Source: a virus. Taken from it: 33,645 bases of DNA. Positions 1 to 33,645 of this stretch are shown one piece after another. Positions within the stretch are counted from its first letter, which is position 1; every line of letters starts with the position of its first letter. The stretch spans positions 1 through 33,645 of the IMG/VR virus record IMGVR_UViG_3300042860_000073; one strand, given 5' to 3'. A program made the translations under genes and the position numbers. The notes under the pieces were generated by a model. That model saw only the letters and a program-made list of their open reading frames with translations. It searched no databases and was not told the DNA's origin.

Positions 1-171
1 AGGTGTTATTGCACCCACTTGGTCAGCAGAGTTGAACTGCGTATTGCCACCGATAGAGGCAGTGTAAGTGCCATCTACGCCTGTGACTTCCCACAAAGCA
101 TTGACCACATAGTTAGGGTCAGGTTGTTGCAGGGTGTACATTGCTGTGATGCGTGTTGTAAAAGTGGTCAT
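1..171 (-). CDS. Fibre-downstream small protein, 3'-truncated paralogue of the gene at 32523-32843
   Basis: The 57 visible codons start at an ATG ending at 171 with a good Shine-Dalgarno (AAGGAG, 7 bases upstream). The gene runs off the left edge, so its C-terminus is missing. The protein begins MTTFTTRITAMYTLQQPDPN and contains ASIGGNTQFNSAD. It closely matches the N-terminal half of the intact 106-residue protein at 32523-32843, and the DNA differs at roughly 31 of 172 positions by hand count. It lies two bases after the 82-residue gene, downstream of the large tail fibre. Small proteins of this kind recur next to phage fibre genes; their function is not known to me. An accessory or assembly role is only inference from position. 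Confidence 0.85.
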   Translation of the reverse strand, partial: MTTFTTRITAMYTLQQPDPNYVVNALWEVTGVDGTYTASIGGNTQFNSADQVGAITP

Positions 172-173
172 GA

Positions 174-422
174 TTAAACTCCTTGGTTAGCTTGAGCCGC
201 TTGATAAGCACCGACAATTTCAGCAGTCCAGACTGTATTGCAGATTGCAACAACATTCGCAGGAACGCCTGTCAGGTCTTGTGCGGGTAATAAAGTTGAA
301 CGATGGTAAGTTTGGCTAATCTGATTGCCGTCTTCCATAATTCTTGTTGCTTCACGATAGAAAACTGTGCCGTTTTCGTTAACTGTGATTTGGTCAACAA
401 CTGTTTGTTTTGATAAAGACAT
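174..422 (-). CDS. Small fibre-downstream phage protein (82 aa), function unknown
   Basis: This 82-residue soluble protein starts at an ATG ending at 422, preceded by AAAGGAAATCAAA, a good ribosome binding site. It has no signal peptide or membrane segment. The sequence includes a short beta-rich N-terminal half (ITVNENGTVFYREATRIMED) and an Ala/Gln-rich end (GAYQAAQANQ). Similar proteins are frequent directly after tail fibre genes in podoviruses and siphoviruses, but I know no assigned role. It sits between the tail fibre gene (46-base gap) and the truncated 106-residue paralogue, so it is very likely transcribed late with them. Confidence 0.85.
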   Translation of the reverse strand: MSLSKQTVVDQITVNENGTVFYREATRIMEDGNQISQTYHRSTLLPAQDLTGVPANVVAICNTVWTAEIVGAYQAAQANQGV

Positions 423-448
423 TTTGATTTCCTTTGGTTGAGTGTCCG

Positions 449-468
449 ACTAAGTAATCCAACTTAGT
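449..468 (-). other. Intercistronic hairpin after the tail fibre gene
   Basis: A perfect 7-bp inverted repeat (ACTAAGT, six-base loop, ACTTAGT) touches the fibre stop codon and occupies the gap before the 82-residue gene. No T-run follows it on the minus strand, so it is not a standard intrinsic terminator. It could stabilise the fibre mRNA or cause partial attenuation. This is inference from sequence only. Confidence 0.4.
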
Positions 469-3020
469 TATGCTGTAAGGTAAGTGGCAGTAAAATATAC
501 ATCTGCACTATTGCCAAAAATCGTAGCTGTTGCATTTGATGTTGCTGATGCTGCTGAGTAAGTAAATATCATGTTTGTAGTGTTTCCTTCAACATAAGTT
601 TGTAATGAAATAACACTTATAGCTAAACTAGCAAAAACCCCAACAGAACCACCACCAGCTTTACCATTGCCTGTGGTTTTTCCTGTAAATGGAAGATTTG
701 TTATTTGAAAAGTATTTGTATTTCCAGCTTGTGAATTTATTTGCATCCGACCAGATACTGTTACAACATTTCCACATTTTGTGTAATAACCAACTTGGTC
801 AGAATATGTTGTTGACCCACCAATACTAGGCGACCAAGTACCCTCTTCGTAGTCATCCAAAGTATTAGCGTTTGATGATGCTGATTGAGTTGCGGGGAAT
901 GTGATGCCTGTGCCAGCGTTAGGAACTGCTGAGTCAAGAGCAAGGGTCTGCCCTTCTTTCATCGTAATCTGTCGATTACCATCGCCATCAGACAGCACGA
1001 TGTAGTTGCTTGCTGTGCGAATGTCTAGGCCATCTGAATTTCCTCCATAACCACCAGTGATGACGTTTTTAGAGCCTGTGGTCATCAGGTAGCCTGCGCT
1101 TTGCCCAAGAAAAGTATTATATGTTCCGCTTGTTCTTGCGTTTCCAGCAAAATCACCAATTACAGTATTTCCATCGCCATCTCCTGCTGTTCCTTGGCGT
1201 GAACCTACAAACACACTGTATTGGGCAGTAGTAATTCCGTAACCCGCCTGATACCCCACGGCAGTATTGTTAGATGCTGTGGTCTGGGCTTGGAGGGCAT
1301 CACGACCAACGGCTGTGTTGTAACTACCTGTTGTATTTCCCTTTAAAGCAATAGCCCCGATAGCGACATTTGAAGCCCCAGAGGTTAAGCCTTTTAAAGC
1401 CTCATAACCAAAGGCATCCGCAGATGAATTTCCTGTCGTAATACCATAAGCCGCTTGGTAACCCACCGCAGTAACAGCACCAACTGTGGTATTGTTATAA
1501 GCCGCTTGATAACCTATTGCGGTTGCACCAGATGCTGTGGTGTTGAAGTTAAGTGCGGCAGAACCATAGGCTGTGTTGTAAGACCCAGTTGTGTTTCCAG
1601 TTAAAGCACCATTACCAAAAGCGGAAAGGTGTACGCCTGTTGTATTTGCGTATGCCGCCGCATAACCAACGGCAGTATTGTTAGATGCTGTAGTGGTTTG
1701 TCGAAGTGCGGTATCACCAAAAGCAGTGTTTGCCGACCCTGTTGTATTTGCGTAACCCGCTTGATAGCCGTTAAAAGCATTAGCCGTACCAGTTGTATTT
1801 GAGTACCCTGCTTGATAACCTACAGCAGTGTTGTTAGATGCTGTGGTGTTAGCACGAAGTGCGCCTTCTCCAAACGCAGAATTATTACCGCCAGTTAGGT
1901 TGTTCTCTAATGCCTCAACACCAAAAGCGTTATTACTTGAACCATTGTTTAATGCCAGTGCTTGATAGCCAAATGCATTATTTTGACTTCCTGTTGTGTT
2001 TGTTCCAAGAGCATCGTAACCAACTGCCGTGTTAATTGCTCCAGTTGTATTTGCATCAAGGGCAATCCCACCAACAGCAGTATTTAAACTTCCACTCGTA
2101 TTAGCCGCCAAAGCACTAGCACCCAACGCAGTGTTAGTGGCAACTCCAGCCAAGCCACGACCTACATTTACGCCATTTACAGTAATGTCACTAACAAGCG
2201 CATTAGATGAAGCACCCAATGCAATAGCAGTACCACCAATGGTGATTGAACTATTTACCAAACCCGCATTAGGCAAGCCAGTTGCGTTTGTTAAAGTACC
2301 GCTAGAGGGAGTTCCCAATGCGCCATTGAACAATACTGGCGCACCAGCAGAGCCTGTATTAACCGCTAGAGCAGTAGCAATACCAGTACCCAAACCAGAA
2401 ACACCAGTGCTAATTGGCAAACCAGTTGCATTAGTCAATGTTGCGCTTGTTGGAGTACCCAATACTGGTGTCACCAATGTCGGAGAAGTCGCAAAGACAG
2501 CAGAGCCTGTTCCTGTCTCGTCAGTTAAGGCAGCAGCTAGGTTTGCACTTGATGGAGTGGCTAAGAAGGTTGCTACACCAGTTCCTAGACCTGATACACC
2601 TGTAGCGATAGGAAGACCTGTAGCGTTCGTTAAGGTTGCGCTAGTGGGTGTTCCAAGGATAGGGGTTACTAGGGTAGGAGAGGTAGCTAGTACGTTGCTA
2701 CCAGTACCTGTATTGGTCACAGAGACTATGTTCTTACTAGCATCCAATGCCAAAGCAGTCGAGGCTGTTAAACCAGATAGCGTAGCTGTGCTAGATGCTG
2801 ACAGAGTGGTAAATGCACCAGCAGCAGCCGTAGATGTACCGATAGGGCCGTTAAACGAGTCGCCAACAGCACCTGTCTGAAAGTCCTTCAGTTGAGCCAT
2901 TAACTCACGGATAGCATCGTTAATTCCAGATGGCGCACAGCCCTCTGCAATGTTAATCGAATCAATGTCTGTGTTATTAGCAGGGGTTGCGCTAAATTCA
3001 CTAATCTTTGTCTTTGCCAT
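468..3020 (-). CDS. Large repeat-built tail fibre / receptor-binding protein (850 aa)
   Basis: The start is taken as the ATG ending at 3020 (MAKTKISEF), because AAGAGGA lies just upstream and the stop of the preceding gene is at 3022; a further in-frame start upstream lies inside that gene. The N-terminus (PSGINDAIRELMAQLKDFQ) is the type found in phage fibre attachment regions. Next come two copies of a unit containing LVTPxLGTPTSATLTNATGL, then a long run of degenerate 13-17 residue units of the type NTTGSxNTAxGYxAL, resembling the head repeats of trimeric adhesins (hep_Hag-like). The C-terminus has LDDYEEGTWSPSIGG, a domain seen at the tip of many phage fibres. It has no S74 chaperone, unlike the second fibre at the window's right end. 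The product should be a trimeric, beta-rich tail spike or fibre that contacts the host surface. Confidence 0.88.
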   Translation of the reverse strand: MAKTKISEFSATPANNTDIDSINIAEGCAPSGINDAIRELMAQLKDFQTGAVGDSFNGPIGTSTAAAGAFTTLSASSTATLSGLTASTALALDASKNIVSVTNTGTGSNVLATSPTLVTPILGTPTSATLTNATGLPIATGVSGLGTGVATFLATPSSANLAAALTDETGTGSAVFATSPTLVTPVLGTPTSATLTNATGLPISTGVSGLGTGIATALAVNTGSAGAPVLFNGALGTPSSGTLTNATGLPNAGLVNSSITIGGTAIALGASSNALVSDITVNGVNVGRGLAGVATNTALGASALAANTSGSLNTAVGGIALDANTTGAINTAVGYDALGTNTTGSQNNAFGYQALALNNGSSNNAFGVEALENNLTGGNNSAFGEGALRANTTASNNTAVGYQAGYSNTTGTANAFNGYQAGYANTTGSANTAFGDTALRQTTTASNNTAVGYAAAYANTTGVHLSAFGNGALTGNTTGSYNTAYGSAALNFNTTASGATAIGYQAAYNNTTVGAVTAVGYQAAYGITTGNSSADAFGYEALKGLTSGASNVAIGAIALKGNTTGSYNTAVGRDALQAQTTASNNTAVGYQAGYGITTAQYSVFVGSRQGTAGDGDGNTVIGDFAGNARTSGTYNTFLGQSAGYLMTTGSKNVITGGYGGNSDGLDIRTASNYIVLSDGDGNRQITMKEGQTLALDSAVPNAGTGITFPATQSASSNANTLDDYEEGTWSPSIGGSTTYSDQVGYYTKCGNVVTVSGRMQINSQAGNTNTFQITNLPFTGKTTGNGKAGGGSVGVFASLAISVISLQTYVEGNTTNMIFTYSAASATSNATATIFGNSADVYFTATYLTA
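1035..2165 (-). repeat. Tandem adhesin-head-like repeats in tail fibre
   Basis: Roughly twenty degenerate units of 13-17 codons, with the core pattern NTTGxxNTAxGxxAL, follow one another. At the DNA level they share stretches such as gcagtattgttagatgctgt. Related units occur in the second fibre (33434-33645). Such arrays allow recombination between units and between the two fibre genes. Confidence 0.8.
2375..2695 (-). repeat. Two copies of a fibre shaft unit
   Basis: Two copies of a protein segment (TSPTLVTPxLGTPTSATLTN followed by ATGLPIxTGVSGLGTG) lie about 65 residues apart in the N-terminal third of the fibre. The DNA copies have diverged at synonymous positions, so the duplication is old or the codons have been selected apart. 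Such units are common in phage fibre shafts. Confidence 0.75.
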
Positions 3021-3021
3021 A

Positions 3022-5067
3022 TCAGTCCTCTTGTAAAGTGCTTCCAATCATTCCATAGTCTGCTGCTAATTGCGCCAAACCAGAAATGAATTTAGGGGTT
3101 GTCGGTGACATTTTTCTTAATTCTCTTAACCTGTTCATACCATCTTTACTGGTAATCACATTAGCTAACTGTTCAGCGTTATTGGCAAACGCTCTTTCTG
3201 TTGCCCAATCACGGAAAAACTGTCCATATTTTTGTGGAGAAATTACACCACCAGTAACTCTTGCAAACGCAGCTAAAGCACTTGGTGCATTATCTTCCAT
3301 TTCCTTTAACGCTCGTTGGTTAAAAGCAGTATCAGAGCCTAACTTCTTAACTCTACCTGCCGCCTCCAGCACCTGTGTTAAGTTGCTTAATGCTTGGAAT
3401 TGCTGTGGGCCAAGAGCCTCAAGCAAAGCCTTCTGCGACTTAGTGTCACCCATCAACATTGTTTTCCAATCAGCACCAGCGTCAATGCGAGGCTCTTTAG
3501 CACCAATGCGAGGCTTCATTGCCTTTTCCCATTGTGTCTGTAAATAGGCTCTTGTCACATCGTTCCATGCCGCTGGGCTAACAGCTTGGATTTGTTGCCT
3601 TGTGTAACGAATAGTTTGCGGTGAGGCTCTACCACTATCAAACAAACGATTAGCCAAGTCATTTAAGTTGTCTTTTGAGATTTCTGTAAGTGATAAACCT
3701 GCTCGGCTTTCGCCAAAGATATTAATAGGTTTTGATAGTTCTTCAAAAGCCTTGTTTGCTTCAAGGTACATTGGGTTATCTTTACCCATAGACTGAACCA
3801 AACGATTCTTGATGTTTGTAACTTCACTTTGAATAACCTTGTCCATAGAAGAAAAAGATTCTTCTTTAAACATTTGGTCAATGTCAAACTTTGCTCTTTG
3901 CAATGCAGGTAATCTATCCTCAAAAGCCTTAACCATCACCTCATCACCCTGTGCGTTAAATGATGGCTTCTCTCTATATAAATTGGCTTTAATTCGTTGC
4001 AAGGCTTTTAATTCGTTACCCTTGGCAATCTTTAACATTGCATCAATGTCTTTGACAATAGGCGCAACATCTACAGGAACAGAACGCTCGAAAGCAGCAC
4101 GATACAAAGGCGCAGAGCCTTCTTCTCTAGCTTTTTCTAGTTCAACAAGCCTGTCCTTTAATGCTGATTGACCACGATAGCCAGCAGTCATTGGGTCATC
4201 TACTTTGCTAATCTTGCTTAAAAACTTATTAACTTCTGGTTGAATTTGCTCTTTGTATCTTTTTAAATAGAAGTCACCAAGCGTATCAGCACTTTCAACA
4301 ATGTTTCCTAGAACCTTTTGTTGTGATTTAAGTGATGGTAGGTTTGTTAACTCAGCAGGGGTTAGCTGAATACCCAAGTCTTTTGCTTTTTGAGTTAAGT
4401 CTGCAACTTCTTTAGTGTTTACTTTTCCAATGTCTTTTGCAATGTTGCGCTCTATATACTTACCAACGCCAAATGGTAATACTTGCATACCACCAGAAAT
4501 CAATCCTTGCGTGGCAACATCAGAACCAGAAAACTCTTGGTCACCAAGCAACCCTGCAATAGCCTGACGGACTGCATTAGTACCCGCTGCAACACCACCT
4601 GTAATGGCTGCGCTACCCGCTACTCCAGCAGGGCCAGTAAGTAACATGGGGCTTGTCGCAATGCCAGCAGCTATGTCTGGGGCAGCCTCAAGCACATCAG
4701 GCGCATAGTAGCCAGCAGCAGTCATTGGCTTGGTAAATATGCTAGGAATCTCTTTGTAATACTGACCATCGTTTGCTTGGTAAACAATTTCGTCACCAAC
4801 TACACGATAACGGCTTTCTGGAATACCACGAGCCTGTGCAAATATCTTGATTGCTGCTTGCTTGTCAGTAGGAACACCAGCCTTTAACGCTGTCAACGCA
4901 CTAGCACCACCTGCTGCGGTACTTTTTGGAATGATGGTTTCATCACGAATAGAAATCTTAGGCGCATTAGCTGGAGACAAAAGTTCATCTACCACGCTTG
5001 TGCTAATAGGAAAACGCTTACGTTCTTCCTCTGTGCTACCACTTAACAGTTCATCAACAACAGACAT
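3022..5067 (-). CDS. Probable internal virion / DNA-ejection protein (681 aa)
   Basis: It starts at an ATG ending at 5067 after GAGGTAATCAA. Two copies of SVVDELLS occur within the first 31 residues, an odd internal duplication. A long Gly/Ala-rich hydrophobic region (about residues 125-170) could insert in or cross a membrane. The remainder is charged and helical. The stop lies one base before the start of the tail fibre gene. Size, hydrophobic glycine-rich segment and position between other large late proteins and the fibre fit podovirus ejection proteins (T7 gp14-16 analogues), but there is no specific family match that I can name. No lytic transglycosylase motif is visible. Confidence 0.6.
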   Translation of the reverse strand: MSVVDELLSGSTEEERKRFPISTSVVDELLSPANAPKISIRDETIIPKSTAAGGASALTALKAGVPTDKQAAIKIFAQARGIPESRYRVVGDEIVYQANDGQYYKEIPSIFTKPMTAAGYYAPDVLEAAPDIAAGIATSPMLLTGPAGVAGSAAITGGVAAGTNAVRQAIAGLLGDQEFSGSDVATQGLISGGMQVLPFGVGKYIERNIAKDIGKVNTKEVADLTQKAKDLGIQLTPAELTNLPSLKSQQKVLGNIVESADTLGDFYLKRYKEQIQPEVNKFLSKISKVDDPMTAGYRGQSALKDRLVELEKAREEGSAPLYRAAFERSVPVDVAPIVKDIDAMLKIAKGNELKALQRIKANLYREKPSFNAQGDEVMVKAFEDRLPALQRAKFDIDQMFKEESFSSMDKVIQSEVTNIKNRLVQSMGKDNPMYLEANKAFEELSKPINIFGESRAGLSLTEISKDNLNDLANRLFDSGRASPQTIRYTRQQIQAVSPAAWNDVTRAYLQTQWEKAMKPRIGAKEPRIDAGADWKTMLMGDTKSQKALLEALGPQQFQALSNLTQVLEAAGRVKKLGSDTAFNQRALKEMEDNAPSALAAFARVTGGVISPQKYGQFFRDWATERAFANNAEQLANVITSKDGMNRLRELRKMSPTTPKFISGLAQLAADYGMIGSTLQED

Positions 5068-5071
5068 TTGA

Positions 5072-6541
5072 TTACCTCATTAAGCCAAATTCAGTTGCAA
5101 GGCGGCTTTTCAATACTGCTCTATCTTGTGGATTTTTAACATCCAAACCAAGAGAAGTAATCAAAGACTGTTCACGCTGACGCATGATTTCTGGCATCCT
5201 GTCTAGTGGTACATCTACAATTTTCAATCCATTGGCTTTGATGTATTGCAGTCTTGCTTCCATAGTACGCAAGTCTTTTAATGTATTAGAAAGTTTTGCA
5301 GCAAACTGTGTAGGACTATCGCCATCTAACAATCCACTTCCAACATTAGGCATACCCTTTTTAATTCGGTCTGCTTCCTCACCAGTACCCATTGCTGCAC
5401 CAGTAACTTCAACAATGTAGGCATTTAACTCACGAATGGAATCTTGAGTAAATTGAGTGTAATTTGATAGTTGTTTCTTTTGGTCTTCTGTTAGTTTTGT
5501 TAAGCCTAACTTCTCACCAGTTGCTCTAAGTTCTTGTGTGCCTCTAAATTTTGTTTCAAGAAACTTAGGGTCATAAGATGTTTCAATTCTGTTCAGCCTT
5601 GAAAGTCGCTCTCCTGTATTTAATGCTGCTTTATCAATAGCATTTTGCGCTTCTTTGCCAACAGGAACAGCACCAGCAGGGTAGTTATAAATATCACCAC
5701 CAGCACCAGACTTTTTAACTGACTTGAGTTTTTCTAATACTTGAGAGAATTGGTCAGTAGTTAAATCTTGAGGCTTATCTGTTTTAAACATTCCTTGAGA
5801 AATGTTTGCATAATCACCAGTAAACTTACCACTTCTATCCACGGCTAATTTCAAACCATTCTTAGCTGTGTCGTCTTTTAGGTAGATAGCACCATCAACA
5901 GTAACATAGTCGTTACCCTTGTAAACTTGCTCAAGACCTGACGGAGTTTTCTTGAAAATTGTTTTGTCAACAGTCATGTAATCAGGTTGACCAAGTTTCT
6001 GCCTACGCTCAATGCCTTGCATCAAGTTCTCAAAATCCTTGAATGGCAACATTTCTTGCAATTTACCAATGACTGCTTGGTTTGGAATAAGAGCAGTTTC
6101 AGCAGGTCTAGCAGGGATAATGCTTGCTTCTGGCATAACATTACCCTCATCATCCATAAGTGGGTAATCTGTTGGCTTCCCATAAAGTGCAGCCTGTGCT
6201 GGCATTGCCTCTCTGGTAACCTGCTCTTTTAATGTAAATGGCGCAAGTTGCTTCACTTGTTCTTCTAGCTTCTTCTTCTTCATCAATTCTTGCAGTTGAT
6301 ATGTTTGTAATCGCTCTTGCATTACATCTTTCATACCGCCTTTGTAGGCTTGCTGACCAAGTTGCAAACCTTCAGCAATAGACTGACCAGTATTTCCACC
6401 TTGGAATAAACGCCCTGCTAGGGCATACAAGGCTTGTGCTTGTGCATCGTCACGATTACGAGCAATGTCCTCTGGAGACATACCCAACAGACCCATTGTG
6501 TCTGCACCGCCTGTACCAAAAATGTCTAATAGTCCAGCCAT
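5072..6541 (-). CDS. Probable internal virion protein (489 aa)
   Basis: The start is placed at the ATG ending at 6541 (MAGLLDIFG), three bases after the preceding stop, with GGTGG upstream; an in-frame GTG four codons earlier lies inside the previous gene. The N-terminus has a small hydrophobic patch, then a helical, Gln/Lys-rich segment (about residues 70-105) suggesting coiled coil. The middle has beta-rich stretches (YVTVDGAIYLKDD). The C-terminal half is again helical. It is the second of three consecutive large late proteins before the fibre, so an ejection or internal head role is the best guess. No enzymatic motif was recognised. Confidence 0.55.
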   Translation of the reverse strand: MAGLLDIFGTGGADTMGLLGMSPEDIARNRDDAQAQALYALAGRLFQGGNTGQSIAEGLQLGQQAYKGGMKDVMQERLQTYQLQELMKKKKLEEQVKQLAPFTLKEQVTREAMPAQAALYGKPTDYPLMDDEGNVMPEASIIPARPAETALIPNQAVIGKLQEMLPFKDFENLMQGIERRQKLGQPDYMTVDKTIFKKTPSGLEQVYKGNDYVTVDGAIYLKDDTAKNGLKLAVDRSGKFTGDYANISQGMFKTDKPQDLTTDQFSQVLEKLKSVKKSGAGGDIYNYPAGAVPVGKEAQNAIDKAALNTGERLSRLNRIETSYDPKFLETKFRGTQELRATGEKLGLTKLTEDQKKQLSNYTQFTQDSIRELNAYIVEVTGAAMGTGEEADRIKKGMPNVGSGLLDGDSPTQFAAKLSNTLKDLRTMEARLQYIKANGLKIVDVPLDRMPEIMRQREQSLITSLGLDVKNPQDRAVLKSRLATEFGLMR

Positions 6542-6543
6542 AT

Positions 6544-7440
6544 TTAATCCCACCAGTTAGTGCCAAGAGCAGGGTAACTAGCATCAATAGTACCCATGTT
6601 AGGCGCACCACTCAACCAATTAGCACCGCTATTCCACAAGTTGCTAATGCCTTGTTGACCACCTAGATTCTTATACAAGCCACCACCAACAGCAGCTAGA
6701 CCCAAAACATTTTGCAACATAGATGTGTCTTGTGTTCCGCTAGTTGTAGAAGAAGCTACTCGTCCTAGTGGGTTGCCATATACCAACGATAGGTAGTTCT
6801 GCAAGTTCTGTTGTGGTTGGTTTTGCAAGAAGTTAAACTTAGCAATGTCACCTTGCATTTGCTGACCTTGGTAACCCTCACGCAGTTGACCTGCTTGCAA
6901 CATATTCTGAATGTCTTGATAGTCAGCTTGAGCCATTTGAGGCGCAGCCATCGTAGCTTGTTGTTGACGCTGACGCTCATCAGCATAGTTCTGGTAAGCC
7001 AACTGTCCAGCCGTATTAGCCAACTGTTGACCAAATGCACCAGTAGCCCTGTCTTGCAAAGAACCCATAGCACCAGAGCCATAACGCCCTGCTAGGCTAG
7101 ACTTAGATGCAATGTCGCCTAAAGTCGTTTTAAACTGTGTCTCAGCAGCACGAGCAGCAGGTTGGAACGCACCTTGAAAGAATGGATTACCACCCAAGAA
7201 GCCACCAGAAACTGTGTTCTGCAACTGATTCTGTGCAGACTGAAGTAGTGGGTTACCCAAAGAAGCACGAGCCTCTAAAGCCTGTAATCCTGTTTGAGTG
7301 GTAGTGGATGGGCTAACATAGGTCTGACCACCATAATACTGTGGGCCACCGCCCTGATACAACTGCTGTGCTTGCTGTAATCCATAACCCAGATAGGGTT
7401 GGATTGTTGGGTCAATTTGTGATGTGGTAGTAGTAGCCAT
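6544..7440 (-). CDS. Gln/Gly-rich virion protein, possible ejection or internal head protein (298 aa)
   Basis: An ATG ending at 7440 follows a strong site, TAGGAGTAAAG. The protein is rich in Gln, Ala, Gly and Tyr. It begins with repeated Thr, then GYGLQQAQQLYQGGGPQYYG. A helical centre around residues 130-200 is Gln-rich, and a Gly-rich hydrophobic segment is near residues 245-260 (VLGLAAVGGGLYKNLGG). Its gene is the first after the promoter at 7489-7517. Proteins like this often sit with ejection proteins in freshwater podoviruses. The function is inferred from position and composition only. Confidence 0.55.
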   Translation of the reverse strand: MATTTTSQIDPTIQPYLGYGLQQAQQLYQGGGPQYYGGQTYVSPSTTTQTGLQALEARASLGNPLLQSAQNQLQNTVSGGFLGGNPFFQGAFQPAARAAETQFKTTLGDIASKSSLAGRYGSGAMGSLQDRATGAFGQQLANTAGQLAYQNYADERQRQQQATMAAPQMAQADYQDIQNMLQAGQLREGYQGQQMQGDIAKFNFLQNQPQQNLQNYLSLVYGNPLGRVASSTTSGTQDTSMLQNVLGLAAVGGGLYKNLGGQQGISNLWNSGANWLSGAPNMGTIDASYPALGTNWWD

Positions 7441-7488
7441 CTTTACTCCTAAAAGTTCGGATTCCGAGATGGGTCATCCACAGAATCT

Positions 7489-7517
7489 ATTATACATAAA
7501 TTATTAAAATCAACCAA
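7489..7517 (-). promoter_or_regulatory. Sigma70-like late promoter
   Basis: Read on the minus strand, TTGGTT and a consensus TATAAT are separated by exactly 17 bases, in the 69-base gap between the 261-residue protein and the Gln/Gly-rich protein. It would start transcription about 40 bases before the ATG at 7440. It would boost the ejection protein and fibre genes in addition to read-through from upstream. Confidence 0.6.
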
Positions 7518-8295
7518 TAATTGCATATCTATACGTCTTATTTGCAGTTGAATTGGCAAAGTGGGTAATTGTAGCCGTACCCTGTCCTTGGGAACTAGCG
7601 TAGATACCATTAAAAGTAGCACCACCGCCTACTAAATTCATAGTAGCTATGACTGATGGCACAGCAGGTCTTGTCGGGCTTGTGCTTGTCCCAAAATGCT
7701 CAATACTTACACCAGTATTTTCAGTTCTCCACACAATCTCAACGTAATCATTAGCAGCCATATCAACAAAGAAATTCAATGCAGCAATGATATGACTTGG
7801 GTCACCAGCACTTTTTCTTGGAGGAGGGTGAAATCTACTGTTTGAGTTTGCGATATTTGTTCCATTCTTACGAAACCAAACATCCACATCTTGACCATCG
7901 TTTGTGGTGTTCTTAAACTGAATGGAAAACTGTAAGTTGTAGAGTCCTGCGTTTTTTACATTTAACCTAGAACTATTTGATAACGTAATTCCATTAGAGA
8001 AGTCGGTTGTATCAAAGGTAATAGGATAAGCAACAGTCGTACTAGCAGCAGTCTGGTCTGTTCCGTCTTGAAAAGCCCCATAAGGTGCAGAATCAGCAAA
8101 AGACGCACTAGAGATAGGAACAAACAAGATTACGCTATCTGGGCCTATCCTTCGGTCTGTCAAAGTGGTAGATGTTGCCCCACCAGTTGCCAGCGTCAAA
8201 GTTCCTGTGTTATTGGTCTTTCCGTCCATGATGCCACGGACTACTTCAGCCACAGCCCTCTGGTCACCACCAAATGCAGGTAGGCTTCTAAACAT
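7510..8295 (-). CDS. Tail-associated beta-rich protein, possible fibre or C1q-like tip (261 aa)
   Basis: The ATG overlaps the previous stop by one base (TGATG at 8295). The N-terminal 30 residues (MFRSLPAFGGDQRAVAEVVR) look like an attachment segment. The rest is beta-rich, with a pattern like C1q/TNF-type jelly rolls in phage tails: LNVKNAGLYNLQFSIQFKNT, DVWFRKNGTNI and DYVEIVWRTENTGVSIEHF. It follows the nozzle-like protein directly, so a tail tip, adaptor or short fibre role is likely. The exact fold needs structure prediction. Confidence 0.6.
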   Translation of the reverse strand: MFRSLPAFGGDQRAVAEVVRGIMDGKTNNTGTLTLATGGATSTTLTDRRIGPDSVILFVPISSASFADSAPYGAFQDGTDQTAASTTVAYPITFDTTDFSNGITLSNSSRLNVKNAGLYNLQFSIQFKNTTNDGQDVDVWFRKNGTNIANSNSRFHPPPRKSAGDPSHIIAALNFFVDMAANDYVEIVWRTENTGVSIEHFGTSTSPTRPAVPSVIATMNLVGGGATFNGIYASSQGQGTATITHFANSTANKTYRYAIIG

Positions 8296-9734
8296 CAGCG
8301 AACCCCTTGTGGCGTAACATCCACATCTACGGAGATAGCGTTATTCCAGTTATCACCTGTTGGAGTGACTTTCAGCCTGTGATACCTACCTGCGCTTCTG
8401 AGTGGTACTCTATTCTCTGAACTGGCAGCCACCGCAGTATTAAAACTCACACCTTGGTTTAACAATGTACGAGAAGCAATAGCCACAGTTGCAGAGCCAT
8501 TGTCAACAATAGGTCTAGCTAGGGTTACTACTGAGTTAGCACCAATGTCCAAGTCACCAGTAGAAATTACGGCTGTTTGGTTAGCACCTGTAAAACTCAT
8601 CACACGAGTGGCTAAAGTACCGCCTAAGAAATACTTACCGCCAATAAATAACTGTGAGTCTAAACTTGTGGTTAAGGCATCAATAGAAGCAGAAAGACTG
8701 TCCAACTGCTCAAGCGTTACAGACGAGGTAGAGGCTTCAGACAAGAAGTCAGTTCCTGCGTCCCCATAAGTCCACTTCTGGGTCTTAAAGTTATAAATCA
8801 GTACGCTTCTGTTTCCGTTAACAGTCTTGTAATTCCAGATTACAAGTTTGCGGATAGGGTCAACAGCAGCAGACATTGTTTTGAAGTCAGATTCAGAAGC
8901 GTCTTGTAAGAAAAATCTATCTATCTTTTCTGCGCCAATTGCTGTGACGTTCTGTCCATCACACATATAAAAGCCATCGTCAGACAAGAAGAAAGTAACG
9001 CCTTGGTACTGAGCAATAGAGCCAGATGCCATGCAGCCCTTACCACGAGAGATATTGTCAAACTGGAATATAAACGGAGTACCAACGTAAGTCATTCGGT
9101 GAATTGCTCGCTCTAAAAGAACAAGACCAAACTCACCACCACGGATTCCTACAATCTGTCCACCATCAGGAATGTCCTGATAATCAGACTGAGTGTTTAC
9201 ATCCTCAGTCCAATCAGTCTCATTATTTAATGCTGACCAACGTACACGATATTGTTGCTGAGTAGTTTCTAGCGTATTTGCAACCACGACAAAATCACGC
9301 ACGACAGTAATGAACTTAGCAATAGGCGCAGTAGCCGATAAGTCAGCAAACGATGTAGATGTTCCTAGCGTCCATGCTTGGAGTTTCTCAGCATTGTTTG
9401 TAGAGATTACAGTCTTACCAAACTGAGTAAAGCGAACCCTATCGTTAGCACCAGTTGTCATGCCTGACTTAACTTGCGTGATAGCACCCACACCTGTTAC
9501 TGTGTAAATTCTGGTTGAGCCAGCAGCGAATAGTTCAGTATCACCATTAGGCTTTTTGGCAGCATAAAGAGAAGTTAAGTCTTCAGCAGCGTTACTTGTT
9601 GAAAACGTCACAGGCGCAGGAAAAGGGCCATAACCAATAGCCTGAGAAACCACGTTCTTAGCGTCAGTTAACGCACCAGACACGCTAGGTTGGTCAGGCA
9701 TCCACTCACCAAAGGTTAATTTTGTCGTAGCCAT
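8295..9734 (-). CDS. Tail nozzle / tail-tubular-like protein (479 aa)
   Basis: It begins MATTKLTFGEWMPDQPSVSG, typical of podovirus proteins that form the lower tail (P22 gp10 or SU10 nozzle-like). Repeated short beta segments follow (for example LFAAGSTRIYTVTG, GQIVGIRGGEFGLVLLERAI, FFLSDDGFYMCDG), compatible with the beta-propeller fold known for such nozzles. The gene overlaps the preceding repeat protein by 19 bases and the next by one base, a tight tail operon. Family assignment rests on pattern recognition. Confidence 0.65.
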   Translation of the reverse strand: MATTKLTFGEWMPDQPSVSGALTDAKNVVSQAIGYGPFPAPVTFSTSNAAEDLTSLYAAKKPNGDTELFAAGSTRIYTVTGVGAITQVKSGMTTGANDRVRFTQFGKTVISTNNAEKLQAWTLGTSTSFADLSATAPIAKFITVVRDFVVVANTLETTQQQYRVRWSALNNETDWTEDVNTQSDYQDIPDGGQIVGIRGGEFGLVLLERAIHRMTYVGTPFIFQFDNISRGKGCMASGSIAQYQGVTFFLSDDGFYMCDGQNVTAIGAEKIDRFFLQDASESDFKTMSAAVDPIRKLVIWNYKTVNGNRSVLIYNFKTQKWTYGDAGTDFLSEASTSSVTLEQLDSLSASIDALTTSLDSQLFIGGKYFLGGTLATRVMSFTGANQTAVISTGDLDIGANSVVTLARPIVDNGSATVAIASRTLLNQGVSFNTAVAASSENRVPLRSAGRYHRLKVTPTGDNWNNAISVDVDVTPQGVR

Positions 9735-10606
9735 GTATTACTTCCTTGAGCCTGAGTTGTCCAATCGTTGTCGTTAGCAGCAACTGGAGTCCATGTGTTT
9801 GTGTCAGCAGAAACAGCAGTCCATGTATTGCTATCTGTAGAAACTGGTGTCCAAGTGTTTGCGTCTGCTGGTACTGGAGTCCAGTTATCACCAAGAATAA
9901 CGCCTTTAGCCACAATCGTTGCTAGACCTGATACCGAGGCTACCCCTGCATATATTGCAGACGCACTAGCGACAACATTAGCATTAGCCGTAACGCTTGC
10001 TACAGAGTCTCTAACTAAAATTGCTTGAGCCGTTATTGTTGCGGTAGCATCGACACTAGCAGAAGCATTTTGCTCACGGATACCTACTGCGCTTACTGTT
10101 GCACTACCAGTAATACTTGCGACACCTTCTGCGACAATACCGCCATTTGCGACAACTGTAGCTACGCAAGTAACGGAGGCTACTCCATCCTTAACGATAC
10201 CGCCAACAGCAGTTACATCAGCATTACCAGTTATGCTACCACTAGCAAACTGGACACGAGTAGCGTCTGCGCTGACAGTAGCATTGCCATCAATAGCACC
10301 AGAGGCAAACTGCACCCTAGTCGCATCACAAGACGCACTAGCATTAGCCGTAATGCTTGCACTAGCTAATTGAACCCTTACTGCATCTGCCGTAACAGTC
10401 GCTGTACCATCTACCGCCCCACTACCACTCTGAACCCTTATAGCATCGGCTACAACGCTTGCAGACGCAGTTACAGACCCATAGGCATCCCATAGGGTTA
10501 CTGAGGTTGTGTAGAGTGGACTATCGAGTGTGAGTGTTAAGTCATCAATGCTAGACTTTAAATTGTCTAGCGAGTCAATTGTCCACGGAGGCAGTAAGTC
10601 AGCCAT
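9716..10606 (-). CDS. Tail-region repeat protein with ten 20-residue units (296 aa)
   Basis: After a 44-residue N-terminus (MADLLPPWTIDSLDNLKSSI), residues 45-244 split into ten consecutive 20-residue units, such as VDGTATVTADAVRVQLASAS and IDGNATVSADATRVQFASGS. The remaining C-terminus is a second array of 10-residue units of the form NTWTPVSADS, ending NTWLRQN. Alternating small and hydrophobic residues suggest a beta-solenoid or stacked beta-hairpins. It lies between a small tail protein and the nozzle-like protein, overlapping the latter. A structural or adhesive role on the virion tail is likely; no enzymatic motif is present. Confidence 0.7.
   Translation of the reverse strand: MADLLPPWTIDSLDNLKSSIDDLTLTLDSPLYTTSVTLWDAYGSVTASASVVADAIRVQSGSGAVDGTATVTADAVRVQLASASITANASASCDATRVQFASGAIDGNATVSADATRVQFASGSITGNADVTAVGGIVKDGVASVTCVATVVANGGIVAEGVASITGSATVSAVGIREQNASASVDATATITAQAILVRDSVASVTANANVVASASAIYAGVASVSGLATIVAKGVILGDNWTPVPADANTWTPVSTDSNTWTAVSADTNTWTPVAANDNDWTTQAQGSNTWLRQN
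9719..9880 (-). repeat. Short Trp-rich C-terminal repeats
   Basis: Five to six 30-base units encode NTWTPVxxDx decapeptides at the C-terminus of the repeat protein. A similar 'tggtgtccaagtgtttg' element recurs at DNA level. Trp at a fixed spacing suggests carbohydrate contact or beta stacking. Confidence 0.7.
9875..10474 (-). repeat. Ten 60-bp coding repeats
   Basis: Ten in-phase 60-base units encode the 20-residue repeats of the tail-region protein. Units three and four (around 10240-10355) are the most alike, both encoding ATRVQFASG. The last unit merges with the Trp-containing array. Confidence 0.75.
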
Positions 10607-10607
10607 C

Positions 10608-10994
10608 TCACGCTAAAGTAACGCTCAATGAACCAGAGGCAATGCGGAACACATCACCAGTTGCAATCGTCTTAGAAGCGTCTAGTGGTGAGTGATACAG
10701 CAAGTTACCTGCTGTAGAAGCATCACGAATTCCAATGTGTGTAATTGTTCCCCATGCACCGCCAGCTTGAGGAAACTCAATAGCAGCAGAATTGGTAGAA
10801 GCACCATTGGAAGGCGCACCAAAAGTAATTGCCTGACGAGCATAGCTAGTACCAGAACACTCAGTTCCAGTATCAGCATCTGTTGGGTCAGTTGTATAAA
10901 GTGCCAAGTACACAGTCGTAGGTGCTGTGTAGCTAGTTGCCCTCAACGTAACATTGATAAGAGCATTTTCTAAGTAGTTGGACATTTCAGCCAT
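10608..10994 (-). CDS. Small tail / fibre-associated protein (128 aa)
   Basis: It starts at an ATG ending at 10994 after AAGGTGAAAAT. The sequence (TVYLALYTTDPTDADTGTE, SYARQAITFGAPSNG, GTITHIGIRDASTAGNLLYH, ASKTIATGDVFRIASGSL) matches a common phage protein type that I have seen annotated as tail fibre or minor tail protein. It is beta-rich with no signal peptide. It stands between the adaptor and the repeat protein, and its gene is one base from the next stop. Function is inferred from position. Confidence 0.65.
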   Translation of the reverse strand: MAEMSNYLENALINVTLRATSYTAPTTVYLALYTTDPTDADTGTECSGTSYARQAITFGAPSNGASTNSAAIEFPQAGGAWGTITHIGIRDASTAGNLLYHSPLDASKTIATGDVFRIASGSLSVTLA

Positions 10995-10998
10995 ATTT

Positions 10999-11619
10999 TC
11001 ACCTTGCAGTTAATTTCATTGCTAACGGAACACCAGAGTATTGACCTTCTTCGTCAGACTTGATGAGTGAGGAGATTGCTCTGTCGTACATAGAACCCCA
11101 TGTATTGATACGAGCATCATTCATTAGATAAGGCTCTGCCTCAACCAATGCACCATACAGCAAGCCATCAGGTGCTGTAGTCAGAAATACGTTTGTTGTA
11201 TTATTAGAAGACAGATACGCTGGCGCAGCGTAGTACAACAATTTAAGCGTATATACACCATCAGGTGCAGGGGCTACTTGAAACTCACTTGCTAAGATTG
11301 TGTAACTCTTAGGAACACCAACTTCTGATGTTCTTGGGTCATTGGATAACGATGATGGGCTAGAGTAACTCAAAGGTTGAATTGGGTTAGTCATCACCAC
11401 AAAGTCACGAATCTCTAAGAAGTCGCTAGGTAGTTCTACAGTTGCATCACCAGAGACTGTGCTGGTTGTTACAGACTTTAGCATCTGGCGAATACGCAAC
11501 TCTCTACGGAGTCGGTTTTCAGCAAATGTAATAAAGTCGGGAATCTGAGAAGTCAAGTCAGACCTAGCCAAATAGTTGGCTATTGAAGTCTGCAAATCAG
11601 AGTAGGTAGCAAAACTCAT
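10999..11619 (-). CDS. SU10-type head-tail adaptor (206 aa)
   Basis: The N-terminal helix-rich part (MSFATYSDLQTSIANYLARS, FITFAENRLRRELRIRQM) and following beta-rich part (LPSDFLEIRDFVV, PKSYTILASEFQVAPAPDG) fit adaptor proteins that dock to the portal in SU10-like and other podoviruses. The helical LLYGALVEAEPYL segment near the C-terminus is also typical. It overlaps the 104-residue gene by four bases (ATGA type). Position between capsid and tail genes supports the call. Confidence 0.7.
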   Translation of the reverse strand: MSFATYSDLQTSIANYLARSDLTSQIPDFITFAENRLRRELRIRQMLKSVTTSTVSGDATVELPSDFLEIRDFVVMTNPIQPLSYSSPSSLSNDPRTSEVGVPKSYTILASEFQVAPAPDGVYTLKLLYYAAPAYLSSNNTTNVFLTTAPDGLLYGALVEAEPYLMNDARINTWGSMYDRAISSLIKSDEEGQYSGVPLAMKLTAR

Positions 11620-11930
11620 ACAACTCCTGTCCTAGTGCGCCATGCACGATTCATTGGGTCATTTAACCAAGCAGCAAAACGCTTGTCATCCAGAACAGCA
11701 TAACCACGCATGATTCCAGCTTTGTTCAAGTCATCAATGACTGTCAAAGGAATAGATGCAACCTTGTTACCAAACAACTGGTCTGACCATCTTGCTCTCT
11801 CGTCATACGAGTTATATTCTTTTTTATTCTGCTCAACAATATCAGTAACATCCTGACGAGTCTGAATAACGATACCGCCTTCACCATCAGCATGAACAGC
11901 AGTTTGTCTAAAATTGGTAGGATTTTGCAT
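11616..11930 (-). CDS. Small virion-associated protein (104 aa), function unknown
   Basis: This charged 104-residue protein (MQNPTNFRQTAVHADGEGGI; ends NRAWRTRTGVV) has no membrane segment. It lies directly after the capsid gene terminator and overlaps the adaptor gene by four bases. Proteins of this size and N-terminus recur between capsid and adaptor in podoviruses. A head completion or decoration role is possible but not shown. Confidence 0.6.
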   Translation of the reverse strand: MQNPTNFRQTAVHADGEGGIVIQTRQDVTDIVEQNKKEYNSYDERARWSDQLFGNKVASIPLTVIDDLNKAGIMRGYAVLDDKRFAAWLNDPMNRAWRTRTGVV

Positions 11931-11958
11931 AGCCTAATTCTATCAGTTTGAGTAGAAA

Positions 11959-11996
11959 AGAAAATGCCCCAGAGGGTTAGTCTGAGGCATTTTTTG
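11959..11996 (-). terminator. Intrinsic terminator after the major capsid gene
   Basis: The arms AATGCCcCAGA and TCTGaGGCATT form a stem of 11 positions with one mismatch around a seven-base loop. On the minus strand it is followed by TTTTCTTTTC, and on the plus strand by a run of T, so it could act both ways. Its place 12 bases after the capsid stop is typical. It would set high capsid relative to tail gene expression by partial termination. Confidence 0.75.
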
Positions 11997-12008
11997 GGTT
12001 ACACCAGA

Positions 12009-12959
12009 TTAAGGAGTAATGTCGGCAATGATGCCATGTGCGCCTTGGTTTTTAACTTCCAAGGTGTACTCAGCCAACAACTGTGTGGATTCGTTGTCGC
12101 CAGTTACAGCCAACTCATTGGTCTGGAAAGGACGCAAGTAAGCTACAGCAGCCATGTCAGGGTCAACAATAAATGCAACTTCATCGCAGCTATTGGTAGA
12201 TGTCATAAATCTGTTCGGAACAACAGAAATTGAACCGAAATCTGACAGGTACACATCGGCCGCCGAAATGATAGTCGTAGGCGAATTGCTAGGGGCCATG
12301 AAACGCTGTGCAGCAATACCTGTGAAAGTGGAAACCAACTGCTTGTGAGCAGGGTTGACCATCAACACTTTAGGATTGCCACCAGAAGCGTAAACTTCAC
12401 GAACAACAACTTTCAAAATGTCTTCTGTGAAAGTGCGGTTTGTGCCGTTTGTACGAGCAGTAGTTCCCAAGTCACCAGCCACGCCAGAAGTACCGCCATC
12501 ATAGTTAGAGTTCAACCATGCTTGCAGACCACCCAATTTACGAGCAGTAGAAGAATCACCATTGGCAGCAATCTGGTTGCTCAACAGGGAAGTCTCCATG
12601 TCCCGCTTAATTTCGGCCGATGCTTTGGCCAATTGATAGGCTTTTTCAGATTTGCGGCCTGCCTTATCGACAGACTGCAAAGTGCCAGAAATCTTGATAG
12701 TCTTCTGTGCAATCTGAAGGCGGTTGCCTACACGAGTCGTAGGAGACATAGTGGCATCAGATGCCGTGGCCCCTTCAACGGTGAAATTTGATAAAGATGC
12801 GGCCGCTAACGAATCGGTCTGCCACTCATGCAAAACAGCAGTAGCTTTAGTCTTGCCAATGGAAGACATAAATGGAACATCTGTTGGTGAAATCGAGTAG
12901 ATAACATCCGAAAGGTCTTCTCTCATACCGATTGCGGTATATGTTTGATAGGTAGCCAT
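12009..12959 (-). CDS. Major capsid protein, SU10 type (DUF5309), 316 aa
   Basis: It starts MATYQTYTAIGMREDLSDVI after a strong site, GGAGTAAATT. Hallmarks of the DUF5309/SU10 HK97-fold capsid family are YSISPTDVPFMSSIGK near residues 21-36, HEWQTDSLA near 44-52, RVGNRLQIAQKTIKISGT, and the conserved NPAHKQLVSTF and VVPNRFM segments. The C-terminus (EYTLEVKNQGAHGIIADITP) fits as well. It follows the scaffold gene and is followed by a terminator, the usual high-expression arrangement. Confidence 0.92.
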   Translation of the reverse strand: MATYQTYTAIGMREDLSDVIYSISPTDVPFMSSIGKTKATAVLHEWQTDSLAAASLSNFTVEGATASDATMSPTTRVGNRLQIAQKTIKISGTLQSVDKAGRKSEKAYQLAKASAEIKRDMETSLLSNQIAANGDSSTARKLGGLQAWLNSNYDGGTSGVAGDLGTTARTNGTNRTFTEDILKVVVREVYASGGNPKVLMVNPAHKQLVSTFTGIAAQRFMAPSNSPTTIISAADVYLSDFGSISVVPNRFMTSTNSCDEVAFIVDPDMAAVAYLRPFQTNELAVTGDNESTQLLAEYTLEVKNQGAHGIIADITP

Positions 12960-12974
12960 AATTTACTCCAAAAT

Positions 12975-13898
12975 TTATAAAAATCGTTCAAATGCTCTAG
13001 CAGCGTCTGAGACTTTTCCTGTCTCACGCAACCTTTGCATCGCCTGTTTGTCTTGTGAAGACCTAGCTTGGGGAACTGAAGTACCAGAACGCATCATCTT
13101 AGGGGCAGACTGAAGTTTTTTATTCAACTCTGGTTTGCTCTTTTGAAGTTGCTCATACTTCATTGCCTTATACAAGGTATTCACAGCACGAGAGTCATAC
13201 ACGGAACTAAGTTCTTGGTCAGTCCATCCAACAGATTTCGCATAGTCACGGATTTGTTTCCGTACCGCATCACCCTGTGGTGTCGCTAACTCAGGAATCA
13301 GACTAACTAGCTTCTCAGATTCTTGACGGAGATGGTTTTGCAGAGAGGCTTGTTGCTCGGATTGTTGCTGTTGGGCAATTCGTTGCTGTTCATTCCTGAC
13401 TACTGCTAACTGCTTCTCACGCTGGCTCTGTTCAGCTACCGCTACCGCATAACCGATAGGGTCTGTTTCCTTTAAAACTTCTAAGTCCACACCCTGATGT
13501 TGCTGCGTGAGGAAGCTATCCAACGCTTGCAACTTCTGGGCGTATGCCTGTCGCTCTTGTTTAACATACTCTAAGTGACCACGTTCAGCTTCAATTGCCT
13601 TACGTTGTTCAGCTAGAGCCTGAGACTTTTTAGTGTAGTCCGTACCTTGTTGATAACCTTTGATAAGTTCATCAAGTTCTACCTCAACTTCCTCACCAGA
13701 TGCCTTGACTTTATATCTAGGCTTTGGCTCATCAGATTCCTCTGAATACTCAACTTCGTCAGTCTCTTGTTGGTACTCTGGTTGACCTTCGGTTTGGCTG
13801 TTGTCAGCTTCCTCAGAATCACCCATCATGCCCTCAAACGCTGAAGCGGCTTGGTTTACATCTAGGCTTTCACTCCCATTAGGGTTGGTGTTTTCCAT
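12975..13898 (-). CDS. Scaffolding protein (307 aa)
   Basis: It has a very acidic N-terminus (residues 25-60, many Glu, Asp and Gln), a KVKASGEEVEVELDELIKGY segment typical of podovirus scaffolds, then a long Gln/Glu/Arg-rich coiled coil (residues about 90-200), and a basic C-terminus ending AARAFERFL, which would bind the capsid. It lies immediately upstream of the capsid gene. Role: internal scaffold for procapsid assembly. Confidence 0.85.
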   Translation of the reverse strand: MENTNPNGSESLDVNQAASAFEGMMGDSEEADNSQTEGQPEYQQETDEVEYSEESDEPKPRYKVKASGEEVEVELDELIKGYQQGTDYTKKSQALAEQRKAIEAERGHLEYVKQERQAYAQKLQALDSFLTQQHQGVDLEVLKETDPIGYAVAVAEQSQREKQLAVVRNEQQRIAQQQQSEQQASLQNHLRQESEKLVSLIPELATPQGDAVRKQIRDYAKSVGWTDQELSSVYDSRAVNTLYKAMKYEQLQKSKPELNKKLQSAPKMMRSGTSVPQARSSQDKQAMQRLRETGKVSDAARAFERFL

Positions 13899-13916
13899 TT
13901 GTCATCTCAATAATCG

Positions 13917-13954
13917 CCAGAAACCTTCTGGACGGAGGGTAGCTTTTAGGCTAC
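13917..13954 (-). other. Two adjacent hairpins in the scaffold gene leader
   Basis: CCAGAA/TTCTGG (three-base loop, 13917-13931) and GTAGC/GCTAC (six-base loop, 13939-13954) fill the gap between the 79-residue gene and the scaffold gene. No T-run follows on the minus strand. They may protect the scaffold-capsid mRNA from 3'-5' decay or mark a processing site. Confidence 0.35.
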
Positions 13955-14190
13955 AGAATTTTCCACTTCTTCTCTCTAATCACAGTTTCCGAGGCTAAAC
14001 CTTCTAGGTGTCCTGTAATTAGTTCAATAGACTTAATGTGCCTGTAAGCGTCTTCACGCCTATCAGATTCTTCTGCACTTGTGTTAATTATCACACTAAT
14101 CTGCTGTTTTTTCAAGTTATCTATGACTTCTTTAAAAAAGTCATCATTTAACAGGTTTTTAGCCCATTGTGCGAGTAGGTGTTTGTCCAT
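13951..14190 (-). CDS. Small conserved head-region protein (79 aa)
   Basis: This charged helical protein (NLLNDDFFKEVIDNLKKQQI, then DAYRHIKSIELITGHLEGLA) overlaps the end of the preceding 499-residue gene by 32 bases. The same small protein type recurs between portal and scaffold genes in related phages. There is no membrane segment or enzymatic motif. Function unknown. Confidence 0.7.
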   Translation of the reverse strand: MDKHLLAQWAKNLLNDDFFKEVIDNLKKQQISVIINTSAEESDRREDAYRHIKSIELITGHLEGLASETVIREKKWKIL

Positions 14191-15658
14191 ACTGATTCTG
14201 TATCCCAGAAATAATGTCGTTAATACTTAGGCTACTTGCTGATGGCATACCTTGCTTGCTACCCAAGATGCTCATTAAGTCGTTGTAACTCATGTTTGAT
14301 GGCTGTGAATACTTAAATGGCTCTGGTACTTTGCCATAGTTAGGGTTTAAAAACTTCTCCCATTGTGTTCCCATCAACAAGTTACGAGTGCCAAAGTCAA
14401 TAGGAGGCAATGGTGTAAATGGTGCAACTCCAGTTGCAGGAGGTGTCTTCCAATCTGCTGGAATAGGAACAATATCAAAGCCAGTTGGTGTCGCTGTATT
14501 AGATAACACACCACCCGCAGTAAGCAAGCCAGCAGCAGCTAAAGCTAACTGAGCAACCTTGATAGGGTCAGTTTCTTTTACTGGAGGAGTGGTAGGAGGC
14601 TTTACTGGAGTAACAGGAGGAACAACAGGAGGAACAACAGGAGTAACAGGAGGAAGAATTATTGGAGTTGTTGGTGTTTTAGGTGCTGTAATTTGTACTT
14701 CTGGGGGAACAGGAGTAGTAGTAGTAACAGCAGGAATAGTTGGAATAGCAGCAGTAATTGCGTTAATTACTTGTTGTGTAGTTGTTGGGGCTGAACTAGT
14801 TATAACTTGCTCTGGTGTCTGTAAGTTTGTGGGTGTTGTTACATTAGATTGAATTTGACTGTTTGCCAAGTTGATAATATCTTGGTTAACTTGCTCTGGT
14901 GTTCTTGGTGCAGCAACTTGAACAGTCCCTGCATTTGGTAATGTGGCTATTGTGTTTAACACGCTATTTAAAGAGGGAACAGTAGAGCCTGTTACAGCAA
15001 CTGTACTGCCGTCTAAAACTGGAGTAGATACAGCTACAGGTGTTGTAGTAGCTACATTAGTAGGGGTAATGGCAGTTAAAGCCCTGTTAATAATTGCATC
15101 GTTGTAGCCACCAGAACTCAAAGTATCTCTAATTTGAGTCGCAGTTAACCCTTGTTCTGCCAACTGTTTAGCATCTAGTGTGGCAAATGCACGTTCTGTA
15201 ATACTTGGGTCTGCAATAGTTCCTGTAGTTAAGTAGTTATTCAATGCACTACCTGCATACGCACCACCGCCACCCAATAAAGCGGCTCTTAACGTATCTT
15301 CTGCGCTACCACCAGTAAGAGCAGTAGTACCACCTGCAATGGTTGCACCTGTAGCACCAGCCAAAGCAGAACCTGTGAGTGGTGTTGCCCCTGCAATCAG
15401 ATTGCTTAGATAAGGCGCACCAAGAACACTAGCAGCCAAGGCTAGAACAGGACGAGATGCCGCCAACAAGCCTCTATCCCCACCACCTTCAAAAACACCT
15501 GTGTCAATAATCTCACCAGTTTTAGGATTGTAAGTTTCCCAAATAGCAGGGTTATCAGGATTAGTGCGAGTCAAATACATTAACTCAGGTAAAGCATCAA
15601 TCTGCTCTTGTATGTCATCGCCTTCAATAACACGATTAGGTGTTTTTTTAATTGCCAT
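14159..15658 (-). CDS. Possible membrane-active virion protein with Pro/Thr linker (499 aa)
   Basis: The start at 15658 is backed by GAGGTTAATC. The N-terminal 60 residues are polar. Residues about 60-150 are Gly/Ala-rich and hydrophobic with glycine-zipper-like spacing (LALAASVLGAPYLSNLIAGA; LAGATGATIAGGTTALTGGS). The middle is Thr/Val/Pro-rich with repeated PVVPPV and TPTTPI-like units. A short hydrophobic segment (LALAAAGLLTAGGVL) follows, then a polar tail. Such features suggest a protein that inserts into the cell envelope during DNA entry, but no named family was recognised. It directly follows the portal gene. Confidence 0.6.
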   Translation of the reverse strand: MAIKKTPNRVIEGDDIQEQIDALPELMYLTRTNPDNPAIWETYNPKTGEIIDTGVFEGGGDRGLLAASRPVLALAASVLGAPYLSNLIAGATPLTGSALAGATGATIAGGTTALTGGSAEDTLRAALLGGGGAYAGSALNNYLTTGTIADPSITERAFATLDAKQLAEQGLTATQIRDTLSSGGYNDAIINRALTAITPTNVATTTPVAVSTPVLDGSTVAVTGSTVPSLNSVLNTIATLPNAGTVQVAAPRTPEQVNQDIINLANSQIQSNVTTPTNLQTPEQVITSSAPTTTQQVINAITAAIPTIPAVTTTTPVPPEVQITAPKTPTTPIILPPVTPVVPPVVPPVTPVKPPTTPPVKETDPIKVAQLALAAAGLLTAGGVLSNTATPTGFDIVPIPADWKTPPATGVAPFTPLPPIDFGTRNLLMGTQWEKFLNPNYGKVPEPFKYSQPSNMSYNDLMSILGSKQGMPSASSLSINDIISGIQNQYGQTPTRTMG

Positions 15659-15660
15659 GA

Positions 15661-17793
15661 TTAACCTCTAATCTCTACGTTGGATGTAATGCCAGCACCA
15701 ATCTTCATTGCTTTCAATTGTGCTTCTGCTTCAAACTCTTGTTGCTTCAATGCAAAGTAAGCCTGTTGTTTTTCACGCTCAAGTTGCAACTTAGCCATCT
15801 CTTTCTCACGCATCAATTGCATTTCAAGAGCAGCCTTTTGTTGTGCCATCTGCATATCAATCTGCATCTGCTGTTGTTGCATCTGCAAGTCAGCTTGTGC
15901 TTTAGCTTGGTTGGCTTGTATCTCAGCCTGAGTCTTAGCCATCAATGCCTGTAATTCTGGGGGCATCTGTTGCTCTTGTGGAGGAGGGTTACTCAACGCT
16001 TGGTCTTGCTCTGGTGTAATCGCTTTGTAGAACTCAGCACTATCTTTAAACCCTGCAATCTCTACCATGCGTCCTAAAGTGCCACGATACTGAGCAGGGG
16101 AAACGTAAGGATTAGCAAGCCCATACTGACCAATTAACTGCTCTTGTTTAGCAAGAACCATAGACAACATAGCCATCTGCTCTTGTCTGTTACCTGCACC
16201 CAAACCTACATTGATAGAAACATCATATTGGTTAGCCCATGTTCTAGGGTCAAACTCTACGAATTCACCACGCATACGCACTAAACGAGCCTTGTCCTGA
16301 TATTTGCACAAAAGATGCAAAATACCCTTGAACAATGACTTAACGCCTGTCTCAGCAAAGATTCGAGCAATTAGTTCAATCTTACCTGCGCCAGCTTGTT
16401 GCATAGAAGCTACTGCTGCTGCCGTAACATTCTGTAATACAGAGGGGTCTAACCCTTGTGAGGCATCAGACACGCCTGTACGCTTAGACTGTACTGTGTC
16501 CAGATACTGAAGCATTGGGAAAGCCTGATTAGCCACGTTCTGAACAACTAACTGTTGGACAGCGTTAGGAGACTTGGCACGAATAACACCACCTGCTGTA
16601 GATGTAAGCAAGTCATCTAGGTTTACTTGACCTTCCACAGCCACCACACGAGCATTGTTTGTCAGATATAAGTTATCCAACATCTGACGAGTGATAGTGG
16701 TCTTGATTAACTGTAGGTCAACTGTTCTGTCAGCCAACGAGTTACCAAAGAACTTGTGCGGAATTGGGATAGGACAGATTGAGTGGAAAGGAACATAGTC
16801 CACTTCCTCAACCATTTCCTTACCCTTCTCGTCCTCAAGGATTTCATTAGAAGCGTAGAACACTTGAACCAATGAAGCTATGCCTTTGCCATCTATATCA
16901 GTTTTGACATAGCACTCAAAGACTTCAATCTCTTGCATTGAGGGGTCATCTGTCTGTGTTTGGTAAGGTTGCTCACCTGCTGCGTAACGAGCCACACGCT
17001 CTGGTGTGTACGCTAGTGCATCACCCATCTGCAAGCCTTCAATCTGCTTCTTGTTAAAACCCATAGCCACCAAAGTGCTACGAGTCAACATCTGCCTGTG
17101 GGCTACAAAAGGTGAGTCAGCAATAGTTCTAGCCTTCTTGCTAATCAGGAATTCTTCGGGAGGTACGTTCTCAATCGTTACTTTGCCTGACTTTTTCTTT
17201 TGTTGGACAACTACGTTATGCGTAGAACCCATCACAGGCATACCCATTGGGTCTATAACTGGCTGTCCCATTGGGTCAAATATCGGGAACTCTGTCGTAT
17301 CTTGCTCGACAATCTCCATAGTCTCATCACTCATCAGCATTGCTAACTCATCGTTAGTCAAGTCAAAGTAACGCTCTTTGGTAATGTCTTCTTTGTCTTC
17401 CCAATACGCTTTAACAATGCCGTTCTTCTGAAGCAGAGCATCCTTGAACCAATCATGCAGAATGGCTACGCCTTCGTTGTCTCGTGAGAATACCCAATTG
17501 CAATACTGTGTCGCTTGTTTTGCGGATGCTTCGTCTTTCGGGCCTTGTGGCTCGAAAACTACAATATCATCTGAGCCTGTAAATATACGAACTAAGCTAG
17601 GCAACGCACCATCTATCGCTTCTGCCACTTCTCCAGTAACGATTTGAGACTTACCCTCAACTTCATTACCATAGGGCTGTCTGAGATACGCTTCCAAAGC
17701 CAGTTTGCGCTGCTCAACAGTTTCGCTTTCAATAAATCCAATTGCATCGTCAATCTCTGCTTGGATTATCGACATTAACTCGTTCTGTGCCAT
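15661..17793 (-). CDS. Portal protein, P22-like (710 aa)
   Basis: The start is the ATG ending at 17793 (MAQNELMSII) with AAAGGACAAGC upstream, eight codons inside the longest frame. Portal-type segments include LEAYLRQPYGNEVEGKSQIV, ALPSLVRIFTGSDDIVVFEP, GVAILHDWFKDALLQKNGIV and DRTVDLQLIKTTITRQMLDN. The C-terminal 110 residues are a Gln/Met/Lys-rich coiled coil, as in the P22 portal barrel. Length (about 700) fits the P22 type. Located after the large terminase, it forms the dodecameric DNA channel at the head vertex. Confidence 0.88.
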   Translation of the reverse strand: MAQNELMSIIQAEIDDAIGFIESETVEQRKLALEAYLRQPYGNEVEGKSQIVTGEVAEAIDGALPSLVRIFTGSDDIVVFEPQGPKDEASAKQATQYCNWVFSRDNEGVAILHDWFKDALLQKNGIVKAYWEDKEDITKERYFDLTNDELAMLMSDETMEIVEQDTTEFPIFDPMGQPVIDPMGMPVMGSTHNVVVQQKKKSGKVTIENVPPEEFLISKKARTIADSPFVAHRQMLTRSTLVAMGFNKKQIEGLQMGDALAYTPERVARYAAGEQPYQTQTDDPSMQEIEVFECYVKTDIDGKGIASLVQVFYASNEILEDEKGKEMVEEVDYVPFHSICPIPIPHKFFGNSLADRTVDLQLIKTTITRQMLDNLYLTNNARVVAVEGQVNLDDLLTSTAGGVIRAKSPNAVQQLVVQNVANQAFPMLQYLDTVQSKRTGVSDASQGLDPSVLQNVTAAAVASMQQAGAGKIELIARIFAETGVKSLFKGILHLLCKYQDKARLVRMRGEFVEFDPRTWANQYDVSINVGLGAGNRQEQMAMLSMVLAKQEQLIGQYGLANPYVSPAQYRGTLGRMVEIAGFKDSAEFYKAITPEQDQALSNPPPQEQQMPPELQALMAKTQAEIQANQAKAQADLQMQQQQMQIDMQMAQQKAALEMQLMREKEMAKLQLEREKQQAYFALKQQEFEAEAQLKAMKIGAGITSNVEIRG

Positions 17794-17941
17794 GCTTGTC
17801 CTTTGGAGGTCTTCCAATTCTGGGTTTGTCCAATTTTAACTCATTTACCACATTTTCGAGCATTTCGATACGTTTTTCAAGTTCTTTTACTTTAGGGGCT
17901 AGATTTACCCCCTGCATTGATACATACATCAGACAATCCAT
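17750..17941 (-). CDS. Small coiled-coil protein between terminase and portal (63 aa)
   Basis: This charged protein has a heptad-like segment (VKELEKRIEMLENVVNELKL) followed by a basic tail with GRPPKDKHG. It overlaps the large terminase gene by 13 bases and the portal gene by 44. The start could be the ATG ending at 17941 or the in-frame Met ten codons later. Small coiled-coil proteins with GRPPK occur at this position in related phages. DNA binding or a packaging accessory role is possible. Confidence 0.65.
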   Translation of the reverse strand: MDCLMYVSMQGVNLAPKVKELEKRIEMLENVVNELKLDKPRIGRPPKDKHGTERVNVDNPSRD

Positions 17942-19191
17942 TTCGGAGTTTGGTTAATAGGCTTAGACCAAGTTGAATGACCTTCATCCAATCCAAGGGC
18001 TAAGTAGCGGAACGAATCAGAGCCATGACTTGACCAATCGTGTAGTGGTCTTTCATAGAATATCTTACGCTTCTCATCGTAGTCTCTGCGGTAGTTTCTC
18101 AGGCAGTTCAATCCTGTCTGTACCTGTGGAACATTAAACCAGCACCTTGGCAACAACCTTCTTACCGCTTGGATGCCATCATCTAGTCCCATTCTGGGAG
18201 CAATCTTGACCTCTAACCCTGATTCCTCAAGCATTTCCATTCTGCTTTTACCTGTGCCAAGTTCCCTGACCCTAACGTCATGGGGCAATATATGCTCTGC
18301 TTTGTGATAGTCGTTGTCCTTAATCCACTTAACGTAGTGGTCTAGTCCAACTCCGTGATTCTCGTAGTAGTCGATTAGGCGCACCTCAGTACCCACCAAC
18401 TGAGCCACCCAGATAGACGTAGAGTCACCCATTCCCAAGTCCCAAGCAGTAAATGTTCTGCTTAGTTCCTCTCTGGGAATCTCTTGCATATGCTTCTTTT
18501 CTTCTAGTTCATTTAGGATTTGCCCATAGTAAGAGCCTTCTACGGCAGCATCAAAGCTACACTCAAACTCTTGGCGGTACTTATCCTCACCCATCTCATT
18601 CTTAGCCGCCCTTAGTTCTGTGTCATCCACTACACCAGTTTCCGAGGCTTTGAACTCTAGCAAACCCCATCCATCCTCAGTTTTAGCCCTGTCTCGCAGT
18701 TCTTTAAAGTGATTATGTCCCTTTGGCGTACCAATGAATAAGCACCAGCCCTGTCTGTCAACCAAACTTGGTCTACACACATCTGTCCATATCTTAGGGT
18801 TCTGGTCACCAATCTCGTCTAGGATTACCCCATCGAAATACTGACCACGGAGTGTTTCTGGATTGTCTGAGCCAAACAACTGGATTCGCCTACCCCAGAA
18901 GTCCACCCTAAGTTCTGAGATGTTGCTAGTGCCACCCAGAGGCTCTGCATACTTAACTAGGTAGTCCCATGCCACCCTCTTAGCTTGTCCGTATGTAGGG
19001 GCTATATAGGCGTACCTTGGGGCTTCCTTTTGGTTGAGCAGAGCATCCTTGATTAAGTGGTTAATCGCAGAGACTGTCTTACCCATGCGCCTATGAGCAA
19101 CAACAACGCCAAAACGCTTACTGTCCATCAGTTCATGGATAGCAAGTTGTTGTTCTCTGGGTTTGTAGGCTATCTCGATTACTTCTGCCAT
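17929..19191 (-). CDS. terL: Terminase large subunit (420 aa)
   Basis: The ATPase domain shows Walker A VVVAHRRMGKT (residues 29-39) and Walker B VILDE (122-126), followed by the coupling segment LFIGTPKGHNHF. The nuclease domain carries the RNase H-like acidic residues AWDLGMGDS (Asp251), HDVR (Asp305) and SDSFRYLALG (Asp392). The protein is complete at 420 residues. It packages DNA into procapsids through the portal, cutting concatemers. It overlaps the small terminase by 13 bases and precedes the portal. Confidence 0.95.
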   Translation of the reverse strand: MAEVIEIAYKPREQQLAIHELMDSKRFGVVVAHRRMGKTVSAINHLIKDALLNQKEAPRYAYIAPTYGQAKRVAWDYLVKYAEPLGGTSNISELRVDFWGRRIQLFGSDNPETLRGQYFDGVILDEIGDQNPKIWTDVCRPSLVDRQGWCLFIGTPKGHNHFKELRDRAKTEDGWGLLEFKASETGVVDDTELRAAKNEMGEDKYRQEFECSFDAAVEGSYYGQILNELEEKKHMQEIPREELSRTFTAWDLGMGDSTSIWVAQLVGTEVRLIDYYENHGVGLDHYVKWIKDNDYHKAEHILPHDVRVRELGTGKSRMEMLEESGLEVKIAPRMGLDDGIQAVRRLLPRCWFNVPQVQTGLNCLRNYRRDYDEKRKIFYERPLHDWSSHGSDSFRYLALGLDEGHSTWSKPINQTPKWIV

Positions 19192-19445
19192 TGGACGCTT
19201 ATCTGAATGTCTTTACCTTCTTCTCCAGTTACTTGGAGTGGTAAGACCCTACCGATTAGTCCCATGAAAGCCTGTGGGTGTGTCTCTGCCTTCTCTACGA
19301 GATAAGCAACGCCACCTGCGCCCTCTAGTGCCTCCAGTATCATCTCTCTAAGAACAGCATTGCCCTTGTCAAGACTTCCCTTCGGTCTTCCTGCGCCTTC
19401 TCGTGCGCCACCACGATATGAAATGTTTGATTGTTTTTCAATCAT
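19179..19445 (-). CDS. Terminase small subunit-like protein (88 aa)
   Basis: It begins MIEKQSNISYRGGAREGAGR, carrying the GAREGAGRPKG motif typical of small terminases and DNA-binding N-termini. A helical centre follows (VLREMILEALEGAGGVAYLV), and the C-terminus is beta-rich. Shine-Dalgarno GAGGAG precedes the ATG ending at 19445. Overlap with the large subunit gene supports the role of packaging-site recognition. Confidence 0.85.
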   Translation of the reverse strand: MIEKQSNISYRGGAREGAGRPKGSLDKGNAVLREMILEALEGAGGVAYLVEKAETHPQAFMGLIGRVLPLQVTGEEGKDIQISVQWQK

Positions 19446-19485
19446 TGTTTGACTCCTCTAGGGTTGGTCAAGGTTAAGTAATACT

Positions 19486-21801
19486 TTATTCTAACAGACT
19501 TGTAATCTCTTTGCGTTTTTCTTCGTCTAGTAGGCTTGTTGCTGGTAATAACGGAGTAGCAGCAAATAAGGGTTGACCTTTAGATGTTCCCTCTTTCATT
19601 TGAGGAGTAATGTCTAAGTAACGGATTGTTTCTGTTGCTGGAATACCTTTTGTCTGGGCATAAGCATTGCCAGTTTTAATCTGTGTCTCGCCTACGCTTG
19701 CACCATACTTCTTGCCGTACTTATCCAAGAACTTAGGATAAATCTCGTCATAGTATTTCTTCATTCCTTCGCCACCAACGCTTAAATCTAGTCCAGTAAA
19801 CTTAGTGTCTGCATCAGCTTTCATTACTTTGTCAGCAATGTCCTTACCAATGACTTCACTTAGTTTTTTACCACTAAATTGTGTAGAACCTGCGCCATAG
19901 CCAGTAACAATGCCTTTATCATCTACCATCAACTTAATGCTTGTACCTGATGTTGGGTCAATTCTTACAGACCTTGAACCATCTTCATTAACCATTGGAA
20001 CAGCAATCTCATCTACCTGTTTGCTTAAATCAAAGCGTGACGCTTGTTGTTTACCAGTAGTCAAGCCTATACGCTCATACCCATTGTCGGCAGCGTACTT
20101 GGTTAGTCGCTTTAGTGCCAACTGATACCATGTGTCTTTAAATGGTGCGTCTGGGATACCAGTTTGTCCAATTTTTGACAATTCTTGTACTTGATTCATT
20201 AAATCAAAACGCTGTTGAGCAATTGCACTTTTTTCTTCTTCTGTCTTTGCTTGTTCTTTTAATTTACCTAAACGCTTATGTTCTTCTTTTAAAGCATCTA
20301 TTTGTTGTTGCGCCTGATTTTGTGCTTTAGGGTTGTTATAGCCTTTTTCCCTGCCAGCTTGATGCCAATCAGATTGAATTTCCTCAACAAGTAGCATCTT
20401 TTTACCATCAGCATCTACTCGGTCATTGACCCTCATGTGGGCTAGGATGTTTGGCTCTTTAAAATGAGATGATTGATATGGTTTATCTTGATGTAAATCG
20501 CTAAATCTTTGTAATGCTTCTTCTTTTGTTGCGCCACTACCATATCTTTGACCATTAGCATCATAAACGCCATATTTAGTTACACCATTGACAGAATAAG
20601 CATCTACATTAAAACCTTCTGGTAGTGCTTTTGGCTTTTGAGGCAACGTAAGTAATATCTCACGATAGTTTTCACCACCAGCCAATGTGTATTTATCAAA
20701 TTGAGTTGGATTTGTTATTACTTGCTCTGGAACACCCAAACCTTTTAAATCTAATGCTTCAGCACGAGAATTCAACATTTCTGCTTCTCTGAAATATCTT
20801 TCAGCAATATCTTTATTTCCTCGTGATTGCGCCCTTTGTGCAGCAGAAGTTGCACTATCAGCACGGCTATAAAGGCTTTCTACTGTGCTGTTATCTCTGA
20901 TGTTTTGTAACATCATTAGTTCTTCAAACTTTTCTTGACCAAAATTAGGGGCATCAATTGGATGCTCTTTTAGTTGGGAAAATTCTTTTTCTAAAAAGTT
21001 TAGTCTTTCAGCATCAAGAACAGGAGGAGGCGCAGGAGGAGGCGCATCGCCCAATCTAACTTCTTGAACATCTACACGATTGTTAGCCAAAAAGTCTTGC
21101 ACCTCTTGTTTAGTAACATTAGTCTTGTCTCTCAGGAATTCATCCAATCCTGTGAATTGCAGTTCTTCCTTCTTAACATCAGGTGCTTTCATCAAGTCGT
21201 TAATGAAAGACTGACCAGTTCCCTTGTTTCTACCTAGATTCAATGCTGCTTGCTCAGTAGCGGAATAGAAACCAATGTCAGAAACTGGTGCTTGTGGCTT
21301 AGTCTGCAATAGGCTTTCAATAGGCTCTGCCCTAGCAGACAACAATCCTTGTTCTGGCGCAACAGCAAACAATGGCTGTGGAACTACCTTGCTCATCATG
21401 CTGTTAGGACGCTGACCCATCATCGTAGCTGCCAGTTCCTCACCTGCCATTTGACCAATCTTTTGCACACCCCTTACGGCTGGCATTGGGTTTAGCGGAA
21501 CAAATGACGCTGCTTGACCTGCTACCTGACCAACTCTTGACGTAGGCGCAAGTGGTAAATCTTTTAAGAACTTCTCTGTTGTGTAAGGAAACTGCGCTGG
21601 TGCTTCGTAACTGGTATCCCCAAACATCTCTGTGGGGCTAGGTGACCTAAGTAAATTAGCTATGTCAGCAGGTAAACCTAGCAAACCCGCTAAACGTCCC
21701 CTTAGAACGTCAACAGGCAGATTAGCAGAATCAGCAGGGCTACCCTGTCTGCGCCTGTTTAACTGTGGATAAAATCCAAATGCTGCACCTAAATCTGCCA
21801 T
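19486..21801 (-). CDS. Large polyvalent-like virion or injected protein (771 aa)
   Basis: The start is taken at the ATG ending at 21801 (MADLGAAFGFYP), three bases after the preceding stop. The N-terminal 130 residues are Pro/Leu/Ala-rich. Later segments match pieces found in large polyvalent proteins of phages and mobile elements: TGLDEFLRDKTNVTKQEVQD, EIQSDWHQAGREKGY, FKDTWYQLALKRLTKYAADN and RIGLTTGKQQASRFDLSKQV. The centre is Gln/Lys/Glu-rich coiled coil. No catalytic motif was identified. It is the last large gene before the terminases. Such proteins are thought to be packaged and delivered into the host, but that is inference here. Confidence 0.6.
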   Translation of the reverse strand: MADLGAAFGFYPQLNRRRQGSPADSANLPVDVLRGRLAGLLGLPADIANLLRSPSPTEMFGDTSYEAPAQFPYTTEKFLKDLPLAPTSRVGQVAGQAASFVPLNPMPAVRGVQKIGQMAGEELAATMMGQRPNSMMSKVVPQPLFAVAPEQGLLSARAEPIESLLQTKPQAPVSDIGFYSATEQAALNLGRNKGTGQSFINDLMKAPDVKKEELQFTGLDEFLRDKTNVTKQEVQDFLANNRVDVQEVRLGDAPPPAPPPVLDAERLNFLEKEFSQLKEHPIDAPNFGQEKFEELMMLQNIRDNSTVESLYSRADSATSAAQRAQSRGNKDIAERYFREAEMLNSRAEALDLKGLGVPEQVITNPTQFDKYTLAGGENYREILLTLPQKPKALPEGFNVDAYSVNGVTKYGVYDANGQRYGSGATKEEALQRFSDLHQDKPYQSSHFKEPNILAHMRVNDRVDADGKKMLLVEEIQSDWHQAGREKGYNNPKAQNQAQQQIDALKEEHKRLGKLKEQAKTEEEKSAIAQQRFDLMNQVQELSKIGQTGIPDAPFKDTWYQLALKRLTKYAADNGYERIGLTTGKQQASRFDLSKQVDEIAVPMVNEDGSRSVRIDPTSGTSIKLMVDDKGIVTGYGAGSTQFSGKKLSEVIGKDIADKVMKADADTKFTGLDLSVGGEGMKKYYDEIYPKFLDKYGKKYGASVGETQIKTGNAYAQTKGIPATETIRYLDITPQMKEGTSKGQPLFAATPLLPATSLLDEEKRKEITSLLE

Positions 21802-21803
21802 GA

Positions 21804-22055
21804 TTACCACTTGACCTTGTTAGCCCAATACGCTGCACTCATCTTACCCTTGGCAATGTTCTCAGCGTGACGAGCCTTAAACGCTTCGTTACGCTTCGTG
21901 CCATCAGGTGAGCCTTTAGCCCCTTGTTGACCAAAGCGGATTAGCTTTACATCCTCACCAGACTTAGCTAAAACAGCATGAGACTTAGTGGGATGGCTAG
22001 GAGTAGCTTTTGGCTTGTTATAGCCAGAAAACTGCTCAGAGCCTCGCTTAATCAC
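21804..22055 (-). CDS. Small basic protein with KMSAAYWANKVKW end (83 aa)
   Basis: The start codon is GTG at 22053-22055, overlapping the stop of the preceding gene. The protein is basic and polar, and its C-terminus RHAENIAKGKMSAAYWANKV is a motif that I recognise from small virion-associated proteins of aquatic phages. There is no membrane segment. It is third in a row of Lys/Ala-rich proteins, so nucleic-acid or capsid interior binding is plausible. Confidence 0.7.
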   Translation of the reverse strand: MIKRGSEQFSGYNKPKATPSHPTKSHAVLAKSGEDVKLIRFGQQGAKGSPDGTKRNEAFKARHAENIAKGKMSAAYWANKVKW

Positions 22056-22210
22056 TTCTTTTTAGCAGTCTTAGCTGCTTGTTTAAAAGCATCAGCAGTA
22101 GGCGCACCCTTGCTACCTACTTTACGCATACGCTCTGGAGTTTTACCAGCAGCCTTTTGTGATTCTATGCGTTTTTTCTTCGCAGCGATATTTGCGTACA
22201 AGCCCATCAT
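22052..22210 (-). CDS. Very basic small protein (52 aa)
   Basis: MMGLYANIAAKKKRIESQKA is followed by AGKTPERMRKVGSKGAPTAD and a Lys-rich end. The start overlaps the upstream stop as ATGA, and its own stop overlaps the next GTG as GTGA. Over a quarter of residues are Lys or Arg. It could bind DNA in the virion, like core or histone-like phage proteins, though this is composition only. Confidence 0.7.
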   Translation of the reverse strand: MMGLYANIAAKKKRIESQKAAGKTPERMRKVGSKGAPTADAFKQAAKTAKKK

Positions 22211-22344
22211 TTTTTAGCTTTCTTTGCTGCGTTCTTAGCAGTACGCTCTCCACGCATAGGCATAGGCTTAGATGCAGGTTTAGTCTTCTTCTGCATAAGT
22301 TTCTGCATCATTTCCATCGCTTGTTGGTTTGTCGTTCCCATCAT
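22207..22344 (-). CDS. Met/Lys-rich small protein (45 aa)
   Basis: The ATG ending at 22344 is preceded by GAGG at good spacing. It encodes MMGTTNQQAMEMMQKLMQKK and ends RTAKNAAKKAKK. The gene overlaps the 3' end of the Cys-rich gene by 65 bases and links to the next gene by an ATGA overlap. The N-terminus looks amphipathic and the C-terminus is strongly basic. Function unknown. Confidence 0.65.
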   Translation of the reverse strand: MMGTTNQQAMEMMQKLMQKKTKPASKPMPMRGERTAKNAAKKAKK

Positions 22345-22786
22345 AATCATCCTCGGTTATTGGCCCACCACTAATCCATGCCTCACAAGTCCTCTTGGAA
22401 GCACACTTAAAGTCAAACACTTCGCAATAGCCTAAGTCGCCAGCATCAATGACTTCCCAAGCATCCATCTCTGTGCCGTTCATCTCCAGACCTGATTCAA
22501 TGCAAGCAAGCATCTTAGGGGTTTGGATAAAGGCAGCGCAGTTACCGCAACGAGACTTTTTAGCCTGTGCAGGTGAGATTCTCCAAGCCTTTGAAATATC
22601 ACGCCAGTATTCCATACTTGGCTCATTGGGATTCATTGGGCCGTAGTTAGCCTTGTCGATGGCTTTCTGACGACACTCAAGATTGACTTCTACGTCACCT
22701 GTGGCAACTGGACACGCTTCGCCTTTTTTCTCTTGGCTTTGTATCTCAATCTCAATTTTTACGGATGGCTCAAGTAAACCAGACAT
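22280..22786 (-). CDS. Cys-rich conserved phage protein, possible metal binder (168 aa)
   Basis: Shine-Dalgarno AGGG precedes the ATG ending at 22786. After a polar N-terminus, the central region has Cys pairs: CGNCAAF (near residue 80), then single Cys residues near 94, 121 and 127, and RTCEAWISGGP near 132-142. The C-terminus is very acidic. The pattern suggests zinc or iron-sulfur binding. Similar proteins occur near late or structural genes in many phages of Gram-negatives, with no function known to me. It is the first gene after the terminator at 22820-22850. Confidence 0.7.
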   Translation of the reverse strand: MSGLLEPSVKIEIEIQSQEKKGEACPVATGDVEVNLECRQKAIDKANYGPMNPNEPSMEYWRDISKAWRISPAQAKKSRCGNCAAFIQTPKMLACIESGLEMNGTEMDAWEVIDAGDLGYCEVFDFKCASKRTCEAWISGGPITEDDYDGNDKPTSDGNDAETYAEED

Positions 22787-22809
22787 GGTTATCCCTATGG
22801 AGTTTATTT

Positions 22810-22820
22810 ATTATCTCATA
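22810..22820 (-). promoter_or_regulatory. Possible extended -10 promoter for the late operon
   Basis: On the minus strand TATGAGATAAT lies just beyond the terminator T-run and 24 bases before the late gene at 22786. It matches an extended -10 (TGnTATAAT) with one mismatch. No clear -35 is visible. A promoter is expected here because a strong terminator stands just upstream, but read-through or antitermination would also serve. Confidence 0.35.
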
Positions 22821-22850
22821 AAAAAAAAGAGGGAACAAGTCCCTCTAAAG
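22820..22850 (-). terminator. Strong intrinsic terminator ending the early minus-strand operon
   Basis: On the minus strand AGAGGGA, a five-base loop CTTGT and TCCCTCT form a perfect 7-bp stem followed directly by a run of about nine T. It lies 33 bases after the stop of the HNH-like gene and before the late genes. It is the clearest terminator in the window. Confidence 0.9.
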
Positions 22851-22882
22851 TCTCAATGGCAACTGAGTGCGTCCATTGTGCG

Positions 22883-23140
22883 CTATCTAAAAAGTTTTGC
22901 AAGCGTTAGATTTAGAACACTCATCTCGTCTAACTTCATCACAGACCATATCCTAGCTGACCCATGTATGCCATTATGTGGCCCTTGATGGCAATCCTTG
23001 CATAAAGGAATACATAAGTATTGGTTATGCTGAACAATATGGTGTGCATCGCTTGGGGGAGAAGCATCACAGACCCCACAAGGCATTTCTTTAATCTTTG
23101 CCAAGTGGAGTCTTTCCTTGTTATTGGGTCTGTTGTTCAT
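22883..23140 (-). CDS. HNH-like / Ref-type small nuclease (85 aa)
   Basis: CGVCDASPPSDAHHIVQHNQ contains a CxxC pair followed by HH, and then CIPLCKDCHQGPHNGIHG supplies the second CxxC and the final H residues. This is a zinc-stabilised HNH fold of the type in the P1 Ref (RecA-dependent nuclease) family and its phage relatives. The C-terminus (WSVMKLDEMSVLNLTLAKLF) is common in that group. It is the last gene of the minus-strand early operon before the terminator, overlapping the previous stop (ATGA). Confidence 0.75.
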   Translation of the reverse strand: MNNRPNNKERLHLAKIKEMPCGVCDASPPSDAHHIVQHNQYLCIPLCKDCHQGPHNGIHGSARIWSVMKLDEMSVLNLTLAKLFR

Positions 23141-23307
23141 GTAATTTCAATGATTACAGGGTTTAGCAGCAGACGAGCATATTCCAATGCTCTCTTTTCT
23201 GCGTCATCACCAAGCATACATTTTTGGTATCTCCATTCAAACTCGTACCATTTTTTAGTCTCGACACTCCATGCGCCATCAGCATCTTTTCTAATTCTTA
23301 CTCTCAT
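23137..23307 (-). CDS. Small phage protein (56 aa), function unknown
   Basis: MRVRIRKDADGAWSVETKKW continues with YEFEWRYQKCMLGDDAEKRA and ends VIIEIT. It has an overlapping stop and start (ATGA) with the HNH-like gene, and its first 17 bases overlap the preceding gene. It looks like a small beta-hairpin plus helix protein. It is part of the mid-early operon. Confidence 0.7.
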   Translation of the reverse strand: MRVRIRKDADGAWSVETKKWYEFEWRYQKCMLGDDAEKRALEYARLLLNPVIIEIT

Positions 23308-23713
23308 TTTTATCCTTTAGTTTGGCTTCAATGGCTCTTGCGTAATGGACAAATGGTTGATTGCTTAACTCAGCACCAATACCATAGTCAGTAAACATGG
23401 CAATCTTCCATATTGCTTCGATTTCTTTGTCCGTCAGCCCTACCCATGTGCGCTGTGGTGAACAAGTGTGAATGTGATTGGCATCGCCTAATTTTTGCCC
23501 ACAATCTGAACAATGCTTTGGCTGTGCCAAGGCTTCTTTGATGGCGGTGATGGCTTTGTTGGTTTGCTTGTCATTTGAATCAATGTCAAAACAACCAGAG
23601 TAGTAGCCATCCATGCAAAACGCTAATCCACCTTTAGTTTCATTCCCATGAATAAGAAAATGGCTTGCTTCCAACGCCTCCAATGCAAAACGTAATGCTT
23701 CGTCTTTAGTCAT
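23291..23713 (-). CDS. Early phage protein with CxxC pair (140 aa)
   Basis: The N-terminus (MTKDEALRFALEALEASHF) is helical and resembles many small operon proteins in phages of Burkholderiales and Pseudomonadales. A central HCSDCGQKLG plus a later CSP could bind zinc. The second half (LTDKEIEAIWKIA; VHYARAIEAKL) is a motif pair often seen in these modules. It is linked by ATGA-type overlap to the preceding gene. Function unknown. Confidence 0.7.
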   Translation of the reverse strand: MTKDEALRFALEALEASHFLIHGNETKGGLAFCMDGYYSGCFDIDSNDKQTNKAITAIKEALAQPKHCSDCGQKLGDANHIHTCSPQRTWVGLTDKEIEAIWKIAMFTDYGIGAELSNQPFVHYARAIEAKLKDKNESKN

Positions 23714-23937
23714 ACAGACCTCGCAGGGCAGTCTCTGCCTTGGTTACAGTTGTTGTGGCAAGGAGGACAAGCCTTCATGCCTCTTACAAAAGAAGCAAAA
23801 CTCTGAGATGTATCACCAAAGGCTTTCATCCTGTCAAACTCTAAAGCAACTTCCTCAAGAGTGTCGTTCCTGATTTTTTCTACTATCTCGTTAGCTTGAC
23901 GCTTGCGCCAGCCAAACGCTTTTAAAAGTTCAGTCAT
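23710..23937 (-). CDS. Small early phage protein with Cys-rich tail (75 aa)
   Basis: A helical N-terminus (RQANEIVEKIRNDTLEEVAL) and FVRGMK precede a Cys-rich end (CPPCHNNCNQGRDCPAR). The Cys/His spacing looks like a small zinc finger. The gene is coupled to both neighbours by four-base overlaps. Function unknown. Confidence 0.7.
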   Translation of the reverse strand: MTELLKAFGWRKRQANEIVEKIRNDTLEEVALEFDRMKAFGDTSQSFASFVRGMKACPPCHNNCNQGRDCPARSV

Positions 23938-24215
23938 GCTTGTCCCCTTGCTCGGATTGCTTCAATAAAAGGTTGCCCAATTATTTCACCCGTTTTCCTT
24001 ATAAATTTTGTTTCTGATGTAACACCCAAATAAGCAGAATGCCATTTACTCATGTCATTTGTAATTTGCTCACAAGTCTTTGCACACGCTTCACGCTCAT
24101 GCTCTGCTACTAGCTTGGCAAAGTCTATCATTCCATCCATAAGACCCTCTGCTTTGATAAATCCCCATCTAAAACCAGCTTCTTGCGCCAATTCTCTGAT
24201 TTCGTCATTGGTCAT
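23934..24215 (-). CDS. Small early phage protein (93 aa)
   Basis: MTNDEIRELAQEAGFRWGFI and LVAEHEREACAKTCEQI followed by AIRARGQA are recurrent in small accessory proteins of tailed phages, where the central region varies between paralogues. It has no membrane segment or enzymatic motif. It overlaps the next gene by four bases, and one base separates it from the previous one. Function unknown. Confidence 0.7.
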   Translation of the reverse strand: MTNDEIRELAQEAGFRWGFIKAEGLMDGMIDFAKLVAEHEREACAKTCEQITNDMSKWHSAYLGVTSETKFIRKTGEIIGQPFIEAIRARGQA

Positions 24216-24216
24216 A

Positions 24217-24465
24217 TCAACCTTCGTAAGCAGCTATTTTGGCTTCGTCTGCTTCTGCAAGTAAATGGCTAGACAGGCGCATAGTCCCTTCCATCTCTAA
24301 TTCTTTATATTGCTGGTCAGTAAAGATGCCCATCACCGAGATGTTTTGGTAAATCACATCCTCAATGTTCTCGTTATAAGTACCTTCTTCGTCCCGCTCG
24401 TATTCCATCACGACAGTAACGATGACAGAGCCTTCACCAGTTGTTGTGTCAAATTCGTATTTCAT
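24217..24465 (-). CDS. First gene of a mid-early operon, unknown (82 aa)
   Basis: Shine-Dalgarno TTAAGGAC precedes the ATG ending at 24465. The acidic protein MKYEFDTTTGEGSVIVTVVM then ERDEEGTYNENIEDVIYQ is beta-rich, with helical segments at the C-terminus. It is the first gene after promoter module B (24500-24548). Function unknown. Confidence 0.75.
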   Translation of the reverse strand: MKYEFDTTTGEGSVIVTVVMEYERDEEGTYNENIEDVIYQNISVMGIFTDQQYKELEMEGTMRLSSHLLAEADEAKIAAYEG

Positions 24466-24499
24466 TTTGTAGTCCTTAAAAGTACCCTTGCGAATTGCT

Positions 24500-24548
24500 T
24501 GGGCTGATGTAAGTATAGCAAACTAAACACAATATCTACTAGGTGTTT
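24500..24548 (-). promoter_or_regulatory. Promoter module B, copy of the early divergent promoter
   Basis: On the minus strand this holds AAACACCTAG (24539-24548), nine bases, TGTTTAGTTTGCTATACT (24512-24529), five bases, and CAGCCCA (24500-24506). The same three elements, in the same order, stand at 27953-28011 on the plus strand. The -10 is TATACT with TGC just upstream (extended -10), and no good -35 is present. It should drive the operon 24465 to 22883. Confidence 0.75.
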
Positions 24549-24552
24549 ATAC

Positions 24553-24885
24553 CTACTCTGTAGTTTTTACGCCAAGTCTTTCACTTGCTTGCTCAGAACG
24601 CCATATATCTGCCTTCATCTGGGCAGCCACCAGCATCCATTTGAGGGTTTCTTCCTTCTCAATTGCCACCATTAGCCCTCGGAGTAAGTCTGCATACTCA
24701 ACATGGGCGTAGGCTTCTCTCTCTTGAGATACAGCAGAATCAAACCCCATCTCTAAGGCTTGTTTCATCAGTAAAGCCTTTTTGGTCTTTCTAAATTCTT
24801 CGAGGTATATCCTCTGTGCTTTAGCCTCGGCAAACTTAACCGAGTTTTCTATGATGAACTCAATTGCTTTGTAAGGTGCTTTCAT
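24553..24885 (-). CDS. Conserved helical phage protein next to RusA (110 aa)
   Basis: This almost all-helical protein begins MKAPYKAIEFIIENSVKFAE, with YADLLRGLMVAIEKEETLKW and MLVAAQMKADIWRSEQASER toward the end. I recognise this pattern from proteins that sit beside RusA genes in phage replication regions. A possible role in recombination or replication is inferred from neighbourhood. Shine-Dalgarno AAGGGAAG precedes the start, which overlaps the RusA gene by 26 bases. Confidence 0.75.
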   Translation of the reverse strand: MKAPYKAIEFIIENSVKFAEAKAQRIYLEEFRKTKKALLMKQALEMGFDSAVSQEREAYAHVEYADLLRGLMVAIEKEETLKWMLVAAQMKADIWRSEQASERLGVKTTE

Positions 24886-25303
24886 TTTCTTCCCTTATTA
24901 AAACTTCTACTTTTCCAACTTCTGCATAAACTTTAGTTACATGAAGATTTATTATCTGAGAATCATCCTTAAAGATAATCCCATTCATACCATCAATAAT
25001 GGCTTTAGCAACATTATCTAAATCTGGCTTTTTAGTGTGTTTTGTCTCACCTGACAAACAAGCCTCACGTTTGCGTTTTGAATAAGACTGGGGTACGGAG
25101 AAGGAGATGTAAATAAAAACGCTTACAGAGCCTTCTAGGGTGCTTCCTGAGCCTTTTGCTTTTGTAGCAAGGAGGCGCACTTCATCTTCGTAGCTTTTTG
25201 TTTTGACAGGAGTGTAAGTTTGGACGTAGTTTCCTCGCTTGGCAAATCTTGGTCTTCCCTTGGCTACTGGTTCACCATAAACTGTAAACATTATCTGCAT
25301 CAT
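24860..25303 (-). CDS. rusA: RusA-family Holliday junction resolvase (147 aa)
   Basis: The N-terminal TVYGEPVAKGRPRFAKRGNY is the RusA signature, and KKPDLDN (Asp94, Asp96) plus FKDDSQI (Asp113/114) give the acidic catalytic residues. Length (147) is close to the usual 120-145. It resolves branched DNA from recombination-dependent replication before packaging. It overlaps the upstream gene by four bases and the downstream helical protein by 26. Confidence 0.92.
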   Translation of the reverse strand: MMQIMFTVYGEPVAKGRPRFAKRGNYVQTYTPVKTKSYEDEVRLLATKAKGSGSTLEGSVSVFIYISFSVPQSYSKRKREACLSGETKHTKKPDLDNVAKAIIDGMNGIIFKDDSQIINLHVTKVYAEVGKVEVLIREENESTLQSN

Positions 25304-25512
25304 AAAAGCGTCCCATCTTTAATTTTATTCATATATTCTCTTATTCTGTCTCTTGCGCCAATTCCATATATTCGTTCTGCTCTTTCTAATCTCGCTCTAA
25401 TCAGGTTTGAGTTTTTACTTGATTCCCAAGAACGATATAGTTCACGAGCCTCTGCTTGCTCAAGGATTACTCTATCGCTAGGGTTTTCAATCGTCTTGCG
25501 TGAGTAAGTCAC
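25300..25512 (-). CDS. Small basic early protein (70 aa)
   Basis: The start is GTG (25510-25512) with GGAG nine bases upstream. The sequence MTYSRKTIENPSDRVILEQA and then Arg/Glu-rich helices (LIRARLERAERIYGIGARDR) suggests a helical DNA- or protein-binding protein. It overlaps the preceding small gene by 26 bases and RusA by four. Function unknown. Confidence 0.65.
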   Translation of the reverse strand: MTYSRKTIENPSDRVILEQAEARELYRSWESSKNSNLIRARLERAERIYGIGARDRIREYMNKIKDGTLL

Positions 25513-25606
25513 CAGTTAACTCCAATGCTTTGTTTATCAGGTGTAGTGGTGTGGGTACGCCTTCACGCACCTTGTCAAGTAGTTTCATGGCTTCATAGTG
25601 GCTCAC
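25487..25606 (-). CDS. Tiny phage protein with LINKALELTGDL motif (39 aa)
   Basis: The GTG start (25604-25606) directly follows the stop of the overprinted frame, with GGAGA eight bases upstream. The product is MSHYEAMKLLDKVREGVPTP followed by LHLINKALELTGDLLTQDD. The same short helix motif recurs in small phage proteins that stand by replication genes. It could be a subunit-interaction peptide. Function unknown. Confidence 0.65.
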   Translation of the reverse strand: MSHYEAMKLLDKVREGVPTPLHLINKALELTGDLLTQDD

Positions 25607-26351
25607 TTAGGATTCTCCACGCTGTTGCTGCCACTTCTGGAACTTGTGCATTACCACAGGCCTTAACTCTGTCCAATCTTGAGGAAAGCCCATCATCCAT
25701 TCCGTGAAACTCGCTGGCAAATGTTTTCCAGTCATCAGTCGATAAGCACTTGTTAGCTTCGCTCCAAACTCCGTGCCAGTTTTGTGACTTGTTCTCACAA
25801 ATCTTTTGCCTGTGTAAGCTATTCCGTTTGTTTGACCTGTCATGTAATCTGTAGCTACGGGAGTGGGCCACCAACCAAAATCGTTCCCTTCTATGGGGTG
25901 CGCCAACATAGTCTGCTCCCACAATACCCCATCTCGCATCAAACCCCAGTTTGGAAAGGTCTGCAAGGACTCTGTCGAGTCCGTTATTAACGAGCATTGG
26001 GGAGTTCTCCACAAAGACAAATCTCGGTCTAACCTCGCCAATAATCCTCCCCATCTCTTTCCATAATCCACTTCGCTTTCCGTCAAGACCAGCCCCCCCC
26101 CCTGCTGCGGACAAATCTTGGCAGGGAAAGCCGCCAGATACAACGTCAACAATTCCTCTCCACGGCTTTCCGTCAAAGGTTTGCACGTCATCCCAAACTG
26201 GGAAAGGCGGGAGAAGTCCGTCATTTTGTCGGGCGCACAATACGCTTGCTGGGTAGGCTTCCCATTCAACGGCACAGACTGTTCGCCATCCGAGAAGTTT
26301 TCCCCCAAGTATTCCTCCACCAGCGCCTGCGAAAAGAGCCAACTCATTCAT
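25593..26351 (-). CDS. C5 cytosine DNA methyltransferase (252 aa)
   Basis: All key C5 methyltransferase motifs are in order: motif I FAGAGGG (7-13), the acidic EW (29-30), motif IV GGFPCQDLS with nucleophile Cys77, motif VI ENSPML (115-120), motif VIII RRERFW (154-159), and motif X GNAQVP (234-239). At 252 residues it is the compact form common in phages. It modifies cytosine in phage or host DNA, presumably to evade restriction. The ATG ending at 26351 follows AAAGGCGGTGT and overlaps the DUF1376 stop. It carries a G10 tract encoding Gly84-86, and its entire length is overlapped by another open frame. The +1 frame is open from 26347 to 25607. Confidence 0.92.
   Translation of the reverse strand: MNELALFAGAGGGILGGKLLGWRTVCAVEWEAYPASVLCARQNDGLLPPFPVWDDVQTFDGKPWRGIVDVVSGGFPCQDLSAAGGGAGLDGKRSGLWKEMGRIIGEVRPRFVFVENSPMLVNNGLDRVLADLSKLGFDARWGIVGADYVGAPHRRERFWLVAHSRSYRLHDRSNKRNSLHRQKICENKSQNWHGVWSEANKCLSTDDWKTFASEFHGMDDGLSSRLDRVKACGNAQVPEVAATAWRILSEPL
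25607..26347 (-). CDS. Overprinted second protein inside the methyltransferase gene (246 aa)
   Basis: This is the +1 frame of the methyltransferase gene, open for 246 codons. From about residue 42 (ATG ending at 26224) it resembles a recurrent phage protein with MTCKPLTESRGEELLTLYLA, FPAKICPQQ, SEVDYGKRWGG, WRTPQCSL, FPNWGLMRDGVLWEQ, WWPTPV, EWMMGFPQDWTEL and a KWQQQ end. I recall such proteins from phages with the same methylase type. The pieces line up with the methylase motifs: its last block is co-encoded with motif X, and its FPAK block with motif IV. Translation could start at 26347 (four bases after the methylase start, sharing its Shine-Dalgarno) or at the internal ATG. Alternatively it is only a by-product of conserved codon use. 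Function unknown. Confidence 0.6.
   Translation of the reverse strand: MSWLFSQALVEEYLGENFSDGEQSVPLNGKPTQQAYCAPDKMTDFSRLSQFGMTCKPLTESRGEELLTLYLAAFPAKICPQQGGGLVLTESEVDYGKRWGGLLARLDRDLSLWRTPQCSLITDSTESLQTFPNWGLMRDGVLWEQTMLAHPIEGNDFGWWPTPVATDYMTGQTNGIAYTGKRFVRTSHKTGTEFGAKLTSAYRLMTGKHLPASFTEWMMGFPQDWTELRPVVMHKFQKWQQQRGES
26093..26102 (-). repeat. G10 homopolymer in methyltransferase gene
   Basis: Ten C on the plus strand read as GGG GGG GGG G in the methylase frame (Gly84-86, first base of Ala87) just after the catalytic PCQDLS motif. Loss of one G would switch translation downstream into the overprinted frame. It is the longest homopolymer that I found in the window. Confidence 0.9.
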
Positions 26352-27097
26352 ACACCGCCTTTCATTTGTTTAGCAAATTGACGAATGTAGTCTGGCATAG
26401 GCGCAGCTTTCAAAGCGTCTGCTTTAATCTTTTCCAAAGCAGGGTCAGGCTCATTTCTGCTCGGAACTGTGAGCCTCACAATGTCGGCAGGGTTTTGCTT
26501 GGGTGCGTTTGTGCTTCTCACCCAATTACGCCAAGTGGCAAACCAATCCAACTTCACACCCTTCTGACCTGCTTGGGCTATCCAATAATCTTTAAACTGG
26601 TCAAAGGTTTTAACAGGACTAAGTTCTGGGCGTTCTGTTTGGCAGAATTCTTCCCATTCTTTTGGAAAACTAAAATCAGAAGCGAGGCGTTTGCCGAGTG
26701 TCTTCTTCTCTTGGTTATTGGTTATTGGTTTATGGTTATTGGTTGCTATTGGGGTAGCATTAGGGGGGCTAATAGCCCCCTCATGGGGGGGTGTTGACCA
26801 CCTCTTAGCCGCCCCACGTTTACCTGCTTCTGAGAACTCTTTATATTGCTTAATTTCCTTATCTGCACGAGGAGAAACAAAGCCATCTGCTGTGGAAATA
26901 AAGAACTCATTGAGAACAGTCATTACGTCTTCTTCATGCTCTCGCATACCAATCTGACGAGCAATATCCCTGTGTTTTATGGGTTGCTCATGCAGAAAGT
27001 AGAAGTCTAGTAACCGCCTGTAAGCCAAATCCTCCATTAAAGAAAGATGATGGGTGTGACTTTTGTAGTCACCAATATGGAACTGGTAGTAGTGCAT
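26348..27097 (-). CDS. DUF1376 replication protein (249 aa)
   Basis: The N-terminal MHYYQFHIGDYKSHTHHLSL then LMEDLAYRRLLDFYFLHEQP is the DUF1376 signature. A winged-helix-like part follows to about residue 95 (DVMTVLNEFFISTADGF). A Pro/Asn/Thr-rich linker (residues 100-130) and a C-terminal domain (FPKEWEEFCQTERPELSP, DYWIAQAGQKGVKLDWFATW) follow. DUF1376 proteins often replace lambda O-like initiators. The linker DNA contains tandem 7-8-mers and a GC hairpin (candidate origin). It is read from a possible promoter at 27199-27210 with a 100-base leader and overlaps the methylase by four bases. Confidence 0.82.
   Translation of the reverse strand: MHYYQFHIGDYKSHTHHLSLMEDLAYRRLLDFYFLHEQPIKHRDIARQIGMREHEEDVMTVLNEFFISTADGFVSPRADKEIKQYKEFSEAGKRGAAKRWSTPPHEGAISPPNATPIATNNHKPITNNQEKKTLGKRLASDFSFPKEWEEFCQTERPELSPVKTFDQFKDYWIAQAGQKGVKLDWFATWRNWVRSTNAPKQNPADIVRLTVPSRNEPDPALEKIKADALKAAPMPDYIRQFAKQMKGGV
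26711..26746 (-). repeat. Tandem 7-8-mer repeats in the DUF1376 gene, candidate iterons
   Basis: On the minus strand about five units of the type ACCAATA (with variants ACCATAA and ACCAAGA) stand head to tail. They encode NNHKPITNNQ in the linker of the replication protein. Iterons inside the initiator gene are known from lambda ori. Here that role is inference. Confidence 0.5.
26764..26780 (-). other. GC-rich hairpin beside the repeat array
   Basis: GGGGGCT, AAT and AGCCCCC form a perfect 7-bp stem with a three-base loop, 18 bases from the tandem repeats, followed by a run of seven G on the plus strand. It could block or guide replication or transcription at the candidate origin, or simply reflect the Pro codons of the linker. 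Confidence 0.45.
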
Positions 27098-27160
27098 AAC
27101 ACTCGCCTTTTAAATCTCCCTTAAAAGAAACTGCGGCAGGAGAGGGAGGTAACTCTTTTC

Positions 27161-27181
27161 AGTTGGGTAGCAACTCCCAAC
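27161..27181 (-). other. Mutually exclusive hairpins in the DUF1376 leader
   Basis: Two stems share bases: GTTGGG/CCCAAC (eight-base loop, 27162-27181) and AGTTG/CAACT (five-base loop, 27161-27175). They lie in the 108-base gap between the winged-helix gene and the DUF1376 gene. No T-run follows. They could form a simple switch or only a stable leader. Confidence 0.35.
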
Positions 27182-27198
27182 CTAGCCGTGTTTCAAAT

Positions 27199-27210
27199 CA
27201 TTGTATCAAA
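27199..27210 (-). promoter_or_regulatory. Possible extended -10 promoter for DUF1376 operon
   Basis: TTTGATACAATG on the minus strand is nearly the same as TTTGCTACAATG before the Cro-like gene (27917-27928). Both would be TGnTACAAT extended -10 elements without a good -35. It lies about 100 bases before the replication gene and just after the stop region of the winged-helix gene. Confidence 0.45.
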
Positions 27211-27574
27211 TAAATTGATTGTTGGTAATTTCGTTTGTTTGTTGTCTGCCAAGCAATCGTCTAGCCTGTGAGTTCATAACCGCATATTCAGCTTTACTGA
27301 AGATGCCTTGTGCGTTCCTAATGTCGAAAGGATTTAGCTTGTCGTAGGGTTCATCATTGGCGGCTTTGGTAGATTCAATCATGTGTGGCTCTAAGGTGTA
27401 CTTACAAATCCATGACCTACCCATCTTAACTTTTTCAACTGTAATCTTTTTCTTGCGGTGCAAATGCTTGCAAGCAGCAACGATATGCAGTCTAGGTATG
27501 CCTGTCAGGTTCTCTATCTGATAAGACGTTAGAGAGCCATTCTGGAGGCTTCTGATGATAGCTTCTTGGGTCAT
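27206..27574 (-). CDS. Winged-helix DNA-binding protein (122 aa)
   Basis: The N-terminal 60 residues form a helix-turn-helix pattern with wing: LTSYQIENLTGIPRLHIVAA then KHLHRKKKITVEKVKMGRSW. The C-terminal half is polar and ends QTNEITNNQFI. The start overlaps the previous stop (ATGA). It lies between the Cro-like repressor and the replication protein, so a regulator or replication accessory role is likely. No close family could be named. Confidence 0.7.
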   Translation of the reverse strand: MTQEAIIRSLQNGSLTSYQIENLTGIPRLHIVAACKHLHRKKKITVEKVKMGRSWICKYTLEPHMIESTKAANDEPYDKLNPFDIRNAQGIFSKAEYAVMNSQARRLLGRQQTNEITNNQFI

Positions 27575-27762
27575 AGAATCATTAAAGTGTGGAGTGTTTC
27601 TCTGTCTTTGTGGGTCATCTCAAAATAAATCTTAGAGGCTTTATCCTTGTGAACGTGATAGCACAATAGATGATAAATTGAGCCTTCAAAGCTACTATGC
27701 TCAACAGCAAAGCCAAGGTGTAGCAACATCACAGACTTTTGATTGAGGTACTTGTAAATCAT
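27571..27762 (-). CDS. Small early protein downstream of Cro-like gene (63 aa)
   Basis: The start is chosen at the ATG ending at 27762, which overlaps the Cro-like stop as ATGA; an upstream in-frame ATG lies deep inside the Cro-like gene. The protein MIYKYLNQKSVMLLHLGFAV then HSSFEGSIYHLLCYHVHKDK is His-rich and hydrophobic at its N-terminus. Function unknown. Confidence 0.65.
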   Translation of the reverse strand: MIYKYLNQKSVMLLHLGFAVEHSSFEGSIYHLLCYHVHKDKASKIYFEMTHKDRETLHTLMIL

Positions 27763-27911
27763 TTGAACCACTCTGGTCTGAGTTCTTTTAGTTGATAAAT
27801 GCGTAACCGAGGAATCTTCTTCCATTGGTGAACAGCAGCCCTTGTAAGACCTAATATTTTAGCAAGCCCACTCTGTGAGCCAGCAAGTGTGATAGCAGTT
27901 TGTTTATCCAT
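27759..27911 (-). CDS. Cro-like (P22 Cro / YdaS type) repressor (50 aa)
   Basis: The 50-residue protein MDKQTAITLAGSQSGLAKIL then GLTRAAVHQWKKIPRLRIYQ has the helix-turn-helix of the P22 Cro group: SGLAKILGLTRAAVHQW, with the conserved VxxW followed by a basic IPxxR segment. It ends LKELRPEWFK. The ATG ending at 27911 has little Shine-Dalgarno. It is the first gene leftward from the divergent promoters and very likely represses them. Confidence 0.9.
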   Translation of the reverse strand: MDKQTAITLAGSQSGLAKILGLTRAAVHQWKKIPRLRIYQLKELRPEWFK

Positions 27912-27916
27912 CTAAA

Positions 27917-27928
27917 CATTGTAGCAAA
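27917..27928 (-). promoter_or_regulatory. Promoter of the Cro-like operon
   Basis: TTTGCTACAATG on the minus strand is an extended -10 (TGC before TACAAT) only six bases before the Cro-like ATG, so the mRNA would be nearly leaderless. This agrees with the poor Shine-Dalgarno. The -10 lies inside the inverted repeat at 27918-27932. Confidence 0.55.
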
Positions 27929-27941
27929 CAATTTATTTGTT
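27918..27941. promoter_or_regulatory. Candidate Cro operators (overlapping inverted repeats)
   Basis: ATTGT-N5-ACAAT (27918-27932) and AACAA-N5-TTGTT (27927-27941) are two perfect 5-bp inverted repeats with five-base spacers that share half-sites. The first covers the -10 of the Cro-like promoter, as expected for autorepression. Operator identity is inferred from symmetry and position. Confidence 0.5.
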
Positions 27942-27952
27942 GTTTTTAGGGA

Positions 27953-28011
27953 AAACACCTAGATAAATAGCTTGTTTAGCCTGTTTAGTTTGCTATACTG
28001 CACTCAGCCCA
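27953..28011 (+). promoter_or_regulatory. Promoter module A for the plus-strand early operon
   Basis: AAACACCTAG (27953-27962), 19 bases, TGTTTAGTTTGCTATACT (27982-27999), five bases, CAGCCCA (28005-28011). The core promoter has TTGTTT (27972-27977), a 16-base spacer and TATACT with TGC upstream. It repeats the module at 24500-24548, with ten more bases between the first two elements. The AAACACCTAG box is about 30 bases from both divergent -10 elements. Confidence 0.75.
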
Positions 28012-28046
28012 TAACACTTTGTAAGTGGGTAATTAAGGAAATCAAA

Positions 28047-28187
28047 ATGAAACTTTACGGAATTAATTTTTTCTGCAATTACAAGCATCACGCTGAAGCA
28101 ATCTGGTCTGTTGGACGTTACGAACTTGAGAAGCAAATTGTTGCTCAATATCCTAATGCTACTGGCATCCACATTTGGCTTATTTAA
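28047..28187 (+). CDS. First early protein (46 aa), unknown
   Basis: ATG at 28047 after TTAAGGAAATCAAA. The product MKLYGINFFCNYKHHAEAIW then SVGRYELEKQIVAQYPNATG ends IHIWLI. It is short, with aromatic residues at both ends. It is the first gene behind promoter A, where host takeover proteins are common. Function unknown. Confidence 0.7.
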   Translation: MKLYGINFFCNYKHHAEAIWSVGRYELEKQIVAQYPNATGIHIWLI

Positions 28188-28197
28188 GGAGAACCAA

Positions 28198-28290
28198 ATG
28201 AAAAGTAAGATTATTCAGACGCTAGTTGAATGTGTGTTAGCCATCGTTATCTTTGGCGGTATCGGTGTACTACTGGCGTATAGGGGGTAA
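28198..28290 (+). CDS. Single-pass membrane peptide (30 aa)
   Basis: AAGGAGAACCAA gives a near-perfect Shine-Dalgarno before ATG at 28198. The peptide MKSKIIQTLVECVLAIVIFG then GIGVLLAYRG has one membrane segment (residues 8-27) with basic residues at both ends. An early membrane peptide could alter host envelope or superinfection, but there is no direct evidence. Confidence 0.7.
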   Translation: MKSKIIQTLVECVLAIVIFGGIGVLLAYRG

Positions 28291-28292
28291 GA

Positions 28293-28448
28293 ATGAACAC
28301 AAGATTCTTAATCCATGTCCGTAAGATATTCCGCACCTACGATGCCCCTCCAGAGGTCATCAGAAGCTACCAAAAGCAATGGGTGAAGTCAGTACGCCAG
28401 TTGGGTGACAAATGGCTTGTAGCAAAGCCTATCGAAAGAATCCAATGA
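28293..28448 (+). CDS. Small basic early protein (51 aa)
   Basis: ATG at 28293 follows AGGGGGTAAGA. The protein MNTRFLIHVRKIFRTYDAPP then SYQKQWVKSVRQLGDKWLVA is rich in Arg, Lys and Trp, suggesting binding to nucleic acid or a host protein. The stop overlaps the next start (ATGA). Function unknown. Confidence 0.7.
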   Translation: MNTRFLIHVRKIFRTYDAPPEVIRSYQKQWVKSVRQLGDKWLVAKPIERIQ

Positions 28449-28621
28449 TTACAAGACAAGACGCAATCAAAGATTTATCGCATGGTGACTACTGCTGTTA
28501 CTGTACTGAGCCTAAAACATCTGGCTCATGCTGTGGAGAAAATCACTTCGTACCTTTCGAGGATTTATACGATGAAGACAAAGAAGCAATGATTGAAGAA
28601 TATTTAAATAAAGGAAAATAA
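28445..28621 (+). CDS. Cys-rich early phage protein, SHGDYCCYC family (58 aa)
   Basis: The start is the ATG at 28445, overlapping the previous stop; the upstream in-frame ATG lies inside the previous gene. DLSHGDYCCYCTEPKTSGSC then CGENHFVPFEDLYDEDKEAM is a compact pattern that I recognise from many phage early regions. Five Cys and two His suggest metal binding. It lies just before the ERF annealing protein. Function unknown. Confidence 0.8.
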   Translation: MITRQDAIKDLSHGDYCCYCTEPKTSGSCCGENHFVPFEDLYDEDKEAMIEEYLNKGK

Positions 28622-28622
28622 A

Positions 28623-29225
28623 ATGGTACACAAGAAGTTAATGGCAGCAAGAATGAGTTTGCAAGAAGCATCACTCAAGAAGTCTGGTCACAATAAATTT
28701 GCTGGCTACAGCTACTTTGAACTTGGTGACTTTATCCCCACGATTACCGAGATTTTTTATAACATCGGTTTGTGTGGCGTAGTGTCCTACGATACAGAGA
28801 TAGCAAGCCTGACCATCACAGACACAGACGATGGCACTAACATCATCATCACATCACCAATGGCAGATGCTAACCTTAAAGGTTGCCATCCCATTCAGAA
28901 CCTTGGCGCAGTCGAGACATACACAAGACGCTACCTATGGGTTACAGCAATGGAGATTGTTGAGCATGACGCTCTGGATTCCTCTGCGCCTATCAAGGAA
29001 GCCGTAATTATTACGCCATCACAAGGCATCCGAGATGAGTTACCTATTGAAATATTAAAGTATCTTGACGAGTTAGCAGTCGAATTGATTGCTACTTGTG
29101 AGAAAGACCCCAAGGCAGCTTGGGTAAGGTTGGAACAAGAAAACCTAGAGGCTGACCAAAAGGTAGCTTTGTGGGGCTTGATGCCAAGTAACGTAAGAAG
29201 CGCAATTAAGAAAGCGAAAGGTTAA
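28623..29225 (+). CDS. erf: ERF-family single-strand annealing protein (200 aa)
   Basis: KFAGYSYFELGDFIPTI (residues 25-41) and the later LGAVETYTRRYLW (94-106) are the ERF superfamily signatures. The C-terminal part (from about 120) is helical and variable. It anneals complementary single strands in phage recombination and probably in concatemer formation. It lies two bases from the SSB-like gene, in the plus-strand early operon. Confidence 0.92.
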   Translation: MVHKKLMAARMSLQEASLKKSGHNKFAGYSYFELGDFIPTITEIFYNIGLCGVVSYDTEIASLTITDTDDGTNIIITSPMADANLKGCHPIQNLGAVETYTRRYLWVTAMEIVEHDALDSSAPIKEAVIITPSQGIRDELPIEILKYLDELAVELIATCEKDPKAAWVRLEQENLEADQKVALWGLMPSNVRSAIKKAKG

Positions 29226-29227
29226 TC

Positions 29228-29473
29228 ATGGAATACAATAATGAAAACAGAGGCGCATTATTTAAGAATGAACGCAGAGATGATGAGAAGTTTCCTCACT
29301 ACAAAGGCTCACTCAATGTAGAGGGTGTAGATTTTTGGATTAGCGCATGGTTAAAAGAAAGCAAAGATGGGGCTAAGTTCATGTCCTTGTCTATAAAAGC
29401 TAAAGACCAAAAAGAAGCTAAGTCGCCTACAAAGCGTTCTCCAAAAGATTTTGATGAAGACGCACCTTTTTGA
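29228..29473 (+). CDS. Putative ssDNA-binding-like protein with acidic SSB-type tip (81 aa)
   Basis: MEYNNENRGALFKNERRDDE then HYKGSLNVEGVDFWISAWLK looks like a short beta-barrel core, and the Lys-rich linker ends in DFDEDAPF, like the acidic tip of SSB that recruits repair proteins. It is shorter than true SSB and may be half of an OB fold or a DUF736-like protein. Its place after ERF supports a ssDNA role. Moderate certainty. Confidence 0.65.
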   Translation: MEYNNENRGALFKNERRDDEKFPHYKGSLNVEGVDFWISAWLKESKDGAKFMSLSIKAKDQKEAKSPTKRSPKDFDEDAPF

Positions 29474-29525
29474 TTACGATGGGAAAGTTGTGCAAAGAGT
29501 CTTTCGGCTTGCAGACGAGCAATGA
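29454..29525 (+). CDS. Possible tiny coupled protein (23 aa)
   Basis: ATG at 29454 lies inside the SSB-like gene in the +1 frame and yields MKTHLFDYDGKVVQRVFRLA then DEQ, ending in an ATGA overlap with the next start. The frame fills the gap between the two genes and keeps coupling of translation. No Shine-Dalgarno is visible, so it may only be a relay reading frame. Confidence 0.4.
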   Translation: MKTHLFDYDGKVVQRVFRLADEQ

Positions 29526-29896
29526 GTACCATCACCACTATGAGAAATCAGTATGCAACCCATACTGACTTCCGTGATTTCCAAGGTTTGATTCCCGAAA
29601 ATACGCATTTCTTGCCTAGCAACATAGACATGATTTGCGAGAGAAAGGGACACTTCCTAATCGGAGAATGGAAGAAACCTAACGAGAACATGGCTACTGG
29701 TCAGCAATTGCTACTTAAGGCTTTTGCTCAAGTGCCTAAATTTACTGTGTTAGTCATCATTGGTAACACAGACGGAGAAACAGAAGTTGGAGATGTGTTC
29801 CAAGTTGCTTTAGGTAAGTGCGTCAAGATAGGTAATGGTCTTCAATTTCTCAAAGACTTCTACGTTCTGTGGTACGAATTTGCAAACGCTACTTAG
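29522..29896 (+). CDS. Candidate PD-(D/E)XK-like nuclease (124 aa)
   Basis: The centre, NIDMICERKGHFLIGEWKKP, has Asp followed by E-W-K about 12 residues on, as in the D-x(n)-ExK core of restriction-fold nucleases. LKAFAQVPKFTVLVIIGNTD adds a helix and strand typical of that fold. It is the last gene of the early operon with ERF and the SSB-like protein, so a recombination exonuclease or VRR-like nuclease role fits. Homology was not verified. Its 3' end overlaps the convergent holin gene by eight bases. Confidence 0.55.
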   Translation: MSTITTMRNQYATHTDFRDFQGLIPENTHFLPSNIDMICERKGHFLIGEWKKPNENMATGQQLLLKAFAQVPKFTVLVIIGNTDGETEVGDVFQVALGKCVKIGNGLQFLKDFYVLWYEFANAT

Positions 29897-30305
29897 ACGC
29901 TACACCCTTTTGTTTCTCAAATGTTCTCATCCCCGCTATACCCAAGATTCCAGACAACATAACCCACAGTTGTTCAGCATCTAGTAGCGGAGGAGGAGAC
30001 ATTTCTGCAGGGACGTAACTCATAGCCTGTAGCCACTTCCATGCCCATCCAAGTATCGGATATAACAGGAACTGATAAGCAAGGGCTGCTGCGCCAATCC
30101 ACCCCACCGCAGGACGCCACCCAGACACAAACAAGCTAGAACTCTTGGCTTCTTCCTTGTTAACTTGAATTTGCGCTATGTCGATAGCTTGGTCTAGCTT
30201 CCTGTTCTCAATCTCCAACTGCATTTTCTCTTTGTCAGTTGTGATTAAGTCCCCTGCTACCTTACCCACAGAGTCAATGATTGAGGAAATATTAAGTAAG
30301 TTCAT
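29889..30305 (-). CDS. Three-TM type holin (138 aa)
   Basis: The N-terminal half (residues 1-55) is charged and helical. Membrane segments follow: GWIGAAALAYQFLLYPILGW (about 67-87) with a flanking aromatic part, and LWVMLSGILGIAGM (about 112-126). The GWRPAVGW motif is the hallmark of the Holin_3TMs family. It forms inner-membrane lesions that release the endolysin, whose gene is directly upstream with a four-base overlap. Confidence 0.88.
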   Translation of the reverse strand: MNLLNISSIIDSVGKVAGDLITTDKEKMQLEIENRKLDQAIDIAQIQVNKEEAKSSSLFVSGWRPAVGWIGAAALAYQFLLYPILGWAWKWLQAMSYVPAEMSPPPLLDAEQLWVMLSGILGIAGMRTFEKQKGVASK

Positions 30306-30811
30306 TTCAGTCCTGACAATGTACGATTAACCCAACCTAACAAGAACTTAGACTGCGTTCTGTTCTTATTGCAAATCTCAGCGTATCTGGCAATCTTGGC
30401 TAAAGCATAAGACTTACGAAAGTCTCCACCATTCTGATTGTTTAACAACTCAATAGTCTTAGCACCCATACCACCATCAGGAGTGGCATTAACAACGATT
30501 TGAGCAATCTTTACAGCCATAGACATACCAGCGTTAACCCCAAAGTTAAAAATGCTACTGGCGACCTCCTGTGAGGCTATCTCGTCCCCTCGCATCTTGT
30601 CCCAGAACTCACGCTTGTAGAACTCACGGACTAGTGGTGTAGCACCGCCAAAGTCTTTTCTGTCAATCAATGCCCAACCATCCCATTGAGGATTCTTGTT
30701 ACGAGCAATACCTGCGTAGGTCATCCCACCAGTATCACCCTCAACATCATGAAGGACATAACCGCCTTCATCCTTCATCATTTGCTCAAAAGCAGGTAAA
30801 AAAGTAGCCAC
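30302..30811 (-). CDS. GH108 endolysin with C-terminal PG-binding domain (169 aa)
   Basis: DEGGYVLHDVEGDTGGMTYA has the glycoside hydrolase 108 catalytic Glu15 (EGGY) and the GDTGGMTYAGI motif (25-35). SSIFNFGVNAGMS and a C-terminal part of the PG_binding_3 type follow (AKTIELLNNQNGGDFRKSYA). It has no signal peptide, so it needs the holin. It cleaves peptidoglycan glycan strands at lysis. Confidence 0.93.
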   Translation of the reverse strand: MATFLPAFEQMMKDEGGYVLHDVEGDTGGMTYAGIARNKNPQWDGWALIDRKDFGGATPLVREFYKREFWDKMRGDEIASQEVASSIFNFGVNAGMSMAVKIAQIVVNATPDGGMGAKTIELLNNQNGGDFRKSYALAKIARYAEICNKNRTQSKFLLGWVNRTLSGLK

Positions 30812-30812
30812 G

Positions 30813-31544
30813 TTACTCCTCCGACATATCAGTTGAAGCCAAGTTAATCCGAGTCTTTAAGGCAGCAATATCCTCTGGCTTTTCCTTAAACCCAATTGCT
30901 ACATACCCTGCAAACTTACCCATATCTGGGGGGATAGAGCCTCTACACATGAACTTAACACCTTGCTTAACACCCCACTCTCCCACCTTAGATGAGGGGT
31001 TGAACTCCTCACACAGAACTTCTCCGTTCAGCATAGCAACCATTGCGCTGTTTCTATCTGCTGATGCGTTAAACAAAGAAGTTACAGTTCCTTCCATTGA
31101 CTTCTCTCTTGAGCCATCAATGTTAAGAGCCAAGACAGTAGTGCGTGAGTTTGTTGCTAGGTTAGCTTTGTGAACCAATAAAACTACGCCATCTACGTCT
31201 TTAAGTAGGCTACGAGCAGGGGTAAGGAGTGCTTCTTGTTTAGCAAGTTGAGGCATCTTGTCCTGAGTCGTAATGGCTTGTAGGATGACCTGCCTAGAAT
31301 CCCAAGCAAAGTAGCCAGCAAACGCTAGGAACGACAACAGGATAACTGTAAACAGCTTGAAGGGGTTATCTACCCACTCAATCAAACCTATGACTTTACC
31401 AAGGGTGCTATCGTCTTTCTTGGTTTCTGGTTTGGAAGGCGCAGTAGGGGCAGCAACAGATACATTGATAGTCTGTTCGGCTTTAGGTTTAGGTGTTCTG
31501 CGCTTAACAGGGGCTACCTTTGCAGGGGGTTTTTTTGTAACCAT
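30813..31544 (-). CDS. Single-pass membrane protein of lysis module (243 aa)
   Basis: A basic Pro/Lys/Ala-rich N-terminus (1-45) precedes one membrane segment, PFKLFTVILLSFLAFAGYFA (61-80), and a C-terminal domain of about 160 residues with HKANLATNSRTTVLALNIDG and MCRGSIPPDMGKFAGYVAIG. With N-terminus in, the domain would face the periplasm. It lies one base from the endolysin start. It might assist or time lysis, or act in superinfection exclusion. No family name known. Confidence 0.65.
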   Translation of the reverse strand: MVTKKPPAKVAPVKRRTPKPKAEQTINVSVAAPTAPSKPETKKDDSTLGKVIGLIEWVDNPFKLFTVILLSFLAFAGYFAWDSRQVILQAITTQDKMPQLAKQEALLTPARSLLKDVDGVVLLVHKANLATNSRTTVLALNIDGSREKSMEGTVTSLFNASADRNSAMVAMLNGEVLCEEFNPSSKVGEWGVKQGVKFMCRGSIPPDMGKFAGYVAIGFKEKPEDIAALKTRINLASTDMSEE

Positions 31545-31783
31545 TATGCGTATAAGTCCACTTTGCGGTTGGTAAAAATCTCTAGGTTAAGTTGATTGCG
31601 TTCTGCCTTCTTTACATACAACTCAAACTCAAGAGCATCAATTTTGTCATCCATCTTCTTCATCTTTAACGCTTGCTTGTAGTCCTCAGTCATCTTTTCA
31701 GCCCTACGCTCAAGCACATCTGTTTTAGTTGGATAGCCCTCTGGTTGCACCATTGGATACCATTTATACAAAGGCGGTATCAT
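31544..31783 (-). CDS. Coiled-coil protein of lysis module (79 aa)
   Basis: After MIPPLYKWYPMVQPEGYPTK, residues 24-70 form a charged heptad pattern (LERRAEKMTEDYKQALKMKK). The start lies inside the end of the preceding tiny gene (20-base overlap), and its stop overlaps the next ATG (TAATG). No membrane segment. A scaffold or spanin-partner role is possible but unsupported. Confidence 0.65.
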   Translation of the reverse strand: MIPPLYKWYPMVQPEGYPTKTDVLERRAEKMTEDYKQALKMKKMDDKIDALEFELYVKKAERNQLNLEIFTNRKVDLYA

Positions 31784-31856
31784 GGTGAATAAAAATCCAA
31801 TAGATGTAATTCAAAGGTACTGCCAACCAAAGTAATATTTCAAGTACATCATTCAT
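31764..31856 (-). CDS. Tiny hydrophobic membrane protein (30 aa)
   Basis: MNDVLEILLWLAVPLNYIYW then IFIHHDTAFV has one membrane helix (residues 4-23). The ATG ending at 31856 overlaps the previous stop (ATGA). It is one of three tiny membrane peptides in a row. Holin-like or lysis-timing function is possible. Confidence 0.6.
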   Translation of the reverse strand: MNDVLEILLWLAVPLNYIYWIFIHHDTAFV

Positions 31857-32140
31857 TTCTTTTCTCTTATTTCCGCATTGCGGTAGCCTTCAATAATCTT
31901 GCTTCTAATTTCAGAGGAGTCTGCTGTACCAGCCCAACTCGCTAAGTTATTCCAAATGCTTGACAAGTCTTGGGTTGAGCAAAACTTTGCATTGTTCGTA
32001 AGCCACATTGACATTTGTTGATGCCTCAATGATGGGTCATGCACACGAAAAGCAATATTGTAAAACTCTCGCACACTACATAGGTCTTTAGCCGCAGAGT
32101 GAAGTGCAAGAACAAGAACAAGTGCTGCTATCCATCTCAC
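31853..32140 (-). CDS. Secreted small protein with signal peptide (95 aa)
   Basis: A GTG start (32138-32140) overlapping the previous stop gives MRWIAALVLVLALHSAAKDL, a classic signal peptide with cleavage probably near Ala17-Ala18. The longer frame from a TTG would bury this signal. The mature part has CSVREFYNIAFRVHDPSLRH and LTNNAKFCSTQDLSSIWNNL, with two Cys that could form a disulphide. It recurs in phage lysis regions, and I know no function. A periplasmic role is likely; there is no lipobox, so it is not a typical o-spanin. Confidence 0.7.
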   Translation of the reverse strand: MRWIAALVLVLALHSAAKDLCSVREFYNIAFRVHDPSLRHQQMSMWLTNNAKFCSTQDLSSIWNNLASWAGTADSSEIRSKIIEGYRNAEIREKK

Positions 32141-32229
32141 GACAAAGCCCAAACGATGATGTAAAAACACCAGATGACAGTCATACAAAAAAGGACTGCG
32201 CTAGTTACAGCAACAGCCCAATCTTTCAT
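32137..32229 (-). CDS. Tiny membrane protein (30 aa)
   Basis: MKDWAVAVTSAVLFCMTVIW then CFYIIVWALS is almost entirely a hydrophobic helix. Both ends are joined to neighbours by ATGA/GTGA overlaps. It could be a holin-like pore former or pinholin, but length alone does not prove it. Confidence 0.6.
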   Translation of the reverse strand: MKDWAVAVTSAVLFCMTVIWCFYIIVWALS

Positions 32230-32387
32230 TTCATCATCGCAAAGATAATCCCACCCATCCCTGTGAGCATGACCCCACTAGCTGCCATGATGACGTTCTC
32301 TAACCTTTTGATTCTGGCGCACAGCATCTCATATCTGAGTGTGCAGACCTGCTCATGGCTGTTTAGCCTAGCTTGAGTCTCATCCAT
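32226..32387 (-). CDS. Small membrane-anchored protein (53 aa)
   Basis: A polar N-terminus (MDETQARLNSHEQVCTLRYE) is followed by a membrane helix (NVIMAASGVMLTGMGGIIFA). Topology would be N-in or a type of small holin accessory (XhlA-like: short coiled coil then membrane helix). The start overlaps the previous stop by eight bases. The XhlA comparison is only architectural. Confidence 0.65.
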   Translation of the reverse strand: MDETQARLNSHEQVCTLRYEMLCARIKRLENVIMAASGVMLTGMGGIIFAMMK

Positions 32388-32526
32388 TTTCAGCTTCTTT
32401 AGGAACTTGCGCTATTGCTTGTTCTTCTATTTTTTTCCAAAGCACATATGCGTTGGAACTTGTTGGTAATTGACCAAGCACATTCATAATGAATTGCACT
32501 TCGTTAACGTCTAACTCTAATTTCAT
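32380..32526 (-). CDS. Small helical phage protein (48 aa)
   Basis: MKLELDVNEVQFIMNVLGQL then PTSSNAYVLWKKIEEQAIAQ is a two-helix protein that occurs downstream of fibre genes in many phages. The ATG ending at 32526 overlaps the 106-residue gene's stop (ATGA). Function unknown. Confidence 0.75.
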   Translation of the reverse strand: MKLELDVNEVQFIMNVLGQLPTSSNAYVLWKKIEEQAIAQVPKEAENG

Positions 32527-32843
32527 GCTTGACCCCAAGGCAATGCAGTATTTGCAGGGCTAACAGGAGGTGTAATCATTGAGTCAATCTGACCTTGAAC
32601 ACACGCTTGTGCGCTTGCAATAGCAGACTCAGGAATCCAACCAATGACGATTGCTTCTGTTAAGTCAGCATAAGGAGTTATTGCACCCTCTTGGTCAGCA
32701 GAATTAAATTGTGTATTGCCACCGATAGAGGCAGTATGTGTGCCGTCTACGCCAGTGACCTGCCATAAACAATTCACAACATAGTCGGGTGATGGTTGCT
32801 GGATTGTGTACATCGCTGTAATGCGGGTTGTAAAAGTGGTCAT
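32523..32843 (-). CDS. Fibre-downstream protein, intact paralogue of 1-171 (106 aa)
   Basis: Shine-Dalgarno AAGGACTAAC precedes the ATG ending at 32843. MTTFTTRITAMYTIQQPSPD then QVTGVDGTHTASIGGNTQFN is followed by TPYADLTEAIVIGWI and a Pro-rich end. The family is common after phage fibres. Its N-terminal half is nearly the same as the truncated protein at 1-171, so the fibre-downstream module exists twice. It lies eight bases from the S74 fibre stop. Confidence 0.85.
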   Translation of the reverse strand: MTTFTTRITAMYTIQQPSPDYVVNCLWQVTGVDGTHTASIGGNTQFNSADQEGAITPYADLTEAIVIGWIPESAIASAQACVQGQIDSMITPPVSPANTALPWGQA

Positions 32844-32851
32844 GTTAGTCC

Positions 32852-33645
32852 TTATGGATGGGTTGATTTGTAAGCGTCAAATTCTGCTTTGAGTTCTTGG
32901 ATGGCTTTAGTTAAAACAACAGTCATACGTTCATATTGGAAACCATTTACTTCGCCCTGTGCGTTGTAGCTGACTAATTGTTTAATTCCTTCTTGGTCTA
33001 CTTCATCAGCAATAAAACCAAAATGGTCTTTTGTTTTGTCATCATCTTCACAAAGAGAGTTGTAAATAACAGGTCTAAATTTGTTAATGTCTATTGATGC
33101 AATATCTCGAACATTTGTTTTGTATTTAAGGGCAGATGTTGATGTTCTTAATGCACCAGAAGCATCACATTGGACATTTGCCGCATTAGCAGTCGTATTT
33201 CCTGTAACACCTTCCATTCGTGTTACGCCAGTTGAATTGATATAAAACCAAGCTGTTCCATCACCATCGCTAAGTACAATGTTGTTACTAGATGTTCTTA
33301 TGTCTAGAGTGTTTCCTGTGACAGGAAGTGTTTGGTTGCCGTTGAAGTAGCCAAGAATGGAGTTCTTACCGCCACTTGTGATAGCCGAACCGGCATTACG
33401 CCCGATAAACGTATTGAATGAGCCAGAAGTCAAACCATTACCAGCACCAAAACCATAAATTGCGTTGTCAGTTCCGCTTGAAGACCCTTCTACAGCCCTA
33501 CTGCCGACAACAGTATTTTTTACGCCAGTTGCTAAATTACCTGTGGTGTAACCAATGTAAGTGCAATCATCTGCATTACTAGAATAACCCGCTTTATAGC
33601 CAATAAAAACACCTTGAGTGCCAGTTGTATTGCTATACCCCGCCT
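32852..33645 (-). CDS. Tail fibre with C-terminal S74 intramolecular chaperone, 5'-truncated
   Basis: The frame is open past 33433 to the right edge, so the N-terminus is outside the window; the internal TTG there is not the start. The visible part has repeats of the same adhesin-head type (AGYSNTTGTQGVFIGYKAGY; NTVVGSRAVEG), then VLSDGDGTAWFYINSTG, and the S74 domain from STSALKYKTNVRDI through KTKDHFGFIADEVDQEGIKQ to ERMTVVLTKAIQELKAEF. S74 domains trimerise the fibre and then cut themselves off at the start of the domain. Confidence 0.9.
   Translation of the reverse strand, partial: AGYSNTTGTQGVFIGYKAGYSSNADDCTYIGYTTGNLATGVKNTVVGSRAVEGSSSGTDNAIYGFGAGNGLTSGSFNTFIGRNAGSAITSGGKNSILGYFNGNQTLPVTGNTLDIRTSSNNIVLSDGDGTAWFYINSTGVTRMEGVTGNTTANAANVQCDASGALRTSTSALKYKTNVRDIASIDINKFRPVIYNSLCEDDDKTKDHFGFIADEVDQEGIKQLVSYNAQGEVNGFQYERMTVVLTKAIQELKAEFDAYKSTHP

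Follow-up and report, generated by a model that had tools for sequence, protein, structure and literature searches.

Paired candidate early-promoter cassettes with a helically phased operator and a 5' leader hairpin in uncultured aquatic phages

In phage lambda, Cro turns down the early promoters and its own promoter, and the cI mRNA made from PRM is leaderless. Among activator sites, class II activation fits a centre at -42, and -52 is not favoured for well-studied activators such as CRP. In T4-type phages, promoter early stem-loop (PeSL) cassettes were reportedly described by Arbiol in 2010 and by Comeau in 2014. According to one account, these cassettes of T4-type phages occur in many copies and in regions of intense gene shuffling (PMC4503421). 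Stems in 5' untranslated regions are known to protect mRNAs (PMC7509114).

Here we report an oppositely facing pair of one control cassette that is common to a large group of aquatic phages known only from uncultured sequence. The pair lies in a 33.6-kb virus record (33,645 nucleotides, all of which we analysed, hereafter the window), whose terminase is nearest to those of an uncultured phage and Methylophilales phage Venkman (~61% identity), followed by those of HTVC010P-type Pelagibacter phages. An earlier note on this DNA had proposed that three elements recur in the same order at 27953-28011 (plus strand) and 24500-24548 (minus strand), and we found both copies as described: a AAACACCTAG box, the 18-mer TGTTTAGTTTGCTATACT and CAGCCCA, with 19 bases (ATAAATAGCTTGTTTAGCC) between box and 18-mer in the plus copy and nine (TAGATATTG) in the minus copy. 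The 18-mer is, as that note had it, the same letter for letter in both; the gap from the 18-mer to CAGCCCA, also said to be identical, is five bases long in both copies but differs in sequence (GCACT and TACAT). At up to three mismatches the window has no third site for the 18-mer, and none of 100 shuffled windows contained two matches to it. The AAACACCTAG box by itself is a weak word (42 matches at two or fewer mismatches against 39 expected) and owes its significance to being part of a palindrome and conserved in relatives. The pairing of these modules is genuine and well beyond what chance would give.

Related phages, to which the earlier note had looked for a check, carry the module in more than 100 IMG/VR stretches (at least 119 contain the 18-mer) and in all 20 near-complete relatives. 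Among the IMG/VR matches listed, about 20 loci have the 18-mer once per strand, with identical copies. A search of 257 Gb of bacterial and archaeal genome sequence gave three occurrences of the 18-mer, which is chance level, and a host or prophage source was rejected on these matches. Annotated phages gave no credible match to either module, Venkman is without such a leader, and a literature search for comparable conserved phage promoter-leaders returned no report combining all the features described here. In about 140 aligned copies the order is fixed: palindrome, TGTTTAGTTTGCTATACT, five bases, CAGCCC, hairpin, TAAGGA and ATG. A covariance model of the leader matched the window exactly twice (28006-28038 plus, 24474-24505 minus) and found two matches on opposite strands in every one of 20 near-complete relatives; a third match, in a single relative, is apparently a terminal-repeat copy. 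When loci were chosen by gene rather than by promoter, the leader was present in 78 of 79 anchored on the Cro-like gene and in 74 of 75 anchored on MKYEF, the first gene of the minus operon. The exact 18-mer was found in 43 of 57 unique minus-type and 28 of 61 unique plus-type promoters of these gene-anchored sets, the varied cores including conventional TACAAT promoters. Thus, the leader and operator persist while the promoter core varies.

The 18-mer (27982-27999, plus strand; 24512-24529, minus strand) ends in a predicted extended -10 element, TGC-TATACT (TGCTATACT), and the modules look like promoters, as the earlier note proposed. The plus core begins with TGTTTA, a possible half of a second operator (O2). 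No -35 element lies upstream of the minus core. In the plus copy, a -35-like hexamer TTGTTT (27972-27977, plus strand; 16-bp spacer) sits inside a near-repeat of 10 bp (TTGTTTAGCC followed by CTGTTTAGTT) that accounts for the additional turn as well as for the hexamer; relatives have TTGACC at this place. A simple promoter scan of the window listed neither promoter because it demands a -35 match. Since the A of CAGCCC lies seven bases past the -10 element, and 59 of 61 unique promoters of the plus type have CA at -1/+1, we infer that transcription starts at this A (A28006 on the plus strand, 24505 on the minus strand). CAGCCCA, which the earlier note took for a third box, is better read as the putative start and the first arm of an RNA hairpin.

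We found that the AAACACCTAG box is the right half of a palindrome, TAGG-N7/8-CCTA, which we call operator O1. O1 of the plus promoter (TAGG-GAAAACA-CCTA, 27947-27961, no strand assigned) is centred at -52 relative to the predicted plus start and at -43 relative to that of the Cro-like gene; O1 of the minus promoter (TAGG-TATAAACA-CCTA, 24540-24555, likewise without strand) is centred at -42.5. In 198 unique modules O1 was centred at -42 to -45 in 91, at -52 to -54 in 94 and at -63 in one; 12 had no clear O1, and in none did it fall between the spacing classes. A circular phase test at 10.5 bp, run on 16 spacer-context clusters to limit shared descent, gave R 0.86 with p at the simulation floor of 5e-5, and grouping into 20 or 11 clusters led to the same phase result. 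Near-related promoters can stand one step apart (L139 at -53 versus L133 at -42), and both the plus and the minus promoter show both spacing classes among relatives. These whole-turn classes uphold the earlier argument that a ten-base difference in spacer keeps the same DNA face. The accompanying suggestion, that a protein on the box meets RNA polymerase, fits the phasing. Such phasing is expected if a protein at O1 contacts either RNA polymerase or a further protein bound to that face, and cooperative binding to O1 and a second site in the core would produce it as well. We regard a regulator in contact with RNA polymerase as the best explanation, the probable regulator being the Cro-like protein; it counts against this reading that -52, unlike -42, is not a position favoured by well-studied activators such as CRP.

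The two main spacing classes differ in their promoters. A -35 element beginning with TTG was present in 1% of the unique modules of the -42 class and in 78% of those of the -52 class, and TGn precedes the -10 hexamer in 87% of the -42 class, where the TTG -35 is nearly absent. This difference weighs against the reading that O1 is instead a repressor site, at which the Cro-like protein would lower the early promoters and its own, perhaps cooperatively with a dimer bound at O2 in the promoter spacer; phasing would then perhaps serve the contact between two dimers, and cooperative repressor pairs also need helical phase. The candidate binder does belong to the P22_Cro family, and O2-like palindromes (NNAACA-N3-TGTTNN, for example TAAACATCTTGTTTA and TCAACAAAGTGTTGA) lie at -26 to -28 in many modules and are perfect in some genomes, so that this weaker core palindrome may, tentatively, bind a repressor. 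However, many plus promoters have only half of O2, and the -35 element is missing in the -42 class although positions -33 to -29 lie outside O1, whereas it is present in the -52 class. A pure repressor site does not predict this contrast, which makes repression the more doubtful reading and leads us to favour activation.

The favoured candidate for the O1-binding regulator is the Cro-like protein encoded divergently from the plus module (27759-27911, minus strand), which matched P22_Cro at 39.1 bits (cut-off 30.2). In the window this gene has a predicted extended -10 element, TGC-TACAAT (TGCTACAAT, 27918-27926, minus strand), six bp upstream of the ATG. Among 69 unique relatives the -10 element lies six bp from the ATG in 64 and five bp in 5, so the cro mRNA is predicted to be leaderless. 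O1 is centred at -42 to -44 of the cro promoter in 60 of 69 unique cases, at -54 in 6 and at -73/-74 in 3, which would again be roughly whole turns. Longer intergenic regions, such as that of L201, have another O1-like palindrome close to the cro promoter. In L071, L094 and L105 the exact 18-mer is the Cro-like gene's own promoter, six bases from the ATG.

The promoter adjacent to the Cro-like gene contained O1 in 67 of 67 cases with this Cro and in 0 of 6 with another Cro, a contrast that is weak evidence because this promoter is linked to the cro gene. The far promoter keeps O1 in five of the six genomes with the other Cro; Cro type therefore mostly failed to predict O1 there, and the Cro-like protein is unproven as the binder. 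The retained far operators would suit a host factor or a different phage protein at O1, as would a winged-helix-like gene that lies nearby in nearly all genomes (27206-27574, minus strand, in the window; judged by eye, with no family match to its product). Nevertheless, three relatives without the winged-helix-like gene keep O1, and we rejected its product as a necessary binder. It also speaks against a binder other than the Cro-like protein that promoters adjoining the other Cro lack O1 and that, among loci whose Cro is known, O1 has clearly gone from the far promoter only in L226 and L235, which are related and both have the other Cro; L235 is a locus additional to the six counted above. We consider a different binder possible but not the likelier case, and the comparison of loci weakly favours the Cro-like protein.

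A second Cro-like family (MNTLTDKELIxLLGGPTxLSKKLGF...) is present in L206, L226, L230, L235, L248, L026 and L060. At those of these loci for which the upstream region is available, the palindrome TTTCAACACTTTGTGAAA or a variant replaces O1, at about -49.5 in the plus promoter.

Each of the two operon mRNAs is predicted to begin with a 5'-terminal hairpin, AGCCCAUAACACUUUGUAAGUGGGU in the plus copy (28006-28030, plus strand) and AGCCCAAGCAAUUCGCAAGGGU in the minus copy (24484-24505, minus strand). The Shine-Dalgarno sequence TAAGGA follows at 28034-28039 (plus strand), outside the leader hairpin, and at 24473-24478 (minus strand), and all leader types gave the same folded shape. A MAFFT alignment of short and long leaders, which placed the CCC arm in the wrong columns, was discarded; the covariance model was built from the long forms and then used to align all leaders. 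In this alignment, which leans towards the structure because it was fitted to the model, 97.1% of cells were paired compared with 92.9% in shuffles (39 distinct sequences), and four pairs had changed on both sides, in 23 cells. None of 500 shuffles was as high in cells or in score, and the covariation also exceeded that of all slid versions. In the unaligned leader sequences, exchanges of A-U for G-C and of C-G for A-U in the inner stem can be seen directly, and a conserved G-U pair favours an RNA structure rather than a DNA operator. The covariation count on long forms alone was uninformative, and we found no unusual folding stability (z about -0.5 for composition); because stability is ordinary, the case for the hairpin rests on covariation and conserved position. 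A terminator scan of the window listed neither leader hairpin; each is followed by TACTTTTAAGGA or a similar stretch and then the gene, with no terminator T run.

The hairpin probably protects the 5' ends of the two operon mRNAs and would thereby stabilise them. It seems unlikely to be an antitermination or translational control signal comparable to lambda boxB or HK022 put RNA. Its placement at the start of two early operons does recall nutL/nutR and putL/putR, and the inner stem is conserved and the loop short, but a boxA-like element cannot precede a hairpin that lies at the inferred 5' end, the loop and outer stem vary, and the leader had no Rfam match at the gathering score. A further point against such a signal is that TAAGGA is unpaired in the folded short leaders.

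The earlier note had placed the modules at the head of a plus-strand recombination operon and of a minus-strand operon ending at an HNH-like gene, and the gene order bears this out. Behind the plus module follow a swappable first gene (MKLYGINFF..., 46 aa, 28047-28187, plus strand), which in relatives also occurs at the minus position, and genes for an Erf-like single-stranded DNA annealing protein (28623-29225, plus strand) and a single-strand DNA binding protein (SSB; 29228-29473, plus strand). The minus operon begins with MKYEF... (82 aa, 24217-24465, minus strand), which has no assigned function, and ends with the HNH-like gene (22883-23140) and a terminator-like hairpin with a T run (22828-22846, minus strand). 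Two further products are a predicted 30-aa membrane peptide (MKSKIIQTLVE..., 28200-28292), whose gene in relatives stands first behind the plus module more often than any other, and the product of 29522-29896, after SSB, which has an E-x-K motif (FLIGEWKKPN) and no family match and is possibly a nuclease of the PD-(D/E)XK type.

First genes behind the module belong to 24 families, nine of which occur at both the plus and the minus position, although the counts per family are not frequencies because sampling was partly anchored on one minus-operon gene. The module would therefore also act as a swapping joint. At loci with an additional gene ahead of MKYEF, another hairpin (AGGGGACTTAGTTCCCC or variants) is followed by the same CTTTTAAGGA, a pattern suggesting that the joints lie at the hairpin and the ribosome-binding site. 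In L204, L206, L214, L240, L267, L269 and L275, which have an extra gene inserted, intercistronic hairpins (AGGGGACTTAGTTCCCC, AGGGGGCATAGTCCCCC and variants) stand just before the MKYEF Shine-Dalgarno sequence, and these hairpins show apparent compensatory changes. That the modules resemble each other through recent duplication without shared regulation is very improbable: the 18-mer is identical between copies in about 20 loci, but spacer, leader type and flanks differ, while O1, the extended -10 element and the hairpin are conserved across many relatives and the two promoters each show both spacing classes.

Elsewhere in the window, two long open reading frames overlap in different frames of the minus strand (25593-26351 and 25607-26347) in a cytosine methyltransferase region, and the second contains a methyltransferase-like stretch, SFTEWMMGFPQDWTEL; the methyltransferase gene may be two overlapping genes or frameshifted. 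Near both its ends the record has identical stretches at a constant offset of 32672 (41-63 with 32713-32735, and 155-172 with 32827-32844), a diverged duplication around small genes at 174-422 and 32523-32843.

We put the probability at about 0.6 that the whole model holds, namely early-promoter cassettes with a regulator at O1 touching polymerase, a 5' hairpin and gene exchange. Each cassette would consist, in order, of O1, an extended -10 element for host sigma-70-type polymerase, the start site, the 5' hairpin, TAAGGA and the first ATG. The regulator on O1 would be a phage protein acting as a dimer, most likely the neighbouring Cro-like protein, bound at a fixed face of the helix. In the minus copy and at the cro promoter, where O1 is at -42/-43 and there is no -35 element, it would lie next to RNA polymerase in the manner of a class II activator. 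In the plus copy, where O1 is at -52, the TTGTTTAGCC/CTGTTTAGTT near-repeat would have added about one turn and a -35-like hexamer, so that this promoter may depend less on the regulator while keeping the phase. A single regulator could thus set the timing of cro, of the recombination operon and of the minus operon, three transcripts in all. The hairpin would shield both operon mRNAs at their 5' ends, and through the cassette that they have in common the operons could exchange small first genes by homologous recombination.

Helical-phase rules for regulators have usually been learned from few engineered promoters. Here, more than 100 natural variants show such rules at three promoters, which possibly belong to a single regulon. 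In addition, the cassette flags the places where these phages swap small early genes that have no assigned function, and can therefore serve as a tag to find them. A bolder reading, which we offer tentatively and at slightly less than even odds, is that of a natural promoter-evolution experiment, in which the operator shifts by whole turns, never leaving phase, between activator-dependent promoters lacking a -35 element and promoters that have one, with the cassettes at their two fixed places as a joint for exchange of small early cargo genes.

Parts of this arrangement resemble known systems. Like ompA-type 5' stabilising stem-loops, the leader is a short 5' untranslated stem-loop upstream of the Shine-Dalgarno sequence (PMC7509114), but here the same element stands on two operons of one phage and its function is putative. 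The minus promoter resembles extended -10 sigma-70 promoters under class II control: TGC directly precedes TATACT, no -35 element is present, in keeping with a dispensable -35, and the palindrome is centred at -42.5, so that, given the inferred start sites, a predicted activator site near -41.5 would replace the -35 element. In contrast, the site lies one or two turns away in related promoters here, most of which have gained a -35 element. As in the lambda early region (cro, pL, pR and PRM), a Cro-like gene, here of the P22_Cro family, is divergent from a recombination operon with an operator between them, an operator lies at about -42 of a promoter without a -35 element, and a regulator mRNA is leaderless (as predicted here). 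Unlike lambda, there is no CI-like gene between the divergent promoters, no integrase was noticed in the window, and one palindrome serves both divergent promoters, with a further copy serving a third, 3.4 kb away. With PeSL cassettes the module shares an early promoter joined to a stem-loop, a place beside variable small genes and a link to their shuffling, with different genes behind the cassette (24 families, nine at both positions). It differs in having exactly two copies per genome (20 of 20) rather than many, a stem-loop that forms the 5' leader and lacks a terminator T run rather than being terminator-like, and a phased operator, and in belonging to a phage of approximately 34 kb that is related to HTVC010P and Venkman and is not of T4 type. 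The PeSL cassette is the nearest known system, but because the module departs from it in copy number and in the kind of stem-loop, we do not class the module as PeSL.

What the first reader, a model, noticed from the sequence alone, without database searches (positions are those of the whole stretch)
31764..32387. Chain of tiny membrane and secreted proteins upstream of the lysis genes
Four or five very small genes (30, 95 with signal peptide, 30 and 53 residues) are joined by stop-start overlaps of the ATGA/GTGA type and sit upstream of a 243-residue membrane protein, endolysin and three-TM holin. Two 30-residue single-helix peptides plus a coiled-coil-membrane protein could form a multi-part lysis or timing system with a second holin. 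No ordinary spanin pair is visible, so some of these may replace spanins.
Basis: partly seen in the sequence, partly recalled or inferred. Interest (0 to 1): 0.55.

Follow-up and report, generated by a model that had tools for sequence, protein, structure and literature searches.

The report
Phage lysis cassette with T4-like holin
The tiny genes belong to a conserved phage lysis operon whose large membrane protein looks, in predicted shape, like the T4 holin that times the bursting of the host cell, together with a small secreted protein that probably regulates or assists lysis.

Summary
In detail: on the minus strand, 32387-31764, genes of 53, 30, 95 and 30 residues are chained by 4-nt stop-start overlaps. 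m243 is the telling member: its predicted C-terminal domain matches the three T4 holin-T structures best among 1,000 PDB chains compared (Z 14.0, 13.6, 13.2; next, GAF domains, 12.9). A relative sits between antiterminator Q and lysozyme-Rz/Rz1 in Edwardsiella phage GF-2, and another in a T4-like phage without detectable T. By sequence m243 is not a Phage_holin_T member. The 95-residue secreted protein (sp95) is a conserved lysis-cassette member; its domain also occurs in bacterial proteins, some carrying a lytic-transglycosylase domain. It shows none of the spanin features tested. It has been kept through repeated exchange of neighbouring holin candidates, so whether it acts on a holin or at the cell wall is open. 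A new variant of a known kind: T-like holin cassette with an unnamed periplasmic partner family. Function is untested.

The parts
32523..32843 (-). DUF7936 protein, 106 aa; first gene of the coupled run
   Evidence: PF25590 E 1.8e-15; 4-nt overlap with next gene
32380..32526 (-). about 48-aa ORF (p44), unknown
   Evidence: relatives in 16 ORFs of the 108 loci scanned; no Pfam or PHROG family of use
32226..32387 (-). cc53, 53 aa, heptad-like N-terminus and hydrophobic C-terminus
   Evidence: weak phrog_38642 match E 2.2e-4, unknown function
32137..32229 (-). tm30a, 30 aa, one hydrophobic segment
   Evidence: found in 19 of 23 loci at E<=0.05; selection weak
31853..32140 (-). sp95, 95 aa, signal-like N-terminus plus four-helix periplasmic domain with two invariant Cys
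   Evidence: (23 and 453 confirmed relatives)
31764..31856 (-). tm30b, 30 aa, one hydrophobic segment, optional
   Evidence: 7 of 23 loci; pN/pS 0.28-0.34
31544..31783 (-). cc79, 79 aa, charged, no hydrophobic segment, probably cytoplasmic
   Evidence: 22 of 23 loci; within 400 nt downstream of sp95 in 108 of 121 distinct cases; pN/pS 0.16-0.20
30813..31544 (-). m243, 243 aa: Lys/Ala/Pro-rich N-terminus, one hydrophobic helix near residues 61-83, GAF-like C-terminal domain; T-like holin candidate
   Evidence: phrog_31287 E 8.2e-23, unknown function; model and fold searches
30302..30811 (-). GH108 endolysin, 169 aa, GTG start after GGAGGAG
   Evidence: PF05838 E 4.3e-17 and PF09374 E 4e-10
29889..30305 (-). 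three-TM holin, 138 aa
   Evidence: PF11351 E 3.8e-20, phrog_3427 'holin' E 1.7e-27

Best explanation
The chain is part of one translationally coupled lysis operon. m243 is a holin that works like T of phage T4: a cytoplasmic N-terminus and one membrane helix form the pore, and a periplasmic GAF-like domain allows regulation from the periplasm. When m243 and/or the three-TM holin triggers, the GH108 endolysin reaches the wall. The tiny genes are accessories whose stop-start coupling ties their expression to the cassette. sp95 is exported, folds as a helical bundle probably held by a disulphide, and tunes lysis from the periplasm; tm30a, tm30b and cc53 are membrane accessories and cc79 is cytoplasmic. 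Shown here: operon layout, conservation, a predicted T-like fold, the holin-slot position of an m243 relative, constant cassette membership of sp95. Inferred: topology, pore activity, export and disulphide of sp95, its target, and the roles of the other small proteins.
For: Three T4 T entries head the VIA-align list for m243 (Z 14.0/13.6/13.2 over 128-131 residues, rmsd 2.8-3.1), a guess written down before modelling. Of 29 BFVD matches at E<=0.001, 3 bear a holin name: 'Class III holin', 'Holin', 'T holin lysis mediator'. GF-2: Q, m243 relative, lysozyme, i-spanin with embedded lipoprotein ORF, with no PF11031 or PF11351 match. T4-like phage S13 has an m243 relative and no PF11031, PF24205 or PF11351 match (controls rang: T4, T5, PMBT1; T4; the window). 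sp95 overlaps the m243 stop by 4 nt in 14 of 126 distinct sequences and follows it directly in 19. All 110 distinct sp95 with 1.5 kb downstream have an m243 relative (65) or a two-hydrophobic-segment protein (45) within 2.5 kb.
Against: No pore activity is shown. GAF domains score close behind T (12.9), so two of the three T entries are tied with them, and Foldseek ranks GAF proteins first, T at 14 and 45. Sequence: no PF11031, profile comparison with T 6%. A PF11351 holin is also present here. 52 of 143 m243 loci lack detectable sp95. sp95 has no RI similarity, and holin type changes at least 7 times on its tree, against a dedicated antiholin for m243. The 110-of-110 figure comes from loci chosen by sp95 or m243; in the 47 from sp95 scans it is 2 and 45. 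The two-segment protein is a holin candidate by position and hydrophobicity; its best lysis-family match is E 0.04.
Confidence: 0.55

Rival explanations
1. sp95 acts on the cell wall and not on a holin: it binds peptidoglycan or modulates a muralytic enzyme (the endolysin or a host lytic transglycosylase) and so helps or delays wall breakdown. m243 may still be a T-like holin; this rival concerns sp95.
For: The domain occurs in 18 bacterial contigs (all 18 confirmed by a profile of viral sequences); the three long ones scanned carry an SLT transglycosylase domain (PF01464). sp95 stays while holin type (13 changes) and endolysin family (9 changes) vary on its tree. An SLT endolysin limited by a small overlapping gene is reported for Firehammervirus (PMC7692668, abstract).
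Against: In 14 of 126 distinct sequences sp95 is coupled to m243, not to the endolysin. No wall-binding motif was identified. The bacterial domain's function is unknown.
Confidence: 0.35
2. m243 is not the pore but a membrane regulator with a periplasmic sensor domain, acting on the three-TM holin.
For: The window and many relatives also encode a PF11351 or similar membrane protein; the PF11351 protein TeaA of ICP1 has tested holin activity (PMC7182436 section 7 part 1). The GAF fold is a common sensor fold.
Against: In GF-2, IKEMa6-1 and S13 no PF11351 match was found, nor a hit of my two three-TM profiles in their loci; m243's relative is the gene beside the lysozyme in the first two. PF11351 absence is soft: it also missed MW202825, whose 168-aa ORF my own profile matched.
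Confidence: 0.25
3. Some of the small proteins replace spanins.
For: No pair recognised in the window. In relatives, overlapping i/o-spanin-like pairs in 1 of 105 sp95 loci against 8 of 45 m243 loci without sp95.
Against: L090 has sp95 and an Rz/Rz1 pair together. 37 of 45 sp95-free loci also lack a pair and 6 of the 8 positives are closely related GF-2-type records. sp95 lacks a lipobox and a second hydrophobic segment.
Confidence: 0.08

Closest known systems
Phage T4 holin T (PF11031; PDB 6psk, 6px4, 6pxe) and T5 relatives
   Same: One hydrophobic helix near the N-terminus, periplasmic-type C-terminal domain of the same predicted fold, two invariant Cys, placed next to lysozyme in T5 and in the m243 cassettes
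   Different: No PF11031 match, 8% identity in the structural alignment, long Lys/Ala/Pro-rich N-terminus, second Cys placed differently in sequence
T4 antiholin RI (PF24205)
   Same: Size, secretion signal, helical periplasmic domain, Cys pair; RI works from the periplasm on T (PMC11413866, passages)
   Different: No sequence, profile or fold match to sp95; Cys 33 residues apart, not 6; sp95 is kept beside different holin candidates
GTA_holin_3TM (PF11351), e.g. TeaA of Vibrio phage ICP1
   Same: The window's 138-aa protein is a clear family match
   Different: ICP1's neighbours differ: its adjacent ORF138 looks multi-TM and no sp95 or m243 relative was found in ICP1 by tblastn
phrog_31287 (unknown function)
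   Same: m243 matches at E 8.2e-23, and the GF-2, S13 and IKEMa6-1 proteins are strong members
   Different: No function was attached to it before
Firehammervirus lysis inhibitor F379_024
   Same: A small gene overlapping a lysis gene that limits lysis (PMC7692668, abstract and passages)
   Different: Not compared directly; no phage record but MW202825 matched sp95 by tblastn at E<=0.1

Membership tests
T4 T-type holin (Phage_holin_T) | Sequence match to PF11031 | tested here: not met
   No match for m243 at E<=1; hhalign with T alignment 6%
T4 T-type holin (Phage_holin_T) | Periplasmic domain of the T (GAF-like) fold | tested here: met
   Model only: T entries rank 1-3, Z 14.0/13.6/13.2, best GAF 12.9
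T4 T-type holin (Phage_holin_T) | Single N-terminal TM helix, N-in/C-out | tested here: inconclusive
   One hydrophobic helix in sequence and model; orientation not testable here
T4 T-type holin (Phage_holin_T) | Periplasmic Cys pair | tested here: inconclusive
   Two invariant Cys; pairing and equivalence to T C175/C207 inferred, not shown
T4 T-type holin (Phage_holin_T) | Lethal pore activity; inhibition by an antiholin | not testable with these tools
   Needs expression assays
RI-type antiholin | Sequence match to PF24205 | tested here: not met
   No match at E<=1; hhalign with RI alignment 0.2%
RI-type antiholin | RI fold | tested here: inconclusive
   No RI entry among the Foldseek rows shown or the 220 chains' best 50
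RI-type antiholin | Binds a holin's periplasmic domain | not testable with these tools
   No complex prediction offered
Spanin (sp95) | o-spanin lipobox, or i-spanin TM plus coiled coil | tested here: not met
   Absent from the 126 distinct sequences listed by inspection; model shows a signal helix and a compact bundle; PF03245 not found in the record
GTA_holin_3TM | PF11351 above gathering score | tested here: met
   73.1 bits against 24.8
GH108 endolysin | PF05838 above gathering score | tested here: met
   62.8 bits against 21.2

The most novel reading that the evidence does not exclude
A large, unannotated group of phages uses T-type GAF holins together with a new class of periplasmic lysis regulator (the sp95 family), whose domain is shared with bacterial lytic transglycosylases, so that lysis timing, perhaps lysis inhibition on superinfection, is controlled from the periplasm outside the T-even phages and largely independently of which holin is used.
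Probability: 0.3. Interest if true: 0.75.

Novelty: new variant of a known kind. Interest (0 to 1): 0.5.

Why it matters
Regulation of a holin from the periplasm is best documented for T4. Here a T-like holin candidate with hundreds of viral relatives (367 confirmed for the m243 query, 453 for sp95) is 'unknown function' in PHROGs and matches nothing in Pfam or NCBIfam. If confirmed, lysis timing could be annotated and tested in these phages. sp95, kept through repeated exchange of neighbouring holin candidates and endolysins, may be a lysis factor outside the usual holin, endolysin and spanin classes.

Tried and rejected
Spanin replacement: lipobox and Rz searches, not supported. RI homology of sp95: Pfam, profile and fold searches gave nothing. 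ICP1 antiholin ArrA: its gene name is masked in the text I read; the likely ORF138 looks multi-TM and unlike sp95 or m243 by eye. DNA-level search of the region in phage records: no match. sp95 relative in plasmids: no match. PDB sequence search with the sp95 profile: one hit at E 0.43. My first spanin scan was too strict, finding 1 of 6 GF-2-type pairs; one search relaxed it until 11 of 11 known pairs rang, so that 11 of 11 is not an independent sensitivity. The 164-aa membrane protein of most relatives is not a PF11351 match in the one scanned (L016; phrog_6637, unknown function), so I do not call it a holin family member. tm30a: selection too weak to argue from. Papers: the listings showed no title or abstract about m243/phrog_31287 or sp95; I opened five papers in part, and most subscription papers (including the T-RI structure paper) are not held.

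Full report
What is there. The stretch 32843-29889 on the minus strand is a tightly packed run of ten genes: DUF7936, an ORF of about 48 aa, cc53 (53 aa), tm30a (30 aa), sp95 (95 aa), tm30b (30 aa), cc79 (79 aa), m243 (243 aa), a GH108 endolysin and a PF11351 three-TM holin. Eight of the nine junctions overlap (4, 8, 4, 4, 4, 20, 1 and 4 nt); between m243 and the endolysin there is one base, and the endolysin start follows GGAGGAG.

Conservation. A scan of viral contigs with sp95 gave 23 loci. cc79 is found in 22 (the 23rd contig ends first), tm30a in 19 at E<=0.05, tm30b in 7. In relatives with nearly identical sp95 but no tm30b, the start codon of cc79 overlaps the sp95 stop, so tm30b is optional. 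pN/pS, window against 3-6 relatives each and overlaps with neighbouring frames not removed, is 0.16-0.40 for sp95, 0.16-0.20 for cc79, 0.28-0.34 for tm30b and 0.41-1.11 for tm30a. Further scans found 216 (m243 alone) and 367 (m243 alignment) relatives of m243 and 453 of sp95; only the best 80 of each are held.

Company of sp95. The held loci give 126 distinct sp95 sequences, of which 110 have at least 1.5 kb downstream. Within 2.5 kb, 65 have an m243 relative and 45 an 82-93-aa protein with two hydrophobic segments; none has neither. The loci were fetched by sp95 or by m243, so these proportions are biased: in the 47 that came from sp95 scans it is 2 and 45. The two-segment protein is a holin candidate from position and hydrophobicity; the one scanned (L016) has no convincing family. 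Endolysin families among the 110: 89 GH24-type, 12 GH108-type, 9 not recognised. A further membrane protein is recognised in 96 of 110: 89 of a 164-aa type that had no Pfam match in the one scanned, and 7 of the window's PF11351 type. Conversely, of 143 m243 loci with 1-kb flanks, 91 have detected sp95 and 52 do not. In 19 of the 126, sp95 directly follows m243, in 14 of them overlapping its stop by 4 nt. cc79 lies within 400 nt downstream of sp95 in 108 of 121 distinct cases with that much sequence; the 13 without include the most distant sp95 sequences.

m243. It has no Pfam or NCBIfam match and belongs to phrog_31287, unknown function. I noted its T-like architecture before modelling. An AlphaFold2 model of residues 45-243 from 50 sequences has mean pLDDT 84.7. 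Foldseek returns mostly GAF proteins; the first hit is a fusion containing such a domain (6oei, E 6.2e-7), and T appears at rank 14 (6pxe, E 6.6e-5) and 45 (6psk, E 1.5e-4, TM-score 0.68 by target). The finer aligner, applied to 1,000 of Foldseek's chains, puts the three T4 T entries first (Z 14.0, 13.6, 13.2) and GAF domains next (12.9 and below); only the first T entry is more than one unit above them. In BFVD 29 matches have E<=0.001: 3 named as holins (Class III holin of Proteus phage Stubb, Holin of phiP4-3, T holin lysis mediator of PS2), 3 as GAF-domain proteins, 1 'membrane protein', 1 'phage protein', 21 uncharacterised or unnamed. Sequence profiles do not join m243 to T; the best stretch, not significant, pairs the two membrane regions. 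Two Cys are invariant in m243 alignments; by the offsets of the aligned ranges one should fall near T C175, which is my inference. [quoted passage not shown]

Where m243 relatives sit. In Edwardsiella phage GF-2 the order is antiterminator Q, m243 relative, lysozyme, and an i-spanin ORF with an embedded lipoprotein ORF. Vibrio phage IKEMa6-1 has m243 relative, lysozyme and a spanin pair in the same order. Cronobacter phage S13 (Straboviridae) carries one near gene 24. PF11031 was not found in any of these three or in MW202825, with T4, T5 and PMBT1 ringing as controls. PF24205 was not found in S13, GF-2 or IKEMa6-1 (T4 rang), nor PF11351 in the four records (the window rang). The PF11351 absence is soft, since MW202825 has a 168-aa ORF that my own three-TM profile matched. 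Against a simple story, the window and most relatives have another holin candidate as well, and TeaA of ICP1 shows that a PF11351 protein can be a holin (PMC7182436, section 7 part 1).

sp95. In 56 aligned sequences M1, C21, R39, W46, C54 and G71 are invariant. The model (mean pLDDT 90.2) has a signal-like helix and four further helices; no PDB fold stands out. A genome scan found the domain in 18 bacterial contigs; all 18 are confirmed by a profile built from viral sequences only, E 6.2e-18 to 2.5e-12 for a nominal million sequences. Ten (L286-L295) are long proteins with the domain near the C-terminus; the three scanned (L286, L288, L292) have an SLT transglycosylase domain, and in L288 the gene lies between fliP and fliM genes on the other strand. 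Seven (L278-L284) are proteins of about 165 aa; L285 has the domain ahead of a sub-threshold matrixin match (E 0.02). On a tree of 110 sp95 sequences (95 columns, 'quick' method, half of the inner branches unresolved) holin type changes 13 times, at least 7 forced by starred branches, against 35 in shuffles, and endolysin family 9 times. Holin type is thus clustered but has been exchanged repeatedly while sp95 stayed. This argues against a dedicated antiholin for m243 and for a target that most of these cassettes or hosts share.

Spanins. None is recognisable in the window. In relatives an overlapping pair was found in 1 of 62 loci with sp95 and m243, 0 of 43 with sp95 alone and 8 of 45 with m243 alone. 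The single positive, L090, has m243, sp95, cc79, an Rz-like spanin (phrog_1327, E 4e-12), an embedded lipoprotein ORF and an endolysin. sp95 therefore does not exclude spanins and has none of their marks.

Mechanism. My best reading is a T-like holin with a periplasmic regulatory domain, used with or instead of another holin, and a coupled periplasmic factor, sp95, that tunes lysis through a holin or at the wall. In T4, RI binds the globular periplasmic domain of T, and that domain is reported to be needed for regulation and not for lysis (PMC11413866 and PMC12162936, passages). Layout, conservation and predicted fold are shown; pore formation, export and binding are inferred.

Verdict. It is a new variant of a known kind, with an unexplained partner family.

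Noticed in passing
window 25593-26351 and 25607-26347, both minus strand: A C5-cytosine methylase (PF00145 E 2.6e-30) is overlapped almost completely, same strand and another frame, by a 246-aa ORF without a Pfam match that still looks protein-like.
   Followed up: no
L286-L295, e.g. L288:4849-6261: Bacterial proteins with an SLT transglycosylase domain (three of three scanned) followed by the sp95 domain; in L288 the gene lies between fliP and fliM.
   Followed up: partly
L278-L284, e.g. L278:5806-6306: Proteins of about 165 aa in betaproteobacterial contigs whose second half is the sp95 domain; in L278 a FlaG gene lies nearby. Function unknown.
   Followed up: partly
L027:2977-3558 (Cronobacter phage S13): A T4-like phage with an m243 relative near gene 24 and no detectable T holin or RI antiholin.
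   Followed up: partly
L090:5247-5450: A 67-aa ORF with a lipobox (LTGC) between cc79 and a membrane protein in the one sp95 cassette that has Rz/Rz1; no Pfam or PHROG match.
   Followed up: no
L107: The contig carries m243, the membrane-protein gene and GH24 again on the opposite strand, probably an inverted assembly artefact.
   Followed up: no
window 32852-33645, minus strand: The tail-fibre-like ORF with a weak Peptidase_S74 chaperone end (E 5.7e-5) runs off the window, so the record is open at this end.
   Followed up: no
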